64,000 nt of DNA from Rhodohalobacter sp. SW132 (GTDB lineage: Bacteria; Bacteroidota; Rhodothermia; Balneolales; Balneolaceae): NCBI RefSeq assembly GCF_003390325.1, contig NZ_QUOK01000001.1, positions 434,001-498,000 of the forward strand. The letters are read 5' to 3'. The position numbers were made by a program, and so were the translations under genes. The notes under the pieces are model-generated. The model worked only from the letters and a program-made list of their open reading frames with translations, was not told the DNA's origin and ran no database searches. Of this stretch, positions 1-64,000 are shown in pieces (positions within the stretch are counted from its first letter, which is position 1; each line of letters opens with the position of its first letter).

Positions 1-287
1 CCCGGAACCGCGCGTCTGATCTGTTCCACATCTGCCTCGGTAAAACGGATCGGCCGGCCCATCGGCAGGCCGTCGTACGCCATACCGGTCTGACCGCCAT
101 ATACGATGATCACCTGGTTTCCGGCTCCCAGCATTCCATTCAACATGCCGGTACCCAGTCCGCGTCCGAATGCCAATAGAATAATCACAGAAAGTGTACC
201 CCAGCCGATTGCGATAAGCGTAAGTGAGGAGCGCAGTTTCTGGCGATTCAGATCTGCAAAAAATTCAGATATCAGGTTTCGAAACAT
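1..287 (-). CDS. MacB-like ABC transporter permease, N-terminal part (cut by left edge)
   Basis: Reading the minus strand from an ATG at 287 gives a protein beginning MFRNLISEFFADLNRQKLRS, followed by a long hydrophobic helix and then the start of a periplasmic segment containing GRPIRF and EADVEQIR. The same pattern (short cytoplasmic start, one helix, then GRPIRFKEDDVEAMR) is seen in the neighbour at 294-1520, so the two are paralogous FtsX/MacB-type permeases. Only about 95 codons lie in the window; the periplasmic domain and the three C-terminal helices expected of the family must lie to the left. The start is 6 bases past the neighbour's stop, so they are probably co-transcribed. The ATPase partner is not visible and may lie beyond the edge. 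Confidence 0.85.
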   Translation of the reverse strand, partial: MFRNLISEFFADLNRQKLRSSLTLIAIGWGTLSVIILLAFGRGLGTGMLNGMLGAGNQVIIVYGGQTGMAYDGLPMGRPIRFTEADVEQIRRAVP

Positions 288-293
288 ATCAAG

Positions 294-1520
294 TTACCTC
301 AGACAATCTATGATGGTTAGGTTGGCAGCCCGCCAGGCAGGAAGTAAGCCTGCAGCAAACCCGGTAAAGCCGAGTACCGCAAAAGCGATCAATCCAACTT
401 CGGGTGCAAAGTAGGGCGCGCCTACAAAATCTTTAATCGGAATATTCTGCGTAAGCTCCACCAATCCCCAGCCCAGCATATAGCCGGCTGCGGCACCCAT
501 CCCAACTATCACGAACGTCTCCAGGAAAAACTGGCTCATGATGCTGAATTTTGTAGCGCCCACAGAGCGGCGGACCCCGATCTCCTTCATCCGTTCCTGA
601 ACCACTACAAACATGATATTCGCCACACCGATACCGCCCACCGCCAGCGTAAAAAAGCCGATCAGACCAAGAAATCCGTTGATTGCATAAAACATAATAT
701 CGATGAACTCCCAGAAATCATTGGTATCCCAAAGACCGATTGCGTTGCGGTCGGTGGCATCGAACCGGTGTTTTTTGGCTAGCGTGCTGTACACCTGGTC
801 CTGGACCGATTTTGCTACGGCCGGGCTCTCCGGACGATAGATGATATTGTTCAGGAACTGAGTGCCCATCATGGCTGAAAACGTTGTGGCGGGAATAAAG
901 GCCCTGTCGTAATCGCGCTGTGAATAGGAGGAGTTCTGCGTTTTTTCCTCCATCACACCGATCACCGTGAACGGTGTACTTCGCACAAATACCTGCTTCC
1001 CAACCGGGTCTTCATCGCCAAATAAATTCTCAGCGAGTTGATTTCCGAGAAATATCACCCTTCGCTGCTGCTCTACATCAAGTTCATTAAGCCAGCGTCC
1101 GCCCTCCTGTGGAAAAACATTTCGCAGCTCGTTATACACCGGATAAACACCGCCAATCTGTGAATTTCTGCGATTGGTTCCGTTCACGACCGGAAGATTC
1201 TGCATATATTCCGGCGTAACGACTTCAATTTGCGGAATCTCTGCGCGCATCGCCTCCACATCATCCTCCTTGAAGCGGATCGGCCGGCCAATACCATAAC
1301 CTTCGTATGCTTTGGTAGTCTGACCGGGAAACATGATGGCGATCTGATCGCCCATTCCGCGCATATTGAGCACGGTTTGATCGCGGAATCCGAATCCGAA
1401 CGCAAGCAGCAGGATCAGCGTGGCGGTTCCCCACATGATACCGAAGATCGTGAGAAAACTGCGCAAACGCTGCTGGTTCAGGTTGCGGAACAGTTCGGAT
1501 ATGATGGTGATAAGGCGCAT
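294..1520 (-). CDS. MacB-like ABC transporter permease
   Basis: A 408-residue inner-membrane permease. It has one N-terminal helix at about residues 18-45, a large extracytoplasmic domain at about 45-275 (MacB_PCD type, with GRPIRFKEDDVEAMR near its start), and three C-terminal helices in an FtsX-like region containing GGIGVANIMFVVVQERMKEI and GVRRSVGAT. That last region is the typical coupling segment that contacts the ATPase. Family members work with an ATPase and a periplasmic adaptor to move peptides, lipoproteins or drugs across the envelope. The adaptor gene lies just upstream at 1729-2847 and a second permease follows 6 bases downstream. The substrate cannot be told from sequence. Confidence 0.9.
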   Translation of the reverse strand: MRLITIISELFRNLNQQRLRSFLTIFGIMWGTATLILLLAFGFGFRDQTVLNMRGMGDQIAIMFPGQTTKAYEGYGIGRPIRFKEDDVEAMRAEIPQIEVVTPEYMQNLPVVNGTNRRNSQIGGVYPVYNELRNVFPQEGGRWLNELDVEQQRRVIFLGNQLAENLFGDEDPVGKQVFVRSTPFTVIGVMEEKTQNSSYSQRDYDRAFIPATTFSAMMGTQFLNNIIYRPESPAVAKSVQDQVYSTLAKKHRFDATDRNAIGLWDTNDFWEFIDIMFYAINGFLGLIGFFTLAVGGIGVANIMFVVVQERMKEIGVRRSVGATKFSIMSQFFLETFVIVGMGAAAGYMLGWGLVELTQNIPIKDFVGAPYFAPEVGLIAFAVLGFTGFAAGLLPAWRAANLTIIDCLR

Positions 1521-1665
1521 AAAATTAGATTAAACCGTGTTTTGACCCACCCCCGTCCCCTCCCTATCGCGCCCTGAGGGGACTCGATATGGAGGGGAGC
1601 TTCGGAATGAGGTTTTTAACTTAAATCCAATAACTTTTTGGTATAGAATTAGTTCTTTAAGGAGT

Positions 1666-1686
1666 GTCCCCCTTTTGAAGGGGGAC
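1666..1686. repeat. Short GC-rich palindrome in adaptor-permease gap
   Basis: A perfect 7-bp inverted repeat (GTCCCCC, loop TTTTGAA, GGGGGAC) sits in the 208-base gap between the adaptor and permease genes. It resembles the cccct/agggg hairpins of the dispersed repeats at 6905-6922, 8343-8362 and 46322-46338. On the plus strand it is followed by AATTTTTAA, but both flanking genes read minus, so a terminator role is doubtful. The rest of the gap (1521-1665) has more cccc/gggg arms and no reading frame I trust. Confidence 0.4.
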
Positions 1687-1728
1687 AATTTTTAATTAAT
1701 ATTTTCAGTCTGAGTAACCACTAACAAC

Positions 1729-2847
1729 TTACCGGATCGTCAATCTTCTCGGTTCCGGCTCCAGGACGCTGTCACCCACCGCGAGACCGGAAACCACCTC
1801 TATATTAATTGCGTCACTTAACCCAAGCTCTACTTCCCGCTTTTCGCGCTGGCCGGGTTCGGTGCCCGGTATTTCAACCGTTGCCAGGCCATCATTAAAT
1901 TCCACAAGCCGCTCGGGGATGGTTGGCACATCCAATCTGCGGTTGATGATGATATCGGCATTGGCGGAATACCCTGCGCGCAGTCTCACATCACCGGCAT
2001 CTATGATTGTAATTTCGATCGGGAATACGGTGGCGTTATCCTGCTGGCGCGCCTTCAGCGAAATCTTTGAAACTTCGCCGTGAACAATCGAACCGGGCAG
2101 CGCGCCGATTTTGATCTCCACCGGCATCCCTTCTTCAATTTTTCCGACATCGATCTCATCAACCGTACCTTTAAACAGAAGGTTATCCATCCCTGCGATG
2201 CTCATCATTGGAGTTCCGGCCTGGTAGGAGGTCAGCGGCACGATCGGATCACCCTTCTCCACCATTCGCTCAAGAATATAGCCGTCAATCGGGGCACGGA
2301 TGATCGATTCAATTTTGGTATCGCCTATGGTAATGCGTCCGGATTCGAGAAGCTCAAGCCGCTCTTTTGCGATCTGCTCCCGAACGCTCACATCTTCAAC
2401 CCGTTCCTGGATTTGCTCAAATTCCCTGTCAGAAATCAGGTTTCGCTGCTTCATCTGATCCATCCGGCCGAGTTCACGTTCCAGGTTCTGCTTTTCAATA
2501 AATATTCGTTCCAGGCTCCGTTTTGCCTCAGCCAGTTCAATAGGTGTGGGATCCGGACGCACTTCAATCAGCGGATCGCCCTGCCGTACAAACTGGCCCT
2601 CATCCGCATAGATCACATCAACCACGCCGGGTATGATCGATTTTACCTCAATTTCGGTTTCCGGCTCAATCGTGCCGATCGCCAGGGCTTTCTCAACAAT
2701 GGTGCCTGTTTCGACCATCACGGTTGGCTGCGTGTTTTCTGCATCACTGTTGCCCTGGGAGTGTGAGAAGTAAAAATATCCTCCGCCGGCAATTACAAGG
2801 GGAAGAAGAATCCAAAAGAAAAGTCGTTTTTTTGAGCGTGGTGCCAT
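1729..2847 (-). CDS. Periplasmic adaptor subunit (HlyD/MacA family)
   Basis: A 372-residue membrane-fusion protein. Residues about 9-27 form an N-terminal anchor after a basic start. Next come a first lipoyl half (GVVDVIYADEGQFVRQGDPL), a coiled-coil hairpin at about 95-165 rich in charged residues, a second lipoyl half containing RAPIDGYIL, and beta-barrel and membrane-proximal domains. MacA-type adaptors link an inner-membrane ABC transporter to an outer-membrane exit duct and regulate the ATPase. The two permease genes downstream on the same strand support a MacA/MacB-like system. No TolC-like gene is in the window. The ATG at 2847 precedes a normal N-terminus. Confidence 0.9.
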   Translation of the reverse strand: MAPRSKKRLFFWILLPLVIAGGGYFYFSHSQGNSDAENTQPTVMVETGTIVEKALAIGTIEPETEIEVKSIIPGVVDVIYADEGQFVRQGDPLIEVRPDPTPIELAEAKRSLERIFIEKQNLERELGRMDQMKQRNLISDREFEQIQERVEDVSVREQIAKERLELLESGRITIGDTKIESIIRAPIDGYILERMVEKGDPIVPLTSYQAGTPMMSIAGMDNLLFKGTVDEIDVGKIEEGMPVEIKIGALPGSIVHGEVSKISLKARQQDNATVFPIEITIIDAGDVRLRAGYSANADIIINRRLDVPTIPERLVEFNDGLATVEIPGTEPGQREKREVELGLSDAINIEVVSGLAVGDSVLEPEPRRLTIR

Positions 2848-2868
2848 GGTGTGGTTGTCTTTGTTAAA

Positions 2869-2902
2869 GAAATATATCTACCATTACGCTTGCCGTTTCA
2901 AA
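2869..2902 (-). promoter_or_regulatory. Candidate Bacteroidota-type promoter for the adaptor gene
   Basis: On the minus strand a TTTG (2902-2899) is followed after 22 bases by TATATTTC (2876-2869). The Bacteroidota consensus is TTTG, about 19-21 bases, then TAnnTTTG. The -7 element matches 7 of 8 and the spacing is slightly long. It lies about 20 bases before the ATG at 2847. Confidence 0.3.
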
Positions 2903-3085
2903 AGGTTACCGGATTGATAAAAAATGTTAACGGGAGTAGTCTGCGATGACGTTGATGGGGTTTGGAGCTTACAACAAACACTCTGAAATTTTCACTAACA
3001 TTTTCGCGTATCAATTCTCATATTCATCATCTGTTTATGAATGTTGTGTAAGATTACATCAGACAATCCAGTCAAACGGGAGACC

Positions 3086-4474
3086 ATGAGTAAAACAAAA
3101 TTAACCGGCCTCATTCTTGGCATCGTCGGGTTTTGTATTCCGCTGATCATACAGTTTCCGGGGCTTTCTCTGCCGGGACATCTCGCCATGAGTATTTTCA
3201 TTCTCGCCGCCGTTTTCTGGATGTTCGAAACCATCCCGATCTACTCCACATCCATCCTTGTCATTTTCCTGGAGGTGGTTTTACTCAGCGCCGAGGGGTT
3301 CATCAACTTCTCCGGGATGGAGTATTCCCCGGTCCCCTATCAAACCTTCATTGCCACACTGGCCGATCCCATCATCATCCTTTTCCTGGGGGGATTTGTT
3401 CTTGCTGATGCCGCCGTGAAATATAATTTCGACAAGAACATGACCCGCATCCTGCTAAAACCTTTCGGGCAGGATCCGAAATATATTATTCTCGGTTTGA
3501 TGGCGGTCACCGCCGTGCTGTCTGCTTTTATGAGCAACACCGCCACCACCGCGATGATGATTACGGTCGTAATACCGATTCTTGCAAAAACGGAAATGAC
3601 CGATCCGGCCCGGGTCTCTATTGCACTATCGATACCGTTTGCTGCCAATATCGGGGGAGTGGCAACACCGATCGGAACACCGCCAAACGCAGTTGTTATT
3701 GCGGCACTGAATCAGCAGGGAATGAATATCGAATTTGGCAGCTGGATGCTTTATGCGGCTCCGCTGGCTGTTGGCATGCTCTTCTTCGCCTGGTTTCTGC
3801 TTCTCAAACTTCATCCCCCTGCCACCAAAGTAATTCCGCTGGACCTGAAAGGAAAATGGACGCAATCGCCAAAAGCCTACACGCTTTACGTTGTCTTTGG
3901 CCTCACCGTTATATTGTGGATCACTGAAAGTCTGCACGGAATCCGAAGCAGTATTGTGGCACTGCTTCCGGTGGCCGTTCTCACGCTCACAAACACTTTT
4001 GAAAAAGAGGATATTCGAAAACTGCCGTGGGAAGTACTCTGGCTGATTGCCGGCGGAATTTCACTCGGAATTGCGATGAAAGAGACAGGCCTGGCCGACT
4101 GGCTGGTGGGCAGCATCGCCTGGGATCAGATGTCGTACCTGATGCTGCTTGCCGTTTTTGGCATCGTTGCACTGATGCTCTCCAACTTTTTATCAAACAC
4201 GGTAACCGCATCGCTGATGATTCCGCTCGGCATCTCACTGGCTACGTCCGGTATTGTTGGCGGCCCGGCCGGTATGATGATCATCGGGCTGGTGATTGCG
4301 CTCAGCACAAGCTTCGCCATGGTACTGCCGATATCAACCCCGCCAAATGCTATCGCGGTGAGCACCGGCGTAGTAAAAACCAAAGATATGATCGTGGCCG
4401 GAACCATCATCGGCGTTGTGGCGATGGGCATCATCATACTCATGACACGCTTTTACTGGCACTATATCCTTTAA
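3086..4474 (+). CDS. SLC13/DASS-family anion:sodium symporter
   Basis: A polytopic inner-membrane carrier of 463 residues, with about a dozen hydrophobic stretches. Both halves carry the family's substrate/sodium signatures: SNTATTAMM followed by GTPPNAVV in the first half, and SNTVTASLMIP followed by ISTPPNAIA in the second. These inverted-repeat SNT and PPN motifs define the divalent anion:sodium symporters (dicarboxylates, citrate, sulfate). The ATG at 3086 is preferred over an in-frame upstream ATG at 3041 because it has GGGAGA just before it and starts at the usual family position. A two-component pair follows 11 bases later, so it may be in the same transcript. The substrate is not resolved. 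Confidence 0.9.
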   Translation: MSKTKLTGLILGIVGFCIPLIIQFPGLSLPGHLAMSIFILAAVFWMFETIPIYSTSILVIFLEVVLLSAEGFINFSGMEYSPVPYQTFIATLADPIIILFLGGFVLADAAVKYNFDKNMTRILLKPFGQDPKYIILGLMAVTAVLSAFMSNTATTAMMITVVIPILAKTEMTDPARVSIALSIPFAANIGGVATPIGTPPNAVVIAALNQQGMNIEFGSWMLYAAPLAVGMLFFAWFLLLKLHPPATKVIPLDLKGKWTQSPKAYTLYVVFGLTVILWITESLHGIRSSIVALLPVAVLTLTNTFEKEDIRKLPWEVLWLIAGGISLGIAMKETGLADWLVGSIAWDQMSYLMLLAVFGIVALMLSNFLSNTVTASLMIPLGISLATSGIVGGPAGMMIIGLVIALSTSFAMVLPISTPPNAIAVSTGVVKTKDMIVAGTIIGVVAMGIIILMTRFYWHYIL

Positions 4475-4485
4475 ACTGAACCAAT

Positions 4486-4986
4486 ATGAAACCAAAAATT
4501 TATATACTGATTGTTGAAGATGAACCCGAAGTTCTGGACTCCATCGTGAGGGATATCACCGAGTTTGAAGAGCATTTTGAGGTGGAGATGGCCGATACAG
4601 CCGAAGAGGCTGAAGAAATTATCAATGAAATTACAGAAGGAGAAAACCTGATCGGATTGATTTTGTGTGATCACGTTCTGCCGGGCAAAAACGGCGTAGA
4701 ACTGCTGATTGAGATGCAGCAGAACGAAAAAACGAAACCGACCAAAAAAGTGCTGATAACCGGTCAGGCTGGCCTGGAAGAGACCGTTAAAGCGGTAAAC
4801 GAAGCCGATCTGAAACACTACATCGCCAAACCGTGGAAAAAAAGTGAGCTGGTAAAAATTACTCGAAATCTGCTTACGGATTTTGTGATCAATCAGGTTA
4901 AAGATCCTCTGCCCTACATGCAGATTTTGGATATGGAAAAGATCGCGGACCATTTACGAACGAGTGGTGGAATGACGGATCAGTAG
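4486..4986 (+). CDS. Single-domain response regulator
   Basis: A 166-residue CheY-like receiver without a recognisable output domain. Visible active-site residues are the acidic pair E11-D12, phosphoacceptor D62 in CDHVLPGKNG, T92 in LITGQ and K115 in AKPW. The roughly 40 residues after the receiver (ending SGGMTDQ) look like no known DNA-binding domain. It lies between an SLC13 transporter and a histidine kinase at 5019, 32 bases apart, so it is the natural partner of that kinase. Receivers of this kind act by protein interaction or as phosphate relays. Confidence 0.9.
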   Translation: MKPKIYILIVEDEPEVLDSIVRDITEFEEHFEVEMADTAEEAEEIINEITEGENLIGLILCDHVLPGKNGVELLIEMQQNEKTKPTKKVLITGQAGLEETVKAVNEADLKHYIAKPWKKSELVKITRNLLTDFVINQVKDPLPYMQILDMEKIADHLRTSGGMTDQ

Positions 4987-5018
4987 GTTCAAAAAGTGAA
5001 AAGTGAAAAAATTATATC

Positions 5019-6500
5019 ATGAAATTCAGATTGGGATCTCAGTGGCTTGATGACCGTTCTTCGGTAACCCGCCTGCTTCAGCGGGTGCTGGATGAAGAGG
5101 GACCGTCTGATGATTATCTATTCGACCTGGATAAAGATATCACCCTTTTCCACGAGGGTGATACGCTGAATAACATTTATATTCTGCTTGATGGAGTTGT
5201 TCAGCTTTATAAAAAAAAGCCGCATACAGAAAACAATTTCCCTGTATTGGAGCTAAAATCCGGATCACTGATCGGAATTGCAGCATTTACAACAGGACTT
5301 CCATCTCTCACAACCGCAAAAACAATGCAAAAATGCCGGTTTTTGCGGATTCCAAAATCAGACGTTGACGACCTGGTTGCAAAACACCCGCAAATGGGGG
5401 GTTACCTCGACGAACTGATCCTGGCAAATCTCCTGGAGCGATTTCGTCAGAATATCATCCTGCAAATGAAGCTCGATTCTGCAAATAAGCAGCTTAAAGA
5501 TGAGCGAAATGAGGTCAAACAAGCATACCGGGAACTCCAGGAAGCGCAAAATAAGCTGGTACATCAGGAAAAACTGGCGACGCTGGGTCAGCTCGTGGCA
5601 GGATTTGCTCATGAAGTCAATAACCCAACAGCCGCGCTTCTGAGATCCACCGATACGCTTGAACATCACCTCAGAAAATTTATGACACGTTTTTACAACA
5701 ATTCAAGCCCCGGAGATGGCAGTGAATTGAGCTTTTTTGAGAAAGGAAAAAAAGCGGGTTTCCCGGATACCAGCACCACCCGGGAGCGGGCCAGGACATT
5801 GAAGGAAGAATTTCCCAGTCTGCAAAATTCACAAATCCGCCTGATGGCCCAGATGCAGCCAGATCTGATCGATTCATTGAGGAGCGTGTATGCTGAAAAT
5901 TCGGATCGAATTCAGTACTATCTTGATCAGTTTGAGTTTGGCAAAATGTTCCAGAATATTGAGTCGGCAGGTGAGCGTATATCGGGATTGGTTAAATCAC
6001 TGAAAAGTTATAGCCGTGCCGATACGGAAGATCAGTATGAATGGATTGATATCCGCGAAGGCATCCACGATACGCTTCAGCTCACCAGTAACCGCATCAA
6101 ATTTTATGAGATTTATACCGATCTGCCCGATGTTCCCAAAATTCGGGCGGATGCCGCCGGCCTAAACCAGGTCTGGACCAACATCATCCTGAATGCCTCC
6201 GATGTGATGGGAAAAACAGGTTCGCTCGATATCCGATGCGGCAGCAGTGATGATGTAGTTTGGGTTTCGATTCGTGATGATGGCCCCGGAATTGAAGAAG
6301 AAATTCTGGATAAAATTTTTGAACCCAACTTTACCACCAAGAAAACCGGGAAAAAATTCGGGCTCGGACTCGGCCTGTCCATATCAAAAGAGATTGTGAA
6401 TCAGCACGGCGGAACCATTAAAGCTGAAAATGCCGATGAAGGCGGCGCGAGGTTTACGGTGAGGTTGCCAATTGACGGAAACTCCGGGAAAAACGGTTGA
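5019..6500 (+). CDS. Soluble histidine kinase with N-terminal cNMP-binding domain
   Basis: A 493-residue kinase with no membrane segment. Residues about 30-130 form a Crp/cNMP-binding-like beta-barrel (TLFHEGDTLNNIYILLDG, ending RFLRIPKSD). A coiled coil follows at about 150-190. The phosphoacceptor is H198 in FAHEVNNP. The C-terminal ATPase domain shows an N box (NQVWTNIILNASD), DDGPGIEEE and GLGLGLSISKEI. About 100 residues, including a stretch at about 220-255 rich in Ser, Gly and Lys, separate the two dimerisation helices, longer than usual. It should phosphorylate the receiver at 4486-4986. The ligand of the sensory domain is unknown and need not be a cyclic nucleotide. Confidence 0.9.
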   Translation: MKFRLGSQWLDDRSSVTRLLQRVLDEEGPSDDYLFDLDKDITLFHEGDTLNNIYILLDGVVQLYKKKPHTENNFPVLELKSGSLIGIAAFTTGLPSLTTAKTMQKCRFLRIPKSDVDDLVAKHPQMGGYLDELILANLLERFRQNIILQMKLDSANKQLKDERNEVKQAYRELQEAQNKLVHQEKLATLGQLVAGFAHEVNNPTAALLRSTDTLEHHLRKFMTRFYNNSSPGDGSELSFFEKGKKAGFPDTSTTRERARTLKEEFPSLQNSQIRLMAQMQPDLIDSLRSVYAENSDRIQYYLDQFEFGKMFQNIESAGERISGLVKSLKSYSRADTEDQYEWIDIREGIHDTLQLTSNRIKFYEIYTDLPDVPKIRADAAGLNQVWTNIILNASDVMGKTGSLDIRCGSSDDVVWVSIRDDGPGIEEEILDKIFEPNFTTKKTGKKFGLGLGLSISKEIVNQHGGTIKAENADEGGARFTVRLPIDGNSGKNG

Positions 6501-6537
6501 TCTAATTGAGGACATGCCGGACCCCGAACCATTTGAA

Positions 6538-6653
6538 GTCATCCCGGCCCCAGAGCCGGGATCTCCTATTCTCGCTCGAACTACAGATCCAGCTAGTGGC
6601 TAACATTTTTCCACGGCATGGATGGGAGATCGCGGGTCAGGGCCCGCGATGAC
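6538..6653. repeat. 116-bp dispersed palindromic repeat, copy A
   Basis: The element begins GTCATCCCGGCCC and ends GGGCCCGCGATGAC, so its ends are near-perfect inverted repeats. A second copy of exactly the same length is at 14842-14957 with the same ends and the shared internal words GGGATCTCC, CAGATCCA and GATGGGAGATCGCGG. It lies in the 429-base gap between the kinase and the yfcC-like gene and has no coding capacity. It looks like a MITE- or REP-like non-autonomous element. Confidence 0.75.
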
Positions 6654-6679
6654 GTTAGTATGATTATGAGCCAGTTGAA

Positions 6680-6758
6680 GTCATGCCGTGCCCTGACACG
6701 GCATCTCCTATTCCTGCTTGATCTGTATATCCTGCCAGTGGCAAGCCTTCCCAATATC
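6680..6758. repeat. Partial copy of the 116-bp repeat
   Basis: GTCATGCCGTG...ACGGCATCTCCTATTCCTG follows the same pattern as the left half of the elements at 6538 and 14842: an inverted repeat reading GTCATnCCG/CGGnATC, then TCTCC, then a shared CnTGCTnGATCTG stretch. The right terminal repeat is missing. It is a diverged or truncated member next to a complete one. Confidence 0.55.
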
Positions 6759-6762
6759 ACTG

Positions 6763-6926
6763 GGAAAAGGATTTGAAAACTGCGGAACGCAGATTTTCAA
6801 ACCGAGGGGTGCGTTGAGAGGGAAAGGAGTCAGAATGCGACTACAGTTGTGATCAAGGCTCCGATGAACACACCCCTGATTCCTTCGCTGGCGCTTGGAA
6901 TCTGTCCCCTCTTGAGAGGGGATTTT
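6763..6926 (-). repeat. Dispersed structured repeat, second family, copy A
   Basis: Read on the minus strand, this module starts with the hairpin CCCCTCTCAAGAGGGG, passes through CAGCGAAGGAATCAGGGGTG and ends with CACCCCTCGGTTTGAAAATC followed by a CTGCG/CGCAG hairpin and TTTTCAAATCCTTTTCCC. The same order of words appears on the plus strand at 46141-46338. The last 55 bases are nearly identical between the two copies. It ends 4 bases before the stop of the yfcC-like gene. No open frame is credible here. Confidence 0.7.
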
Positions 6927-6929
6927 ATC

Positions 6930-8303
6930 TTACTGATACCCAATCCAAACCGCAATCGCCAGGGCAAGGGAGGCCAAAACCAGAAGTTTCAGGATCAATG
7001 GAGCCACAAACTTAAACCATTTGGCGTAAGGAATTCCGGCCAGGCCGAGGATTCCCATCAGCACGGGGTTGGTCGGTACGATCATGTTCATCAAGCCGTC
7101 GCCAAACTGAAAGGCGAGTACTGCAATCTGGCGGGAAACTCCAACAAGATCCCCGATTGGGGCCATCAGCGGCATCGTCACGAACGCCTGACCGCTGCCG
7201 GAGGGAATGAAAAAGTTCAGAACACTCTGGATAAACAGCATCCCTATGGCTGCAAATTCCGCACCCACACTGGCAAGCGGAGCAGCGAGTGCATTCACAA
7301 CAGTGTGCAGGATCAACCCATCCTCCATCAGAAGTGCAATCGCCCGGGCAAAGCCAATTAATAGCGCGGTTCCGGCGAGTTCTGCCGCACCTTTACTGAA
7401 TGATGAGGCCGTTTTGTTCACGCCCATCCCCGAAATCAGTCCAACCACAATGGCCAGACCGATAAACATCGCGCCCAGCTCCACCAGGTACCAGCCGGCC
7501 GCGGAGATCCCAACAACCAGTCCGATCAGCGCCAGGCCTGTGGCAACCAGTACACCCTTGCGCCGGCCGGACATCTCGGGGTAGGACGATGAGCTATCTT
7601 CAACAACGCCCTCCCCTTCATCCAGGTAGCTGTTTGCGGGATCAATCTGCACCCTGCGTGCGTACTGCCATACATGATGAAAACCGACCATTAAAAACGG
7701 AAGCCCCAGCGCCAGGCGATATCCATACCCGGAAAGTGGCTGAAGGCCCGCCACCTCCTGCGCAATCACCAGCGTAAACGGGTTCATAAACGCAACGCCG
7801 TAGCCAATTCCATAGCCCACCACCAGCGTCCCTATCGCGGTGATAGCGTCCAGTTTCATCGCCGCACAGAGGCTCACCAGGATGATTGCGAAAGGGATAT
7901 ACTCCTCGGCAATTCCAAGCGTGGCGGAGGCGGCTGCAAAGGCGAACATCATCATAAAAATGAGCCAGGCCGGCTGCGTGCCAAAGTTCTGGATTATTCT
8001 TCCAAGCAGCGCATCGATCGAACCGGTATCACGGATCACTTTTATCGAGCCGCCGATAATCAGCACAAAGAAGATGATGCCCTGCGCATCAGCCAGTGCG
8101 CGCGGCACCACGGTCAGCAGCGCCAGCGGACTCAGATATTCTTTCTCGTCAAATTCCGTAAATGTACCGGGCTCCACCACGGTCTGCCCGTGCTCATTTA
8201 CTGTGCTGTCAAATTCGCCGGAGGGCACCAGCCAGGTAAGAACAAGGGCAAACGCCATCAACCCGAACATCAGGACCAGCGTGTGGGGGAGTTTAAATTT
8301 CAT
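6930..8303 (-). CDS. YfcC-family carrier (C4-dicarboxylate/basic amino-acid carrier-like)
   Basis: A 457-residue inner-membrane protein with about 11-12 hydrophobic segments. It begins MKFKLPHTLVLMFGLMAFAL, then WLVPSGEFD, the usual opening of the YfcC / arginine-ornithine antiporter-like family. Other conserved-looking stretches are IIFFVLIIGGS, GIAEEYIPF and PSGSGQAFVTMPLMAPIGD near the end. Known members are proposed to move dicarboxylates or amino acids, but most are uncharacterised. It stands alone between two repeat clusters with no metabolic partner beside it, so the substrate cannot be inferred. Confidence 0.85.
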   Translation of the reverse strand: MKFKLPHTLVLMFGLMAFALVLTWLVPSGEFDSTVNEHGQTVVEPGTFTEFDEKEYLSPLALLTVVPRALADAQGIIFFVLIIGGSIKVIRDTGSIDALLGRIIQNFGTQPAWLIFMMMFAFAAASATLGIAEEYIPFAIILVSLCAAMKLDAITAIGTLVVGYGIGYGVAFMNPFTLVIAQEVAGLQPLSGYGYRLALGLPFLMVGFHHVWQYARRVQIDPANSYLDEGEGVVEDSSSSYPEMSGRRKGVLVATGLALIGLVVGISAAGWYLVELGAMFIGLAIVVGLISGMGVNKTASSFSKGAAELAGTALLIGFARAIALLMEDGLILHTVVNALAAPLASVGAEFAAIGMLFIQSVLNFFIPSGSGQAFVTMPLMAPIGDLVGVSRQIAVLAFQFGDGLMNMIVPTNPVLMGILGLAGIPYAKWFKFVAPLILKLLVLASLALAIAVWIGYQ

Positions 8304-8342
8304 GGTAGTCAGTTTTATGTTCTAAAAGTGTTTTTGGAAATA

Positions 8343-8548
8343 ATCTCCCCTTGAGGGGAGATAATGTGAGCGTCCAGCGAAACATTTGAGGGGTGTCCTT
8401 AGAGCTCGGAAACAGCCAATGAATTTATTAACAACTTTTGCACAGATCAGAGAACACCCCTCACACCAAACCGGATGGTACCGTTTTGGTGATCTCCCCT
8501 CCCCGGGAAAATACACCCGGGACCAGAAAATCACTGGCAGGGGAGATC
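8343..8548. repeat. Cluster of nested palindromes, second repeat family relative
   Basis: The 306-base gap between the yfcC-like and smr genes is almost all inverted repeats. ATCTCCCC/GGGGAGAT lies at 8343-8362. GATCTCCCCT at 8491-8500 pairs with AGGGGAGATC at 8539-8548, enclosing CCCGGG/CCCGGG and CCAG/CTGG pairs. ACCAAACCGG pairs imperfectly with CCGTTTTGGT around 8465-8490. The words CCAGCGAAACATTTGAGGGGTG resemble CCAGCGAAGGAATCAGGGGTG of the repeat at 6763-6926, so this is probably a diverged member of that family. Confidence 0.55.
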
Positions 8549-8555
8549 TTTTAAA

Positions 8556-8588
8556 AAACCTCCAAGGTTTTTGAAACCTTGGAGGTTT
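8556..8588 (-). terminator. Strong hairpin terminator after the smr gene
   Basis: A perfect 15-bp inverted repeat (arms 8556-8570 and 8574-8588, three-base loop) reads AAACCTCCAAGGTTT and its complement. On the minus strand it is followed by TTTTTTAA, and the smr stop codon is only about 20 bases upstream, as expected for an intrinsic terminator. The palindrome may itself be a dispersed repeat. Confidence 0.7.
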
Positions 8589-8609
8589 CATTTGAGGTTT
8601 TAAAAACGA

Positions 8610-8897
8610 TCATTTGTTCGCATCCCGTTTAATCTCCACAAGCGTGGCGCCCCAGCTGCTTTTATCGGTTGCCAGTCCGTATGACACAACGTGAGGATTT
8701 CGGTCGAGCAGAGCGTGAACCCCGCGGCGCAGTGCTCCGGTCCCTTTGCCGTGGATAATCCGAAGCGAGGTGATATTCTTCTCCAGGCACGCCTCAATAT
8801 ATTCCGGCAGCAGCTCTCCCAGCTCGTTCGGTCGAAACGTATGCAGGTCGAGCACGCCATCAATCGGGAGTTCTATCGGATCGGGTTCGTAGGACAT
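8610..8897 (-). CDS. Small stand-alone Smr-domain protein
   Basis: A 95-residue protein that is essentially one Smr domain (the MutS2 C-terminal type). Visible motifs are LDLHTFRPNE (the DLH motif) and HGKGTGALRRGVHALL (the HGKG motif); the end is GATLVEIKRD. Smr domains bind or nick DNA or RNA, and recent family work points to ribosome-rescue or RNA cleavage roles for some members. Its separate existence without the MutS2 core is common. It sits alone on the minus strand with its own terminator. Confidence 0.88.
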   Translation of the reverse strand: MSYEPDPIELPIDGVLDLHTFRPNELGELLPEYIEACLEKNITSLRIIHGKGTGALRRGVHALLDRNPHVVSYGLATDKSSWGATLVEIKRDANK

Positions 8898-9119
8898 GTT
8901 TGCTTTTATAACTTTTAAAAATTGGATTCATATCACTGTGATGATAGCACTACGGCATCGAAAAGCAAAAATAATCTCTTTGATGTAATTATTCTAAAAA
9001 ACAGGTTTGATGTGGTTTTTATAAGATTTTATGCCTAAACCAACGCAAGGAATCCCGTTATGATATTGCTACATTAAGAACGTTCAGTCAAATACCCATA
9101 AAACTTCCGCATCATAATC

Positions 9120-10130
9120 GTGCTCTCCTATTTAAAAAAGAAAGGAGTTGACCTCTCTTTTAAAACCTACTTCGTTACGGCACTCTCCTATATGGCGCTG
9201 GGATTATTCGCCTCCCTCATCATAGGTTTGATTATTCGAACTGCCGGCCAGCAATTCGAAATCGAATTTATGGTTTCGGCGGGCCAGGTGGCGATGGATA
9301 TGATGGGGCCAGCCATTGGAGTCGCTATTGCATACGGATTGAAGGCTCCGCCGCTTGTTCTGTTCGCATCCGCTGCTGCCGGGGCACTCGGGGCGGCAAG
9401 TGGCGGCCCGGCCGGGGCTTACGTAGCCGCGCTGCTGGCAACAGAAATTGGGAAACTCGTTGCAGGCTCCACCCGGGTGGATATCATTCTAACACCGCTG
9501 GTTACAATTCTTGTCGGCTTTTTTGCAGCAGAATATCTCGGAGTTTTTATCGACCGGGGACTGGTAGCTTTTGGGGAGCTTGTTAACTGGTCAGTGGATC
9601 AGCATCCGTTCTGGATGGGGATCCTGGTTGCCGCTTTGATGGGGGTAGCGCTCACCGCTCCGATCTCCAGCGCGGCTATTGCCATCATGATAGGCCTGGA
9701 AGGTCTTGCAGCGGGAGCTGCCACGGTTGGATGTTCAGCACAGATGGTCGGTTTTGCAGTTAGCAGCTATCGCGAGAACGGAGTCGGCGGCTTGATTGCG
9801 CAGGGAATCGGAACATCCATGCTTCAGATCGCGAATGTTATCAAAAACCCGCTGATATTACTTCCCCCTACCCTGGCAGGTGCTCTGCTCGCTCCATTTG
9901 CCACTATGGTATTTCAACTCCAAAATAATCCGGAAGGTGCCGGAATGGGAACGGCCGGTTTTGTGGGACAGATCTTCACCTTCACCACCATGGGCTTTAG
10001 ATGGGAAATACTTGGGTATGTCACTCTTCTCCATTTCATTGGGCCTGCAATATTATGCCTGGCCCTTTCAGAATATCTGAGAAAGAAAAACCTGATCCAA
10101 TTTGGAGATATGACGTTGAGATCAGAATAG
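9120..10130 (+). CDS. PTS IIC-like sugar permease (PTS_EIIC_2 type)
   Basis: A 336-residue inner-membrane protein with about nine or ten helices rich in Gly and Ala (for example ASAAAGALGAASGGPAGAYVA and LTAPISSAAIAIMIG). The pattern fits the PTS_EIIC_2 family of membrane components. The start is a GTG at 9120; an in-frame stop at 9099 rules out a longer protein. No IIA, IIB, EI or HPr gene is in the window, so phosphotransfer by a linked PTS cannot be assumed. It may be a plain transporter. No clear ribosome-binding site is visible, which is normal for this group. Confidence 0.75.
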   Translation: MLSYLKKKGVDLSFKTYFVTALSYMALGLFASLIIGLIIRTAGQQFEIEFMVSAGQVAMDMMGPAIGVAIAYGLKAPPLVLFASAAAGALGAASGGPAGAYVAALLATEIGKLVAGSTRVDIILTPLVTILVGFFAAEYLGVFIDRGLVAFGELVNWSVDQHPFWMGILVAALMGVALTAPISSAAIAIMIGLEGLAAGAATVGCSAQMVGFAVSSYRENGVGGLIAQGIGTSMLQIANVIKNPLILLPPTLAGALLAPFATMVFQLQNNPEGAGMGTAGFVGQIFTFTTMGFRWEILGYVTLLHFIGPAILCLALSEYLRKKNLIQFGDMTLRSE

Positions 10131-10219
10131 ATGTAAACTGCTTTTATGAACACACCCGTTTTCGTAGTCTACATGCTCTTGGGAGTAATTTTGACAGTTT
10201 TTTTTTAGAGTTTATACCC

Positions 10220-10273
10220 ATCTCAAGGAGATGTCTCCATGCGCTCCCGTTGTTCGCTTAGTCGATATGACAG
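10220..10273. repeat. Dispersed repeat of the GGAGATnTCTC...TCGAnATGACAGG type
   Basis: CTCAAGGAGATGTCTCCATG, a run of GC-rich bases, then TCGATATGACAGG. The stretch at 46442-46521 has the same opening (GGGAGATTTCTCGACTCC) and closing (CTCGAAATGACAGG) words. Such elements recur in intergenic DNA of this bacterial group in my recollection; here I see two copies. Confidence 0.45.
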
Positions 10274-10370
10274 GAGCACGAAGTAAAACAGGACCTCTTC
10301 ACTTTTCACCTTTAGTTTATATTACAGGCGTACATTTAATAAATCATCTAAATATAATACCTACAACAGG

Positions 10371-11468
10371 ATGAAACAGATCATCAAGAGCATCCTTTTT
10401 TCGATCCTTTTACTTGTAACATCAACCGCAGCCGCACAAACCAGCCTCGATGTGGGCGGCTACATGCAAGCGTGGTATATCGCCGATCAGCAGACGGAAC
10501 TGACAACCGGTGAGACGATAAACACAAACGGATTCCGGCTCCGCCGTGCTCGAATTACCGCACGGGGAGATATCAGCGATCGGTTCAGCACAACGATCTG
10601 GACCGATTTTGCAAGTCCAAACAACGTACTGCTCGATTTCCACGCCGATGCCCGTTTTCATCCTGCATTTAATATCCGGGCGGGACAGTTTATCATGCCT
10701 GGTCAGTCGCACGACACGGCACGGCTGGTTTCATCAAGGCTGATTTTTTGGGAGCGTCCGTGGGTCTCTACAGCACTTGCATCTGGAATGGGGTTTGATG
10801 CGTTCCGGGATATTGGCGTGATGGTCTACGGACGGCACAAAAATCTCTGGTACGGAGTTCACGCCGGAAACGGGGCGGGCCGGTTCACACAGGCCGGAAC
10901 ACACATCACGCAGCGAAAAGCGGGCGGCGGATTGTATGGCACCAGAATGGATCTGGAAATTATGCCGGGGCTTTCTCTGGGCGGACACCTCTCCACAAAC
11001 CAACAGCGGGAGGTTGTGGAGCGCGGCACCGGGCCGTTTGATATCGACCGGACATCGGCCTCTGTACGGGTTGCCACATCCGACCTGGGAATCGACCGCC
11101 TGGATACTCAGTTTGAATACATGGCGATGCGGGTAAATGATGACAGTCGCGGAGTGCGAACCGTCCCCGATGGTGTATATAATCTGGATGGGTTTTATGG
11201 CGAGATCGTCTACGGAATCACCAGGAAGTGGCACATTCTCGGCCGGTTTGACAGAATGAATCAGAGTCCGGGGCAGGGCGCCGGTTTTTCTGCTGATGAA
11301 TCTTTCCAGCGGGATCAGTTCACGCTCGGCCTCACCCGATACCTCTTTCAAAACGATCGCGAAATTGCCCGGGCGCATCTGAATTACGCCGCAAGCAACT
11401 CATCACCCGGCGGACTGGATTCGCATATTATTGTGCTGGTGATGCAGCTGAGGTTTATCCCAATTTAG
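10371..11468 (+). CDS. Outer-membrane porin (phosphate-selective porin O/P-like)
   Basis: A 365-residue protein with a clear signal peptide (MKQIIKSILFSILLLVTSTA, cut after AAAQ). It continues with a beta-rich sequence that opens DVGGYMQAWY and contains NTNGFRLRRARI, the usual start of OprP/OprO-type porins in Bacteroidota. The end, VMQLRFIPI, is a plausible last barrel strand with alternating hydrophobic residues. It forms a trimeric diffusion channel in the outer membrane in known relatives. It is preceded by a 240-base gap with a dispersed repeat and converges on the gene at 11484. Substrate selectivity is not readable. Confidence 0.8.
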   Translation: MKQIIKSILFSILLLVTSTAAAQTSLDVGGYMQAWYIADQQTELTTGETINTNGFRLRRARITARGDISDRFSTTIWTDFASPNNVLLDFHADARFHPAFNIRAGQFIMPGQSHDTARLVSSRLIFWERPWVSTALASGMGFDAFRDIGVMVYGRHKNLWYGVHAGNGAGRFTQAGTHITQRKAGGGLYGTRMDLEIMPGLSLGGHLSTNQQREVVERGTGPFDIDRTSASVRVATSDLGIDRLDTQFEYMAMRVNDDSRGVRTVPDGVYNLDGFYGEIVYGITRKWHILGRFDRMNQSPGQGAGFSADESFQRDQFTLGLTRYLFQNDREIARAHLNYAASNSSPGGLDSHIIVLVMQLRFIPI

Positions 11469-11483
11469 AAACTCAGACACCTG

Positions 11484-13112
11484 CTATCTATTCGAGCTCC
11501 CTTTCTCAATGTGATGATCTATCATCTTTTTATACAATTCCTGAATCGTCTCATCCAAAGACATGTCAGTGCTTACGTGAATGATCTGCTTTTCGTCAAG
11601 TTCATCAGGCGAACTGTATCCCGAGTTCAGCATTTCAAAATCCTCGCGCCGCGCGTCTGAAATCACGTCCTGCTTTTCCTCTCTTGCCTCCAGCCGCCCG
11701 ATGATCGTTTTTTCAGATGCGCGGGCTTCAATAAAAAGGTAGGAAATAGATTGTTTTCCTAACTCATCCTTCAGTTCCTGCCTCCGCTCTGCATTGCTGA
11801 ATGTAGCATCCAGGATTGCATGCCGACCTTTGGGAATTTCGCGAATCGCAGAGTTGGTCAGCCTGCCGTAGGTTTTAGACGTCATATCTGGTGTATACAG
11901 TGAAGGGCGATCAGATGCAGGTGTTCGTTTATCCAGTGGCAAGCCGGCAAGTGATTTCCGAACGGTATCCGACGAAAAGCTTTTGATTCCCAACCGATTT
12001 GCCAAATGGTTTGCCAGCGTGCTTTTTCCCGTACCCACCCGTCCCATAAAAATGATCACGGCCGGCTCCGAACCCAGCAATGCGTAGCGCAGCGACAGGT
12101 TGAAATATTGACGGGCTTTCTCTTTCGCCTTTTCGCGTTCACTTTCCGGAACCTCTTCTTCGGTGCTTTGAAAACTCTTCACTTTTCCTTTCACATAAGC
12201 GCGATAACATTTATAAAAATCGATGATCTCCAGCAGGCTATCATCCCCCAGCCTCTCCGCCATCTGATCCACAAAATAACGCTCCATCTCCCACAAATGA
12301 TTGAAATCAAGGTCCATGGCCAGGAACGCGAGGTCCGCCGCCAGATCTCCGTACCGGAATCTCTCATTAAACTCAATACAGTCGTAAATCTGCACCTTTT
12401 CCGGCGTGATATGGATATGCTCCAGGTGCAGATCGCCATGGCCGTCCACAATCCTCCCGTACTCTATTCTCTGCTGAAAAAGCTCCGCCCGCTCCCGGAA
12501 AAATTGGCAGGTAAAATACCGGATCGCCTCAAAACTGTTCTGCCCGATCGTTTGATTTATGAACTGCTTTGTCTGATCAAAATTTTCGTCGGTATTTACT
12601 TTTATTGTTTCAATTTTTCCCCATTTCGACAGATCAGAATTCCGGTTTTGATCTGTATAAAATGAAGCCAGGGTATCGGCCACCCGGTCAAGATGGCTGC
12701 GGGACAAGCTGTCTTCCTCTATGAATTGATGCAGGAAATATTCTTCCGGAAGGCGCCGCATTTTTACAGCGTACTCTGCAATATCCCCGGATTCCAGGAC
12801 CTCCTCTTCAAAGGTATACCGGCCGTCCTGTTTGATAAAGCCGACAACCCCAATGTAGATATCATCACTCAGACGGCGATTCAGCTCAACCTCCTTCTCG
12901 CATAAAGTTTTGCGTTTCTCCAGCGTACTGTAATCCAGAAACCCCAGATCCAGCGGTTTCTTGATTTTATAGACAAACGAACCCGCGAGAAACACATGAG
13001 AGATGTGGGTCTGAATATGCTGTACATCTTCAAGCTGATAAGGGTAAGATTCGGGTTTTTTCAAGAAACGGATCAGTTCTGAATAATCTGGTTTCGGCGT
13101 CTTTTGATCCAT
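11484..13112 (-). CDS. APH-like kinase fused to a P-loop (AAA_33) kinase
   Basis: A 542-residue two-domain protein. The N-terminal half is an aminoglycoside-phosphotransferase-like kinase with the catalytic loop HGDLHLEHI and the metal-binding region IEFNERFRYGDLAADLAF. The C-terminal third is a zeta-toxin/AAA_33-type P-loop domain with Walker A GRVGTGKSTLAN, then FSSDTVRKSLAG and DATFSNAERRQEL. Such fusions are widespread and uncharacterised. An ATG at 13112 (MDQKTPKPDYSEL) is taken as the start; a longer frame would need a TTG at 13160. It is convergent with the porin, 15 bases away, so they share no promoter. Confidence 0.85.
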   Translation of the reverse strand: MDQKTPKPDYSELIRFLKKPESYPYQLEDVQHIQTHISHVFLAGSFVYKIKKPLDLGFLDYSTLEKRKTLCEKEVELNRRLSDDIYIGVVGFIKQDGRYTFEEEVLESGDIAEYAVKMRRLPEEYFLHQFIEEDSLSRSHLDRVADTLASFYTDQNRNSDLSKWGKIETIKVNTDENFDQTKQFINQTIGQNSFEAIRYFTCQFFRERAELFQQRIEYGRIVDGHGDLHLEHIHITPEKVQIYDCIEFNERFRYGDLAADLAFLAMDLDFNHLWEMERYFVDQMAERLGDDSLLEIIDFYKCYRAYVKGKVKSFQSTEEEVPESEREKAKEKARQYFNLSLRYALLGSEPAVIIFMGRVGTGKSTLANHLANRLGIKSFSSDTVRKSLAGLPLDKRTPASDRPSLYTPDMTSKTYGRLTNSAIREIPKGRHAILDATFSNAERRQELKDELGKQSISYLFIEARASEKTIIGRLEAREEKQDVISDARREDFEMLNSGYSSPDELDEKQIIHVSTDMSLDETIQELYKKMIDHHIEKGSSNR

Positions 13113-13211
13113 ATCAAGCCAGCTTTTTTGATGTGGTAATGTTCTTTCAAAAGTAAGCAAATCCGCAATAAAAAATTGGATTCATGATATCCGCTCAAAA
13201 ACTAATCACCC

Positions 13212-13865
13212 TCAAAAAGAGTAAAACATCACCGCCATAAAATGGGTGGATGTTCCGGCCAGCACAAACAGGTGCCATACGAAATGGGTGTAGGTGCGGC
13301 GGGGAAGCAGGTAGAAGATGACGCCCAGGGTATACGCGGCGCCACCGACCGCTAACCACAGAAGCCCGGCAAGCTCCATGGTTTCAATCATCGGCTTAAT
13401 TCCGATGAAAATCATCCATCCCATCAAGAGGTAAAATGCCACGTATACTTTCATCCTGGTTTTACCCAGAAACAGCCTGAGCGTGATGCCGACAATCGCC
13501 ACAAACCATATCAGCGCAAACATAAACCAGCCAAAGGTTCCCTGCAAAATGCCAACGGTAAACGGTGTGTAAGTACCGGCAATCAGGATAAAAATGGCTA
13601 CATGATCAAAGAGCTGAAAAACGTCCTTGGCTTTCCCAATTCTCAGGCCGTGAAATAGTGTGGAAGAGAGATAAAGCAGAATTGCCGAGGTAATAAAAAC
13701 GCTGACTCCGGCAACAACAAGCGCATCCCCGTGATGAACGGCATAGTAGATCAGAAATGGAGCCGCTACTATGGCGGCAACCGCACCTACACCATGGCTG
13801 ATGGCGTTGGCGATCTCCTCTTTTCGGGTCTGCTCAGAATGATTTTTAATCTTAAATATCCACAT
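13212..13865 (-). CDS. Hemolysin III / PAQR-family membrane protein
   Basis: A 217-residue protein with seven hydrophobic helices, matching the usual size of the YqfA/hemolysin III family. Family signatures visible are EEIANAISHGVGA near the start, SSTLFHG and VFQLFDHVAIFILIAGTYTPF in the middle, and FVWHLFVLAGTSTHFMAV at the end. The conserved His and Asp residues in SHG, FDH and WHLF are those thought to bind a zinc ion in PAQR relatives. The biological role in bacteria is uncertain despite the historical name. It is divergent from the gene at 13959. Confidence 0.9.
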   Translation of the reverse strand: MWIFKIKNHSEQTRKEEIANAISHGVGAVAAIVAAPFLIYYAVHHGDALVVAGVSVFITSAILLYLSSTLFHGLRIGKAKDVFQLFDHVAIFILIAGTYTPFTVGILQGTFGWFMFALIWFVAIVGITLRLFLGKTRMKVYVAFYLLMGWMIFIGIKPMIETMELAGLLWLAVGGAAYTLGVIFYLLPRRTYTHFVWHLFVLAGTSTHFMAVMFYSF

Positions 13866-13958
13866 ATTTTTAAAACGTTCACATTTAAGATAATATTGAA
13901 AAGAGAGATAATTTTAAATTTAGTATGTTTCGGTAGCTTGTAAAAAATTCTGGTAACC

Positions 13959-14816
13959 GTGATCGAATCCCTCATCCATTTTTTCGAAGATATCCCCACC
14001 GCTTATCGATCAGTTATTCTGATCGGCGGTATTTTTCTGTTCTGGGTGATGGAAGGCGTGATTCCGCTGTTCCGGTTTCAATACAACAAATACCACCACG
14101 CCGGCATCAATCTGCTCTTTACCCTCTTTACTGCAATCATCGGCTTTGGTTTTGCGGGGGTGCTCTACTACACCTCCCACTGGGTTACGGTAAACGAATT
14201 TGGCCTGCTCCACCTCGCGGATTTCCCGCTCTGGGCTAAAATTATTATCGGGGTGATGCTGCTCGATTTTATCGGCGCATACTTCGTTCACTGGGTGGAG
14301 CACAAGGTAAAATGGATGTGGAAATTCCATCTGATCCATCACACCGATACCACCGTGGATGTAACTACCGGTCTCCGCCACCATCCAGGGGAAACGGTGT
14401 TTCGCATCGGGTTCACCATTATGGGCGTTTTTCTGGTCGGTGTACCGATCGGGATTGTGATGCTCTATCAAAGTATCTCGGTGCTTTTTGCACACCTGAC
14501 CCACGCCAACATCAACATGCCGCGAAAGGTGGATCGCGCCATCTCGTACCTGTTTGTGACACCCAACATGCACAAAGTTCACCACCACTACATGCAGCCG
14601 CTCACCGATACCAACTACGGCAACATCTTTGCGATATGGGATCGTATATTTGGCACCTATGCCGAGGTTAATGATCCGAAGGAGATCAGGTATGGAATTG
14701 ATACTCATATGGATCCCGAGGAGAACGACCGTGTGGGAAACCTTCTAAAGATTCCGTTTCAAGAGTATCGTCCGCCGCGTGGGAAAGACGAGAAGCACAA
14801 GCGGGAAGTGGATTAG
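13959..14816 (+). CDS. Sterol desaturase / fatty-acid hydroxylase family protein
   Basis: A 285-residue membrane protein with a GTG start at 13959. It has four to five helices and the histidine clusters of the membrane di-iron hydroxylases: HWVEH, HLIHHTD, GLRHHPGE and HKVHHHYMQP. The order and spacing fit the fatty-acid hydroxylase superfamily, whose members oxidise lipid chains, sterols or carotenoids with oxygen. The C-terminus ends in a hydrophilic tail (RPPRGKDEKHKREVD). It shares a 93-base divergent intergenic region with the hemolysin III gene. The substrate is unknown. Confidence 0.88.
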   Translation: MIESLIHFFEDIPTAYRSVILIGGIFLFWVMEGVIPLFRFQYNKYHHAGINLLFTLFTAIIGFGFAGVLYYTSHWVTVNEFGLLHLADFPLWAKIIIGVMLLDFIGAYFVHWVEHKVKWMWKFHLIHHTDTTVDVTTGLRHHPGETVFRIGFTIMGVFLVGVPIGIVMLYQSISVLFAHLTHANINMPRKVDRAISYLFVTPNMHKVHHHYMQPLTDTNYGNIFAIWDRIFGTYAEVNDPKEIRYGIDTHMDPEENDRVGNLLKIPFQEYRPPRGKDEKHKREVD

Positions 14817-14841
14817 CAGGACATAATTCCGCTTCGATATA

Positions 14842-14957
14842 GTCATCCCGGCCCCCGAGCCGGGATCTCCCATTCCTGTTCGATCTGCAGATCCAGACAT
14901 TGGCAAACCTTTCCTCGCTGCATAGATGGGAGATCGCGGATCGGAGTCCGCGATGAC
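14842..14957. repeat. 116-bp dispersed palindromic repeat, copy B
   Basis: Same length and ends as the element at 6538-6653: it opens GTCATCCCGGCCC and closes GTCCGCGATGAC. Internal words CCGGGATCTCC, CAGATCCA and GATGGGAGATCGCGG are shared. It starts 26 bases after the sterol-desaturase stop and is directly followed by a probable transposase scrap. Confidence 0.75.
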
Positions 14958-14989
14958 GATGGATAGTTCATCAGCGGAGCTGATGTGTT

Positions 14990-15107
14990 CTTGCGTCTCG
15001 GTGCAGAGCACCTGGACGAGCATGGTTCCTGGGCGAAATTCTTTAACTGCATTATGGCGTATCTGTTCGCTGAATTCTCGTCGTTTTCGGAGTTTTCGAT
15101 AATTCAT
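14990..15107 (-). pseudogene. Probable 5' remnant of an IS3-type transposase helper (orfA)
   Basis: From an ATG at 15107 the minus strand reads MNYRKLRKRREFSEQIRHNA, then VKEFRPGTMLV. This looks like the opening of an orfA-type helix-turn-helix helper of IS3-family elements in Bacteroidota (a basic start, then SEEhRpxxVxxFxSG). After about 38 residues the resemblance is lost and the frame runs into the 116-bp repeat. The rest of the gap up to 15214 holds a short degenerate CCCTGnACC repeat (15152-15182) and no gene. The match is from memory of the family, so confidence is modest. Confidence 0.35.
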
Positions 15108-15214
15108 AACTTGTGCATTTTTTGGTTAAGCTATGTTAGAGACAGACACCTCCTGCACCCTGTACCCTGCACCTTGAACCTTGAAACGCGGGTCAGCGAC
15201 GCCGCCCTGCTTGT

Positions 15215-16441
15215 TCACTCATTTCTTACTGCGTCGGCGGGATCCACATCGGCGGCGCGGAGGGACGGATACCAGCTTGCGGCTACGCACAGGATCATCG
15301 TAACGCCGAGTATCAGTACAATATCCCACGGGTTAATAGATATCGGATACGCACTAATGATAAATGCAGAGGAGAGTTTCACAAGCTCAAGTTCCTGCTG
15401 CGCGATGGCGAGTAAAATTCCGGCAACTCCGCCAATTCCGCAGCCTATCAGGCCAATCTGCAGACCCTGCATCCGAAAAATCTGCCGAATTTTCTTTTTC
15501 GACATTCCCATCGACATCAGAATTCCGATATCTTTTCTTTTCTGCAGCACAATCATCGTCAGTGATCCCACAATATTGAGAGCAGCTACCAGAATTATGA
15601 TCATCAAAATTACATACGATCCCCATTTTTCCACCATCATCACATCGTAAAGTGGTTTTTGCAAATCATACCAGCTCGAAATCCTGTAATCCGGCCCGAG
15701 CTCTGCTTCGAGTTCACGTTTCACACGAGAAGCATCATCAGTATCGGTCAGCTTTAAATCGAAACCGGTTACCTGGTTCTGCATGTTGAATAGCCGCTGA
15801 GCCGCAAGCAGGTCGATATAGACAACATCTCCTTCAATAATCTGCTGTATGGAATACGTACCGCTAACGTTAAACCGGCTGGCCCTCGGCGCAGAAAACT
15901 GGGTGAGTGCGCGGCGCATACCGGTGGTGCTAAGCAACGCAGCTTCATCCCCCGGGTCGATTCCAAAGCGGTTACTAAGCGCCTCGCTTATCACCACACC
16001 CGGACGATTATTTTGAACCGAAAGATCAAACACCCCGGTTTTCACACTATTTTCAAGCTCGTTAAGACGAATATATCCATCCTGCTCCACTCCCCTGACG
16101 GTGACGACCTCGTTCCGGCCGTCCCTGAAAGCGAGCATCACTTTTCCATCAATGTAGGGTGTTAATTCTACTACATCGGGATTTGAAGCGACTGTTTCCA
16201 GAAAATCAGGGTTTTGTGCCATCACCCGGGAGTCGGCCATTTCGATCCGGATATCGGGATCAAAAGAGAGTAAAAATCCTCGAATTACATCAAAAAAACC
16301 GTTAAATACTGAGAGAATCACAATCAGCAGGGCAGTCCCAATAGTAATCCCGGCAATACTGATTCCGGTAAGAATCGATATCAGCGAAACATGTTTTCGG
16401 GAAAAGAGGTAACGCCCGGAAATAAAACGAACAACATTCAT
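15215..16441 (-). CDS. LolC/LolE-like ABC permease (lipoprotein release, FtsX type)
   Basis: A 408-residue inner-membrane protein opening NVVRFISGRYLFSRKHVSLI, then a first helix with GISIAGITIGTALLIVILSV, as in LolC/LolE permeases. A periplasmic domain (about 50-270) follows, then three helices with LQKRKDIGILMSMGMSKKKI, the coupling segment for the ATPase. Family members extract lipoproteins from the inner membrane and hand them to LolA; a LolA homologue is at 34171-34824. The ATPase LolD is not beside it. It starts about 120 bases from the divergent glgB. Confidence 0.88.
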   Translation of the reverse strand: MNVVRFISGRYLFSRKHVSLISILTGISIAGITIGTALLIVILSVFNGFFDVIRGFLLSFDPDIRIEMADSRVMAQNPDFLETVASNPDVVELTPYIDGKVMLAFRDGRNEVVTVRGVEQDGYIRLNELENSVKTGVFDLSVQNNRPGVVISEALSNRFGIDPGDEAALLSTTGMRRALTQFSAPRASRFNVSGTYSIQQIIEGDVVYIDLLAAQRLFNMQNQVTGFDLKLTDTDDASRVKRELEAELGPDYRISSWYDLQKPLYDVMMVEKWGSYVILMIIILVAALNIVGSLTMIVLQKRKDIGILMSMGMSKKKIRQIFRMQGLQIGLIGCGIGGVAGILLAIAQQELELVKLSSAFIISAYPISINPWDIVLILGVTMILCVAASWYPSLRAADVDPADAVRNE

Positions 16442-16561
16442 CTTCTTTAATACTTGTATTTATCCATAGCTTTAGGTTCCTTTTTGTGGAGGAGCTTCTA
16501 TATCAGCAGTACCCGATTGATGGTCTTAAAAAAATACGTCACATAACATAATCCCACAGAT

Positions 16562-18769
16562 TTGAAACAGTCGACTCTTAAAATCGAAGAAATTCAAGCC
16601 ATATCCAACGGCTCACACGGCAACATATTTTCAGTGCTTGGGTTGCATTCTGCAGATATTAACGGAAAGGAAAAATTGGTGTTCAGGGCATTCAGGCCGG
16701 ATGCTGAGTCGCTTGAGCTGATTATCCCTTCCAGAAATAATCCGGTTTCCATACCACGGATTGAAGGAACGGATCTCTTCGAATATGTTTTTCCGCGCAG
16801 AAAAAACCGATTCTCCTACCAGTTAAAAATTACCGGGCACACCGGTGATACCTACACCCTTGAGGACGCGTATCGTTTTGATTCCCTGATTTCAGAGTTC
16901 GATCTTCAGCTTTGGGGGGAGGGAAATCACCATCATGCATATCGATGGATGGGCGCTCACCCAAAAACAGTGGATGAGGTTGACGGCGTTCATTTTGTTG
17001 TTGTTGCCCCAAACGCAGATCGCGTGAGTGTGATAGGCGAATTTAACGGCTGGGACGGGCGAACGCACTGTATGAGGAAACATCCCGCACAGGGCATCTG
17101 GGAAATTTTTATACCGCATGTTATATCGGGCGACTTCTATAAGTATGAAATTAAATCAGCAACTTCGGATGTGCCGTTCAAGAAATCTGATCCTTACGGT
17201 TTCTTTTCCGAGTTGCGGCCCGGTACCGCATCCATCGTTTTTGATAGCAGCTACAAGTGGAAGGATGATCAATGGCTGAATAAACGAAAGAAGGTTCAGG
17301 CGGATGATCAGCCGGTTTCGATCTACGAAATTCATGCCGGATCCTGGAAACGGCACACCGACCGCGACCCCGGTTTTTTCTCCTACAGAGATCTTGCAGA
17401 TACTCTTGTTCCATATGTAAAGGAACTTGGATTTACACACATAGAGCTGATGCCGATTGCGGAACATCCGTACGATCCCTCCTGGGGATACCAGATAACC
17501 GGTTATTTTTCGCCCACCAGCCGTTTCGGAAACCCCGATGATCTGCGCTTTTTTATCGACCGGTGCCACAGTGAAGGAATTGGTGTTGTGGTAGACTGGG
17601 TTCCCGCACATTTCACTAAAGATGATCACGGCCTGCGCAGATTTGACGGCACGGCGTTCTACGAACACGAAGATCCCCGAATTGGTGAACATAAAGACTG
17701 GGGAACCAATATTTTTAACTTCGGCCGCACCGAGGTGATGAATTTTCTGATCTCCAACGCAATCTACTGGCTTGAGGAGTTCCATATCGACGGATTGCGC
17801 GTTGATGCCGTGGCTTCCATGCTCTACCTGGACTACTCTCGCGATGAAGGCGAATGGCTGCCCAACCAATATGGCGGCCGGGAAAACCTTGAAGCGATTC
17901 ACTTTTTGAGGCGATTTAATGATCTCGTTCACGAATATTTTCCAGGTGTACTTACGATGGCTGAGGAATCCACATCATGGCAGGGAGTCTCAAGACCAAC
18001 CTCATCCGGCGGCCTCGGTTTCGACCTGAAGTGGAACATGGGATGGATGAACGACACGCTCGATTACATGGAGAAAGACCCGATCTACAGGCGCTATCAC
18101 CAGGATCAGCTCTCATTTTCTATGATCTATGCATTCACCGAGCAGTTTCTGCTTCCGCTTTCGCATGACGAAGTCGTTCATATGAAGCAGTCTCTCATCA
18201 GCAAAATGCCGGGAGATGACTGGCAGAAGTTTGCAAACCTCAGGTTGCTTTATACCTACATGTATGGCCATCCCGGGAAAAAGCTTCTTTTTATGGGCAG
18301 TGAATTCGCTCAATGGAGTGAATGGACAGAAGCCAACTCCATCGACTGGCACCTGCTTCAATGGGAAAATCACAAGGGTGTTCAAAGGCTTGTAAAAGAT
18401 CTCAATACCATCTACAAAAAAGAGACGGCCATGCACGAAATCGATTTCAACTGGGAAGGTTTCCAGTGGATTGATATCAGTGATGCAGACAACAGCCTGT
18501 TATCTTTCATCCGCCGGGGGCGTGGTCACGACGATTTTCTCGTATTTATACTGAACTTCACACCAACTGTACACTATTCTTATAAATTTGGTGTGCCAAA
18601 ACCCGGAAAATATTCAGTACTTTTAAACAGTGACTCTGAATTCTACGGCGGCAGCAATACCGGGCCCGGGTTGGTTCAGGCGGTTGAGGGAGCCTGGCAC
18701 AGTCAGCCAGCGAATGTTACCATTCAGGTACCTCCGCTTGCCGCACTTGTTTTAAAACCAGAATTATAA
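16562..18769 (+). CDS. glgB: 1,4-alpha-glucan branching enzyme
   Basis: A 735-residue GH13 enzyme that makes alpha-1,6 branches in glycogen. The N-terminal part has two CBM48/isoamylase-N-like regions (residues about 15-115 and 125-225, with [20 protein letters not shown]). The catalytic barrel shows [20 protein letters not shown] with nucleophile D415, MAEESTSW with acid/base E468, and LSHDEVVH with D536. The length equals that of typical two-CBM48 GlgB proteins. The start is a TTG at 16562; the first family-like region begins about 12 residues later, so little more could be added upstream. malQ follows after 12 bases. Confidence 0.95.
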
Positions 18770-18781
18770 AAAATAATTTAC

Positions 18782-20278
18782 ATGAGATTTCCCCGTTCGA
18801 GTGGTACACTTGTACATCCAACCTCTTTTCCTTCGAAATATGGTATGGGTGATATGGGTAGGGAGGCCTACACATTTATCGATTTTTTAGAATCAACCAG
18901 GCAAACAATCTGGCAGGTTTTGCCGCTTGGCCCTACAGGGTATGGCAATTCACCCTACGCCAGTTATTCTGCTTTTGCTGGTAATGCATACTTAATCAGC
19001 CTTGATCTGCTGCACGAAAAAGGGCTGTTATCCCGACAAGAGTGCCAAGACGCCGAGCTTCCCGTATCGGTAACCGCAGAATATGAGAAGTCATATCAAA
19101 ATAAGGAAAAGCTCTACCAAATTGCGTTCAGGCGATACAAAAACGCCGCAACTGCCAGTGATAAAAAAAAGCTCAGCACTTTCAAAAAAAGCAATAAGTA
19201 CTGGCTTGAAGACTACACCCTATTTATGGCATGCTCCATTTCAAATAACAGGGATTCGTGGAATACATGGGATCCTGATGTTGCACAGCGGAAAACTTCC
19301 GCTCTCAAAAAGTTAAGAAAAGAGTTTGCCGATGAAATTGAATATCATACCTGGCTGCAGTTCGAGTTTTTTAACCAGTGGTATGCGCTGAAAGAGTACG
19401 CCAACTCAAAAAATATCCGGGTTGTAGGTGATATTCCCATTTTTGTGGATCACAACAGTGCGGATGTCTGGAGCCATCCCGAATATTTTGAAGTGGACAA
19501 ACAAGGGAACCGAAAACTTGTGGCCGGTGTGCCGCCTGATTATTTCAGTGAAACAGGACAGCTTTGGGGAAATCCTCTCTACAAGTGGAGTAAGCTGAAA
19601 AAAGATAACTTCTCCTGGTGGATAGAGCGTTTCAGGCAGATGTTTGATCTGTATGATTTGATCCGGGTGGATCATTTTCGCGGGTTTGATGAGTATTGGG
19701 AAGTAGCAGCAAGCGAAAAAACAGCCATCAAAGGACACTGGGTAAAAGCACCCGGAACTGAACTTTTTGAAACGATCAAAAAAGAGCTGGGAGAACTCCC
19801 CATCATTGCAGAAGACCTCGGAGTGATGACGCCCACTGTTGAGGAGCTGCGCGACAAATTTAACTTTCCGGGCATGAAAATTCTTCAGTTCGCTTTTGAC
19901 TCCGATTCAACAAACAACTTTTTACCTCACAACTATTCACAAAATTGTGTTACCTATACGGGAACGCACGACAACGATACATCCATCGGATGGTATCAAT
20001 CTGCTCCGGAAGTGGAACAGCACAGAGCCCGGGAATACACAAGAAGCGACGGGAACAATATCCACTGGGAGCTGGTTCGATTGGGCATGTTATCGGTAGC
20101 TGATCAGGCTATTTTCCCCCTGCAGGATTTTATGAATCTCGACTCATCACACCGAATGAACACGCCCGGAACTGTAGGCAGCAACTGGATGTGGCGCTAC
20201 ACTCCTGACATGCTTGAAAATGTAGATTCTGATTATATTCGGAAATTAATTGAGATGAGTAACCGGGCGCCCGGATAG
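18782..20278 (+). CDS. malQ: 4-alpha-glucanotransferase (amylomaltase)
   Basis: A 498-residue GH77 enzyme that transfers alpha-1,4-glucan segments between maltodextrins. Motifs: VLPLGPTGYGNSPYASYSAF near the start, VVGDIPIFVDHNSADVW, IRVDHFRGFDEYW with the nucleophile Asp, PIIAEDLGVMTPTVEELR with the acid/base Glu, and YTGTHDNDT with the third acidic residue. The length matches the short plant/bacterial DPE1-type. It is 12 bases after glgB and is followed by comA. Together they indicate internal glycogen turnover. The last residues (SNRAPG) form a normal end. Confidence 0.95.
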   Translation: MRFPRSSGTLVHPTSFPSKYGMGDMGREAYTFIDFLESTRQTIWQVLPLGPTGYGNSPYASYSAFAGNAYLISLDLLHEKGLLSRQECQDAELPVSVTAEYEKSYQNKEKLYQIAFRRYKNAATASDKKKLSTFKKSNKYWLEDYTLFMACSISNNRDSWNTWDPDVAQRKTSALKKLRKEFADEIEYHTWLQFEFFNQWYALKEYANSKNIRVVGDIPIFVDHNSADVWSHPEYFEVDKQGNRKLVAGVPPDYFSETGQLWGNPLYKWSKLKKDNFSWWIERFRQMFDLYDLIRVDHFRGFDEYWEVAASEKTAIKGHWVKAPGTELFETIKKELGELPIIAEDLGVMTPTVEELRDKFNFPGMKILQFAFDSDSTNNFLPHNYSQNCVTYTGTHDNDTSIGWYQSAPEVEQHRAREYTRSDGNNIHWELVRLGMLSVADQAIFPLQDFMNLDSSHRMNTPGTVGSNWMWRYTPDMLENVDSDYIRKLIEMSNRAPG

Positions 20279-20364
20279 AATCACGACCATCTTCAGATCG
20301 GTGCTTTTATTCAAAAGCATCGTTTTGTATCTTAGCAAATTAGCAATTAACTATAAAAACCTGA

Positions 20365-21189
20365 ATGTCGTTTCACCTTAGTAATCTTCCGCAGCGAACC
20401 GGAAAGCCACGCACAAAAGGAATTACCCTTGCTCTCGACTCGGGGTTTAGTGTCCGGCAGGCAGAAGATTTTTGCAGTGCGGCCTCCCAACATATTGATA
20501 TTGTTAAATTTGGATGGGGCACATCTTATGTTACTGCAAATCTCGAAGAGAAAATAAATATTTACAAATCGTATAATATTCCTGTTTATTTTGGCGGAAC
20601 ATTGTTCGAAGCGTACGTTTTGAGGAATGAACTCGACCGGTATATTGAGTTTCTGAAGTTCCATGAAATTACACTTGTTGAGGTTTCAAACGGCACCATC
20701 CGCTTGTCCGATCACAAAAAGCTGAATATTATACACCGTCTCAGCAATGAATTTACTGTACTCTCTGAAGTTGGCAGTAAAAACCCGAATGAAATTATAC
20801 CGCCTTATAAATGGGTTAAAATGATTAATAATGAACTCGAGGCCGGATCCTGGAAAGTTATTTGCGAGGCACGCGAAAGCGGCACTGTTGGTGTTTTTCG
20901 ACCAAACGGGGAGGTCCGATCCGGGCTTATTGAAGAGATTACAGATCAAATCCCACAAGAATCACTTATTTTTGAATCCCCTCAAAAGGATCAGCAGATC
21001 TGGTTCATAAAAAAATTTGGCCCCAACGTTAACCTCGGCAACATCAAACCCGAAGAGGTTATTTCTGTTGAAACTCTGCGGCTGGGACTCCGGGGGGATA
21101 CGCTTCTCGATTTTTTCACCATTGATTCAACCACCCATGAATCCCAAAACGGGAGTGAAACATCCAACCGTTCACAGGAGAACTATTAA
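20365..21189 (+). CDS. comA: Phosphosulfolactate synthase (ComA)
   Basis: A 274-residue TIM-barrel enzyme. ComA adds sulfite to phosphoenolpyruvate to give (2R)-phospho-3-sulfolactate, the first step of the sulfolactate branch known from coenzyme M synthesis and Bacillus spores. Visible family segments are PRTKGITLALDSGFSV, VKFGWGTSYV, YFGGTLFEAYV, EVSNGTIRLSD, VLSEVGSKNP and VICEARESGTVGV, in the right order. It lies between malQ (86 bases upstream) and the GT5 gene. The second-step phosphatase ComB is in the window at 30977. The last 20 residues are a polar tail beyond the usual end. Confidence 0.92.
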   Translation: MSFHLSNLPQRTGKPRTKGITLALDSGFSVRQAEDFCSAASQHIDIVKFGWGTSYVTANLEEKINIYKSYNIPVYFGGTLFEAYVLRNELDRYIEFLKFHEITLVEVSNGTIRLSDHKKLNIIHRLSNEFTVLSEVGSKNPNEIIPPYKWVKMINNELEAGSWKVICEARESGTVGVFRPNGEVRSGLIEEITDQIPQESLIFESPQKDQQIWFIKKFGPNVNLGNIKPEEVISVETLRLGLRGDTLLDFFTIDSTTHESQNGSETSNRSQENY

Positions 21190-21210
21190 CAACCGAACCA
21201 CTTTATTATC

Positions 21211-22017
21211 ATGAAAATACTATATGCAGCCACTGAAATTGCCCCGTTCGCAAGAATGACCTATACAGCAGACCTTCTGCGTTTTTTACCGGCTTCACTG
21301 CAGGATAAAGGGTTTGAAATTCGAATTCTGCTGCCAAAATTCGGCTCTATTAACGATAGAAGAAATCGGTTACATGAAGTGATCCGGCTCTCTGGAATTG
21401 AAGTAGAAGTAGGCGGAGAGATTGACACAATGAAAATTAAAGTAGCATCCATCCCGAATGCTAAATTGCAGGTATATTTCCTGGATAACGATAAATATTT
21501 CAAGCGAAAAGCGATGTTTGACGATCCAAAATCGGGAGATTTTTACGATGATAACGATGAGAGACTGGCCTTCTACAATAAAGGAGTACTTGAAACTGTT
21601 ATAAGCCTCGGATGGGAACCGGATATTATTCACTGCCACGACTGGCCGGCCGGACTCATTCCGCTGCTCGTAAAAACGAAGTACAAAGACGAGAAAATTT
21701 TCAAAAACACACAAGTGGTGTACAATCTGCATCACGCCGAAAACAAAGGCCACTTCGAAAACAACAACATTTTGAAATTGTTAGGTCTTCCCGACTCTGT
21801 TGATATCGATAATCTTACCGAAAACGGAAAGGTTGATCTATTGAAACTTGGCCTGAAACATAGTGACCACGTGGTTACAGGGAATCACCTAAAAGATCAA
21901 TTCGACGATCTGTTCAAAGAATTAAACATCAACCCAATAAAAATTCAGGGCTCGCCCGAAGATGTATCAGACAAATTCGCAGACTATTACCGGTCAATCG
22001 CCGGAGACGAGAATTAA
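21211..22017 (+). CDS. Single-domain glycogen/starch synthase-like protein (GT5 N-domain only)
   Basis: A 268-residue homologue of the N-terminal Rossmann domain of glycogen synthase. Matching pieces are MKILYAATEIAPFA, GFEIRILLPKFGSI, DDNDERLAFYNKGVLE and PDIIHCHDWPAGLIP. The normal KxGGLxDV ADP-glucose loop is replaced by ARMTYTADLL, with no Lys-Gly-Gly. The whole C-terminal nucleotide-sugar domain is absent and the following DNA encodes an unrelated lipoprotein, so there is no simple frameshift. Such short versions exist in Bacteroidota. It is probably not an active synthase by itself; a regulatory or binding role is possible. It is 21 bases after comA. Confidence 0.85.
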   Translation: MKILYAATEIAPFARMTYTADLLRFLPASLQDKGFEIRILLPKFGSINDRRNRLHEVIRLSGIEVEVGGEIDTMKIKVASIPNAKLQVYFLDNDKYFKRKAMFDDPKSGDFYDDNDERLAFYNKGVLETVISLGWEPDIIHCHDWPAGLIPLLVKTKYKDEKIFKNTQVVYNLHHAENKGHFENNNILKLLGLPDSVDIDNLTENGKVDLLKLGLKHSDHVVTGNHLKDQFDDLFKELNINPIKIQGSPEDVSDKFADYYRSIAGDEN

Positions 22018-22078
22018 TTCCTCCCAATCGCCCAAACAAAGAACCTTATTTAACAAAGTTAATAAAGGCAGCAGATCC

Positions 22079-23284
22079 ATGATCTCTGCCTTTATGGTTC
22101 TTGCCTTATTTATTTTTATATCAGCTTGCGACAACGAGGGAATCGTAGGGGAAGGACTGAACCCCAGCGGTGAACGCGTTCAGACGTCTACTTATCCACT
22201 CACTGATATTGAGATATTGCAGGGTAATGGCTTTTCCGGACAGCTGGGTCAGTCTGCACTTGGAAAAGTGGATGACCCATTTTACGGTTCAATCCACGCT
22301 TCTGCATTGATAAAGCCAAGTATCAACCCTGAAGATCTTGACGAGTTTCCATCAGACCACAATCTCAGGCTTATCCTGGAGTTCAACACTGTTAAATACG
22401 GTGATGAAAACAGTGTGTCAGAATACAACCTGTATGAAATTAATCAGCGATGGCGGGGGCCTGCAATCACATATAATAACCCGGTTTCGTATGATGAAAC
22501 AAATCTGCTGGGTTCATTTCAAGTGACCGATGAGAGTTCTATTGAAGTCGATCTGGATAGTGAATGGGTAAATCGGTACCGGAACTACTTTAACAGTGAC
22601 GATGCACAAAGAGATTCACTCTACCGATTTGAATTTCCCGGCCTTGCCGTTGTTCCGGCCGATCAAAACAATAGAATTGATTTTCTGCGCAATCAAACGT
22701 CCGCAAATGATACCACCGATATCGAAGTCACACGATTTCTTATTGAAAACCAGCAGGATTCTGTAATTGCAACGGTTCCCCTGCTCGATTTTGGTACATC
22801 TTTCGAACGCAGTGATGAACCAGAAACAGATAATCTGATTCTTCATAATACGCTCGAACAGATTTTGAAAGTAAATTTAAATATTGATGAATCGGAATTT
22901 GCAGGAAAGGAGATCGTTAACGTTCAGCTTGTGTTTGATATCGACACAACCCCGGGCGAAACTGCTCCGCCTGGATTCATCCGGCCTCAAACTCAGCAGT
23001 TACGTGCACACTATTTTAGCTCTGAGCCGTTAAACATTGCATCTGAAATATTTACTACCTCAGCCTATGCCGGTACAGTCCGTGATAGCGAGGCGGAGCA
23101 ATTCAGAATTAATGTTTCAAGTTATTTTATCGATAATATGTTTGGTGATTTTGATTTCACACCGCTCTACATCTCCAATCAGCTGGTAAACGGTTTTATA
23201 TATCCGTTGTCACTGTATGGCCCGGACGCGCCGGAAGATTTGCGACCCCGATTAATTATCACCACAATAAATCCTGAAAACTGA
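22079..23284 (+). CDS. Lipoprotein resembling DUF4270
   Basis: A 401-residue predicted lipoprotein. The ATG at 22079 has AAAGG upstream and gives MISAFMVLALFIFISAC, a lipoprotein signal with the lipobox ISAC; an in-frame ATG at 21962 would overlap the GT5 gene and place the signal internally, so it is rejected. The mature part starts DNEGIVGEGLNPSGE and then QSALGKVDDPFYGSIHAS, which resembles the opening of DUF4270 outer-surface lipoproteins of Bacteroidota. The C-terminus (LRPRLIITT) is also typical. The function is unknown. It is 1 base before the next gene and begins a set of three envelope genes. Confidence 0.75.
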   Translation: MISAFMVLALFIFISACDNEGIVGEGLNPSGERVQTSTYPLTDIEILQGNGFSGQLGQSALGKVDDPFYGSIHASALIKPSINPEDLDEFPSDHNLRLILEFNTVKYGDENSVSEYNLYEINQRWRGPAITYNNPVSYDETNLLGSFQVTDESSIEVDLDSEWVNRYRNYFNSDDAQRDSLYRFEFPGLAVVPADQNNRIDFLRNQTSANDTTDIEVTRFLIENQQDSVIATVPLLDFGTSFERSDEPETDNLILHNTLEQILKVNLNIDESEFAGKEIVNVQLVFDIDTTPGETAPPGFIRPQTQQLRAHYFSSEPLNIASEIFTTSAYAGTVRDSEAEQFRINVSSYFIDNMFGDFDFTPLYISNQLVNGFIYPLSLYGPDAPEDLRPRLIITTINPEN

Positions 23285-23285
23285 T

Positions 23286-24608
23286 ATGTATCGTAGAGTT
23301 TTTCTTCTTTTATCTTTGATTTTTCTCATTCCAGCGCTGGTGATGTCGCAGGTGATTGAACCGAATAAATCGAGATCAGGTTCAATATACTCCGGAATTG
23401 GATTTGGCAATCCAGCAAATCTCAACTCCTCGCACACCAACGGCATGGGGTTATCGGGAGTAGCAACACCCAGTTCTTTTGCACCAAGTTTGTCAAACCC
23501 TGCACATTGGGCACTTTCAGAACTTACCCAGGCACAGCTCACAATGGGGATGACAAACTACGACGCAACTGACGCGTTTTCCTCAGCTACAAATTCACAA
23601 TTTGCATTTGATAACTTTCAGTTTGTATTTCCGATTTTACGAAACCAGCTGGGAGCTTCCATTTCGTTTTCACCGGTAACGCGATCTGATTTTGCCCGTA
23701 TTGAGCAAGAAAGCTTTCAAATCATTGGCTCTGCTGATCCCGTTGATTATGCTTCGAGCTCAATCGGCTCTGGTGGCGTCAACCGATTTGAATTTGGCCT
23801 GGGTTATCGCGTCAACTCGAATCTCACACTGGGGTATGCCGTTTCAGCCCATGTAATGTCAATTACAGAAGAAATCACAACGTCCTTCTCTGATAATCAA
23901 TTCCAGCGGGGCGGACAACCAAGTGTTATTACAGATGAAATTACCGGTGCAGGTTTAGGAAACCGCTTTGGTGTGTTCACAAGATTTAGTGGGTTATTCG
24001 GCTCCAGGGACCGTGTAGAACTCGCAGCAACAGCCAACTTGCCTGTATCGATAAACGGCGACCGGTCTCTGCGAACGTTTCGCATAGTAAATACTCAGCC
24101 GCGCCGGGTTAGCCTGAACGATGGTCTTCCATCCAGAGAGGGAACGGTAAAGTTACCATTGGAAATTAACACCGGGCTTACGTATTATTTAAACCCGTAC
24201 CATAACTTTTCTGCTGAGTTTCAGTACCAAAATTGGGAGGATGCAGAATTTAGTTATAATTTAACAGAACAGGGATACTACAAGGATAGAACCAAAGTTG
24301 GCGTTGGCTATCAGTATCATCCGTTCCTGAACCAGCAAGCAAGCGGGTTCTTCTCTAATTTCAGGTATAGTTTAGGCGCAACATATGATAATGGCTTTCT
24401 TTCTATATCAGACCAGGATATTGAAACAGTGATGTTTCATGCAGGTTTAACCATACCCTCACAACGTAGCCGATCATCCATTGATTTGAGTTTTAATTAT
24501 GGTGTTCGGGGAACAGAATCTGAGAGTTTGGTTAAAGAAAATATATGGGGATTCAAACTCTCATTAAATCTTGCAGAATTTATGTTCCTGAGACAACGTT
24601 TTCAATGA
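23286..24608 (+). CDS. Outer-membrane beta-barrel protein (FadL/OmpP1-like)
   Basis: A 440-residue protein with signal peptide (MYRRVFLLLSLIFLIPALVM, SQ). The mature start SIYSGIGFGNPANLNSS, then LSNPAHWALSELTQAQLTMG, looks like FadL/OmpP1-type or PorV-type barrels, whose N-termini hold NPA-like words. The remainder alternates polar and hydrophobic residues and ends FMFLRQRFQ, a plausible last strand. It starts 1 base after the lipoprotein gene, so both are surely co-translated. A transport or secretion-assembly role is possible; I cannot assign one. Confidence 0.65.
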   Translation: MYRRVFLLLSLIFLIPALVMSQVIEPNKSRSGSIYSGIGFGNPANLNSSHTNGMGLSGVATPSSFAPSLSNPAHWALSELTQAQLTMGMTNYDATDAFSSATNSQFAFDNFQFVFPILRNQLGASISFSPVTRSDFARIEQESFQIIGSADPVDYASSSIGSGGVNRFEFGLGYRVNSNLTLGYAVSAHVMSITEEITTSFSDNQFQRGGQPSVITDEITGAGLGNRFGVFTRFSGLFGSRDRVELAATANLPVSINGDRSLRTFRIVNTQPRRVSLNDGLPSREGTVKLPLEINTGLTYYLNPYHNFSAEFQYQNWEDAEFSYNLTEQGYYKDRTKVGVGYQYHPFLNQQASGFFSNFRYSLGATYDNGFLSISDQDIETVMFHAGLTIPSQRSRSSIDLSFNYGVRGTESESLVKENIWGFKLSLNLAEFMFLRQRFQ

Positions 24609-24654
24609 TCATAATAAAAAACTGCACACGTATACGAACCAAGATTACAGACCA

Positions 24655-25971
24655 ATGAAAAGATACATCGCAATTTTACTTTTTGTGGCAGGTTTCTCAT
24701 CTGTGGCGCATGCACAAAGCGAGCCCCCTTACGGAATGAGTGAAATCGCAGCATACTCCATTTTTTACGACAATTATACGCAGGGCGATTACGATATGGC
24801 ACTGCAGTTCGGCCGATGGATGCTCGAGAAAAAACCACGCACAATTGAAGGTTTCGGCAGATTCAGCCTCCCCACTCAGTATAACAGAATGAGACGGATC
24901 TATACCGAGAAAGCGGACCTTCAGTCAGATCCCGCCCTTAAAGAAGCCTATCTCGACTCTGCCATCTATGTTTTTGAAGATGCACTGGCTACATTTTCAG
25001 AAGACGAAATCGATGTATTTGAATGGACATTCAACAAGGGACAGTTCTACCAGCGCCACTCCGGAAATATCGATGGCGGGATGGATAGAGCTCTGGAAAT
25101 TTATGAAGAACTTTTTGAGTCGCATCCCGGACGTCTTACAGAAGCAGCCGACGGCTACTACGCCAGACTTTTGTTAAACAATTATGTAAGTAACGGAGAA
25201 CGCCAAAAAGCTCTTGATATGATCGATATTATCGAGCCAATTGGAGGAGCAGAAGTGCAAAGTGCTATCAGTGATGCTCGAAACGAAATCTTTTCAGATC
25301 CCGAAGAGAGGATTGAATTTATCGAAAGCCAATTGGCTGACACACCAGATAATGAAGATCTTTTAAATGAACTCGCTTCACTCTTTGAAGCCCAGGGAAA
25401 CAGGGATCGGGCTATTGAAGTTGCTCAACGCCTCTATGACGTGAACCCTAATTTTACACACACGCGTAAACTAGCGGATTATGCAAAAGCTGATGCTCAG
25501 AATGAGCTTGCAAACCGCTATTTAAAAGAAGCGCTTGAAAAAACTGACGATCGAACTATTCGCAGAAATATTACGCTTGAGATTTCTGAAGTCTATCAGA
25601 ATATGGATCAATTTCAGAATGCCAGAGATTATGCAAGACAAGCAATTGCAATTGACGGAAACTGGGGTGAGCCCTATCTGAGGATTTCATCTATCTATGC
25701 AGCTACGATTTCACGCTGCACAAGAAACAGAACCATTGACAGGGATGACAGAAGAGTTTACTGGCTTGTAATGGATTATCTTGACAGAGCACGAGATGTA
25801 GATCCATCCGTAGCAAACACGGTTCGCAGCCGGTATGCCACCTACGAACCGGTTGTACCCTCTACACAAGATAAATTCTTCAGGGATTGGGAAACTGGTC
25901 AGGAACTGCGCATTGACGGCTCGGCCCACCAATGCTATGCCTGGATAAATGAAACGACACGGGTTCGATAA
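24655..25971 (+). CDS. Exported TPR-repeat protein
   Basis: A 438-residue protein with a signal peptide (MKRYIAILLFVAGFSSVAHA, QS). The body is helical with several tetratricopeptide-like repeats, for example DNEDLLNELASLFEAQGNRD, AIEVAQRLYDVNPNF and QNARDYARQAIAIDGNWGEP. It ends with a Cys-containing stretch (HQCYAWINETTRVR). Similar periplasmic TPR proteins occur in Bacteroidota in gene groups with barrels and lipoproteins. It follows the barrel gene by 46 bases and is the last gene before the terminator at 26003. Its partner is unknown; a scaffold role in an envelope complex is inference. Confidence 0.75.
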   Translation: MKRYIAILLFVAGFSSVAHAQSEPPYGMSEIAAYSIFYDNYTQGDYDMALQFGRWMLEKKPRTIEGFGRFSLPTQYNRMRRIYTEKADLQSDPALKEAYLDSAIYVFEDALATFSEDEIDVFEWTFNKGQFYQRHSGNIDGGMDRALEIYEELFESHPGRLTEAADGYYARLLLNNYVSNGERQKALDMIDIIEPIGGAEVQSAISDARNEIFSDPEERIEFIESQLADTPDNEDLLNELASLFEAQGNRDRAIEVAQRLYDVNPNFTHTRKLADYAKADAQNELANRYLKEALEKTDDRTIRRNITLEISEVYQNMDQFQNARDYARQAIAIDGNWGEPYLRISSIYAATISRCTRNRTIDRDDRRVYWLVMDYLDRARDVDPSVANTVRSRYATYEPVVPSTQDKFFRDWETGQELRIDGSAHQCYAWINETTRVR

Positions 25972-26002
25972 TTTTTATTCTCTTCAATTCCTTTCTATAT
26001 TT

Positions 26003-26035
26003 AGTGAAGCGATAAAAATCGCTTCACTTTTCTTC
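26003..26035 (+). terminator. Intrinsic terminator closing the glgB-to-TPR run
   Basis: AGTGAAGCGAT (26003-26013), loop AAAA, ATCGCTTCACT (26018-26028), then TTTCTTC. An 11-bp perfect stem and pyrimidine tail 31 bases after the TPR gene stop. Confidence 0.85.
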
Positions 26036-26126
26036 ATCAGCTTCTCACTTCTATAACTGCCGGTTTTTCAAATCATTGAATTCTGGGATTCCTGAAGCGA
26101 CAATTAATCATTATTTAAATTAGTGT

Positions 26127-27341
26127 ATGGCACGTTCAAAAAAAGGTAAAGGACGGAACTACAAAAAAAGCAATAAAAAAGGGACCAACGGAAACGTATT
26201 CATCCCAAAGTTTCACCACAATCAGAAAACAAGGATCGGAGGTCGCTTCAGCGGCATTCTTGAAATAAATCAGAAGGGGTATGGATTTATCCGAAAACTC
26301 GATTATGAGTTCAGCTATAATCCAAAAGACCCATTTCTGAAACCGGACGAAGTGAAATACCACGATTTGCGATCCGGCCTGATTATGGAAGGTGAGTTTG
26401 AAGAAGATCAGAGCGGAAACCGGCACGTTCATTCTATCGAAAAAATAAACGGTAACCCTCCTGAGTTCTGGCAAAAAACCAATCGGTTTGAGTTGCAAAC
26501 TCCTATCATGCCGAATGAACAAATAAAACTTGGCCATAATCCGTCGGATCATGAGCTGCGTGTGATGGACTTGATCTCCCCAGTTGGCAAAGGTCAGCGT
26601 GCCTTGATTGTCGCCCCTCCCCGAACCGGGAAAACCGTGCTTCTAAAGAAAATCGCCCGAAGTATTACCGAAAATTATCCCAACATCAGTACCGCAATTC
26701 TGCTGGTTGATGAACGCCCCGAAGAGGTCACGGATTTTATTCGATCCACCAATGCCGAGGTTTTTGCATCTTCAAATGATAAACCAACCGACAGCCATGT
26801 GCGAATCTCAGAGATGGCGCTTGGCTATGTGAAAAGAAAAGCAGAATGTGGCCAGGATGCAGTTCTTCTCATCGATTCGCTTACACGCCTTGGCCGATCC
26901 TATAACGCAGTGCAGTCCAACAGCGGACGAACACTATCGGGTGGTCTCGATATTCGTGCTCTCGAAATCCCGAAAAAAATCTTCGGTTCAGCAAGAAAAA
27001 TTGAGGGCGGCGGTTCGTTAACCATTATCGCAACCTGTCTTGTTGAGACTAATTCAAGAATGGATGACCTTATTTTTGAAGAGTTCAAAGGAACCGGTAA
27101 CCTGGAGCTCGTACTGGACAGAGAGCTGGCAAACGACAGGATTTACCCGGCCATTAACATCGCCGCATCCGGCACGCGAAATGAGGACAAATTCATTACC
27201 GACTCCATCGAAGAACGAAATATGGTGAGACGCTTTCTTCTCAAAAAGTCACCAAAAGAGTCGATGCTAATGCTCATGAAAGTAATTGAGCGAACCGAAA
27301 GCAACGAAGAACTCTTTGCACAGCTTGCAGCCACAACGTAG
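26127..27341 (+). CDS. rho: Transcription termination factor Rho
   Basis: A 404-residue hexameric RNA helicase that ends transcription. The N-terminal 35 residues are very basic (ARSKKGKGRNYKKSNKKGTN) and replace the usual helical Rho_N domain; the cold-shock-like RNA-binding domain follows (GGRFSGILEINQKGYGFIRK). The ATPase core has Walker A APPRTGKT at 163-170, Walker B VLLIDSLTRLGRSYN and the Q/R-loop region SGGLDIRALEIPKKIFGSAR. It ends within the normal helicase C-terminus. The start ATG at 26127 is the first in frame after the terminator gap. It has its own transcript. Confidence 0.96.
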   Translation: MARSKKGKGRNYKKSNKKGTNGNVFIPKFHHNQKTRIGGRFSGILEINQKGYGFIRKLDYEFSYNPKDPFLKPDEVKYHDLRSGLIMEGEFEEDQSGNRHVHSIEKINGNPPEFWQKTNRFELQTPIMPNEQIKLGHNPSDHELRVMDLISPVGKGQRALIVAPPRTGKTVLLKKIARSITENYPNISTAILLVDERPEEVTDFIRSTNAEVFASSNDKPTDSHVRISEMALGYVKRKAECGQDAVLLIDSLTRLGRSYNAVQSNSGRTLSGGLDIRALEIPKKIFGSARKIEGGGSLTIIATCLVETNSRMDDLIFEEFKGTGNLELVLDRELANDRIYPAINIAASGTRNEDKFITDSIEERNMVRRFLLKKSPKESMLMLMKVIERTESNEELFAQLAATT

Positions 27342-27459
27342 TTTTCTCCGTTTTTAAATGGTGAAAGCAGGCTTCAATTCAGAGTGGAGTTTGTTGCGCT
27401 ATTATCTCAAAAATTTGAAGATCTGATATCAGCCTGGTCCTTTTATCTTAGCCGTGCAG

Positions 27460-28083
27460 TCAATGCACCTGCAGATCAGCGAGGTCTTCGAGAAACTTTT
27501 TGAAGGCCGGCGTATCATATTTGGCCATTCCCTGCTTTTCCATGGCTATTTTTCCGTCCGGAGTGATCACATAAGTGGTGGGCAGCAGATCACTCTGAAA
27601 AATGTCACGGTCCCGACCCCGGTAGTGATAGATCGGCAGATCAAGATCGCGGCTCTCCATAAATCTTTCCGCTTCAGAAAAATCTTCATCCATTGACACC
27701 AGGATAAAACTGTAGCCTTCCCGGTCTTTGAAGGTTGAATAGAGATTGGCAATCGACGGCATTTCTGCAATACAAGGGGGACACCAGCTTGCCCATACAT
27801 TCAGAAAAACTACATTTCCCTTGTGTTCGGCCAGGCTTTGCGTTCTATGGTCTTTATCAGCAAAGTAGAACTCCGTACCGGCATCCCTCATCTCATCATA
27901 ATCGATACTCAGAGAGGGTGTAATCAAACCTGTCGCCAGAAAGGCACGCTGTACGGTTCCGATTACCTGTGTATGATAGCCAGTGAGATAGAGCGTCAGT
28001 GCCGCGATCACTATTACACTCCACTCAATCAGTGATCGCCTGAAGCTCTTCTCTTTCTTTTCTGAAGATTCTTTATTAGCCAT
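27460..28083 (-). CDS. TlpA-like membrane-anchored thioredoxin-fold protein
   Basis: A 207-residue protein with an N-terminal anchor (about residues 17-35, SLIEWSVIVIAALTLYLTGY) and an extracytoplasmic thioredoxin domain. The active site is WASWCPPCIAEMPS; PTTYVITPDGKIA supplies the cis-proline region. TlpA/ResA-type proteins reduce disulfides in cytochrome c or other envelope proteins, or act as peroxiredoxin-like reductants. It lies 34 bases after the Mrp gene on the same strand, so the two probably share the promoter at 29281. It converges on rho with a 118-base gap lacking an evident terminator. Confidence 0.88.
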   Translation of the reverse strand: MANKESSEKKEKSFRRSLIEWSVIVIAALTLYLTGYHTQVIGTVQRAFLATGLITPSLSIDYDEMRDAGTEFYFADKDHRTQSLAEHKGNVVFLNVWASWCPPCIAEMPSIANLYSTFKDREGYSFILVSMDEDFSEAERFMESRDLDLPIYHYRGRDRDIFQSDLLPTTYVITPDGKIAMEKQGMAKYDTPAFKKFLEDLADLQVH

Positions 28084-28117
28084 AATCTAATTTCCGGCGC
28101 ACCGGGTTAATCCGGAA

Positions 28118-29248
28118 TCAGGGGCGAATATTAATCTCTATTTTCTCGGGATCTTTATTTAGAGTAATCAGTGCATTTTTCACGCGCTCCCCAATCTGCA
28201 GAAACGATTTTGCAGCCGGCGAATCGGGCTGTGCTTCAACGACCGGCGTTCCGCTGTCTGATGTTTCCCGGATATTTTCCTGCAGTGCCACTTCCCCAAG
28301 AAATGGAACTTCGAGTTTCTGTGCTAATTTTCGTGCTCCGTGTTTTCCAAATATGTAATATTTTTTCTCGGGCATATCGGGCGGTGTGAAATAGGCCATA
28401 TTTTCGATGATACCCAGCACAGGAACATCTACTTTACCAAACATTGCCACTCCTTTACGAGCGTCGTCAAGTGCTACCGTTTGAGGTGTAGATACAATCA
28501 CAGCGGCGGTAAGCGGAACTGTCTGAACAATGGTAAGCTGAATGTCGCCTGTGCCGGGTGGCAGATCGAGAACGAGGTAATCCAGCTCCCCCCACTTCAC
28601 CTCTTGCATAAACTGTTTTACTGCGCTCGTCACCATCGGTCCGCGCCAGATCATCGCCTGGTCGGTATCCACAAGAAAACCCATCGACACGAGGTGAACG
28701 CCGTGTTTATAAATGGGGACAAGTTTTTTATCTGTGGTGATATTCGGCCGTTCAGTTACACCAAACATCGTTGGAACGCTGGGACCGTAAATATCGGTAT
28801 CAAGCAGTCCCACGGAATGTCCCGCTTTGGAGAGGGCAACCGCAAGATTTGCCGCAACTGTAGATTTACCAACGCCACCCTTCCCGGATGCCACAGCAAT
28901 TATATTTTTCACACCCGGAAGTACAGGCTGCTGCTGACCTGCATTTTGTTGCTGAGGTTGAGGAGCTGCATCATCCCCATCAAGCTCACGCTTTTTGGAA
29001 ATATTGATCCCCACCGTGATGTCGAGAACAGCCTCTTTATCCACAAATTTATGAACAGCTTCCGTGCACTGCTTTTTCAGATCAGCAGCAAGCGGTTTAT
29101 TTTCGGAAGGCAGCTCCAGAGTAAAAGAAATATATTTTTCCTGGACGATCAGATCCTGGATCAAGTCCAGTGTGATCAGATCTTTTTCATATTCAGGATG
29201 CAAAACGTGTGTTAATGCGGTAATTACCTGCTCTTTTCGTATCGCCAT
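28118..29248 (-). CDS. Mrp/ApbC-type iron-sulfur cluster carrier ATPase
   Basis: A 376-residue protein. Residues 1-85 are a DUF59/MIP18-like domain; residues 115-376 form a deviant P-loop ATPase with GKGGVGKST at 122-130, DTDIYGPSVPTMFG and LVLDLPPGTGD. Relatives carry Fe-S clusters to apo-proteins. The paired cysteines (CxxC) that bind the cluster in the best-studied members are missing: the region reads ENMAYFTPPDMPEKKYYIFG. I recall this being typical of Bacteroidota Mrp proteins, so function may be conserved with other ligands. It is upstream of the TlpA-like gene in one transcript. Confidence 0.92.
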   Translation of the reverse strand: MAIRKEQVITALTHVLHPEYEKDLITLDLIQDLIVQEKYISFTLELPSENKPLAADLKKQCTEAVHKFVDKEAVLDITVGINISKKRELDGDDAAPQPQQQNAGQQQPVLPGVKNIIAVASGKGGVGKSTVAANLAVALSKAGHSVGLLDTDIYGPSVPTMFGVTERPNITTDKKLVPIYKHGVHLVSMGFLVDTDQAMIWRGPMVTSAVKQFMQEVKWGELDYLVLDLPPGTGDIQLTIVQTVPLTAAVIVSTPQTVALDDARKGVAMFGKVDVPVLGIIENMAYFTPPDMPEKKYYIFGKHGARKLAQKLEVPFLGEVALQENIRETSDSGTPVVEAQPDSPAAKSFLQIGERVKNALITLNKDPEKIEINIRP

Positions 29249-29280
29249 CAGATTGTTTTCAACTTCAATTTCAGTTGCAA

Positions 29281-29311
29281 CAAAAATAGGGAATATTCAC
29301 GGTTTTATAAA
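29281..29311 (-). promoter_or_regulatory. Candidate Bacteroidota-type promoter for the mrp gene
   Basis: On the minus strand TTTA (29311-29308) is followed after exactly 19 bases by TATTTTTG (29288-29281), a perfect match to the TAnnTTTG -7 consensus; the -33 element matches 3 of 4. The -7 ends 32 bases before the ATG at 29248, leaving a sensible leader. Confidence 0.45.
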
Positions 29312-29478
29312 CGCGAGTTCAAACAGTTTGATTTGATTTATTTCTTACAGATGCAGTTTTGTATTGATAAATTGAGCAACTTGTTTTGTTAAGCAGAAAC
29401 ATTTTTGATTTACACATCAAATGTTCAATTAAGTATAAAATTGGTTAACTTTTGTGTTTAACCAATTTATCATTCGTA

Positions 29479-29868
29479 TTGAGTAAACATCCCCAGAATT
29501 TTACACTGGTTACTGATCCGGCCATCATTCCGGTTCCGGGAAATAAGGTGATTGAAGAGTTCATCGGAAAGATCAATACCGGAACCGAATCTGTCTCTGT
29601 TGCACGGATGGAAGCTCCCTCCGGATGGGATGAGCCTGAACAGACACCGGAATTTGATGAAATCACCATCATGGTGAAAGGCCGTATAAATGTTCAAACA
29701 GAGCATGAAACTGTCACGCTATCAGAAAATCAAACGATCCTGATTCATAAAAACAGCACTGTGAGATATAGTAACCCTTTTGACGAAACTGCTGTATATT
29801 GGGCCGTTTGCATTCCCGCATTTTCAAATGAAATCGTAAATCGACGAACAGATTCACCCGATGTCTAA
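29479..29868 (+). CDS. Small cupin-domain protein
   Basis: A single-domain cupin of about 130 residues. Beta-strand words are VSVARMEAPSGWDEPEQT, FDEITIMVKGRINVQ, TVTLSENQTILIHKNSTVRY and TAVYWAVCIPAFS, similar to EutQ-like and other small cupins that bind a metal or small ligand. Only TTG starts are available (29452 and 29479); 29479 (LSKHPQNFTLV) is chosen because it gives a normal length. The stop overlaps the gcvT start by 8 bases, so translation is coupled. It is the first gene of the long run to 40983. Its link to glycine cleavage is unknown. Confidence 0.75.
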   Translation: MSKHPQNFTLVTDPAIIPVPGNKVIEEFIGKINTGTESVSVARMEAPSGWDEPEQTPEFDEITIMVKGRINVQTEHETVTLSENQTILIHKNSTVRYSNPFDETAVYWAVCIPAFSNEIVNRRTDSPDV

Positions 29869-30958
29869 AAAGACCGTTTTCTACCCAAAACATAAAAAAG
29901 CCGGAGCAAAACTTATCGATTTCGGCGGATTTTTGATGCCTGTTCAGTACGCCGGGATTAAACAGGAACATCATGCGGTGCGGGAAAAAGCCGGAATATT
30001 TGATGTCTCACATATGGGGGAATTTTTTGTGAACGGTCCGAATGCGCTTCCCCTGATTCAAAAAATTTCGATAAACGACGCTTCAAAGCTGAAGCCGGGG
30101 AAAGCTCAATACACGGCAATGTGTTATGAGAATGGCGGAATTGTGGATGATCTGCTGGTATATATGCTCAATGATGAATCGTATATGCTAGTGGTAAACG
30201 CTTCAAACATCGAAAAAGACTGGGATTGGATCACAAGTCAAAATGATCTGAATGCAGATATTGAAAACCGATCTGACGATATTGCGCTGATAGCACTTCA
30301 GGGGCCGGAATCTGCAAACATTCTCAGCCAGATTACAGAAGAAGATCTTGTTAACATCGGCTTTTACAGCTTTAAAACCGGAATTGTTGCCGGAGAGAAA
30401 GATATCATTATATCAGCAACCGGATATACCGGTGAAAAAGGCTTTGAACTTTATATCGACACGCGCAGCGCAGATCCATTGAAAATCTGGGATGCAATTC
30501 TGGAAGCAGGGACTCCGCACGGACTGGAACCTGCCGGACTTGGCGCCCGTGATACTTTGCGGCTGGAAATGGGTTTCGCTCTGTATGGAAATGATATCAC
30601 CAAAGACACACACCCTCTTGAAGCGCGTATGGGATGGCTTACAAAACTTGAAAAAGATTATTTTGTAGGAAAAGATGCGATCCTCAAAGCCAAAGATAAC
30701 GGACTTCATCGAAAACTCATGGGATTTGAAATAAACGAACCCCGCAAGGTACCGAGAGCCGGGTATGACCTTGTTAACGGTGATGGAGATAAAATCGGTT
30801 ATGTTACAAGCGGAACTCAATCCATTACCCTTGGTAAGGGTATAGGTATGGGTTACATTCAATTACCATATACTGAGCCGGGAACAGAAATTCATGTTGT
30901 AATACGGAAAGATCACGTTCCGGCAACAGTTACCAAACCACCATTTTTAAAAAAATAA
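29861..30958 (+). CDS. gcvT: Glycine cleavage system T protein (aminomethyltransferase)
   Basis: A 365-residue enzyme that transfers the methylene group from aminomethyl-lipoyl H protein to tetrahydrofolate, releasing ammonia. Family pieces in order are KAGAKLIDFGGFLMPVQY, VREKAGIFDVSHMGEF, GGIVDDLLVYML, ISATGYTGEKGFELY, LGARDTLRLEMGFALYGND and PFLKK at the end. The Asp in AARDTLR-type motif (here GARD) and the YTGE motif are those that bind folate in the family. Lipoyl synthesis genes lipA and lipB are in this window at 61762-63497. It overlaps the cupin gene and is 18 bases before comB. Confidence 0.95.
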   Translation: MSKKTVFYPKHKKAGAKLIDFGGFLMPVQYAGIKQEHHAVREKAGIFDVSHMGEFFVNGPNALPLIQKISINDASKLKPGKAQYTAMCYENGGIVDDLLVYMLNDESYMLVVNASNIEKDWDWITSQNDLNADIENRSDDIALIALQGPESANILSQITEEDLVNIGFYSFKTGIVAGEKDIIISATGYTGEKGFELYIDTRSADPLKIWDAILEAGTPHGLEPAGLGARDTLRLEMGFALYGNDITKDTHPLEARMGWLTKLEKDYFVGKDAILKAKDNGLHRKLMGFEINEPRKVPRAGYDLVNGDGDKIGYVTSGTQSITLGKGIGMGYIQLPYTEPGTEIHVVIRKDHVPATVTKPPFLKK

Positions 30959-30976
30959 TCTGTAAGACAGCTACTA

Positions 30977-31726
30977 ATGGCAAATTTGAAAACGTTAGAT
31001 GTATTTTTTTCATCCCAGTCTTTTCACGAGGAAGAGCTGAGAAATAAAGTTGTGGTAGTGATTGATGTGCTGCGAGCCTCCTCCACAATTATTACTGCGC
31101 TTATGAACCAGGCGAAAGGAATTATCCCCGTTGAGGATATGGGTGAAGCGAGCAGAATCTCACAAAGTGTGGGTTCCGACAACCTTCTGCTGTGTGGTGA
31201 AAAAGACGGCATTAAAATTGAAGGCTATGATCTTGGAAACTCTCCTTTTGAGTACAACTCTGATACTGTAAAAAACAAAACGCTCATTCTAAATACCACA
31301 AACGGTACAAAAGCGATTAAAAAAGCGGTGGGATCAGCCGAACTCTACGTCGGTTCTTTTTTGAACCTTTCTACTATTGTTCAAACATTACACGAAGAGG
31401 AAAAAGATATTGTGCTTGTATGTGCGGGATGGAGACGCCGTATGGCAATTGAAGACCTCCTGTTTGCGGGTAACATCGTTCACAAATTAGGGAACGGTTC
31501 CCTGCACCCAGAGGCTCGTGATGGAGCAAAGGTAGCATTCGGTCTTTACGATAAGTTCCGGGATAATATCCCCGAGGTAATCCATAGTTCAAACCACGCC
31601 GTGCGCCTGAAAGATCTTACGGACGAAAAAGATGTGGATTACTGCTCACAAACCGATATCTGCGATATTTTACCTGTATTAAACGACGGGATCATCACAA
31701 ATTTTTATGCCAAAAAAGAAGTCTAA
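30977..31726 (+). CDS. comB: 2-phosphosulfolactate phosphatase (ComB)
   Basis: A 249-residue enzyme of the ComB family. It removes phosphate from 2-phosphosulfolactate to give sulfolactate. Family pieces are VVVIDVLRASSTIITAL (metal-binding Asp), LCGEKDGIKIEGYDLGNSP, ILNTTNGTKAI, VLVCAGWRRRMAIEDLLFAG and SSNHAVRLKDL. comA, the preceding step, is at 20365-21189. The 20-base overlap between the 3' end and the ftsK start indicates tight coupling. The later enzyme, sulfolactate dehydrogenase, is not in the window, so the end product (sulfolactate, sulfopyruvate or a sulfonolipid precursor) is open. Confidence 0.92.
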   Translation: MANLKTLDVFFSSQSFHEEELRNKVVVVIDVLRASSTIITALMNQAKGIIPVEDMGEASRISQSVGSDNLLLCGEKDGIKIEGYDLGNSPFEYNSDTVKNKTLILNTTNGTKAIKKAVGSAELYVGSFLNLSTIVQTLHEEEKDIVLVCAGWRRRMAIEDLLFAGNIVHKLGNGSLHPEARDGAKVAFGLYDKFRDNIPEVIHSSNHAVRLKDLTDEKDVDYCSQTDICDILPVLNDGIITNFYAKKEV

Positions 31727-34190
31727 AAATTCGTTTTTAAGTAATTTCGACACCACCCGAAAGCTGGAGGTGGCGGGCATTCTTATTATTTCAGTTGCGG
31801 TATTGCTGCTTTTGAGTATCGCATCATATAATCCGAATGATTACGGGATTGTTAAATCCATGAGTCCCGGTGCTATATTCTCTGTAGACCAGGGCCCGGC
31901 ATTGAACATCAACAACTGGCTTGGTGTGGTAGGAGCTTATATCTCCCATTTTCTCGTTCATTCGCTTTTCGGATTCACCAGCCTGATTCTCCCTGTAATG
32001 ATCGCCTCATTCGGCTGGTATCTATTCCGGCAAAATGACCTGCAAGAACTCGGATGGCCACTGGCCTATGGTGTTTGGGTTATGCTGCTCTTTTCCACAC
32101 TGTTTGGCTGGTTTCATAATGAACTTGAGCTGCTTACGACCATTTGGAGCGGTAATTTCGGCCTTGGAACTGCGGCCATCCTTCAGAATATCCTTGGAAT
32201 TGGTTCTATTGTCATACTTTCTGTACTGATTTTTGTATCTGCACTGATACTCGTTGACAGAGATTTACAGAAAACCATCGATACATTTAAAAGCTGGACC
32301 GGCGGCATGCGCGACGACCTACAGGAGCGCAAAGAGGAGAAGCAACGGAAAAAAGCCGCGCGAAAAGAACAGAAAGAGAAGGAGAAAAAAATTCGTCAGC
32401 AGCAAAAAGCTGAGCGGGCCATGAAGAACAGTTCGGCCATTAATGAGAACTCCGTATCTGAAGAATCATCCATTGATGATATTGTAGAACGTTCACAGCA
32501 AGAAGACCTCGAGCGCCGGGAGAACCAGAAAAAAGAGAGCGCCGAACTCGAAAAGAAACCACCTCGTGCAATTCTCGATAAGGGAGATTCAGCAGATATT
32601 TCTGAAGAAGATGATGATGTAGAAGTCTCTGTTTTTATTGGGGAAGGTGAAGAAGAGGCAAGTGATAGAGAATTGGATCGCCAAAACAGGAAGAAAGCCA
32701 GGGAAATTCCAGTCATCAAATATAAATTCCCGGGCATCGATCTGCTTGATTCACCTCCGAATGAAGGAAACGAAGTGGACCTGGAAGAGATCAAGCTCAA
32801 CAAAAAAATTATTCTTGATAAGCTGAAACGCCACAAAATTGAGATTCTTTCAATTAATGCAATTGTAGGCCCAACAGTTACACTCTACGAACTTGAACCT
32901 TCGCCGGATGTAAAGATCAGCAAAATTGAAAGTTATGCCAACGATCTGAAAATGGCCACTGCCGCGCACGGACTCAGAATTATGGCGCCCATCCCCGGGC
33001 GGTCTGCTGTGGGTATTGAGGTACCGAACAGCTCTCGTGAAACGGTTTACATCAAGTCGGTTATTAATACCCGAAAATTCGTGGATACCGATATGGATCT
33101 GCCCGTGGCATTTGGTAAAACGATCGAAAATGAAGTCTTTATGATCGATCTCACTAAAATGCCCCACCTGCTGATTGCCGGTGCCACCGGGTCGGGTAAA
33201 TCGGTTGGAATAAATACCATCATCACCTGCCTGCTTTACAAATGCCACCCGGATGATGTAAAGTTTGTGCTGATCGATCCTAAGAAAATTGAACTTTCGC
33301 TCTACCGAAACATTCAGAATCACTTCCTGGCCGTTTTACCCGGTGCTGAAGAGCCGATCGTCACCGATACCAGCAAGGCACTCGAAACACTGGAAAGTGT
33401 AACGCATGAAATGGACGAGCGCTATGAGCTGTTGAAGATGGCGATGGTGCGCGACATCAAATCGTACAATGAAAAGTTTAAAGATGGTGAACTGGATGAA
33501 GATCTTGGCCACAGACATCTCCCCTACATTGTTGTGATTATTGATGAACTTGCCGACCTGATGATGACTGCAGGTAAAAAAATCGAAGAGCCGATTGCAC
33601 GCCTGGCACAGCTTGCCCGGGCGATCGGGATTCACTTGTGCGTGGCAACGCAGCGGCCTTCCGTTAACGTAATTACCGGTACCATCAAAGCAAACTTCCC
33701 GGCACGAATTGCCTACCAGGTAGCTTCAAAGGTCGATTCACGCACGATTCTGGATACCGGAGGTGCCGACCAGCTTGTGGGCCGGGGCGACATGCTTTTC
33801 ACCAACGGAGCGGGAATGACCCGGATCCAGAATGCGTATGTATCCACAGAAGAAGTTGAGAAGATCACCCAGTTTATCGGAGTTCAGCAAGGCTTCAAGC
33901 AACCTTTTCACCTGCCCAGAGTAGAAGATGAAGAGTCGGGCATACCCGATCCGCTCGATGATATCGATGACCTGTTTAAAGATGCCGCTAAAATTGTAGT
34001 GCTTCACCAGCAGGGATCGGTTTCACTGCTTCAGCGAAAACTGAAGATTGGTTACAACCGTGCCGGAAGAATCATTGATCAGCTTTACAATGCGGGCGTA
34101 GTAGGGCCGTACCAGGGAAGCACCGCACGGGATGTCAAATTAACTGAAGAGGACGAACTCGAGGAGATTTATGAAGAACTTGGCCTTTAA
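31707..34190 (+). CDS. ftsK: DNA translocase FtsK/SpoIIIE
   Basis: An 827-residue septal DNA pump that clears and aligns the chromosome termini at division. Residues about 20-180 hold four membrane helices. A long charged linker (about 190-340, with KEEKQRKKAARKEQKEKEKK) follows. The motor domain has Walker A GATGSGKS at 492-499, a Walker B region IVVIIDELADLMM, and LCVATQRPSVNVITGTIKAN. The C-terminal gamma winged helix is at about 760-827 (VVLHQQGSVSLLQRKLKIGY), the part that reads KOPS sites in known members. It overlaps comB by 20 bases and lolA by 20 bases. Confidence 0.96.
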   Translation: MPKKKSKNSFLSNFDTTRKLEVAGILIISVAVLLLLSIASYNPNDYGIVKSMSPGAIFSVDQGPALNINNWLGVVGAYISHFLVHSLFGFTSLILPVMIASFGWYLFRQNDLQELGWPLAYGVWVMLLFSTLFGWFHNELELLTTIWSGNFGLGTAAILQNILGIGSIVILSVLIFVSALILVDRDLQKTIDTFKSWTGGMRDDLQERKEEKQRKKAARKEQKEKEKKIRQQQKAERAMKNSSAINENSVSEESSIDDIVERSQQEDLERRENQKKESAELEKKPPRAILDKGDSADISEEDDDVEVSVFIGEGEEEASDRELDRQNRKKAREIPVIKYKFPGIDLLDSPPNEGNEVDLEEIKLNKKIILDKLKRHKIEILSINAIVGPTVTLYELEPSPDVKISKIESYANDLKMATAAHGLRIMAPIPGRSAVGIEVPNSSRETVYIKSVINTRKFVDTDMDLPVAFGKTIENEVFMIDLTKMPHLLIAGATGSGKSVGINTIITCLLYKCHPDDVKFVLIDPKKIELSLYRNIQNHFLAVLPGAEEPIVTDTSKALETLESVTHEMDERYELLKMAMVRDIKSYNEKFKDGELDEDLGHRHLPYIVVIIDELADLMMTAGKKIEEPIARLAQLARAIGIHLCVATQRPSVNVITGTIKANFPARIAYQVASKVDSRTILDTGGADQLVGRGDMLFTNGAGMTRIQNAYVSTEEVEKITQFIGVQQGFKQPFHLPRVEDEESGIPDPLDDIDDLFKDAAKIVVLHQQGSVSLLQRKLKIGYNRAGRIIDQLYNAGVVGPYQGSTARDVKLTEEDELEEIYEELGL

Positions 34191-34824
34191 TAAACAACAA
34201 TTACCGTTTGCCTTTATCCTCACCTTAATTTTTCTGGCCGGCGGATCTCTATTCGCCCAGGGGCAAAATACACCGGAATTTGACCGCCTGAAGGCAACTT
34301 TCGAAGATGGCCAAATTTTGCATGCTGATTTTTCACATCGCTACGAGGATTCATTCACCGGTGAAGTTCAAAGCAGCGAAGGTGAAATTTGGATAGGTAA
34401 AGAGCAGTACAAAATTGAAGGCTCCGGACAGATTATGGTAGTAGACGGCGACATTTCGCGCGTTTATGACAGTTCGAAAAACCGTGTGATTATCAGCGAC
34501 TATATTGAAGAAGAGGATGATTTTGCCCCTTCCCGAATGCTACAGGGCGTGGATGAGAGCTATGTGGTGGAAGAATCCGCAACGGGTGATGGTCAGACTG
34601 AAATCATTCTGGTTTCTGATGATCCCTTTTCTATATTCGAACGGGTAACTATCCTGCTGAATCAAAGTGGCATGCCTGTAGAAATATTGGCTATTGACCA
34701 GGCCGAAAACAGGCTGATTACCCGCTTTTCCAATGGTTCATTTACGACACCATCAGACCAGCTTTTTCAAATTGATCCACCGGAAGACGCTGAACAGATC
34801 GATCTGCGATACAACTCACAATGA
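34171..34824 (+). CDS. lolA: LolA-like outer-membrane lipoprotein carrier
   Basis: A 217-residue periplasmic protein with a signal peptide (cut near SLFAQG). The beta-rich mature part, with LHADFSHRYEDSFTGEVQSS, EGEIWIGKEQYKIEG, GDISRVYDSSKNRVIISDY and VEILAIDQAENRLITRF, matches the LolA fold that shields the acyl chains of lipoproteins crossing the periplasm. The overlap with ftsK (20 bases) and the 4-base overlap with the flippase gene show coupling. The permease that would load it may be the one at 15215-16441. Bacteroidota LolA proteins diverge from those of Proteobacteria, so identity is not fully certain. Confidence 0.85.
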   Translation: MKNLAFNKQQLPFAFILTLIFLAGGSLFAQGQNTPEFDRLKATFEDGQILHADFSHRYEDSFTGEVQSSEGEIWIGKEQYKIEGSGQIMVVDGDISRVYDSSKNRVIISDYIEEEDDFAPSRMLQGVDESYVVEESATGDGQTEIILVSDDPFSIFERVTILLNQSGMPVEILAIDQAENRLITRFSNGSFTTPSDQLFQIDPPEDAEQIDLRYNSQ

Positions 34825-35831
34825 GTAAACGGGCGTTAAATGTTCTTATCTCACTTATTGTAGCCATATTGTTTATATGGCTTGCAGCCAGGAATGTAGA
34901 TGCTGCAGAGTTCAGGGATCAAGTTGCAGCCGTTACTTTTTACTGGCTACCTTTTTTCATTCTTGCACTCTTGTTTAGTCACTATTTACGGGCTGAACGA
35001 TGGCGGCTTCTGCTCAGCGAAGAAATCCGCGAGCAGACGCCACGATCTTCACTATTTGCCGGCGTAATGTTTGGCTATATGATGAACAATATTTTCCCCC
35101 GTTTAGGTGAAGTTTCCCGGCCGGTATACGTAGCAAAAAAACACGGGCTTAGTTCCGGTAATATGCTTGGTACCATCGTCCTGGAGCGATTGATTGATAT
35201 TTGCAGCATGCTTGTTTTGATGGCCATTGTAGCGATATCGCTCAGCGCCGATTTTGAACTGCTTGAACAGTTGCTGGGTATAGACGGATGGGCCTGGTAT
35301 ACCTATTTAATCCTTCCGGCAATCTTAGCCGGTATTATTTTCTCGATCTGGTTTTTCTACAAAACACTAATGTATCTCGATCAAAAGAATACAATTTCAA
35401 ACCCGCTTTTCCAGAAAGTTGTTAAATTAGGACGATCTTTTGGAGAGGGAATGATCTCCATCAGGCATATAAAAAACTGGCCGCTTTTTATTTTACTCAC
35501 ATCCGGGATCTGGATTGGTTATATCGCAATGACCTACATTCCGTTCTGGATGCTCAATCTGCAAGCCGATTTTGGACTTACGGTACAGTCTGCCATTGTC
35601 TTAACGATAGTTTCATCCATTGGAGTGAGTATTCCCACACCTGCAGGAATCGGATCCTACCACCTGCTGATACAGCAATCAATGTGGCTGCTGTATGGTG
35701 TGCCGCTCGCAACAGCACTCACATTTGCGACAGTTGCGCACGGAGTTACAATCCTGCTGATTTTTTTAATTGCACCTGCAGCACTCTGGTTTGATAAATA
35801 TTATACACTCAAAACCGGGAACGTCCGTTGA
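34821..35831 (+). CDS. Flippase-like membrane protein (lysylphosphatidylglycerol synthase TM domain family)
   Basis: A 336-residue inner-membrane protein with about eight helices. Family words are LAARNVDAAEFRDQV, ALLFSHYLRAERWRLLL, GVMFGYMMNNIFPRLGEVSR, GTIVLERLIDICSMLVL and VSSIGVSIPTPAGIGSYH. This is the UPF0104/AglD/MprF-TM group, proposed to flip or hold lipid substrates. There is no synthase or aminoacyl domain. It overlaps lolA by 4 bases (ATGA), so translation is coupled. The lipid handled is unknown. The context between a lipoprotein carrier and an outer-membrane barrel fits an envelope role. Confidence 0.88.
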   Translation: MSKRALNVLISLIVAILFIWLAARNVDAAEFRDQVAAVTFYWLPFFILALLFSHYLRAERWRLLLSEEIREQTPRSSLFAGVMFGYMMNNIFPRLGEVSRPVYVAKKHGLSSGNMLGTIVLERLIDICSMLVLMAIVAISLSADFELLEQLLGIDGWAWYTYLILPAILAGIIFSIWFFYKTLMYLDQKNTISNPLFQKVVKLGRSFGEGMISIRHIKNWPLFILLTSGIWIGYIAMTYIPFWMLNLQADFGLTVQSAIVLTIVSSIGVSIPTPAGIGSYHLLIQQSMWLLYGVPLATALTFATVAHGVTILLIFLIAPAALWFDKYYTLKTGNVR

Positions 35832-35940
35832 TAACCGGGAACATAACTTTCAGTTTCGGTACATGTTTTACGAACCTTTGATAAAACATCGCCTGAAAAT
35901 TCATATTTTACCTTATTGTAACTTTCGATCAACCGCATAT

Positions 35941-37683
35941 ATGCTACGCACAGCCGCCACCGCATTTTTCTCATTATTTATTTTGTTTGGTACTGCATCA
36001 ATCCTCCACGGGCAGGAGGCTGCAGAACAGGCACCGCAAAATCTACTCCCCGAAATTGATCCCCAGGATATTGAGATTCGCAGCCAGTTTCAGGCTCGGT
36101 TTCCCGGTTTAAGACGACAGCCTATTTTAGGTTTCAACCCAAGTCCGCGTGTCTTTCAAATCGACCCGAATCGCACCCCCTTTATTGAATCTGAAGAAGC
36201 TGTGGCTGCCTCGTTGCCCGTTGGCGAACTTGACCGGCCGGATGCCCCCGGCTACACTCCGCTCTCGTATGCTAACCCTCAGAGGGGATTTGCCCGTCTT
36301 GGAATCGGATCATACATCACACCCGAAGCTGATATTTACATGATCCAGGGACTTGGGAGCGGAAACTGGGTTTCCGGGAATATGAATCATCGCTCATCAA
36401 ATGGACATTTGGATGATTTTAGCAGCTCATTTCGGGAGTTCGATACGTCGGTCCGCTCACAATTCCGGCCCACAGAACGTACCCAGATTCGATTGAATAC
36501 CGGTGTGTTTTCTAATTTCAACTATCTTCCGCCTGACGAAGCGGACCTCGATCCATTTTCCCCGACTTCTGCACGATCCAGTTATTCCGGATTCAGATTG
36601 GGGGGGAACATGAATTATAACAGAACTGCAATTAGCGGATTCAGTTCGGTATTTAATTTTTATACCCATCAATTTGATATAAACAGCGGTGAGAGCGCCG
36701 TAACCGGAGGTGAGGCCGGCGAATGGGGCGGAAATATTGGATTAAACTACGCTTGGGCGGGTTCAAGAGTTGAGGAAGTTTACTCGATATCTGCCAAACA
36801 CAATATGGGCGGTATCGAAATGATCGGAAGAGACCAGGATAATTGGAGTATCACACAAGCAGGAGTAACCTATGAACGGCTTCTGAACTATCAAACCGAT
36901 ATTGAGGCCTCTTTAGGAGGAGCTTATGTTTCGGATGCATTTGATGAATCAACCTTCTACATCACCCCTAAAATTGATATACGTCATACGCTGTTAGACG
37001 GGATTGACGTAAGAGGACGATTTTCAGGCCAGCCGGAGCATCGTTCATTAAAAACGTACAGGCAAATGAACCGGTTTATCGGGCTGACCGATCCGGTTTC
37101 ACATCAGTACAACACGGATGTACGCGGTGAAGTAATCATGGAACCGCTAAACGGAACCATGTTTACCGGTGGCGTGCAATTTAAGCACATTCGCAATTAT
37201 GCATATTTTACCAGAACCGAAGATTTGGTTACCTTTCCCGAAGAAACTGCAGAAGCCCGTTTTTCATACCAGCCAAACTTTGAAAATGCATCCTTCCTGA
37301 AGGTTTACGGTTCATTTTCACAACAGCTTGCTGCTGAAAAGTTCTGGGTTGGTGCCGATGCGTACTGGCAGCGTCCGCGGCTCTCAGGAAACAATCAGAT
37401 TCCATTCGTTGAGGCTCTGGGATTGAAAGGAACTGCATCTTTCCGCCCGATTCGTGATCTTGTGGTTGAAGGATGGGCCGATTTTAAAGGCAGCCGTCAC
37501 AATCCGAACGGATATGATCTCAGCTCTTTCTTGCTGATTGGAACCCGTTTCGAACTCGCACTCACAAGCAACGCGGGGATCTATGCCAAACTTCTGAATA
37601 TCAATGACGTTAACTACGAGATTTGGCAGGGTTATGAAGAGCGTGGATTCCAGGCATACGTGGGAATTACATATCTATTTTAA
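35941..37683 (+). CDS. Outer-membrane beta-barrel protein (TonB-dependent-receptor-like barrel, no plug seen)
   Basis: A 580-residue protein with a signal peptide (MLRTAATAFFSLFILFGTAS, ILHGQ). A longer frame from 35770 overlaps the flippase gene and puts the signal internally, so the ATG at 35941 is used. After about 120 residues with no visible plug domain, the sequence becomes long amphipathic strands (RGFARLGIGSYITPEADIYM, GNMNHRSSNGHLDDFSSSF) and ends FQAYVGITYLF, a barrel C-terminus with a final aromatic. Bacteroidota annotations often call such proteins TonB-dependent receptors. ExbB, ExbD and TonB genes lie 1.3 kb downstream. Ligand unknown. Confidence 0.7.
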   Translation: MLRTAATAFFSLFILFGTASILHGQEAAEQAPQNLLPEIDPQDIEIRSQFQARFPGLRRQPILGFNPSPRVFQIDPNRTPFIESEEAVAASLPVGELDRPDAPGYTPLSYANPQRGFARLGIGSYITPEADIYMIQGLGSGNWVSGNMNHRSSNGHLDDFSSSFREFDTSVRSQFRPTERTQIRLNTGVFSNFNYLPPDEADLDPFSPTSARSSYSGFRLGGNMNYNRTAISGFSSVFNFYTHQFDINSGESAVTGGEAGEWGGNIGLNYAWAGSRVEEVYSISAKHNMGGIEMIGRDQDNWSITQAGVTYERLLNYQTDIEASLGGAYVSDAFDESTFYITPKIDIRHTLLDGIDVRGRFSGQPEHRSLKTYRQMNRFIGLTDPVSHQYNTDVRGEVIMEPLNGTMFTGGVQFKHIRNYAYFTRTEDLVTFPEETAEARFSYQPNFENASFLKVYGSFSQQLAAEKFWVGADAYWQRPRLSGNNQIPFVEALGLKGTASFRPIRDLVVEGWADFKGSRHNPNGYDLSSFLLIGTRFELALTSNAGIYAKLLNINDVNYEIWQGYEERGFQAYVGITYLF

Positions 37684-37692
37684 ACAAAGTTA

Positions 37693-37902
37693 ATGGAACC
37701 ACTTTTTATAAAAAAACTTAAGGATGTCATTCGTGAACAAGTGGCAATCGATAACAGTGTGCAGATTGATGGGATTGGTAAGTTTTATAAAGTCCATCAC
37801 AATCAGACCCAGAAAAAAGCTGAAGATGGAAGTGTTGTGATTATGCCGCCAAAAGATTCCATTGAATTTAAATCTCAAATAAATCTGCCGCATGACGATT
37901 AA
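37693..37902 (+). CDS. Small HU-like protein (possible CCDC81-type HU domain)
   Basis: A 69-residue protein whose segments NSVQIDGIGKFYKVHHNQTQ, KKAEDGSVVIMPPKDSIEFK and SQINLPHDD resemble the beta part of HU/IHF-like folds, where IxGhGxF leads to the DNA-binding arms and PP.d.v.F ends the fold. In Bacteroidota, proteins with two successive HU-CCDC81 domains before a SPOR domain are known; here the first domain seems to be a separate gene. It lies 9 bases after the barrel gene and overlaps the next gene by 11 bases, so the two products are made together. Confidence 0.6.
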   Translation: MEPLFIKKLKDVIREQVAIDNSVQIDGIGKFYKVHHNQTQKKAEDGSVVIMPPKDSIEFKSQINLPHDD

Positions 37903-39016
37903 CAGAGAAAAGCTGATAAGTCTGCTGGTCGAAAAAACCAAGATGGAAAAAGCTGACGTTGAAGCTCAGCTTGATGAGCTTACTCAGCGGATTATGGATG
38001 CGGCTAATCGTGGCAAAGCATTGGAAATTAAAGGGCTTGGCCTGTTCTATTTTGATGAGGATGGAGAACTCGCATTTAAAGCTTCGGACCAGTTAAATAC
38101 AGAGATTAATTTTCAATATGCCGGAATGGAACCGGTGGAAATTAAGCCCTCAAAAAAACAGAACCTTCCTCCTGCTGATGAACCGGCAGATGATGAAAAT
38201 GTTGAAGATAAAAAACCGGATATTGAACCCGACCCGGAGTCGGACGATGACGTATTCGGAATTGGCAAAACTTTAAAAGCGTCTGAGACAGAATCTAACG
38301 ATTCCAGTGAAGGCGGTCCCCCCTCTGACCCATTTGGAAAGCTTTTCCAGAATCCGTCCGATGAAATTAAACCGAAACCTGAAGAAAAACTTACCAAAAC
38401 GGGAACAACGTCCGATAAAAAGACTACAGGAACAAATCAGCCGAAATCGAAACCTGTGCGTAAAAAGCGCGACCCTATGGTAACCATTATCGTAGTGATA
38501 ATGGCTGTTGTGCTTTTAGGTATCGGCTATATTGCAATTAATGAGTATCTTGTTGCACCGGAACCCGAATCGACAGTTGCAGAAACAGAACAGCCGGTTG
38601 AACTGGAGGAGCCTCCCGTATCAGCAGAACAGGATCTTACCGAACCCGAGGAACCTGAAACCCCCGATGAAGTAGAAACCGATGAATCAACTACGAATCT
38701 GCCTGATCAAGCGGATGAAACGCAAGATGCGACCGATCAGGATCGATACGGACTTTACGGTGAGTATCAGGAATTTACAGGCTCTGAATTTACCATTGTA
38801 GTACATTCCATTCGTAACAGAAACACCGCAGAACAGACGGCCGGTGAACTCGCACAAGATGGATATCGATCGAACGTTACTGAACGTACCATTGACGGAC
38901 AGGTAGTTTACAGAGTTGGAATTGGTCAGTTTGAATCGATCCAGGATGCTTTAAATGAGGCAGAAACCCTGCCTGAACCCTATAGAAACCAAAACTTTAT
39001 TCAACGCATACAGTAA
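37892..39016 (+). CDS. HU-like N-domain, transmembrane helix and SPOR domain protein
   Basis: A 374-residue single-pass membrane protein. Residues 1-85 form an HU-like domain (MTINREKLISLLVEKTKMEK, KALEIKGLGLFYFDEDGELA). Residues about 90-190 are acidic and Pro/Ser/Lys rich and end in basic RKKRDP. The helix is at about 197-218 (VTIIVVIMAVVLLGIGYIAI). After a Glu/Pro-rich linker comes a SPOR domain at about 299-374 (FTIVVHSIRNRNTAEQTAGE, VYRVGIGQFESIQDALNEAE). SPOR domains bind denuded septal peptidoglycan. The topology puts the HU-like domain in the cytoplasm and SPOR in the periplasm, so it could link DNA and septum. Confidence 0.8.
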   Translation: MTINREKLISLLVEKTKMEKADVEAQLDELTQRIMDAANRGKALEIKGLGLFYFDEDGELAFKASDQLNTEINFQYAGMEPVEIKPSKKQNLPPADEPADDENVEDKKPDIEPDPESDDDVFGIGKTLKASETESNDSSEGGPPSDPFGKLFQNPSDEIKPKPEEKLTKTGTTSDKKTTGTNQPKSKPVRKKRDPMVTIIVVIMAVVLLGIGYIAINEYLVAPEPESTVAETEQPVELEEPPVSAEQDLTEPEEPETPDEVETDESTTNLPDQADETQDATDQDRYGLYGEYQEFTGSEFTIVVHSIRNRNTAEQTAGELAQDGYRSNVTERTIDGQVVYRVGIGQFESIQDALNEAETLPEPYRNQNFIQRIQ

Positions 39017-39027
39017 ATATCATCTAC

Positions 39028-39738
39028 ATGAAAATTAATTTAGGATTTCTCTTCCAGGACACCGACGCAGACACCCTGGCTCAAATGCTCGAAGACGACA
39101 CATCAATGTCTTTTTTTGAAATATTAGCTCAGGGTGGTGTCCTGATGATTCCCCTGTTTCTTCTCTCCATTTTGGCCATTTATGTAATTGCTGAACGCTG
39201 GAGAACACTTGAAAACTCGAAGATGGATATTGCAGCCATGCTCAATAACATTGAGTCACTGCTTAAATCCGGCAGTCAGCAGCGTGCTATTCAATATTGT
39301 GAGGAGTTTGATAAACCACTGGCACGAATTCTGAAGTCTGGAATCCGCCGCCTGGGTCGCCCCATTCGCGATATCGAGGAGTCAATCCGGAATGCGGGGA
39401 AAAAAGAGATCTATATGCTTGAAAAAAGGATGAATTGGCTGGCAACTATTGCAGGTGTTGCACCGTTAATAGGGTTCACGGGAACGGTTACTGGTATGAT
39501 TCGCGCATTTATGGATATCCAGTCGCTTCAGGGCAACGTTAATCCGAGTGTCTTGGCCGGTGGTATCTGGGAAGCATTGATCACAACAGCTGCCGGGCTT
39601 ATTGTGGGAATCATTGCCTATGGATTTTACAATTTCCTTCTGGGCAAGATCAACCGAATGATTTTTGAATTAGAGAACGCATCGGCCGATTTCATCGACC
39701 TGCTGCAAACACCATCCCGCAAAAGAAAAGAGGATTAA
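39028..39738 (+). CDS. ExbB/TolQ/MotA-family proton channel
   Basis: A 236-residue inner-membrane protein with three helices: about 35-57 (LMIPLFLLSILAIYVIAER), about 138-158 and about 175-200. The conserved stretch LATIAGVAPLIGFTGTVTGM and the following GIWEALITTAAGLIVGI are the ExbB/TolQ signature for the proton path. With ExbD/TolR it turns proton flow into movement of TonB or TolA. It starts 11 bases after the HU/SPOR gene and ends 3 bases before the exbD-like gene. Whether it serves TonB or Tol-Pal is unclear; the neighbour at 40153 has a TonB-like C-terminus. Confidence 0.92.
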   Translation: MKINLGFLFQDTDADTLAQMLEDDTSMSFFEILAQGGVLMIPLFLLSILAIYVIAERWRTLENSKMDIAAMLNNIESLLKSGSQQRAIQYCEEFDKPLARILKSGIRRLGRPIRDIEESIRNAGKKEIYMLEKRMNWLATIAGVAPLIGFTGTVTGMIRAFMDIQSLQGNVNPSVLAGGIWEALITTAAGLIVGIIAYGFYNFLLGKINRMIFELENASADFIDLLQTPSRKRKED

Positions 39739-39741
39739 TAG

Positions 39742-40152
39742 ATGAATTTCCGTAAAGACAGCAAAACGATGGAGCCACTGACGGATTTTTCGCAGTCAGG
39801 GCTGACCGACATCATTTTGTTGCTGCTGATCTTCTTTCTGCTGACTTCTTCGTTTGTATCGAATTTTGGCATCCGGGTAAATATCCCCCAGGCCGAAGCC
39901 GGAACAACCACAGAAGCTTTGCAAATTTCGGTAGCAATCACCAATGAAGGTAATTTCTTTGTAGATGGCGAACAGGTAGCTCGCGGAAATTTATCAAATG
40001 CTATACGACAGGCAGATCAGGCTCGCCCGAACAGTACCCTGGTGGTTCGAGCCGATCGCGATGCACGAGTGGAAGATGCCGTCCAAGCGATGAATATCGG
40101 CAGGGCACTTAATTTAAATATTGTAATGGCAACGGAGCAGCAACACAACTAA
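39742..40152 (+). CDS. ExbD/TolR-family protein
   Basis: A 136-residue single-pass inner-membrane protein. The first helix (about 21-43, LTDIILLLLIFFLLTSSFV) carries the essential Asp (TDIILLLLIFFLLTS) of ExbD/TolR. A periplasmic domain follows with VAITNEGNFFVDGEQVAR and LVVRADRDARVEDAVQAMNI, the typical fold of the family. GAGG before the ATG is a possible ribosome-binding site (AAGAGGATTAATAG). It abuts the TonB gene with no gap (TAA then ATG), confirming an exbB-exbD-tonB order in one transcript. Confidence 0.93.
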   Translation: MNFRKDSKTMEPLTDFSQSGLTDIILLLLIFFLLTSSFVSNFGIRVNIPQAEAGTTTEALQISVAITNEGNFFVDGEQVARGNLSNAIRQADQARPNSTLVVRADRDARVEDAVQAMNIGRALNLNIVMATEQQHN

Positions 40153-40983
40153 ATGCTCAACTGGTTTAAAAATATCAATAAAGAAGATCGCTTTGGATTA
40201 AGCATTACGGGTGTTCTGCATCTGATTTTGCTGATTTTTGCGCTGCTGTACTATGTCAGTTTTGATGTAGATAACCGTCCAGCTTATATGGAGGTTACCC
40301 TCGGTGAGTTTCAGAGCGGTACCGTGGCTGAATATGCCGAGCAGCAGGTAGAAGATGTGGCAACACGGCCAAATCCTGCTGAAGAGCAGCCCGAAGATCC
40401 TGATCCTGAAATCACACAGCCTGCAGAAGAACCTCAGCAGCCTGAAGAAGAGGCTACGAAACCTGTAGACCTTACCGAACAGATTGAAGAGATTATTGAT
40501 GATGAGGTAATTGAAACCCCCGAGACTGAGGTCATCGATCCACAGGCGACTGAAACAACAGAAGAAATTGAAGAGATCGACATCCCACCGCAAACGCAGG
40601 AAGATGAACAAGTTCAGGAAGGGGTTGCCGAAAGCGGTGATGAACGAGGTGCACAAGGTGATGTAAATGTCGATCAGGGTACGGGTGCGAATCCAGATAG
40701 ATCCGCTCCATATGATCTTCAGTGGGAAGGTGATTTAGACCGCTCCCCGATGGTTCAGCCACTGCCTTCCAATCCAACAAATGAAGAAGCTACAATTACA
40801 GTACGATTCGAAGTAAATCCTGATGGTTCTTTGGGTCGTGTATTTCCGCTTAGAAAGATGAACCCCGAACTGGAAAGGGAAGTCATGCGAACTCTTCGCA
40901 GCTGGCGATTCTCCCGCCTCCCCTCAGGCGTGCCGCAAGAACCACAGTGGGGAACCATCACATTTAGGTTCGTTCTGGACTGA
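40153..40983 (+). CDS. TonB/TolA-family energy transducer
   Basis: A 276-residue protein. One N-terminal helix (about 15-37, LSITGVLHLILLIFALLYYV) follows a short basic start. A long Pro/Glu-rich periplasmic rod (about 60-175) follows. The C-terminal domain has EATITVRFEVNPDGSLGRVF and PELEREVMRTLRSWRFSRLP, which is the TonB_C pattern. The family transmits proton-motive force from ExbB/ExbD to outer-membrane receptors; a TolA-like role is also possible. It ends the operon, 27 bases before the terminator at 41010. Confidence 0.9.
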   Translation: MLNWFKNINKEDRFGLSITGVLHLILLIFALLYYVSFDVDNRPAYMEVTLGEFQSGTVAEYAEQQVEDVATRPNPAEEQPEDPDPEITQPAEEPQQPEEEATKPVDLTEQIEEIIDDEVIETPETEVIDPQATETTEEIEEIDIPPQTQEDEQVQEGVAESGDERGAQGDVNVDQGTGANPDRSAPYDLQWEGDLDRSPMVQPLPSNPTNEEATITVRFEVNPDGSLGRVFPLRKMNPELEREVMRTLRSWRFSRLPSGVPQEPQWGTITFRFVLD

Positions 40984-41009
40984 TTCTACCCATCACATCG
41001 ATTTACTTT

Positions 41010-41041
41010 AAAAAATCGCTCCACCCGGGGCGATTTTTTTT
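41010..41041 (+). terminator. Intrinsic terminator closing the cupin-to-tonB run
   Basis: AAAAAATCGC (41010-41019), loop TCCACCCGGG, GCGATTTTTTTT (41030-41041). The A/T-rich flanks make it able to work in both directions. It lies 27 bases after the tonB stop. The remaining DNA to the fragment at 41324 (about 280 bases) holds nothing I recognise. Confidence 0.88.
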
Positions 41042-41323
41042 GCCTGAAAGTGCCGGTTACTGGTTTATTTAAACCGGTCATTTCTTCATTTCCATACTAT
41101 TCCACCGAGTAATCCACTTACTGAGAGCTTTGAGGCAATACTGACCCGTCTGCACGCTGTTTTTGCACACGCAGACGGCAGGCGTGTATTTCCTCATGAG
41201 ATGCTCTTGGCACAAAACCTTACTTACCTAATAGAAAAAATAGATTTTCCCAATATTGTGGCACGAGTAGATTTATAAAGCTATACTTGAAAAAAAGCTT
41301 TATGGCGTCAATTAAATTGTCAT

Positions 41324-41641
41324 GTGTTGGATCATAGAAAACGGAATACATTTTGCCATTACGGCGTCATAGTGCGGGTTATTGTGGCTCATTTGCTCGC
41401 GGGGGCTCGTGCAATTGCACAAGATGTAAGCTTCCGATACCTCACCATGGATGACGGCCTCTCCCAAAATGCCGTGTACTCCATCCTGAAGGATAGCCAA
41501 GGCTTTATGTGGTTTGGGATCAGTGTTCAGTTTGTCAGAGAGCAGTGTGTCAGAGGGATGTCTGCCAAAACTTACAATCCAGAAGAGGAAAGGGGTGCAG
41601 GGGACCGGCTTGGGCTGAGTTTAACCATTGAAATTATTTAA
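41324..41641 (+). pseudogene. Truncated N-terminus of a propeller-type hybrid sensor
   Basis: The frame has the standard opening of periplasmic propeller sensors: a signal-like end (RVIVAHLLAGARAIAQ), then VSFRYLTMDDGLSQNAVYSI and LKDSQGFMWFG. This is the first propeller blade of a Reg_prop protein. After FG at about 41517 the resemblance stops abruptly and about 40 unrelated residues lead to a stop. The intact sensor starts 60 bases later with a different lipoprotein-type N-terminus. It is therefore the stump of a second, lost sensor gene or the displaced true N-terminus of the next gene. The original start may have been a GTG near 41371. Confidence 0.65.
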
Positions 41642-41700
41642 GCCCACAGGGCCAATTCACTATAGAAACCAAAGAACAATATAAGACACCAAATATCCCA

Positions 41701-44700
41701 TTGAATTGCCAATTTAACCAGACAACTATATTGTCACCTGCCAGGTGTTTGGGGATCCTGATGATACTCCTGCCATTGATTTTATTGGCGGCCTGCACCA
41801 AAACGTCCGGAGATCGGGACGCCTCGCTCCCACCACCGCTTTACCCTCAACCTCAAACGGTTGAACTAAAAGCAGGTGTTTCCATCACTGCCACACCAAA
41901 AATCATCCACCCCGACAGCGTAGCTAAACCCCAATCTTTTATAGTTGACCAAGCAGCATTAACCAGAATAAATGCCCATCCCAACCGGCGACAGATACCC
42001 AACGAGCTAACCACCATACCCATCGATCAAAACCAACTCAACACCATACCTTTGAGGAAAGGCAACCCCGATTTCGTCTTGCGTAATTCCATTGGTGACA
42101 CGATACCCACCGGTGTTCCTATTCTCGCTAAGGGTAAAGTGGTAAAGGCTATTCGTTCTAAACCCACAAAAGCCTTGCCACCCGTTACCAAAGATGCCGC
42201 CATTGCCCACCTTCAATATTTAAATATGGAGCAAGGGTTGGCTTCATCATTCGTCAGGGCTGTTTTAGAAGACAGAAGCGGAAATATCTGGCTGGGGACC
42301 CGGAGAGGTGTGAGTGTATACAATGGAGAGAGCTTTACTCATTATAGTGAAAACGAAGGATTATCCAATAATTTCATCAGGGCCATCGCAGAGGATCAAA
42401 GCGGAAATATCTGGCTGGGAACCGAAGGTGGTGGGGTGAGCGTATTTGATGGAGAAAACTTTACCCATTACACTGAAAGAGAAGGCTTTTCCAATAATTT
42501 AGTCAGAGCCATCCTGGTGGACAAAATTGGAAATATTTGGTTGGGTACTCGGGGCGGCGGGGTGAGCGTCTTTAATGGAGAAAGCTTTACCCATTACACC
42601 GAAAACGAAGGATTATCCTATAATGATGTCATGTCCATCGCTGAGGATAAAAACGGAAATATCTGGTTGGGGACTTTTTATGGTGGGGTGAATGTATTTG
42701 ATGGAGAAAGCTTTACCCATTACAGCGAAAACGAAGGATTATCCAATAGTAACGTCGTGTCCATCGCAGAAGATCGAAGAGGAAATATCTGGCTGGGAAC
42801 TGATGGCGGTGGGGTAAGCGTATTTAATGGAGAGAGCTTTACTCATTATAGTGAAAACGAAGGTGTATCCAATAGATTCGTCTGGTCCATTCTGGAAGAT
42901 AAAAACGGAAATATATGGTTGGGGACTCGGGGTGCCGGGGTGAGCGTATTTACTGGAGAAAACTTTACCCATTATACCGAAAACGAAGGATTATCCAATA
43001 ATACCGTATTCTCTATCACAGAGGATCATAGTGGAAATATCTGGGTAGGGACCGAAGGCGGAGGTGTGAGCGTATTTACTGGAGAAAACTTTACCCATTA
43101 CAGCGAAAACGAAGGATTATCCAACAATATCGTTAGGGCCATTTTAGAGGATCAAAGCGGAAATATCTGGCTGGGAACCGAAGGTGGTGGGGTGAGCGTA
43201 TTTGATGGAGAAAACTTTACCCATTACACCGAAAATGACGGATTATCCAATAATGACGTCATATCTATTTTGGAGGATCAAAGCGGAAATATCTGGCTGG
43301 GAACTGAAGGCGGAGGTGTGAGCCTGTTTAATGGAGAAAACTTTACCCATTACAGCGAAAACGAAGGTGTATCCAATAGTTACATCAGGGCCAGTCTGGA
43401 AGATAAAAGCGGAAATATCTGGCTGGGCTCTCGGGGAAGGGTGACCGTATTTGATGGAAAAAGTTTTATCCATTACATCGATAAAGAAGGTGGATCCAAT
43501 AGTGTTGTTTGGTCCATTCTGGAGGATCAAAGTGGAAATATCTGGCTGGGGACTGAGGGCGGCGGGGTTAGTGTATTTGATGGAGAAAACTTTATCTATT
43601 ACACAGAAAATGACGGATTATCCAATAATTTTGTAAGAACCATAGCAGAGGATAAAAGCGGAAACATCTGGTTGGGGACCTGGGGTGGAGGGATAAGCGT
43701 CTTTAATGGAGAAAACTTTACCCATTACACCGAAAAAGAAGGCTTATCCAATAATACCGTATTCTCCATCATAGAGGATAAAAGTGCCCCTTTAGATGAA
43801 GTCATCGTTTATATCGGAACGGAAAACGGGCTGTCAAAAATTTCATTAAAAGAAGATGAAACTTCCGGGGATAAGGAATTTGCGTTTAGTATTCAAAACT
43901 TTGGCAAACAAGATGGATTGAAGGGCTTGAGATTTACAAAAGGTGCCACTATAGACAGTAAAAACCGCGCCTGGTGGGGCACCGGTAATGGGTTAGTAAT
44001 GCTGGATTTGAATACACTTACATTTTCTGATAAAATACCTCAACCCCGGTTATCCCAATTAGAAATTAACGAGCAGTTTATAGACTATCGCAATATTCCA
44101 GATAGCCCCGATAGCGATCTGAATCAGATCACATTTAGTGGAGTGCAAAAATTTGAGAACTATCCCCTCAGTTTACAATTGCCCTACGATAAAAACCACC
44201 TCACCTTTTATTTTGCAGCCATCGATTGGGCAGCACCGCATAAAATCCGGTACAGTTACAGGATGGAAGGCTTACATACAAATTGGAGCCAACCCACCGC
44301 CGACCCGGTGGCCGATTACCGTAACCTGCCCTTTGGCTCCTACACCTTTCAAATCCGGGCCATAGGTGAGAGTGGAGTATGGAGTGAGCCGTTTAATTAC
44401 TCATTTGCCATTCTCCCCCCCTGGTGGCACACATGGTGGGCGTATGGATTGTATGGTTTTCTGTTTCTTTCCGCCATCTATTCCCTGCGGCGTTACGAGC
44501 TGACCCGGTTTAATTTGAAAAATGAGCTGCAGCTTGAAAGAGTAGAAATTGATTCTCTAAGGAAGCTTGATCATCTTAAATCACATTTCTTTGCAAATAT
44601 CTCTCATGAATTCAGAACGCCGCTGACGCTGATTATCGGGCAGATTGAAACCCTGCTTAATTCTGAAGATGACCGGAATAGAAAAAAGAAATTGATTTCC

Positions 44701-46113
44701 GTGAACAATAACGCCGAACAGCTACTTGCATTGATTAATCAGCTTCTGGACCTGTCGAAGCTGGAAGCTGGCAAAATGGAGTTTTCTCCTGAAAAGCAGA
44801 ACATCGTTTCGTTTTTAAAAAACCATTTGTTTTCGTTTGAATCCCTAGCAGAGACAAAGAATATCAGCCTGAATTTTACGTCGGCCCGAGCCACAATACC
44901 GGTAGGTTTCGAAGCCGACAAAATGGAAAAAGTATTTTTTAATCTGTTTATGAATGCCTTCAAGTTCACGGAAGCCGGCGGACGAATCGATGTGTCTGTT
45001 GAAACTCCGCAGCCTGATGTTGTTGAAATACGGGTAAAGGATTCCGGGATCGGCATATCCAAGGATCGTCTGCCCTACATTTTTGATCGGTTTTACCAGG
45101 CTGACCCATCCAGCACACGAAAATATGAAGGAACCGGTATTGGGCTGGCACTGGCGAATGAGCTGATAACACTTCATAGTGGAACGATTGATGTGGAGAG
45201 CGAAGAAGGTGTTGGTACTGAATTTATCATCCGGCTTCCATTTCAGGAAGATCACGTTTCAGACTCTTATGATGCCGTTATGAATGAGCATGTAAACGGA
45301 GAAAACGTTTCGCCTGCCTCTGCCCTTCCCGATTTTGAAGCTCTCCTTTCAGATCATGATGAACTGGTTCTGATTGTGGAGGACAATGATGATGTGCGAT
45401 CTTTTATCAGGGAACAGCTCGAAAACGATTATAAAATCCTGGAAGCCGCTAACGGCCTGGAGGGAATTGCCGTATCGCAGGGCACCATCCCGGATTTAAT
45501 TATCACCGACTTGATGATGCCGGAAATGGACGGATATGCGTTCAGTGAGAAAATCCGCAGCGATGAAAAAACCAGCCATATCCCCATCATTATGCTGACT
45601 GCCAAGGCCGGGCTCGATCCCAAAATTGAGGGGCTGGAAGCGGGAATTGACGCCTGGCTGACCAAACCGTTTCATGTAAAAGAGCTGCAAATAAGGGTGA
45701 AAGCTCTCATTCAGCAGAGAAAGAATTTAAAGCAACAATTTAGTACGGCCACGTACTTTAAACCTTCGGTGATTGCGAAGACCCCTGTCGATCAGAGTTT
45801 TCTTGGAAAGGCCATAGAAATGATAGATTCTCATCTCTGCGAAGAATCTTTTCTGGTAGAAGATTTTGCAGCATCACTGAATATGAGCATCTCCCAGCTC
45901 AACAGAAAACTGAACGCCCTGGTTGATCAGCCGGCCGGAAACTTCATCCGGTCCGTGCGTCTGCAGCGCTCGGCAGAACTACTGAACCAAACCGATAAAA
46001 CCATCGCCGAGATCTGCTACGACGTCGGATTCAACGATCAGGCGTACTTCTCTCGCGCCTTCAAAAAACAGTTTGGTAAGAGTCCGTCGGCATTTCGGAA
46101 GTTGTCTATTTGA
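41701..46113 (+). CDS. Hybrid two-component sensor-regulator with periplasmic propeller and AraC output
   Basis: A 1470-residue protein with a TTG start. Order: a lipoprotein-like signal (lipobox LLAACTK), a Pro-rich linker to about residue 170, twelve tandem 42-residue propeller repeats at about 180-695 (SGNIWLGTEGGGVSVFDGEN), a diverged remainder and a Y_Y_Y domain to about 910 (YSYRMEGLHTNWSQP). A helix follows near 920. The kinase has H969 (ISHEFRTPL) and a C-terminal ATPase (DSGIGIS, GTGIGLALANEL). The receiver has D1270 (ITDLMMPEMDG). An AraC-type HTH ends the protein (IAEICYDVGFNDQAYFSRAF). One protein thus senses outside and binds DNA inside. A lipidated N-terminus is unusual for this family. 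Confidence 0.93.
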   Translation: MNCQFNQTTILSPARCLGILMILLPLILLAACTKTSGDRDASLPPPLYPQPQTVELKAGVSITATPKIIHPDSVAKPQSFIVDQAALTRINAHPNRRQIPNELTTIPIDQNQLNTIPLRKGNPDFVLRNSIGDTIPTGVPILAKGKVVKAIRSKPTKALPPVTKDAAIAHLQYLNMEQGLASSFVRAVLEDRSGNIWLGTRRGVSVYNGESFTHYSENEGLSNNFIRAIAEDQSGNIWLGTEGGGVSVFDGENFTHYTEREGFSNNLVRAILVDKIGNIWLGTRGGGVSVFNGESFTHYTENEGLSYNDVMSIAEDKNGNIWLGTFYGGVNVFDGESFTHYSENEGLSNSNVVSIAEDRRGNIWLGTDGGGVSVFNGESFTHYSENEGVSNRFVWSILEDKNGNIWLGTRGAGVSVFTGENFTHYTENEGLSNNTVFSITEDHSGNIWVGTEGGGVSVFTGENFTHYSENEGLSNNIVRAILEDQSGNIWLGTEGGGVSVFDGENFTHYTENDGLSNNDVISILEDQSGNIWLGTEGGGVSLFNGENFTHYSENEGVSNSYIRASLEDKSGNIWLGSRGRVTVFDGKSFIHYIDKEGGSNSVVWSILEDQSGNIWLGTEGGGVSVFDGENFIYYTENDGLSNNFVRTIAEDKSGNIWLGTWGGGISVFNGENFTHYTEKEGLSNNTVFSIIEDKSAPLDEVIVYIGTENGLSKISLKEDETSGDKEFAFSIQNFGKQDGLKGLRFTKGATIDSKNRAWWGTGNGLVMLDLNTLTFSDKIPQPRLSQLEINEQFIDYRNIPDSPDSDLNQITFSGVQKFENYPLSLQLPYDKNHLTFYFAAIDWAAPHKIRYSYRMEGLHTNWSQPTADPVADYRNLPFGSYTFQIRAIGESGVWSEPFNYSFAILPPWWHTWWAYGLYGFLFLSAIYSLRRYELTRFNLKNELQLERVEIDSLRKLDHLKSHFFANISHEFRTPLTLIIGQIETLLNSEDDRNRKKKLISVNNNAEQLLALINQLLDLSKLEAGKMEFSPEKQNIVSFLKNHLFSFESLAETKNISLNFTSARATIPVGFEADKMEKVFFNLFMNAFKFTEAGGRIDVSVETPQPDVVEIRVKDSGIGISKDRLPYIFDRFYQADPSSTRKYEGTGIGLALANELITLHSGTIDVESEEGVGTEFIIRLPFQEDHVSDSYDAVMNEHVNGENVSPASALPDFEALLSDHDELVLIVEDNDDVRSFIREQLENDYKILEAANGLEGIAVSQGTIPDLIITDLMMPEMDGYAFSEKIRSDEKTSHIPIIMLTAKAGLDPKIEGLEAGIDAWLTKPFHVKELQIRVKALIQQRKNLKQQFSTATYFKPSVIAKTPVDQSFLGKAIEMIDSHLCEESFLVEDFAASLNMSISQLNRKLNALVDQPAGNFIRSVRLQRSAELLNQTDKTIAEICYDVGFNDQAYFSRAFKKQFGKSPSAFRKLSI
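42230..43790 (+). repeat. Twelve tandem 126-bp coding repeats inside the hybrid sensor
   Basis: The word for SGNIWLG (gaaatatctggctggg and near variants) recurs every 126 bases from 42281 to 43661; the first interval is 123 bases and one later unit lacks a codon. Each unit encodes one 42-residue propeller element (IWLGT, GGGVSVFDGE, FTHYTENEGLSNN). Many units differ at only a few codons and several pairs are nearly identical in DNA, suggesting recent duplication or gene conversion inside the gene. Confidence 0.9.
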
Positions 46114-46140
46114 GTAATTCCCCTCTGCCTGTGCATTTCT

Positions 46141-46338
46141 GGTCCCGACCCATCGGGAAGAGGGGACCGAATTGAGAAAGCATGCGAAGCGGGACTTTCG
46201 AGATTCAGGGGTGTGTTCCTCGAGACCTCGATTTGAGTTCGAAGCAGAACTCATTCTCCTGCCCCATTCAACACACCCCTCGGTTTGAAAATCTGCGATT
46301 TCGCAGTTTTCAAATCCTTTTCCCCTCTCAAGAGGGGA
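46141..46338 (+). repeat. Dispersed structured repeat, second family, copy B
   Basis: It opens with the hairpin GGTCCC/GGGACC, passes through GAGATTCAGGGGTGTGTTC and ends CACCCCTCGGTTTGAAAATC, a TGCGA/TCGCA hairpin, TTTTCAAATCC and a final CCCCTCTCAAGAGGGG hairpin. The order and most of the last 55 bases equal those of 6763-6926 read on the opposite strand. It lies just after the hybrid sensor stop. Confidence 0.7.
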
Positions 46339-46441
46339 TTAGTCAACTCAAGCTCTGCAATGTGCCAATCAAATTTGGCTCTCATTTCCCAAGAATCAAT
46401 GAGGGTATTGAAAAACGTTGTTCAAGTTAGTTCTATGAACA

Positions 46442-46521
46442 GGGAGATTTCTCGACTCCACACCGGCACCGAAGGCATCCCGTTGGGAAAAAACCCCGGC
46501 GTTTCGCTCGAAATGACAGGG
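46442..46521. repeat. Dispersed repeat, second copy of the GGAGATnTCTC type
   Basis: GGGAGATTTCTCGACTCC at the left and CTCGAAATGACAGG at the right match the ends of 10220-10273. Between them is GC-rich non-coding DNA. From here to 46782 I see no gene, only a further TCATCCTGA/GCGGAAGGATCTCC-type word near 46675-46720 that is common in such repeats. Confidence 0.4.
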
Positions 46522-46782
46522 CTTTGGGTGTATTGGAGGGCGGCGTATTACACTCCCACTCTTGCAAAACGCCCTTTGACGCCGCCATCTTCGTTTTATT
46601 CGCGGCGCAGCAACAAACCTGGTTCGAAATCTGAGTTTTGCGCGCCGCGCTTCCTAACCGAATGCCCATTATCATCCTGACCGAAGGTGTGTATTTCACC
46701 TGAGCGGAAGGATCTCCTTGTTATCGGCAGGAGCTCTGAAAAGCATTGGTCTTCTCCGTTTACCATTTTTTGACCCAATAAT

Positions 46783-46816
46783 CCAAATAAATGCGTGGTT
46801 TCTACAAGAGTTTGAC
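46783..46816 (+). promoter_or_regulatory. 34-bp candidate AraC-type operator, site 1 (upstream of NTF2-like lipoprotein gene)
   Basis: CCAAATAAATGCGTGG... ending AGTTTGAC. Aligned without gaps to 47720-47753 it shares 24 of 34 bases (pattern CCAAA.A..TGCG.GG, then CAA.AGTTTGAC). Two related half-sites (TCCAAATAAATG and TACAAGAGTTTG) lie 21 bases apart, two helical turns, as expected for an AraC-family dimer. It ends 147 bases before the ATG at 46964. Confidence 0.5.
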
Positions 46817-46963
46817 TCTTCGCTGTCATAGTTTTTGAAAGGAATCATTCAACTATCAACCGGTACATCAATGAAAAGCTGACTGATATTCAAGGAAAAA
46901 TCAGTTGTGCATAGGTAATCATTGTCACGTTTACAAAACTCAAACCCGGGGAAAACACACATT

Positions 46964-47461
46964 ATGAAAACTAAGCCGACCAACCTCTTTTTAGCCTCTC
47001 TATTAATAGTTTCATTTTTAATGACATCATGCACTCAAACGCAAAATCAAACCCAAACAAGTAATCCAAATGTGGAGGTTGTTCAGGGAATATATGATGC
47101 GTTTGCAGCCGGGGATGGTGGGGCCGTACTGGCAACTTTTTCACCCGATATCGTTTGGAATGAAGCCGAAAGCAATTCCCTCGCGGATGGCAATCCTTAT
47201 GAAGGCCCGCAGGCTGTTGCTGAAGGTGTATTTGGACGAATCGGCCAGGAATGGGAAATATTTACTCTCACCGATCAAACCCTGTACGGGGTTGGTGAAG
47301 ATATGGTAATGGCTACAGGAAAATACCAGGGAACGCATGCTGTAACCGGAAAGTCGATCAATGCACAACACGTCCACATCTGGTGGTTTGAAAATGGACT
47401 GGTGACACAATTTCAACAATACGTGGATACCAAACAGCTTGCTGATGCGGAGTCGGAATAA
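46964..47461 (+). CDS. SnoaL/NTF2-like lipoprotein
   Basis: A 165-residue predicted lipoprotein. The ATG at 46964 (MKTKPTNLFLASLLIVSF, then LMTSC) gives a proper lipobox; an upstream in-frame ATG-like start at 46922 would bury it. The mature part is a nuclear-transport-factor-2/SnoaL cone: VEVVQGIYDAFAAGDGGAVL, FSPDIVWNEAESN, AQHVHIWWFENGLVTQFQQY and VDTKQL. Such domains bind small hydrophobic ligands or act as small enzymes. It lies 850 bases from the sensor and 357 bases before the SDR; all three may be linked through the operator-like boxes. Precise role unknown. Confidence 0.82.
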   Translation: MKTKPTNLFLASLLIVSFLMTSCTQTQNQTQTSNPNVEVVQGIYDAFAAGDGGAVLATFSPDIVWNEAESNSLADGNPYEGPQAVAEGVFGRIGQEWEIFTLTDQTLYGVGEDMVMATGKYQGTHAVTGKSINAQHVHIWWFENGLVTQFQQYVDTKQLADAESE

Positions 47462-47475
47462 ATCAAGACAGAGAG

Positions 47476-47520
47476 AGCCCCGGAATGAAGTTTTTGAGAA
47501 CAGCTTTGTCTCGGGGCTTT
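47476..47520 (+). terminator. Possible terminator after the NTF2-like gene
   Basis: AGCCCCG (47476-47482) pairs with CGGGGCT (47512-47518), followed by TTTAATAAAG, with a long 29-base loop. It starts 14 bases after the stop. The long loop keeps confidence low. The rest of the gap to 47719 has no gene that I can support. Confidence 0.35.
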
Positions 47521-47719
47521 AATAAAGGTTCTAATGGAAAGTTTTGGGTTGTGTGTTGAACTGTCTAATTGTGAACTGTTGAATCGATTCTCCAACGACA
47601 AACAGATCCACAGCTCATCAGTTCAACGTGAGCCACCTGCGCTATAGCTACGGATGACAGGCGAAGCGAGCACTCGACAAATCAACTCGCGGCAAAAGCC
47701 CCAAAATCGCCCAAAAAGT

Positions 47720-47753
47720 CCAAACATTTGCGCGGATAATCCAAAAGTTTGAC
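47720..47753 (+). promoter_or_regulatory. 34-bp candidate AraC-type operator, site 2 (upstream of SDR gene)
   Basis: CCAAACATTTGCGCGG... ending AGTTTGAC. It holds two clear direct half-sites, TCCAAACATTTG and TCCAAAAGTTTG, whose starts are 21 bases apart. It ends 65 bases before the ATG at 47819, a suitable place for an activator. It matches site 1 at 24/34 and site 3 at about 21/34 positions. Confidence 0.55.
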
Positions 47754-47818
47754 ATCACCTTCAATTACATTCAAAGGAGCAGAAAAAACTTAACCATCAA
47801 CAACAAATCTACACAACT

Positions 47819-48763
47819 ATGAAAACAGCAGGCATTATTGGCGGTTCAGGATATATCGGCAGCTACGTCACGAAACGATTTCTCGAAGAGAACTACAGCG
47901 TGAAGGTGACTGCAAGAGATATCTCTAAAAAGAAAAAATACGAGCATTTAAAGCAGCTTCAGAGTGCAGAAAACCTGGCCGTTGTTCAGGCCGACGTAAC
48001 GGACATCGATTCCCTGAGGGCGTTTATGGATGGATGTGATATTGTAGTTCACACCGGAACGCCGTTTCAGCTGGACGTAAAAGATCCAATCAAAGAGCTC
48101 TTTGAGCCCACCATCAAAGGCACCGAGAATTTCCTGGCGCTCATCCAGGAATCCGGCACGGTAAAGCAAGTGGTGGTTGTGGCGTCCGTTGCCGCATTTA
48201 ATACAGGGTATCCGTTGCCGGTTGAAGGGCTCCCGGCCGATCATCTTTACACCGAAAGTGATGAACCACACCTGAATGAAGAGGGGCATCCATATTGTCA
48301 GGCGAAATATTACGCTGACCAGGTTGTCCGGAAATTTGTAGTCGACCACCCGCAATCCGATATCGACATTGTAAGCGTGTACCCAACAGGAGTGATGGGT
48401 CCGGCTCTTTCACAGCGGGATGATTCCACATCCATGGGCCTGCAGTATCTGTTTAAAAACAAAATTGCCCCCAACCCATTTATGCAGATGCTTTATGACA
48501 GCGACATGGAATTTGCCATCGTGGATGTCCGCGATGTAGCCGAGGGAATTTTCAGAGCAGCCACCAAGGGGGGACTGCACGGCAGGCAATACTACCTGAG
48601 CAACGAGAGCTGGAAGGTGTCGGATATTTCAAGAATGCTGAACAGCGCGCCGGTTCAGGAGAAATGCAGATTTGTGTACAGCGGCAAACGTGCAGAGCAG
48701 GAGTTGGGCATTACGTATAAAACGGCGGCGGCATCTTTTAATGATTATGCGGCGGGTATTTAA
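47819..48763 (+). CDS. Extended SDR: NAD(P)-dependent epimerase/aldehyde-reductase-like
   Basis: A 314-residue Rossmann enzyme. The cofactor loop is GIIGGSGYIGSYV. Later come HTGTPF (the substrate-side NAD motif), VVVASVAAFNTGY with the catalytic Ser region, YCQAKYYAD with the YxxxK pair, and YPTGVMGPAL, followed by VDVRDVAEGI. The whole resembles the dihydroflavonol-4-reductase / cinnamoyl-CoA-reductase-like group of extended SDRs, which reduce aldehydes or ketones. It has its own candidate operator and a 357-base upstream gap, so it is regulated separately. Substrate unknown. Confidence 0.9.
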   Translation: MKTAGIIGGSGYIGSYVTKRFLEENYSVKVTARDISKKKKYEHLKQLQSAENLAVVQADVTDIDSLRAFMDGCDIVVHTGTPFQLDVKDPIKELFEPTIKGTENFLALIQESGTVKQVVVVASVAAFNTGYPLPVEGLPADHLYTESDEPHLNEEGHPYCQAKYYADQVVRKFVVDHPQSDIDIVSVYPTGVMGPALSQRDDSTSMGLQYLFKNKIAPNPFMQMLYDSDMEFAIVDVRDVAEGIFRAATKGGLHGRQYYLSNESWKVSDISRMLNSAPVQEKCRFVYSGKRAEQELGITYKTAAASFNDYAAGI

Positions 48764-48795
48764 ATCACTGTCAACCGGCCATTTTACCGAAAAGT

Positions 48796-48829
48796 GCAAA
48801 CATTCGTGTGAAAAGTCCTAAGATAATAC
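48796..48829 (+). promoter_or_regulatory. 34-bp candidate AraC-type operator, site 3 (upstream of phosphatase operon)
   Basis: GCAAACATTCGTGTGAAAAG, continuing TCCTAAGATAATAC. Aligned without gaps to 47720-47753 it shares about 21 of 34 bases, best in the first half-site (CAAACATT.G.G.G). It lies in the 311-base gap between the SDR stop and the phosphatase gene at 49075, which otherwise is A/T-rich and carries no credible gene. It is weaker than sites 1 and 2 and could also lie downstream of the SDR for no purpose. Confidence 0.35.
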
Positions 48830-49074
48830 AGGTCTATTCTCTACACTTAAAAAGCTTAAAAGATGATTTCTTAAATATGTGTCGTATTAAAAAATTAATG
48901 CAATTGATACTGTTACAGTTTAAAAAAATAAATCATATTATGATATATCTTCCCTTGATTTTTATAAGATTTAAAACTATACACGCTGTGCTGCTGTATT
49001 TCATTCTTCAAATCAACAATCAGTAGATCCGTGGAGTCGATTTACAAACCGCATGTTGACTTTATAGTAGATTC

Positions 49075-50403
49075 ATGAAACAAAACAATTCCCATAATAT
49101 GCTGACGGACGACCAGAAACGTCTTGAAGAAGAAAACAGACGCCTCAGGGGGGCCGTGGATGAACTGGCAATCCTGAACGATCTTGCCCTGGCTATCGGG
49201 GGTAGTCTGGATAGCGAAAAAATTATGCGGTCTATCATTGGCAAATCAATACGGGCACTTGGAGCTGAACAGGGGGATATTACGCTCATTGACGAAAATC
49301 AGGCAAATCCAACACAGACGCTCGTCAGAAGCATGATTACCACGAGCGAGCATTCTCCCCTGCACCTGAATCAGAATCTTCTGGGCTGGATGCAAATCAA
49401 CAAGAAACCGCTGCTAATAAACGAGCCGGAAAACGATTCCCGGTTTCGAAGCGTGGAGTGGGATAACACTATCCGCTGCCTGTTAAGTGCTCCCCTGATG
49501 GCGAGGTCAAAATTGATTGGAATTCTTACCGTTTACAATAAGCGTGCTGAAGGCGACGCGGGGTTTTCAGAATCTGACCAGCGACTGCTTTCTATCATTT
49601 CGGCCCAGTCGGCCCAGGTCGTTGAAAATGCACGGTTCTACGAGGAGGAACAGGCGTATCAGTTTATGCGGAAGGAGCTTGAATTGGCGTCATCTATTCA
49701 GAAAAAGATGCTTCCAACGGCCCCGCCTCAACTCGAAGGTTACTCTATCGCGGGAAAAAATGTAACTGCCCAGGAGGTTGGCGGCGATTATTTTGACTAC
49801 ATCCAAATGGATGAACACCGATGGGCGATTTGCCTGGGGGATATCAGTGGTAAGGGCCTGCCCGCATCACTGTTGATGACAAACCTGCAGGCCATACTCC
49901 GCGGACAGACCTTTCACCTGGTCAAACCGGGTGAAATTCTTAAAAATGCCAACAGACAGCTTTATCAAAGCACAAATACTGAAAAGTTTGCGACCCTTTT
50001 CCTCGCCATTTTGGATACTTCAAGCCATACGATTCATTACTCAAGCGCCGGCCACGACTATCCATTTTTGATGAAAAATAACGGCACACACCTGAGGCTT
50101 AAAACAGGAGGCCTGCCGCTCGGAATGATGGACGGAGTGGAGTATGAAGAAGAGACGATACACCTCGAGGAAGGAGACCTGCTGTTTATATTTTCAGACG
50201 GCGTGACAGACGTTTCTAATATGGAAGAGAAACCGCTGGGTGAGGAGTCTGTTTTTAAATTGCTTCAAAATTCACATAGGCTCAGTGAATCGCCTGACAG
50301 CCTCATCAAACATGTGGTAGATACGTGCCTGAACTACTGCGGAAAGGCACAGCTTTTTGATGATGTCACTGCTGTTGCATTAAAGAGAACTGTAACCGGA
50401 TAG
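49075..50403 (+). CDS. GAF-domain PP2C phosphatase (SpoIIE/RsbU-like)
   Basis: A 442-residue cytoplasmic protein. A short coiled coil (about 10-30) precedes a GAF domain at about 30-190 (LGAEQGDITLIDENQ, CLLSAPLMARSKLIGILTVY). The C-terminal PP2C/SpoIIE domain, about 200-440, has the metal-binding motifs VGGDYFDYIQ, LGDISGKGLPASL and IFSDGVTDVSN. In known systems this type dephosphorylates anti-sigma-factor antagonists, but no such antagonist or anti-sigma gene is in the window. It begins an operon with the ABM gene (11 bases) and the kinase gene (1-base overlap). The GAF ligand is unknown. Confidence 0.92.
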   Translation: MKQNNSHNMLTDDQKRLEEENRRLRGAVDELAILNDLALAIGGSLDSEKIMRSIIGKSIRALGAEQGDITLIDENQANPTQTLVRSMITTSEHSPLHLNQNLLGWMQINKKPLLINEPENDSRFRSVEWDNTIRCLLSAPLMARSKLIGILTVYNKRAEGDAGFSESDQRLLSIISAQSAQVVENARFYEEEQAYQFMRKELELASSIQKKMLPTAPPQLEGYSIAGKNVTAQEVGGDYFDYIQMDEHRWAICLGDISGKGLPASLLMTNLQAILRGQTFHLVKPGEILKNANRQLYQSTNTEKFATLFLAILDTSSHTIHYSSAGHDYPFLMKNNGTHLRLKTGGLPLGMMDGVEYEEETIHLEEGDLLFIFSDGVTDVSNMEEKPLGEESVFKLLQNSHRLSESPDSLIKHVVDTCLNYCGKAQLFDDVTAVALKRTVTG

Positions 50404-50413
50404 GAGGAATGCT

Positions 50414-51172
50414 ATGCACTTACGAATGGTAGAAGCTGCCGTTAATAAAGATGGTGACCTGAGCCTGGAGCATCTTTATGCTGAAAAAATTATTCCGGCT
50501 CTTGAACATACGGCCGGGTGCATTTTTGCCGGACTGCTGCAGCGAGAGGACCAACCATCTCATTACATCTCTTTAACACTTTGGCGCAATGAAAACGATG
50601 CAGATAGCTATGTTCACTCCGGTGAATACCAAAAAAATTTACAGATAATAGAGCATACACTTGAGGAAAGTGATAAATGGAAAATTCAACTCTCCAAAGA
50701 CAATATAGTCGAATACACCCCGGTAGAGATCGAACCGGAAGTAAAATCATTTACAGTCGCCAAACATCAGGATGTTCTGCCTCCCCATCTAGCGGCTAAG
50801 AGCAGCTACCTGAGAATTCTTTCTCTGAAAATTAAGTCAGGTCAGGAAGATGAGTTTAAAAAAATCTACAGTGATGAAATTTTGCCCCAATTGGAATCAG
50901 TCAATGGGTGTCAGTTTGCTTTTTTACTGGATAATTCCAGCCATAACGGGGAGATGATTTCCCTTACGATTTGGGATGATGCTGCTTCGTTAGATTACTA
51001 CGAAAAAGAAGGGTTGTTTAATGCTTTTATGGGCCGGCTTAAGCACACGCTTGGCGACCTTTACAGGTGGAAAATGGCGCTCAAAAACCGCACGAAATCT
51101 GCTACAGCAGTAACCAGTCAGGATATTGGCGTGAGTAAATATACAATGATCACCGGCAAAAAATTTGAGTAA
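50414..51172 (+). CDS. Protein with two ABM-like (dimeric alpha/beta barrel) domains
   Basis: A 252-residue protein with two tandem antibiotic-biosynthesis-monooxygenase-like halves. Each has a strand, a helix with LYAEKIIPALEHTAGC or IYSDEILPQLESVNGC, then ISLTLWRNENDADSYV or ISLTIWDDAASLDYYE. The two Cys-preceding segments show the internal duplication plainly. ABM domains bind heme or small quinones, or only bind ligands. It has a strong AGGAGG (50402-50407) 6 bases before the ATG and overlaps the kinase start by one base, so it is co-made with phosphatase and kinase. Its part in that system is unknown. Confidence 0.8.
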   Translation: MHLRMVEAAVNKDGDLSLEHLYAEKIIPALEHTAGCIFAGLLQREDQPSHYISLTLWRNENDADSYVHSGEYQKNLQIIEHTLEESDKWKIQLSKDNIVEYTPVEIEPEVKSFTVAKHQDVLPPHLAAKSSYLRILSLKIKSGQEDEFKKIYSDEILPQLESVNGCQFAFLLDNSSHNGEMISLTIWDDAASLDYYEKEGLFNAFMGRLKHTLGDLYRWKMALKNRTKSATAVTSQDIGVSKYTMITGKKFE

Positions 51173-53835
51173 TGGACTTGACTGACACAGCCATATCTCA
51201 CTACACCATAACCGGAAAAATCGGTGCAGGTGGTATGGGCGTAGTTTACAAAGCGCGCGACACCAAACTCAACCGTGACGTTGCCCTAAAGTTTTTACCG
51301 GACACATCCACCGTTGATGCAGAATCCCAAAAACGATTTTTACAGGAAGCGCAATCCATCGCCCAAATCAACCATCCCAATATTTGCCAGATTTATGGTA
51401 TAGAAGAGGATGACCACGGCGGCAGGTTTATCGTGATGGAGTATGTTGATGGCGTAAATCTTGACGAAGCCTTTATCAGTTCGTCCGGTCTCCAAACAAG
51501 GCAGCCGAAAGGAGGCTCAGAAAATACCGGCACGCAAAAAAAGCCTGAAACAAGATCTGAACTGATTCTGGATTTCGCGATTCAGATCGCTAGGGGTCTG
51601 GATGCGGCCCATCAGAAAGGAGTGATTCACCGCGATATCAAGCCGGCAAACATCATGATAACGGACACCGGTCAGGTAAAAATTCTGGATTTTGGATTGG
51701 CAAAACCTTCCGGAGTCGACGACATAACCCGGGTAGGTGCCACGCTGGGCACAATCTCCTATATGTCGCCTGAGCAGATTAAAGGCACCGGGGTTGATAA
51801 GCAATCAGATGTTTGGTCTTTTGGAGTTGTATTGTATCAGATGGTTACCGGGCGTCTGCCTTTTGGCGGAGATTACGAACACTCCATCATGTATTCGGTT
51901 ATGAATACTGACCCGCCTCCCATACCAAATAGTGATCATCAGCTGTCCGAACAATTTATAAAGCTAATTGAACGATGCCTCTCAAAAGATGTGGAAGGCC
52001 GCTACCCATCAGCAACAGAACTGCTTGAAGAGCTGCTTGAGATTGCAGGTTATTCAACAGTGAATGTTAAGTTATCATCTAATGAACCGAAGAAGCCCAG
52101 TTCCGGAAAACCTGCTCTTCGAACAAGGAAAGTACTATTCGGATCAGGCGTTCTTGCAATTCTGTTTTTAACTGTATTTATGCTGTTCAATAGGTCTGAC
52201 CTGTTGCAATCCGGTTCCGGTACACCCGGCACAGAGTTAATCCATGTGGCAGTTCTCCCTTTTTCCAACATTGGGGCTGATCCCGGACGCCAGGTATTTG
52301 CCGATGGTCTTGTGGAAACAATTACAAGCCAGCTCTCCCGTCTGGAACAGTTCCAGACCGATCTCTGGGTGGTGCCGCCCGGAGAGTTGCGAAGCCATAA
52401 CATCACGAGCGCCGGAGAAGCCAACCGGATGTTTGGTGTGAACTATGCAATTGCCGGAAGTCTCCAGCCTATTAGTGATCGGCTTCGGCTGACAATTACG
52501 CTAATCGATTCAAAAAATCTTCGACAGATAAATTCGGCGGTTGTGGACGTTGATGCTTCCGAGGTTTTAGAACTGCATAACAAGTCTGTAGAAAACCTTT
52601 TGACTATGCTTAACCTCGAGCTGAACCAGGAAACCATCGGGGTGATAAACGAAGGTAAGACCACAGTCCCTGCTGCATTTGAACTCTATGTTCAGGGTCT
52701 CGGCTATCTTCAAAAATATGAGCAAAAATCAGAAAATATAGACAACGCCATCAATGCCTTCAATGAAGCTGTTGCGATAGATAACGATTTTGCACTTGCA
52801 CACGCCGGTCTGGGACAAGCATACTGGAGTAAGTATGAAAATACCAGAGAGCGGACCTGGATTAACAGGGCTGTTGAGGTGAGTAAAATTGCCTATGACC
52901 TGAACAATAAACTCTTGCAGGTGAATATTACAAGGGGAATGATCAGTTCAGGAACAGGAAACTACGAAGAGGCAATACAATATTTTAATGACGCCCTGTC
53001 GACCGACCCCACCAGCGCCGATGCTCTTCTTGGGCTTGCCGAAGCTTATGAATATACAGGGAATTATGAGCAGGCCGAATCAACGTACAAGCGTGCCATT
53101 CGCCTGAAACCAGACTATTGGGCCGGATACAATTATTTGGGGGCTTTTTATTATCGAAACAGCAACTACGATAAAGCGAAGGAGCAGTTCAGGCGCGTGA
53201 TAGAGGTCACACCCGATAATTACCGTGGCTATATGAACCTTGGCAGCATGCACTATTTTACTGAACAGCTTGAAGAAGCCCGGGCCATGTATGAAAAATC
53301 CCTTGATCTCGAAAAAACCTATAGCGCCGCTTCAAACCTTGGCACACTTTATTTTATAGAAGGGAAGTATCCGGAGTCGGCTGACATGTATACCACGGCT
53401 ATTGAAATAAACGATGGTAATTATGTTTTGTGGGGGAACCTCGCAAGTGCCTACTATTGGTCTCCCGGTAAACGGAATCAATCGTTTTCCGTGTATGAAC
53501 GTGCGCTTGAGTTGGCAAAAGAGCAGAATGAAATCAACCCCAACAATCCGGACATTATTATAAACATGGCCGGATACGAAGCCCGGCTCGGAAACAAGAA
53601 ACAGGCAATAACACATGTGCAACAGGCACTTGAATATGCCCCTGAAAGTGCAACGATCATGTACCTGGCAGGCAGCGTTTATGAACAGCTGGGTGTTAGA
53701 TCGAAAGCTCTGACATGGATCAAAAGCGCAATGGATGCCGGCTATTCGAGATCTGACATTGTAAATCAACCTGAACTTCAGGAGTTGATAAGAGATCCGC
53801 GTTTTCAGGAGATTTTAAAAACGGAGCCTCGCTGA
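51172..53835 (+). CDS. Membrane Ser/Thr kinase with TPR-rich extracytoplasmic part
   Basis: An 887-residue protein. Residues 10-300 are a Hanks-type kinase: GxGGMG loop, K40, the HRDIKPANIM loop with D155, and DFG at 173-175, then GTISYMSPEQI. One helix at about 318-340 (KVLFGSGVLAILFLTVFMLF) is followed by a TolB-N/FlgO-like segment (HVAVLPFSNIGADPGRQVFA, YAIAGSLQPISDRLRLTITL) at about 355-480. From about 500 to the end are seven or more TPR repeats. The kinase should be cytoplasmic and the TPRs periplasmic. The coupling to a PP2C phosphatase suggests opposing kinase and phosphatase on a shared target. The activating signal is unknown. Confidence 0.92.
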   Translation: MDLTDTAISHYTITGKIGAGGMGVVYKARDTKLNRDVALKFLPDTSTVDAESQKRFLQEAQSIAQINHPNICQIYGIEEDDHGGRFIVMEYVDGVNLDEAFISSSGLQTRQPKGGSENTGTQKKPETRSELILDFAIQIARGLDAAHQKGVIHRDIKPANIMITDTGQVKILDFGLAKPSGVDDITRVGATLGTISYMSPEQIKGTGVDKQSDVWSFGVVLYQMVTGRLPFGGDYEHSIMYSVMNTDPPPIPNSDHQLSEQFIKLIERCLSKDVEGRYPSATELLEELLEIAGYSTVNVKLSSNEPKKPSSGKPALRTRKVLFGSGVLAILFLTVFMLFNRSDLLQSGSGTPGTELIHVAVLPFSNIGADPGRQVFADGLVETITSQLSRLEQFQTDLWVVPPGELRSHNITSAGEANRMFGVNYAIAGSLQPISDRLRLTITLIDSKNLRQINSAVVDVDASEVLELHNKSVENLLTMLNLELNQETIGVINEGKTTVPAAFELYVQGLGYLQKYEQKSENIDNAINAFNEAVAIDNDFALAHAGLGQAYWSKYENTRERTWINRAVEVSKIAYDLNNKLLQVNITRGMISSGTGNYEEAIQYFNDALSTDPTSADALLGLAEAYEYTGNYEQAESTYKRAIRLKPDYWAGYNYLGAFYYRNSNYDKAKEQFRRVIEVTPDNYRGYMNLGSMHYFTEQLEEARAMYEKSLDLEKTYSAASNLGTLYFIEGKYPESADMYTTAIEINDGNYVLWGNLASAYYWSPGKRNQSFSVYERALELAKEQNEINPNNPDIIINMAGYEARLGNKKQAITHVQQALEYAPESATIMYLAGSVYEQLGVRSKALTWIKSAMDAGYSRSDIVNQPELQELIRDPRFQEILKTEPR

Positions 53836-53892
53836 AGAGGCAGAATGTATGTATACACATCAACTAAAACCAAGTCTAATGAGGAGAATGTT

Positions 53893-54309
53893 ATGAAGAT
53901 AAAATCGATAATTACAATTGCAGCAGCACTCGTGCTGTTTTTTATTTCCAACGTGCTATATGCACAGTCACCGCCTAATGATAATCGATCCGTTCTCCAT
54001 GAAATGGTTGTGAAAATGGTTGACGAAGAGTGGCGGGTAGTTTACAAAAACGACGAGACGAAAAGCACTATTGTCGCGAAGAAAAATGACAGGGTCAGCT
54101 GGACTGCTGAAGGGTCCGATATCTCATTTCAGTTTGACGAGAGTCTCTTTGGTGGAAGTTCTTTTGAGATTGCGGACGGAGACTCACTAATGCGTCCGTT
54201 AGCACCCGGTGCCAAAGTCGGCGAGTATATCTATGCTGTTTTTGTTCGCGGTGCAGGAGTGTTTGCAAAAGGAGAATCGCCCCCGAGAATTATCATTGAC
54301 AGGATGTAA
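53893..54309 (+). CDS. Small exported protein of unknown function
   Basis: A 138-residue protein. The ATG at 53893 has GAGGAG 7 bases upstream and gives a clear signal peptide (MKIKSIITIAAALVLFF, ending LYAQ). The rest is beta-rich with VAKKNDRVSWTAEGSDISFQ and GEYIYAVFVRGAGVFAKGES. This could be a cupredoxin-like or immunoglobulin-like fold, but no copper ligands (His, Cys, Met set) are visible. It follows the kinase by about 60 bases and may be the extracytoplasmic ligand or product of that system. I do not recognise a family. Confidence 0.7.
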   Translation: MKIKSIITIAAALVLFFISNVLYAQSPPNDNRSVLHEMVVKMVDEEWRVVYKNDETKSTIVAKKNDRVSWTAEGSDISFQFDESLFGGSSFEIADGDSLMRPLAPGAKVGEYIYAVFVRGAGVFAKGESPPRIIIDRM

Positions 54310-54567
54310 TTGCAGGCATGCTATTCGTTCTTTCAAAATGGCTATCTCATTTCATAATTATTAAGCCTCCGGCTCTGTCTGCACACTGTTAATCTTATTT
54401 TCCGGTAGGCAGTCCCGGAGCGATGGTTTTGGTTTCAAAGTTTATCAAACCAGCTGGTGAAAGACGCCAAATCGATATATACATATCCATTTTAGCTTTA
54501 TGCTCCTCGAAGAGAGTATTACCAGCGTAAATAAATAAACAACGGATTTCGTGATATTCGGAGTAAA

Positions 54568-55482
54568 ATGAAAAACCGGCTTTTATCAAAAATTCTGCCG
54601 TTTAGTCAAAGTGGCAAGGCGGAATCACAGCTTCTCGAACAGCGATACGTTGATTTGCATACGACGTATGAAAAAATCAGGCTTGAAGAGGAAAGGATTA
54701 AACAGTTTGCACCTTTAGTTGAAAAGATCGATAAACTTTTTGAACTCCCGAAAAGCTGGGACAATGCCAATCATATTGAGCAGTTTCTGGTTCCTATTTA
54801 TACCCCACCCGAGCTGGATTTAGAAATCAAAGTGAAGCTTTTGCATGCGAAGAGAAGGCTTCGCGAAGATTCATGGAGGTTTTATGATTCTGAATTCGGT
54901 GAACTGGATGAAGAGCAGAAACAGAGTCTGCTCAGCAGATTATACAAAGATCTGCACTGGGCGTATGATGTTGAAGAACTTGGAAAAGATTATACAACGA
55001 AGACACGAATCAGAACCAGTATTCTATTTATCGTTTCAATCTTTATGTTTTTCATGATTGATCAGGTAACATTCATAGCTGATTTACTATCGATTACATC
55101 CGGTGACAGAGGTGATTTTATCGTGACTGCCATGGCAGCCGGCTGGATGGGTACTTCCTTCAGTATGCTAATCAGTTTAAAAAATCGTATCGAAATTAGC
55201 TCGATCTCTGACTTAAAAGTGATCCACCGTTTCGATTATCTATTATCGAGAGCACTAATTGGAATGGTAAGCGGCCTGCTTCTTTTTTACGCTTTTGAGT
55301 CAGGCATTCTGACCGGAATATTTTTCCCGGATTTTAGTACAGAGAATACCGACTTATTCAGCGGCGAAAGAAATGCTGCCCTTTTAATAGTCTGGTGCTT
55401 TGTCTCAGGATTTTCGGAAAAACTAGTGCCGGATCTTCTCAATAAAACGGAGCAAAACATCACTCAAAACAACATCAAATAG
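54568..55482 (+). CDS. Unknown membrane protein with N-terminal coiled-coil and four helices
   Basis: A 304-residue protein. The first 150 residues are charged and helical, including a coiled-coil-like part (LEQRYVDLHTTYEKIRLEEE). Four hydrophobic stretches follow at about 152-172 (SILFIVSIFMFFMIDQVTFI), 185-205, 230-250 and 270-290. No family was recognised. It has its own GGAG before the ATG (CGGAGTAAA). The 258-base gap before it holds nothing clear; the 569-base gap after it is described separately. It is on the same strand as the kinase operon, so it may belong to it. Confidence 0.7.
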   Translation: MKNRLLSKILPFSQSGKAESQLLEQRYVDLHTTYEKIRLEEERIKQFAPLVEKIDKLFELPKSWDNANHIEQFLVPIYTPPELDLEIKVKLLHAKRRLREDSWRFYDSEFGELDEEQKQSLLSRLYKDLHWAYDVEELGKDYTTKTRIRTSILFIVSIFMFFMIDQVTFIADLLSITSGDRGDFIVTAMAAGWMGTSFSMLISLKNRIEISSISDLKVIHRFDYLLSRALIGMVSGLLLFYAFESGILTGIFFPDFSTENTDLFSGERNAALLIVWCFVSGFSEKLVPDLLNKTEQNITQNNIK

Positions 55483-56051
55483 GTGTTCAAACTCAATTTG
55501 GGAGAACCCTCTGCAGATGCAACGATACTTCTACCGTCTTATCAGATACGAAGTTAAAGTTTAGTCTTGGCTCCGTAAAATATGATCCTTTATACTTTCC
55601 GGAGCCGGAATTGTTGGGTACCTTAGCAGAAACGCAGTCGGGGCGAGTCAGGAACTACCTTATAGCAGCTGCATACTTGTCTAAAATTCAGAATTTCCCT
55701 TCTCACAGTTCCTGGAAAATCCAGCAAAGTGGACCTTTTAGTAATTCCAGAGCTTTTTTGATGGCCCCGTGATCTTGAGTGTTTTGTGTAAATTACGCAC
55801 GCTTTAGAGCATTCAATCCGGCATCTGTGTCAGACAGGCCCGGAAAACCAGAAAAGACAAATTGCTGACAGAGCATACGGCAGGCCAACTACCTTTTTTG
55901 CAACAGCTTGTAAAAAAGCACTTGCCAATTACGGCATCATTAGCCTTTCCGTCTCTTCTTCATCCAGTTCACGTTTTCTCATCAAAAATCACTATTATAG
56001 CCCCGCTTTACTTTCAGGAATTTTATTGAACCGAATCCAGCTATCTGCCTT
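55483..56051. other. 569-base stretch without a supported gene
   Basis: I see no credible reading frame, tRNA, terminator or repeat here. Stop codons are frequent in all frames. The composition is similar to neighbours. It separates the unknown membrane gene from the decarboxylase gene and may hold decayed DNA. Confidence 0.5.
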
Positions 56052-57479
56052 ATGAGTTTAGATTTTACGGATAAAGAATTTGAAAAGTATCTCCGGCATG
56101 CATCCGAAATTATCCAGGAGATCTACGCCGACAAACTCAACCGGTCAGTATTCGCGGGACAGACACCGGCTGATATTCAATCCGTTTTCAGTGAAGAACT
56201 GCCTGAACTGGAAGGAGACGTGGAGAGGATTCTTGAAAAAGTGAGGCGTGATGTTGTAGGTGCTGCAACGATGAATATCGGCCCGCGATATTACGGATAT
56301 ATTACCGGTGGTGGAAACCAGGTGGCCATCCTGGCTGATATGATAAGCACCGCACTCAATCAAAACAGTTTGAAGTGGCACTCCTCCCCTATCAGCACCG
56401 AATTGGAGAAACTGGTGCTTAAATGGGTATGCCAGTTTATTGGCTATCCTGACATTGCCGCCGGGGCAATACTGGATGGAGGATCTACTGCAAATTTCAA
56501 CTGCCTTGCCGTAGCCAGAAAAAACATGGCGCCGGATCATATTTCTGAAGAGGGGTTATACGGCCAAAAACCGATGACCATCTATGTCTCTAAAGAGGGA
56601 CACTCGAGCTTTGATAAAGCAGTTGACATGCTGGGGATCGGCAAAAAATACCTGCGTAAAATAGATACCGACAGCGAGTTCAGGATCGATCCGGTGAAAC
56701 TTGAAAAACAGATAGTTGAGGACAAGAACCGTGGACTGCAGCCGATCTGTGTGATTGGAATTGCGGGCACTACCAACACCGGGGCTGTTGACGACCTAAA
56801 AACGCTTGCTGAGGTTGCTGAACGTCATCAGCTATGGTATCATGTTGACGCGGCCTACGGTGGCCCTGCAGCGGCGCTCAGCTCGGTTAAGGAGTTGTTC
56901 ACCGGGCTGGAGCAGGCTGATTCCGTGGTTATCAATCCCCATAAATGGCTTTACGTTCCTTTTGAAGCTGCATGCATTCTGGTAAAAGATGCAGAACAAT
57001 TAAGAAAAACGTTCAGCACCATCCCCGACTATCTCAAATCAGATGACAAGAGTGACGGTCGCACAGACCTGATGGAGTACCAGCTTCCGCTCACTAAAAG
57101 TTTCAAGTCGCTTAAGGTGTGGATGACATTGAAAGCATACGGAGCACAGCGCTTGCGAGAAACCATTCAGACGGATATCGACAATGCTCAATATCTGGTC
57201 AGGCTCATCAACAGCTCGGATCGTTTTGAACTCATGGCGCCGGTTCCTCTTTCTATTGCATGCTTTCGGTGCATCTCTGCTACAAAGTCAGAATCAGATA
57301 CGGAGCAACTCAATAAAAAGCTGATAAAAGCAGTAGAGCAGGACGGACGTATCTTCCTTACGGGAACTCAGATTCATGGCAAAACAGCTCTCCGAACCTG
57401 TTTTATCAACCCCAGAACTACCCGAAATGATGTTGAGCGAATTCCCCGGGTGATTCTTGATCTGGCGGACACGCTTTAG
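56052..57479 (+). CDS. PLP-dependent group II decarboxylase (aromatic-amino-acid/glutamate decarboxylase-like)
   Basis: A 475-residue PLP enzyme. Motifs in order are ATMNIGPRYYGYITGG, NQNSLKWHSSPISTELEKLV, DGGSTANFNCLAVAR, VSKEGHSSFDKAVDMLGIG, GIAGTTNTGAVDDL, WYHVDAAYGG with the Asp that holds the pyridine nitrogen, and INPHKWLYVPFEA with PLP-lysine K298. This pattern is that of group II decarboxylases of tyrosine, DOPA, tryptophan, glutamate, aspartate or cysteine sulfinate. Exact substrate cannot be set; cysteate is a possibility worth a check given comA and comB. It is monocistronic. Confidence 0.9.
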   Translation: MSLDFTDKEFEKYLRHASEIIQEIYADKLNRSVFAGQTPADIQSVFSEELPELEGDVERILEKVRRDVVGAATMNIGPRYYGYITGGGNQVAILADMISTALNQNSLKWHSSPISTELEKLVLKWVCQFIGYPDIAAGAILDGGSTANFNCLAVARKNMAPDHISEEGLYGQKPMTIYVSKEGHSSFDKAVDMLGIGKKYLRKIDTDSEFRIDPVKLEKQIVEDKNRGLQPICVIGIAGTTNTGAVDDLKTLAEVAERHQLWYHVDAAYGGPAAALSSVKELFTGLEQADSVVINPHKWLYVPFEAACILVKDAEQLRKTFSTIPDYLKSDDKSDGRTDLMEYQLPLTKSFKSLKVWMTLKAYGAQRLRETIQTDIDNAQYLVRLINSSDRFELMAPVPLSIACFRCISATKSESDTEQLNKKLIKAVEQDGRIFLTGTQIHGKTALRTCFINPRTTRNDVERIPRVILDLADTL

Positions 57480-57757
57480 CCCGGACTACAATCTCTCAGA
57501 GAGCATGCTGTATACTATTGAAGAATTTTATCCGTATTTTAGGAAGCTATCGAAGAAATATTTTGTTGTGTCGATATAATGCCGGTGATTTCTAGTCAGG
57601 TTAAGTAATGTTGATTTCTTCGCACAGTTTTTTTACAAAAAAAAGCATCACCTTCGGCTGACAGGTTTAGACCAATATTTCATATCTGACTTTACACAAG
57701 CTTGTTTGATCTAATAAAATTAATTGTCATCTAATAAGAGTCTCGGGTACAAACGTT

Positions 57758-58663
57758 ATGTCGCTTAAAGAAGAATTTCAGTTCAAAGATCGGTTAATTA
57801 AAGGAATTGATCTGGATGGAGCTTTTAAAATATCGGTTGTGAAAACAACAGATGTTGTGAGAACTGCTCGCAAAAATCACAAGTTATCCCTTTTAAACAC
57901 CGTGTTGCTTGGCAGGGCGCTGACAGCCTCCATGCTTCTGGCATCTGAGCTGAAGGGTGAAGAACGGATAAAGCTTCGCTTCGAGGGTAAAGGTCCATCT
58001 GGCATGATTATAGCCGAGGCTAATCGAGTGGGTGAAATCCGCGGATATGTCCAAAACCCGGCTGCAGAACTGATGTACAGCGAACCCGACACCCAGCTTG
58101 GCGACGGACTTGGTCTCGGTTTAATGACCGTATCGAAAATTCTGTATAACGAAGCCGAGCCAAAAACCAGCACCATTGAGCTCATTCAGGGTGATATTAT
58201 TTCTGATGTGGCTCACTACATGGCGCAATCAGAACAGGTGCTTTCTGCGCTTCTGCTTGATGTATCCATCAACGATGACGGAAGCGTAAAAGAGTCCGGC
58301 GGAGTGTTGATTCAGCGATTGCCTGATGCAGAAGACTCCGTTATGTCTACACTGCAGGAGACGGTAGAAAAGCTGCCTCCCGTTGCCAAATTGCTTGAAG
58401 ATGGTAAGTATATAGATGAGATTATGATGATGGCGGGCCGCCCCTATTCGGTAAAAGAGCTGGATCGCCAGCCCGTGGATTTTTTCTGCCGCTGCTCGCC
58501 CGAACGGTTCAAAGATGCGCTCTCTATGCTTAGCTATGAAGAGCTGAAAGATATGAAAGGTGAAAGCCAGGAAGTTGTGTGTCACTATTGCGGCAACCGC
58601 CTTACAATTTCTAAAGATGAGATACGTGATTTGGCAGAATCAGCAAAGGCAAAACTGAATTAA
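57758..58663 (+). CDS. hslO: Redox-regulated chaperone Hsp33
   Basis: A 301-residue holdase chaperone that becomes active by oxidation of its zinc-cysteines. The N-terminal domain has VVKTTDVVRTARKNHKLSLL and LGRALTASMLLASELKGEER, with YVQNPAAELMY. The C-terminal redox switch has CRCSPERF followed by VVCHYCGN, that is CxC and CxxC. The lengths and order match Hsp33. It starts about 280 bases after the decarboxylase and is convergent with the iscA-like gene (49 bases apart). Confidence 0.94.
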   Translation: MSLKEEFQFKDRLIKGIDLDGAFKISVVKTTDVVRTARKNHKLSLLNTVLLGRALTASMLLASELKGEERIKLRFEGKGPSGMIIAEANRVGEIRGYVQNPAAELMYSEPDTQLGDGLGLGLMTVSKILYNEAEPKTSTIELIQGDIISDVAHYMAQSEQVLSALLLDVSINDDGSVKESGGVLIQRLPDAEDSVMSTLQETVEKLPPVAKLLEDGKYIDEIMMMAGRPYSVKELDRQPVDFFCRCSPERFKDALSMLSYEELKDMKGESQEVVCHYCGNRLTISKDEIRDLAESAKAKLN

Positions 58664-58712
58664 CCGCTTGAAGATATATGGCCACTAATGGAGTCGGACA
58701 GGTGTTCTCATG

Positions 58713-59165
58713 CTAAACAGCGAACGATGAGCCGCAACCACACGCTTCACTTGCGTTTGGGTTTTCAAATGTAAATCCGCGAGCATCGAGACCGTCGGGG
58801 TAGTCAATTTGGATACCGTTCAGGTAGATGATGTGCTTCGGGTTTACGATCACCTCCATTCCCTGCGATTCGTACACATTATCTTCATCTGTCCTGACAT
58901 CAAAGCCGAGCTTATAGCTAAGTCCGGAGCAGCCACCTCCCTCCACAGCAACACGAAGATAGAGTTCCTCATCTAAATCTTCATCAGACTGTATTTTGTT
59001 GATTTGCCGGGCTGCCCGTTCTGTCAGTTGAATCGGATGCTCACTCACCTCTCCCGAAACTTCCGGAAATCCGGGTAAACCTTCATGCGATTGCTGATCG
59101 CCATCCGGATCTTCATCGATTAGTGAGGAGATTACATCGTCTAAATTATCATCTTCAAGTGCCAT
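58713..59165 (-). CDS. IscA/ErpA/SufA-type Fe-S assembly protein with acidic N-extension
   Basis: A 150-residue protein. The C-terminal 105 residues are an A-type carrier: IQLTERAARQINKIQSDEDL, LYLRVAVEGGGCSGLSYKLG with the first Cys, and ACGCGSSF with the last pair; these three cysteines bind the cluster. The first 45 residues (ALEDDNLDDVISSLIDEDPD) are acidic and Pro/Gly-rich, not seen in standard members. The ATG at 59165 has no better alternative that fits the frame. It is 8 bases after the next-upstream gene on its strand, so co-transcribed with the AlbA_2 protein. Confidence 0.92.
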   Translation of the reverse strand: MALEDDNLDDVISSLIDEDPDGDQQSHEGLPGFPEVSGEVSEHPIQLTERAARQINKIQSDEDLDEELYLRVAVEGGGCSGLSYKLGFDVRTDEDNVYESQGMEVIVNPKHIIYLNGIQIDYPDGLDARGFTFENPNASEACGCGSSFAV

Positions 59166-59173
59166 TCTGTTCT

Positions 59174-59854
59174 TTACTCTTTTGTTCTGTTAGAAAACGT
59201 ATAGTAGTCCACATCATTTTTGGTAAACAAGTTCAATACACCGGCACTAACAAGGTTTACCAAAATCCTGGATGCCCTGTATGAGGTTTGGTTGATCAGG
59301 TTCGCAAAGTTGGAAACCGTAATTTCGCCATATTCATTCAGATAACGAAACAACATCTGTTCATTTTTTCCATATTCAAATGTCACCCCTTCAGAAGAAT
59401 ACTGCTGTTTGAGAACTTCTGTAACTTCATCGCTGGCAACTACACTGGAATCCCCGCGTCGTACATACACAAGGCGCTTTTTTTTGTTTTTATTATAAAC
59501 CGGCTTTACTTCTGCTTCCGGCACATGAACAACCATTACATCAACGGGTCCGGCATGGACGAGTTCAATTTTAATTTCAGCTTCCGGAACGCAGAGGTCC
59601 TGGGCTGCTTTCATCAGCAGAAATTCTTCCTCAAAATACTCCCTGATGCCGGGAATCGTACCGTTATCATCAACCCCAACCAATATGGTACCGCCCTTGG
59701 TATTTGCAAATGCTGCAATTTCACGGGCAATTTTTTCAGCAGTTGGGATGGTACGTTTAAATTCAAGAAAGCGCCCCTCACCGGTTTGAACAAGGTTTTT
59801 CAGGTCTCCGGGGGTCATTCGGGAGATCGCTATTTCACCATTTGGTAACTTCAT
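59174..59854 (-). CDS. AlbA_2-domain protein with C-terminal winged helix
   Basis: A 226-residue protein. The N-terminal AlbA_2/Schlafen-like domain is plain: ESRFLEFKRT-type (here GEGRFLEFKRTIPTAEKIAR), EIAAFANTKGGTILVGVDDN and RRGDSSVVASDEV. A helix-turn-helix-like C-terminus (ISNFANLINQTSYRASRILV) ends the protein. Such proteins may bind nucleic acids; their regulatory role is largely unknown. The ATG at 59854 is chosen; the frame can only be extended by one codon to a TTG. It lies between gpsA and the iscA-like gene on the same strand. Confidence 0.82.
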   Translation of the reverse strand: MKLPNGEIAISRMTPGDLKNLVQTGEGRFLEFKRTIPTAEKIAREIAAFANTKGGTILVGVDDNGTIPGIREYFEEEFLLMKAAQDLCVPEAEIKIELVHAGPVDVMVVHVPEAEVKPVYNKNKKKRLVYVRRGDSSVVASDEVTEVLKQQYSSEGVTFEYGKNEQMLFRYLNEYGEITVSNFANLINQTSYRASRILVNLVSAGVLNLFTKNDVDYYTFSNRTKE

Positions 59855-59911
59855 CAATATGTGATTTGGTGTTTAAGATCCCTTCACAATTTGAACGCAC
59901 TGTGAAGAATC

Positions 59912-60922
59912 TCAAATCATCTTCTCTTCTTTGGGATTACGTGTCATGAGCTCATATAGTGCATCACTTGGGTCTACATTTTCAAACAGCACTTTATGGA
60001 CAGCTTTTGTTATCGGCATTTCCACGTTATTCTTTTCCGCCCATTGGTTCACCGAATCAGTAGTTTTAACCCCTTCCGCAACCATATTCATTCCATCGAC
60101 GATTTCATCCAGTTTTTTTCCTTTACCGATATTGAATCCAACAAAACGGTTCCGGCTGTGTTCACTTGTGCAGGTAACTATGAGGTCGCCCATGCCGGTT
60201 AGCCCTGCAAATGTATCCTGCGACGCCCCCATTGTGGCTCCCATGCGTTTCATTTCGTGCAGACCCCGGGTGATGAGCGCTGCTTTTGCATTATCACCAA
60301 GTTCGGCGCCGTCCACAATTCCTGCAGCAATAGCCATAATATTTTTAAGCGCCGCGCCGATCTCCACACCCACAATGTCGTGATTCAGGTAAACCCTGAA
60401 CATAGGGGTCATAAACGTATCCTGTATAATACGCGCCACACGCTTTGAATTTGCCGCTGCAACCACGGTTGTGGGTTTAAACTTACTTACCTCTTCTGCA
60501 TGGCTCGGTCCGCTCAGAACGCCAATCTGATCTTCAAGTGTCGTACCATCCAGAACACTTACAAGGATTTGTGTTGGGGTTAAAAAGGTATCTTTTTCAA
60601 TCCCTTTAGAAACGGTGACAACAATTTCCTTGCCTGTCAGGTGAGGCTTCACTTCTTTAGCTACAGAACGCAATGCGTGTGTTGGGGTGGCAAACAGAAC
60701 AAGGTCTGCATTCTCTACGGTTGCTTTTAACGAGCTCGAAGCCTGTACAGATTCAGGCAGCGATACATCGCTGATATAAGAGGGGTTTTTATGACTTTTG
60801 TTGATCTTTTCAACAATTCTTTCTTCTCTCGCCCATACAGTTACCGGAAATCCGCCGTGCCCCAGTACAACTGCAAGTGCGGTTCCAAAACTGCCCGCAC
60901 CTATTATTCCAATCTTTTTCAA
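59912..60922 (-). CDS. gpsA: Glycerol-3-phosphate dehydrogenase [NAD(P)+]
   Basis: A 336-residue enzyme making sn-glycerol 3-phosphate from dihydroxyacetone phosphate for phospholipid synthesis. Motifs: GIIGAGSFGTALAVVLGHGG (nucleotide loop), VLFATPTHALRSVAKE, VTVSKGIEKDTFLTPTQIL, VLSGPSHAEEVSKFKPT, EIGAALKNIMAIAAGI with catalytic Lys, and GLTGMGDLIVTCTSEHSRNR. The start is a TTG at 60922 with a good GAAGGAG just upstream; the codon overlaps the plsY stop (TTGA), so translation is coupled. The pairing with plsY is biochemically logical. Confidence 0.96.
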   Translation of the reverse strand: MKKIGIIGAGSFGTALAVVLGHGGFPVTVWAREERIVEKINKSHKNPSYISDVSLPESVQASSSLKATVENADLVLFATPTHALRSVAKEVKPHLTGKEIVVTVSKGIEKDTFLTPTQILVSVLDGTTLEDQIGVLSGPSHAEEVSKFKPTTVVAAANSKRVARIIQDTFMTPMFRVYLNHDIVGVEIGAALKNIMAIAAGIVDGAELGDNAKAALITRGLHEMKRMGATMGASQDTFAGLTGMGDLIVTCTSEHSRNRFVGFNIGKGKKLDEIVDGMNMVAEGVKTTDSVNQWAEKNNVEMPITKAVHKVLFENVDPSDALYELMTRNPKEEKMI

Positions 60923-61611
60923 ACTACTCCTTCTTCGTTTAGTCGCCCTTTTGATGGTTTAAACGATTCAATTCTGTTTTCATTACCGTTCATGAGCCGG
61001 TTTATGTTTCCTTTGTGTTTTATAATAATACCAAGTGCAATCACACTGCTAAAAATGATAATACTGCCATCGATATGCCAATCAAATCCGTATCGCAAAA
61101 TCAATTGTGAAAAAGGGTATACAAACGCGCCGACTATAGAGGCAAGCGATACGTACCGGGTAGAAAACATAATGATTAAAAAGAGTGCCAGTGTAATGGA
61201 TATCGATAAAGGTTCAATTCCATAAAGCATACCACAAGCTGTTGCAGCACCCTTGCCCCCGCTGAAATTTGCATACACCGGAAACATGTGCCCAATAACA
61301 GCAAAAACCCCACTGAGAATCAACACCATTGAGTTTATGTCCCAATTCTCATAAAGTACTAATGGCCCGCTTCCCACATGAAACGCCAGCTGGCTCACAA
61401 AAAGGGTGCAGAAGAGTCCTTTTCCAAAATCAAAGAGCAGCACGAGGGTTCCTGCCTTCCAGCCAAGAATTCTGAATGTGTTTGTAGCACCGGCATTTCC
61501 GCTACCGTGTTCGCGAATGTCCACATTCCGGACAAATTTACCGTACCAGAGCGAGCTGGGAATAGCCCCGATCAGGTAGCTGATAACAATAACAGTAAGT
61601 AGTGATATCAT
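60919..61611 (-). CDS. plsY: Glycerol-3-phosphate acyltransferase PlsY
   Basis: A 230-residue inner-membrane enzyme that acylates glycerol-3-phosphate with acyl-phosphate. Motifs: YLIGAIPSSLWYGK, REHGSGNAGATNTFRILGWK, GHMFPVYANFSGGKGAATAC and SLASIVGAFVYP. The last of these and the GSGNAGATN and GGKGAAT loops are those that form the active site. The ATG at 61611 (MISLLTVIVISYLIGAIPSS) is preferred over a TTG at 61626. It precedes gpsA with a 4-base overlap. Length is close to the family usual. Confidence 0.94.
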   Translation of the reverse strand: MISLLTVIVISYLIGAIPSSLWYGKFVRNVDIREHGSGNAGATNTFRILGWKAGTLVLLFDFGKGLFCTLFVSQLAFHVGSGPLVLYENWDINSMVLILSGVFAVIGHMFPVYANFSGGKGAATACGMLYGIEPLSISITLALFLIIMFSTRYVSLASIVGAFVYPFSQLILRYGFDWHIDGSIIIFSSVIALGIIIKHKGNINRLMNGNENRIESFKPSKGRLNEEGVV

Positions 61612-61702
61612 TGAAAGCGATTCCAAATAGATTTCAATTCAACTACATTATAAGAAATTGCCGAATGAATCGAGAGATAAGTTTTACATACCGACTCATT
61701 TC

Positions 61703-61734
61703 AAAACAAAAAAACCGACACCTAAATGTCGGTT
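61703..61734 (-). terminator. Intrinsic terminator after lipA
   Basis: On the minus strand AACCGACA (61734-61727), loop TTTAGG, TGTCGGTT (61720-61713), then TTTTTTG. It lies 28 bases after the lipA stop and before plsY. Confidence 0.75.
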
Positions 61735-61761
61735 CTTATTTGTGAAATTTTAAACAACTGC

Positions 61762-62643
61762 CTAAACGTGTCGTTCTGCGTGATAGGATGATCGAACGAG
61801 CGGCCCGCTCTCTACGTGTTCAAGACCAAGATTTTCGCCGATCTCTTTATATTCGGCAAACTGGTTGGGATGCACCCACTCCACTACCGGATGATGCATT
61901 TTGGTTGGCTGCATGTATTGGCCGATCGTAAGCACATCCACATTGTGATCCACACAATCCTGCATCAGTTCAATAACTTCTTCTCGGGTTTCACCCAAAC
62001 CTACCATAATCCCGGTTTTTGTCCGCAACCCCTGGTCCTTACAGCGCTGCAGAAGCTCCAGAGAACGCTCATATTTCGCCTGAGGCCGCACGGATCGGTA
62101 AAGGCGGGGAACGGTCTCGAGATTGTGACTCAAAACGTCAGGCGGAGTATCAATCACGATTTGTAGTGCGTCATCCCACGCACCTCTGAAATCGGGAATC
62201 AGTGATTCTATGGTTACTCCCTCAATCATTTCGCGAAGCACTTTATGACACTCTGCAAATATCGGTGCACCGCCATCTTTTCTCTCATCGCGGTTTACAG
62301 AGGTAAGCACCACATGTTTCAGTTTCATTTTTGATGCGGCATCAGCCACACGCCGCGGCTCATCCCAGTCGAGACCCTGCACCGGACGCCCGGTTTTAAT
62401 GGCACAGAAAGCGCACGAACGGGTGCATATATCACCCAGAATCATAAACGTAGCCGTTCCGGCACCCCAGCATTCGCCCATATTCGGGCAGCGGGCCTCA
62501 GAACAAACGGTATTCAGATTGTTCTTCCTGATGGTATCGGAAACTTCTTTAAACTTCTCTCCGGATGGAAGTTTTACACGGAGCCAGTCCGGACGTCTCT
62601 GCCCGGGTGTGGAATCTTCTAATACGTTTAATTCTTTAATCAT
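61762..62643 (-). CDS. lipA: Lipoyl synthase
   Basis: A 293-residue radical-SAM enzyme that inserts two sulfurs into octanoyl groups to make lipoate. Two cysteine triads are visible: the auxiliary-cluster [13 protein letters not shown] and the SAM-cluster CTRSCAFC. Other motifs are [42 protein letters not shown] and [10 protein letters not shown], with [12 protein letters not shown] and [13 protein letters not shown] at the end, whose Ser is a ligand in the family. It follows lipB by 110 bases and is ended by the terminator at 61703. The products supply GcvT's partner H protein. Confidence 0.97.
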
Positions 62644-62753
62644 TACGCTTCTTTTAAAATTTGATCAGAATGATATTCTTTCTACCTGAAGATAGTGTGA
62701 ATTTTGGAAAGGTGTTACCCAACCGTGCCGACTGATTATCCGAGTTGAACATA

Positions 62754-63497
62754 TTACCCGCTTACAGCCACCGAACCTGATAGTTTCTGTTTGAGATCGG
62801 AGAGTGTCTTTCCGGAAACGGCATGTGCACCAAATTGATTGGCAAAGTGAACTGCAATTCGCTCTTTTACTTCGGTTATATCCAACGACCGACCGGCTAA
62901 CTCGGATAACCCGGAAACTTTCTTGTCTGATATGCCGCACGGTACGATGTGATCAAAGTAACTAAGATCCGTGGATACATTCAGAGCGAAACCATGCATG
63001 GTAACCCAGCGCGAGCAACGAATTCCCATTGCACAAATTTTTTGCTGACCTACCCACACTCCGGTCAAACCATCAATTCTTCCCGCTTTAATACCAAAAT
63101 CACTGCAGGTTTTTATGATAACCTCTTCCAGGTAGCGCAGATATTTGTGCACATCCGTAAAATGTCTGTCCAGGTCCAAAATCGGGTAGCCGACAATCTG
63201 TCCCGGTCCGTGATAGGTAATATCTCCGCCCCGGTCGTTTTCTATAAATTCTGCTTCAATCTCATTCAGTTCAGCGGCACTTTTCAATAGGTGGCCCGCA
63301 TCGCCGCTTTTCCCAAGCGTGTACACGTGGGGGTGTTCTACAAACAGAAGGGAATCGGAGACTGGTTTTCCCTCCTCAGGTGCAGCTCTGAACCGTAGTT
63401 TTTGATCGATCAGTTGCTTTTGCAGGCGGCGCTGCAGATCCCAGGCTTCACGATATGGTATTCTGCCGATATCGAATATTTCTACCGATTTACTCAT
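62754..63497 (-). CDS. lipB: Octanoyltransferase LipB
   Basis: A 247-residue enzyme that transfers octanoyl from acyl carrier protein to lipoyl domains. Motifs: HPHVYTLGKSGDAGHLL, ENDRGGDITYHGPGQIVGYP, GLTGVWVGQQKICAMGIRCS and MHGFALNVSTDLSYFDHIVP with CGISDKKVSGL. The catalytic Cys and Lys of the family (C in PCGI, K in QQKICAMG) are present. The ATG at 63497 (MSKSVEIFDIG) is used; an upstream in-frame start at 63557 adds 20 residues with no family match. It is upstream of lipA, as expected. Confidence 0.95.
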   Translation of the reverse strand: MSKSVEIFDIGRIPYREAWDLQRRLQKQLIDQKLRFRAAPEEGKPVSDSLLFVEHPHVYTLGKSGDAGHLLKSAAELNEIEAEFIENDRGGDITYHGPGQIVGYPILDLDRHFTDVHKYLRYLEEVIIKTCSDFGIKAGRIDGLTGVWVGQQKICAMGIRCSRWVTMHGFALNVSTDLSYFDHIVPCGISDKKVSGLSELAGRSLDITEVKERIAVHFANQFGAHAVSGKTLSDLKQKLSGSVAVSG

Positions 63498-63608
63498 GCC
63501 TGAAGATAAGGAAAAGGAAGCATAATGCCCATACGCACACTGCCCGTCAAAGCTCAACGGGCAGTGTTAAAGGTGAACGATCTTACCGGGCTGATTGCCA
63601 GGTATTTA

Positions 63609-64000
63609 TCAGCGAAGTGTAAAGGTAATCGGCATGGTATATTGAACCCGAACCGGTCGGCCGCGCTGCATCCCCGGCGTAAATTGCGCATTTCTTATAA
63701 CCCGAAGGGCTTCTTCATCACAACCTCCTCCGATTCCCCGAATGACCTGGGGGTTTTCTACTTCACCCTTCTCGTTGATGATAAACTGCACAATGACCCG
63801 CCCCTGAATGTTCGCACGAGCTGCAAGTTCGGGATAGCGGACTTCCTGCTGCAGTGCGGAAACACCGCCTTTCAGCTGCGGCATATCCTCGACGAAAACG
63901 AAGAAATCCTCTTCCGGTTCATCCGCATCTTCACGTTGTGGGGGCGGTGGTGGTGGTAGATGTCCGTCACTAAAGAGATTCAGCTCTGAATCGATCATGA
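63609..64000 (-). CDS. TonB-family protein, C-terminal part (cut by right edge)
   Basis: The minus-strand frame is open to the right edge and codes for the C-terminal 130 residues of a TonB-like protein. A Pro-rich linker (PPPPPPQREDADEPEEDFF) precedes MPQLKGGVSALQQEVRYPEL, ANIQGRVIVQFIINEKGEVE and DEEALRVIRNAQFTPGMQRG, then PITFTLR: the TonB_C domain with the YPxxA pattern. The membrane anchor would lie outside. It is a second, separate energy transducer beside 40153-40983. The 111-base gap to lipB holds no other gene. Confidence 0.9.
   Translation of the reverse strand, partial: MIDSELNLFSDGHLPPPPPPQREDADEPEEDFFVFVEDMPQLKGGVSALQQEVRYPELAARANIQGRVIVQFIINEKGEVENPQVIRGIGGGCDEEALRVIRNAQFTPGMQRGRPVRVQYTMPITFTLR

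Follow-up and report, generated by a model that had tools for sequence, protein, structure and literature searches.

The three boxes described here, which lie in a 64,000-nucleotide stretch of DNA from a Balneolales bacterium (the window), are very probably bound by the hybrid two-component system (HTCS) whose gene lies beside them. By this reading of the sequence, the HTCS is predicted to bind the boxes physically, in a phosphorylation-dependent manner, and to activate rather than repress an NTF2-like lipoprotein gene, an SDR gene and a SpoIIE-ABM-kinase operon. The proposed regulator, the boxes and the predicted targets are listed below, with domains assigned by Pfam.

41701-46113, + strand: HTCS, proposed box regulator, 1470 aa; Reg_prop, Y_Y_Y, HisKA, HATPase_c, Response_reg and HTH_18/HTH_AraC
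46771-46807, + strand: box 1, upstream of the NTF2-like lipoprotein gene; units TGACCCAATAATCCAA (46771-46786) and TGCGTGGTTTCTACAA (46792-46807)
46964-47461, + strand: NTF2/SnoaL-like lipoprotein gene (SnoaL_2), predicted target of box 1
47708-47744, + strand: box 2, upstream of the SDR gene; units CGCCCAAAAAGTCCAA (47708-47723) and TGCGCGGATAATCCAA (47729-47744)
47819-48763, + strand: extended SDR (epimerase/3-beta-HSD-like), predicted target of box 2
48784-48820, + strand: box 3, upstream of the SpoIIE operon; units TTACCGAAAAGTGCAA (48784-48799) and CGTGTGAAAAGTCCTA (48805-48820)
49075-50403, + strand: GAF-SpoIIE phosphatase, opening the box 3 operon
50414-51172, + strand: ABM-domain protein, box 3 operon
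51172-53835, + strand: Ser/Thr kinase with TPR repeats, box 3 operon
53845-54309, + strand: small secreted protein with no Pfam match, end of the box 3 operon

The first-pass annotation had placed three similar 34-mers at 46783-46816, 47720-47753 and 48796-48829, coordinates that are right. The likeness of the first two holds, although a recount gives 25 identities in 34 positions in place of the 24 claimed; among 300 Markov-shuffled intergenic pairs, scored by their gapless best 34-mer, none reached 25 and the maximum of 24 occurred in six. The second and third sites share 21 of 34, in agreement with the earlier estimate of about 21. By itself this value is at chance level (shuffles mostly gave 19-22), so that the case depends on comparative evidence. 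The half-sites TCCAAACATTTG and TCCAAAAGTTTG of site 2 do start 21 bases apart, as had been described. What did not stand is the frame and length of the shared box, which is real but covers 37 bp in a shifted register. It consists of two direct 16-bp units separated by a 5-bp spacer, hence a period of 21, with the unit consensus TGCGCGRATAGTCCAA over 43 sites. These sites are the window's three together with those found in relatives at E<1e-3 by R1, a sequence-only model of 73 columns built from nine sites (the window's three plus promoters of SDR orthologues). The column correlation is 0.72 at lag 21 and at most 0.24 at every other lag from 5 to 29. Comparing unit 1 with unit 2 of each site gives an identity of 0.69 at lag 21, against 0.16-0.30 for the other lags tested, and sites outside the R1 training set give 0.70 at lag 21. 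The box is therefore a direct-repeat motif with a period of about 21 bp, as expected for an HTCS. Two other descriptions of the sites were discarded. The literal half-site pattern CAAANNTTTG-N9-TCCAAANNTTTG, with up to 3 mismatches, gave 9 matches against 10 in a reversed control, which is no excess, and the inverted CAAAnnTTTG look of site 2 arises from a unit end plus the spacer and is not a recognised element.

Comparison with related genomes, which had been proposed as a check, finds the box kept before SDR, NTF2 and SpoIIE orthologues of other Balneolales. Most SDR orthologues from relatives (73-90% identity) carry the box upstream amid otherwise dissimilar DNA, and the footprint that emerges reads ACCGAAAAGTCCAAACATTTGCGCGGATAGTCCAAG followed at a fixed distance by TACATTT. 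Each of the three window sites matches this footprint without gaps, including its TA...T element, and the third, weak site thereby belongs to the set. Its presence upstream of the phosphatase operon stands as first proposed; its description as weaker does not, since it aligns as gaplessly as the others. Box 2 is kept before SDR orthologues in six other genomes, while boxes precede NTF2 orthologues in G003, G031 and G076 and SpoIIE orthologues in G031, G040 and G089. No box was found in the fetched loci of distant SDR orthologues (33-57%).

Evidence for the identity of the regulator comes from a search for the HTCS receiver-HTH part and the box in the same 116 relatives, many of whose assemblies are fragmented. 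Orthologues of the HTCS output occur in 12 of the 116 genomes at 75-87% identity (100% for the window itself), below which there is a gap; the next matches are at 63% (a paralogue in G067), 58% (a paralogue in G003) and then 44%. Every one of these 12 genomes has boxes at E<1e-4, an overlap with a hypergeometric probability of 1.3e-14 when kinship is ignored, a figure that overstates the case for related genomes. The distribution is patchy, and two genomes of the same genus as the window (G001 and G002) are without both box and HTCS. Boxes at E<1e-4 are present in two further genomes, G051 and G081. In G051, the first 198 residues of the HTCS (78%) lie at a contig end beside its box. In G081, an assembly of 330 contigs, a strong box lies at a contig end and no HTCS orthologue was found.

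Location points in the same direction. The stop codon of the HTCS marks the beginning of the box in G037, G041 and G045. The distance behind the HTCS gene is at most about 50 bp in G053 and G067, and some 0.2-0.8 kb in G014, G040, G076 and G003; in G031 and G089 some boxes are far from the HTCS contig. The genes that follow the HTCS-adjacent box vary among an ABC transporter, a TonB-receptor-like protein, an SDR, an NTF2 protein and a secreted protein. Since these genes differ between genomes, the HTCS is the constant partner of the box. Moreover, G040 and G045 possess HTCS and box with no close SDR. The simplest reading in the first-pass annotation, in which the neighbouring hybrid sensor controls the boxes through its AraC output, is thus supported by co-occurrence of the box with the output domain, by boxes directly behind the HTCS regardless of the following gene, by genomes that have HTCS and box with no close SDR, and by the lack of a box in the fetched distant SDR loci.

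A separate AraC-family regulator encoded elsewhere could instead bind the boxes, leaving the HTCS as a mere neighbour or as a target itself. Direct half-sites 21 bp apart are general among AraC proteins, and G081 has a box with no HTCS detected. This explanation is nonetheless unlikely, because the box tracks the HTCS output domain in 12/12 genomes and adjoins the HTCS gene while other neighbours change. Nor does the HTCS look like a target, as there is no box before its gene in the window, which likewise gives no sign of autoregulation.

Turning to the HTCS itself, Pfam places a sensor, HisKA, HATPase, a receiver and an AraC-type HTH in one polypeptide. Judged as sequence motifs, those of the phospho-acceptor His (SHEFRTPL at 968) and Asp (DLMMP at 1270) are intact, as are SHIP at 1292 and the Lys motif TKPF at 1321. 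The recognition-helix segments SQLNRKL and DQAYFSR are identical in all 12 orthologues, whereas distant HTCSs differ. The sensor half probably has a different history. The orthologues in G053 and G014 match the window HTCS at 85% and 76% in the output part and at only about 28% in the sensor, and in G067 and G089 the match starts at residue 731. In G053 and G014, the N-terminus is of the ordinary Reg_prop type; that of the window-type HTCS differs from it and has a lipobox-like LLAAC. A trace of the ordinary type is found directly 5' of the HTCS gene.

41324-41641, + strand: relic of an ordinary Reg_prop HTCS sensor N-terminus, with the match at 41351-41581

The relic, assigned to Reg_prop by Pfam, is 49% identical over 77 aa to the N-terminus of the G053 HTCS (tblastn, E 1e-16), and the same sensor relic occurs in the same place in G051 (G051:C54, 595-789). 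It is likely that the sensor was replaced in the window's lineage, if the direction of change has been read correctly, with the output domain and box kept; the relics in the window and G051 would be fossils of this replacement. Two features of the sensor deserve mention in their own right. The N-terminus (41701-41850) contains the lipobox-like LLPLILLAAC, which appears as LLPLFLLAAC in G051 and G076, and this is odd for an HTCS that also needs an inner-membrane span before the kinase. The propeller repeats (42200-44000) are near-identical to each other (GNIWLGTEGGGVSVFDGENFTHY...), which suggests recent repeat expansion or homogenisation.

Each box in the window is followed at the same distance by a -10-like element.

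46829-46834, + strand: -10-like TAGTTT, 21 nt past box 1
47766-47771, + strand: -10-like TACATT, 21 nt past box 2
48842-48847, + strand: -10-like TACACT, 21 nt past box 3

Among 33 sites not used to build R1, 28 have TAnnnT exactly 21 nt past unit 2, and where the scored match stopped before the element, TAnnnT is present at the fixed column or one base on in 18 of 21 sites. With this fixed spacing, the downstream unit ends at the would-be -35 position. In AraC-type activators, as at araI, the downstream half-site is located at the -35 region. A GTTTGAC behind the box was considered as a -35 element and rejected by eye, its spacing to the -10 not fitting.

This geometry bears on a further possibility, that the HTCS does bind the boxes and acts chiefly as a repressor, or that paralogous HTCSs of the genome share the sites. 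Some HTCSs do repress, an example cited in PMC11253607 being BT2391, and G003 and G067 each have a second HTCS of the group (58-63%). Both variants are quite unlikely for the window. Lying a constant 21 nt before the -10, the box occupies an activator position and does not cover the start, and the window HTCS has the SHIP motif, which is linked to phosphorylation-dependent binding. The own genome is without a second member of the HTCS group; the two remaining matches at E<=1e-20 are short hits of receiver type, 38-40% identical, in frames of 226-248 aa. The second HTCSs of G003 (G003:C95) and G067 (G067:C70) are of interest in themselves. Both genomes contain variant boxes in which the first part is degenerate and the second unit contains GTACAA (G003:C171, G003:C3; G067:C33, C72, C83), a hint that regulator and site may co-vary there; GTACAA is also present in some sites of other genomes.

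The genome-wide search with a matrix of the sites, suggested at the outset, returned exactly three strong sites and not random positions. Over the 5.08 Mb of the own genome (45 contigs), R1 gave E-values of 1.4e-16, 3.2e-14 and 6.9e-12 with the next at 0.44, and a larger model of 49 sites (R2) again gave three, at 1.8e-13, 1.4e-8 and 2.1e-8, with the next at 0.15. All three fall within 2.1 kb behind the HTCS gene. Three copies do not make the transposable repeat copied many times that the first-pass annotation had named as a refutation, and similarity is confined to the two units and the -10. Chance resemblance or a copied mobile or intergenic repeat, which the chance-level identity of sites 2 and 3 might have favoured, is refuted by the scarcity and strength of the sites (E down to 1e-16), by the limits of the conserved sequence and by its retention before orthologous genes. 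In the phylum at large, an even draw of 296 genomes contained nine with matches at E<=0.001, of which seven bear the HTCS and two have one short marginal match each. The weakest sites (E 1e-3 to 0.06) are regarded as candidates only. Boxes are often situated at contig ends (G031:C118, C234, C303; G040:C58; G081:C84; G089:C21, C109); long identical boxes may break short-read assemblies and leave box-rich regions under-represented.

What the boxes precede in relatives extends the list of predicted targets. NTF2, SDR and SpoIIE units recur, and in G031 and G040, too, the operon led by a box has the small secreted protein gene after the kinase gene. Other genes behind relatives' boxes encode a Cu amine oxidase, a flavin amine-oxidase-family protein, RidA with a zinc alcohol dehydrogenase, an amino-acid permease, a branched-chain-amino-acid-type ABC transporter with an AMP-ligase, an arginine-deiminase-family protein, a cupredoxin lipoprotein, a nitronate monooxygenase, single-domain response regulators, and secreted proteins that match no Pfam family. 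No susC/susD pair, SusD or glycosidase was seen among the window targets or the relatives' downstream proteins scanned by Pfam, and the regulon does not look glycan-related. Amine/aldehyde metabolism is a lead for its theme; the enzymes fit loosely and differ between genomes. In G031, a copper amine oxidase C-terminal remnant lies between NTF2 and SDR genes (G031:C71, 2460-2704), and elsewhere (G031:C198) an NTF2 gene is followed by a whole copper amine oxidase. Related cysteine-rich lipoprotein genes stand behind boxes of G089:C277 and G067:C72, the former product matching Pfam Ephrin_rec_like (E 2e-23). In G076:C3 (14870-16100), an amino-acid permease gene that runs into a stop after 312 codons separates the third box from the SpoIIE operon, unlike the window, which has no permease gene between box 3 and that operon.

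If the HTCS is the regulator, as is preferred here, control could proceed as follows. A periplasmic signal on the propeller sensor would trigger autophosphorylation of the kinase, and the phosphate would pass to the receiver within the same chain, which would then free the AraC-type HTH domain. Two such domains would sit side by side on one face of the DNA, one per 16-bp unit, with the downstream unit abutting the -35 region, and RNA polymerase would be recruited to the TAnnnT 21 nt on. As an outcome, all three target units (NTF2-lipoprotein gene, SDR gene and SpoIIE-ABM-kinase operon) would be switched on.

Literature searches on HTCS regulons in Balneola and on HTCSs connected with amines brought up nothing specific. 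The site is short, and the window contributes a regulator-box pair from Balneolales that is strongly supported by comparison between genomes and lies outside the glycan context usual for such systems, together with a motif that predicts regulon members in >10 other genomes. In addition, differing sensor halves on one output domain and box offer a natural experiment on the re-plugging of one-chain sensors.

Among known systems, one point of reference is AraC at araI1-I2, which occupies two direct half-sites 21 bp apart with the downstream one at the -35 region. The boxes share both the spacing and the placement; unlike AraC, the window HTCS has no sugar-binding domain and is predicted to be controlled by phosphorelay instead. 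The closest parallels are the HTCSs of Bacteroides, whose motifs Ravcheev et al. (2013, PMC3878776) predicted to be direct repeats with an average spacing of 21 bp. As in the window, sensor, kinase, receiver and AraC-type HTH form one chain and the regulator adjoins its targets (PMC3878776). For HTCS_Man, two 16-bp sites with a 5-bp spacer were predicted (PMC3878776), which is exactly the geometry of the box; the comparison covers the geometry, the unit TGCGCGRATAGTCCAA having been derived here. The differences are in the host, a Balneolales bacterium as opposed to Bacteroides for the published motifs, and in the targets, which are susC/susD and glycosidases in Bacteroides and an NTF2-like lipoprotein, an SDR and a SpoIIE/kinase operon here. 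Receiver-HTH fragments of the HTCSs BT4124 and BT4663 bind their target promoters, and the SHIP-DK motif has been linked to inhibition without phosphorylation (PMC11253607). The domain order of the output half is the same and the window HTCS has a SHIP motif; in BT4124 and BT4663 binding was shown and the signals are glycans, while the window HTCS is known from sequence. GppX of Porphyromonas gingivalis, a hybrid system whose regulon is not a glycan one (PMC5706477), is similar by its description as a hybrid kinase-regulator that controls genes outside glycan-use loci. There is perhaps an even chance that this HTCS represents a branch that left glycan control and became, in Balneolales, the head of a fast-rewiring regulon of signalling proteins (SpoIIE/Ser-Thr kinase) and of redox enzymes acting on small molecules (SDR, SnoaL, Cu amine oxidase, RidA, alcohol dehydrogenase, cupredoxin), reconnected to a new signal by a swapped periplasmic sensor, with the kinase, the DNA-binding half and the box retained. 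Taken with these precedents, the system belongs to a known type of control, the hybrid two-component system with AraC output, of which it is a new and well-supported case.
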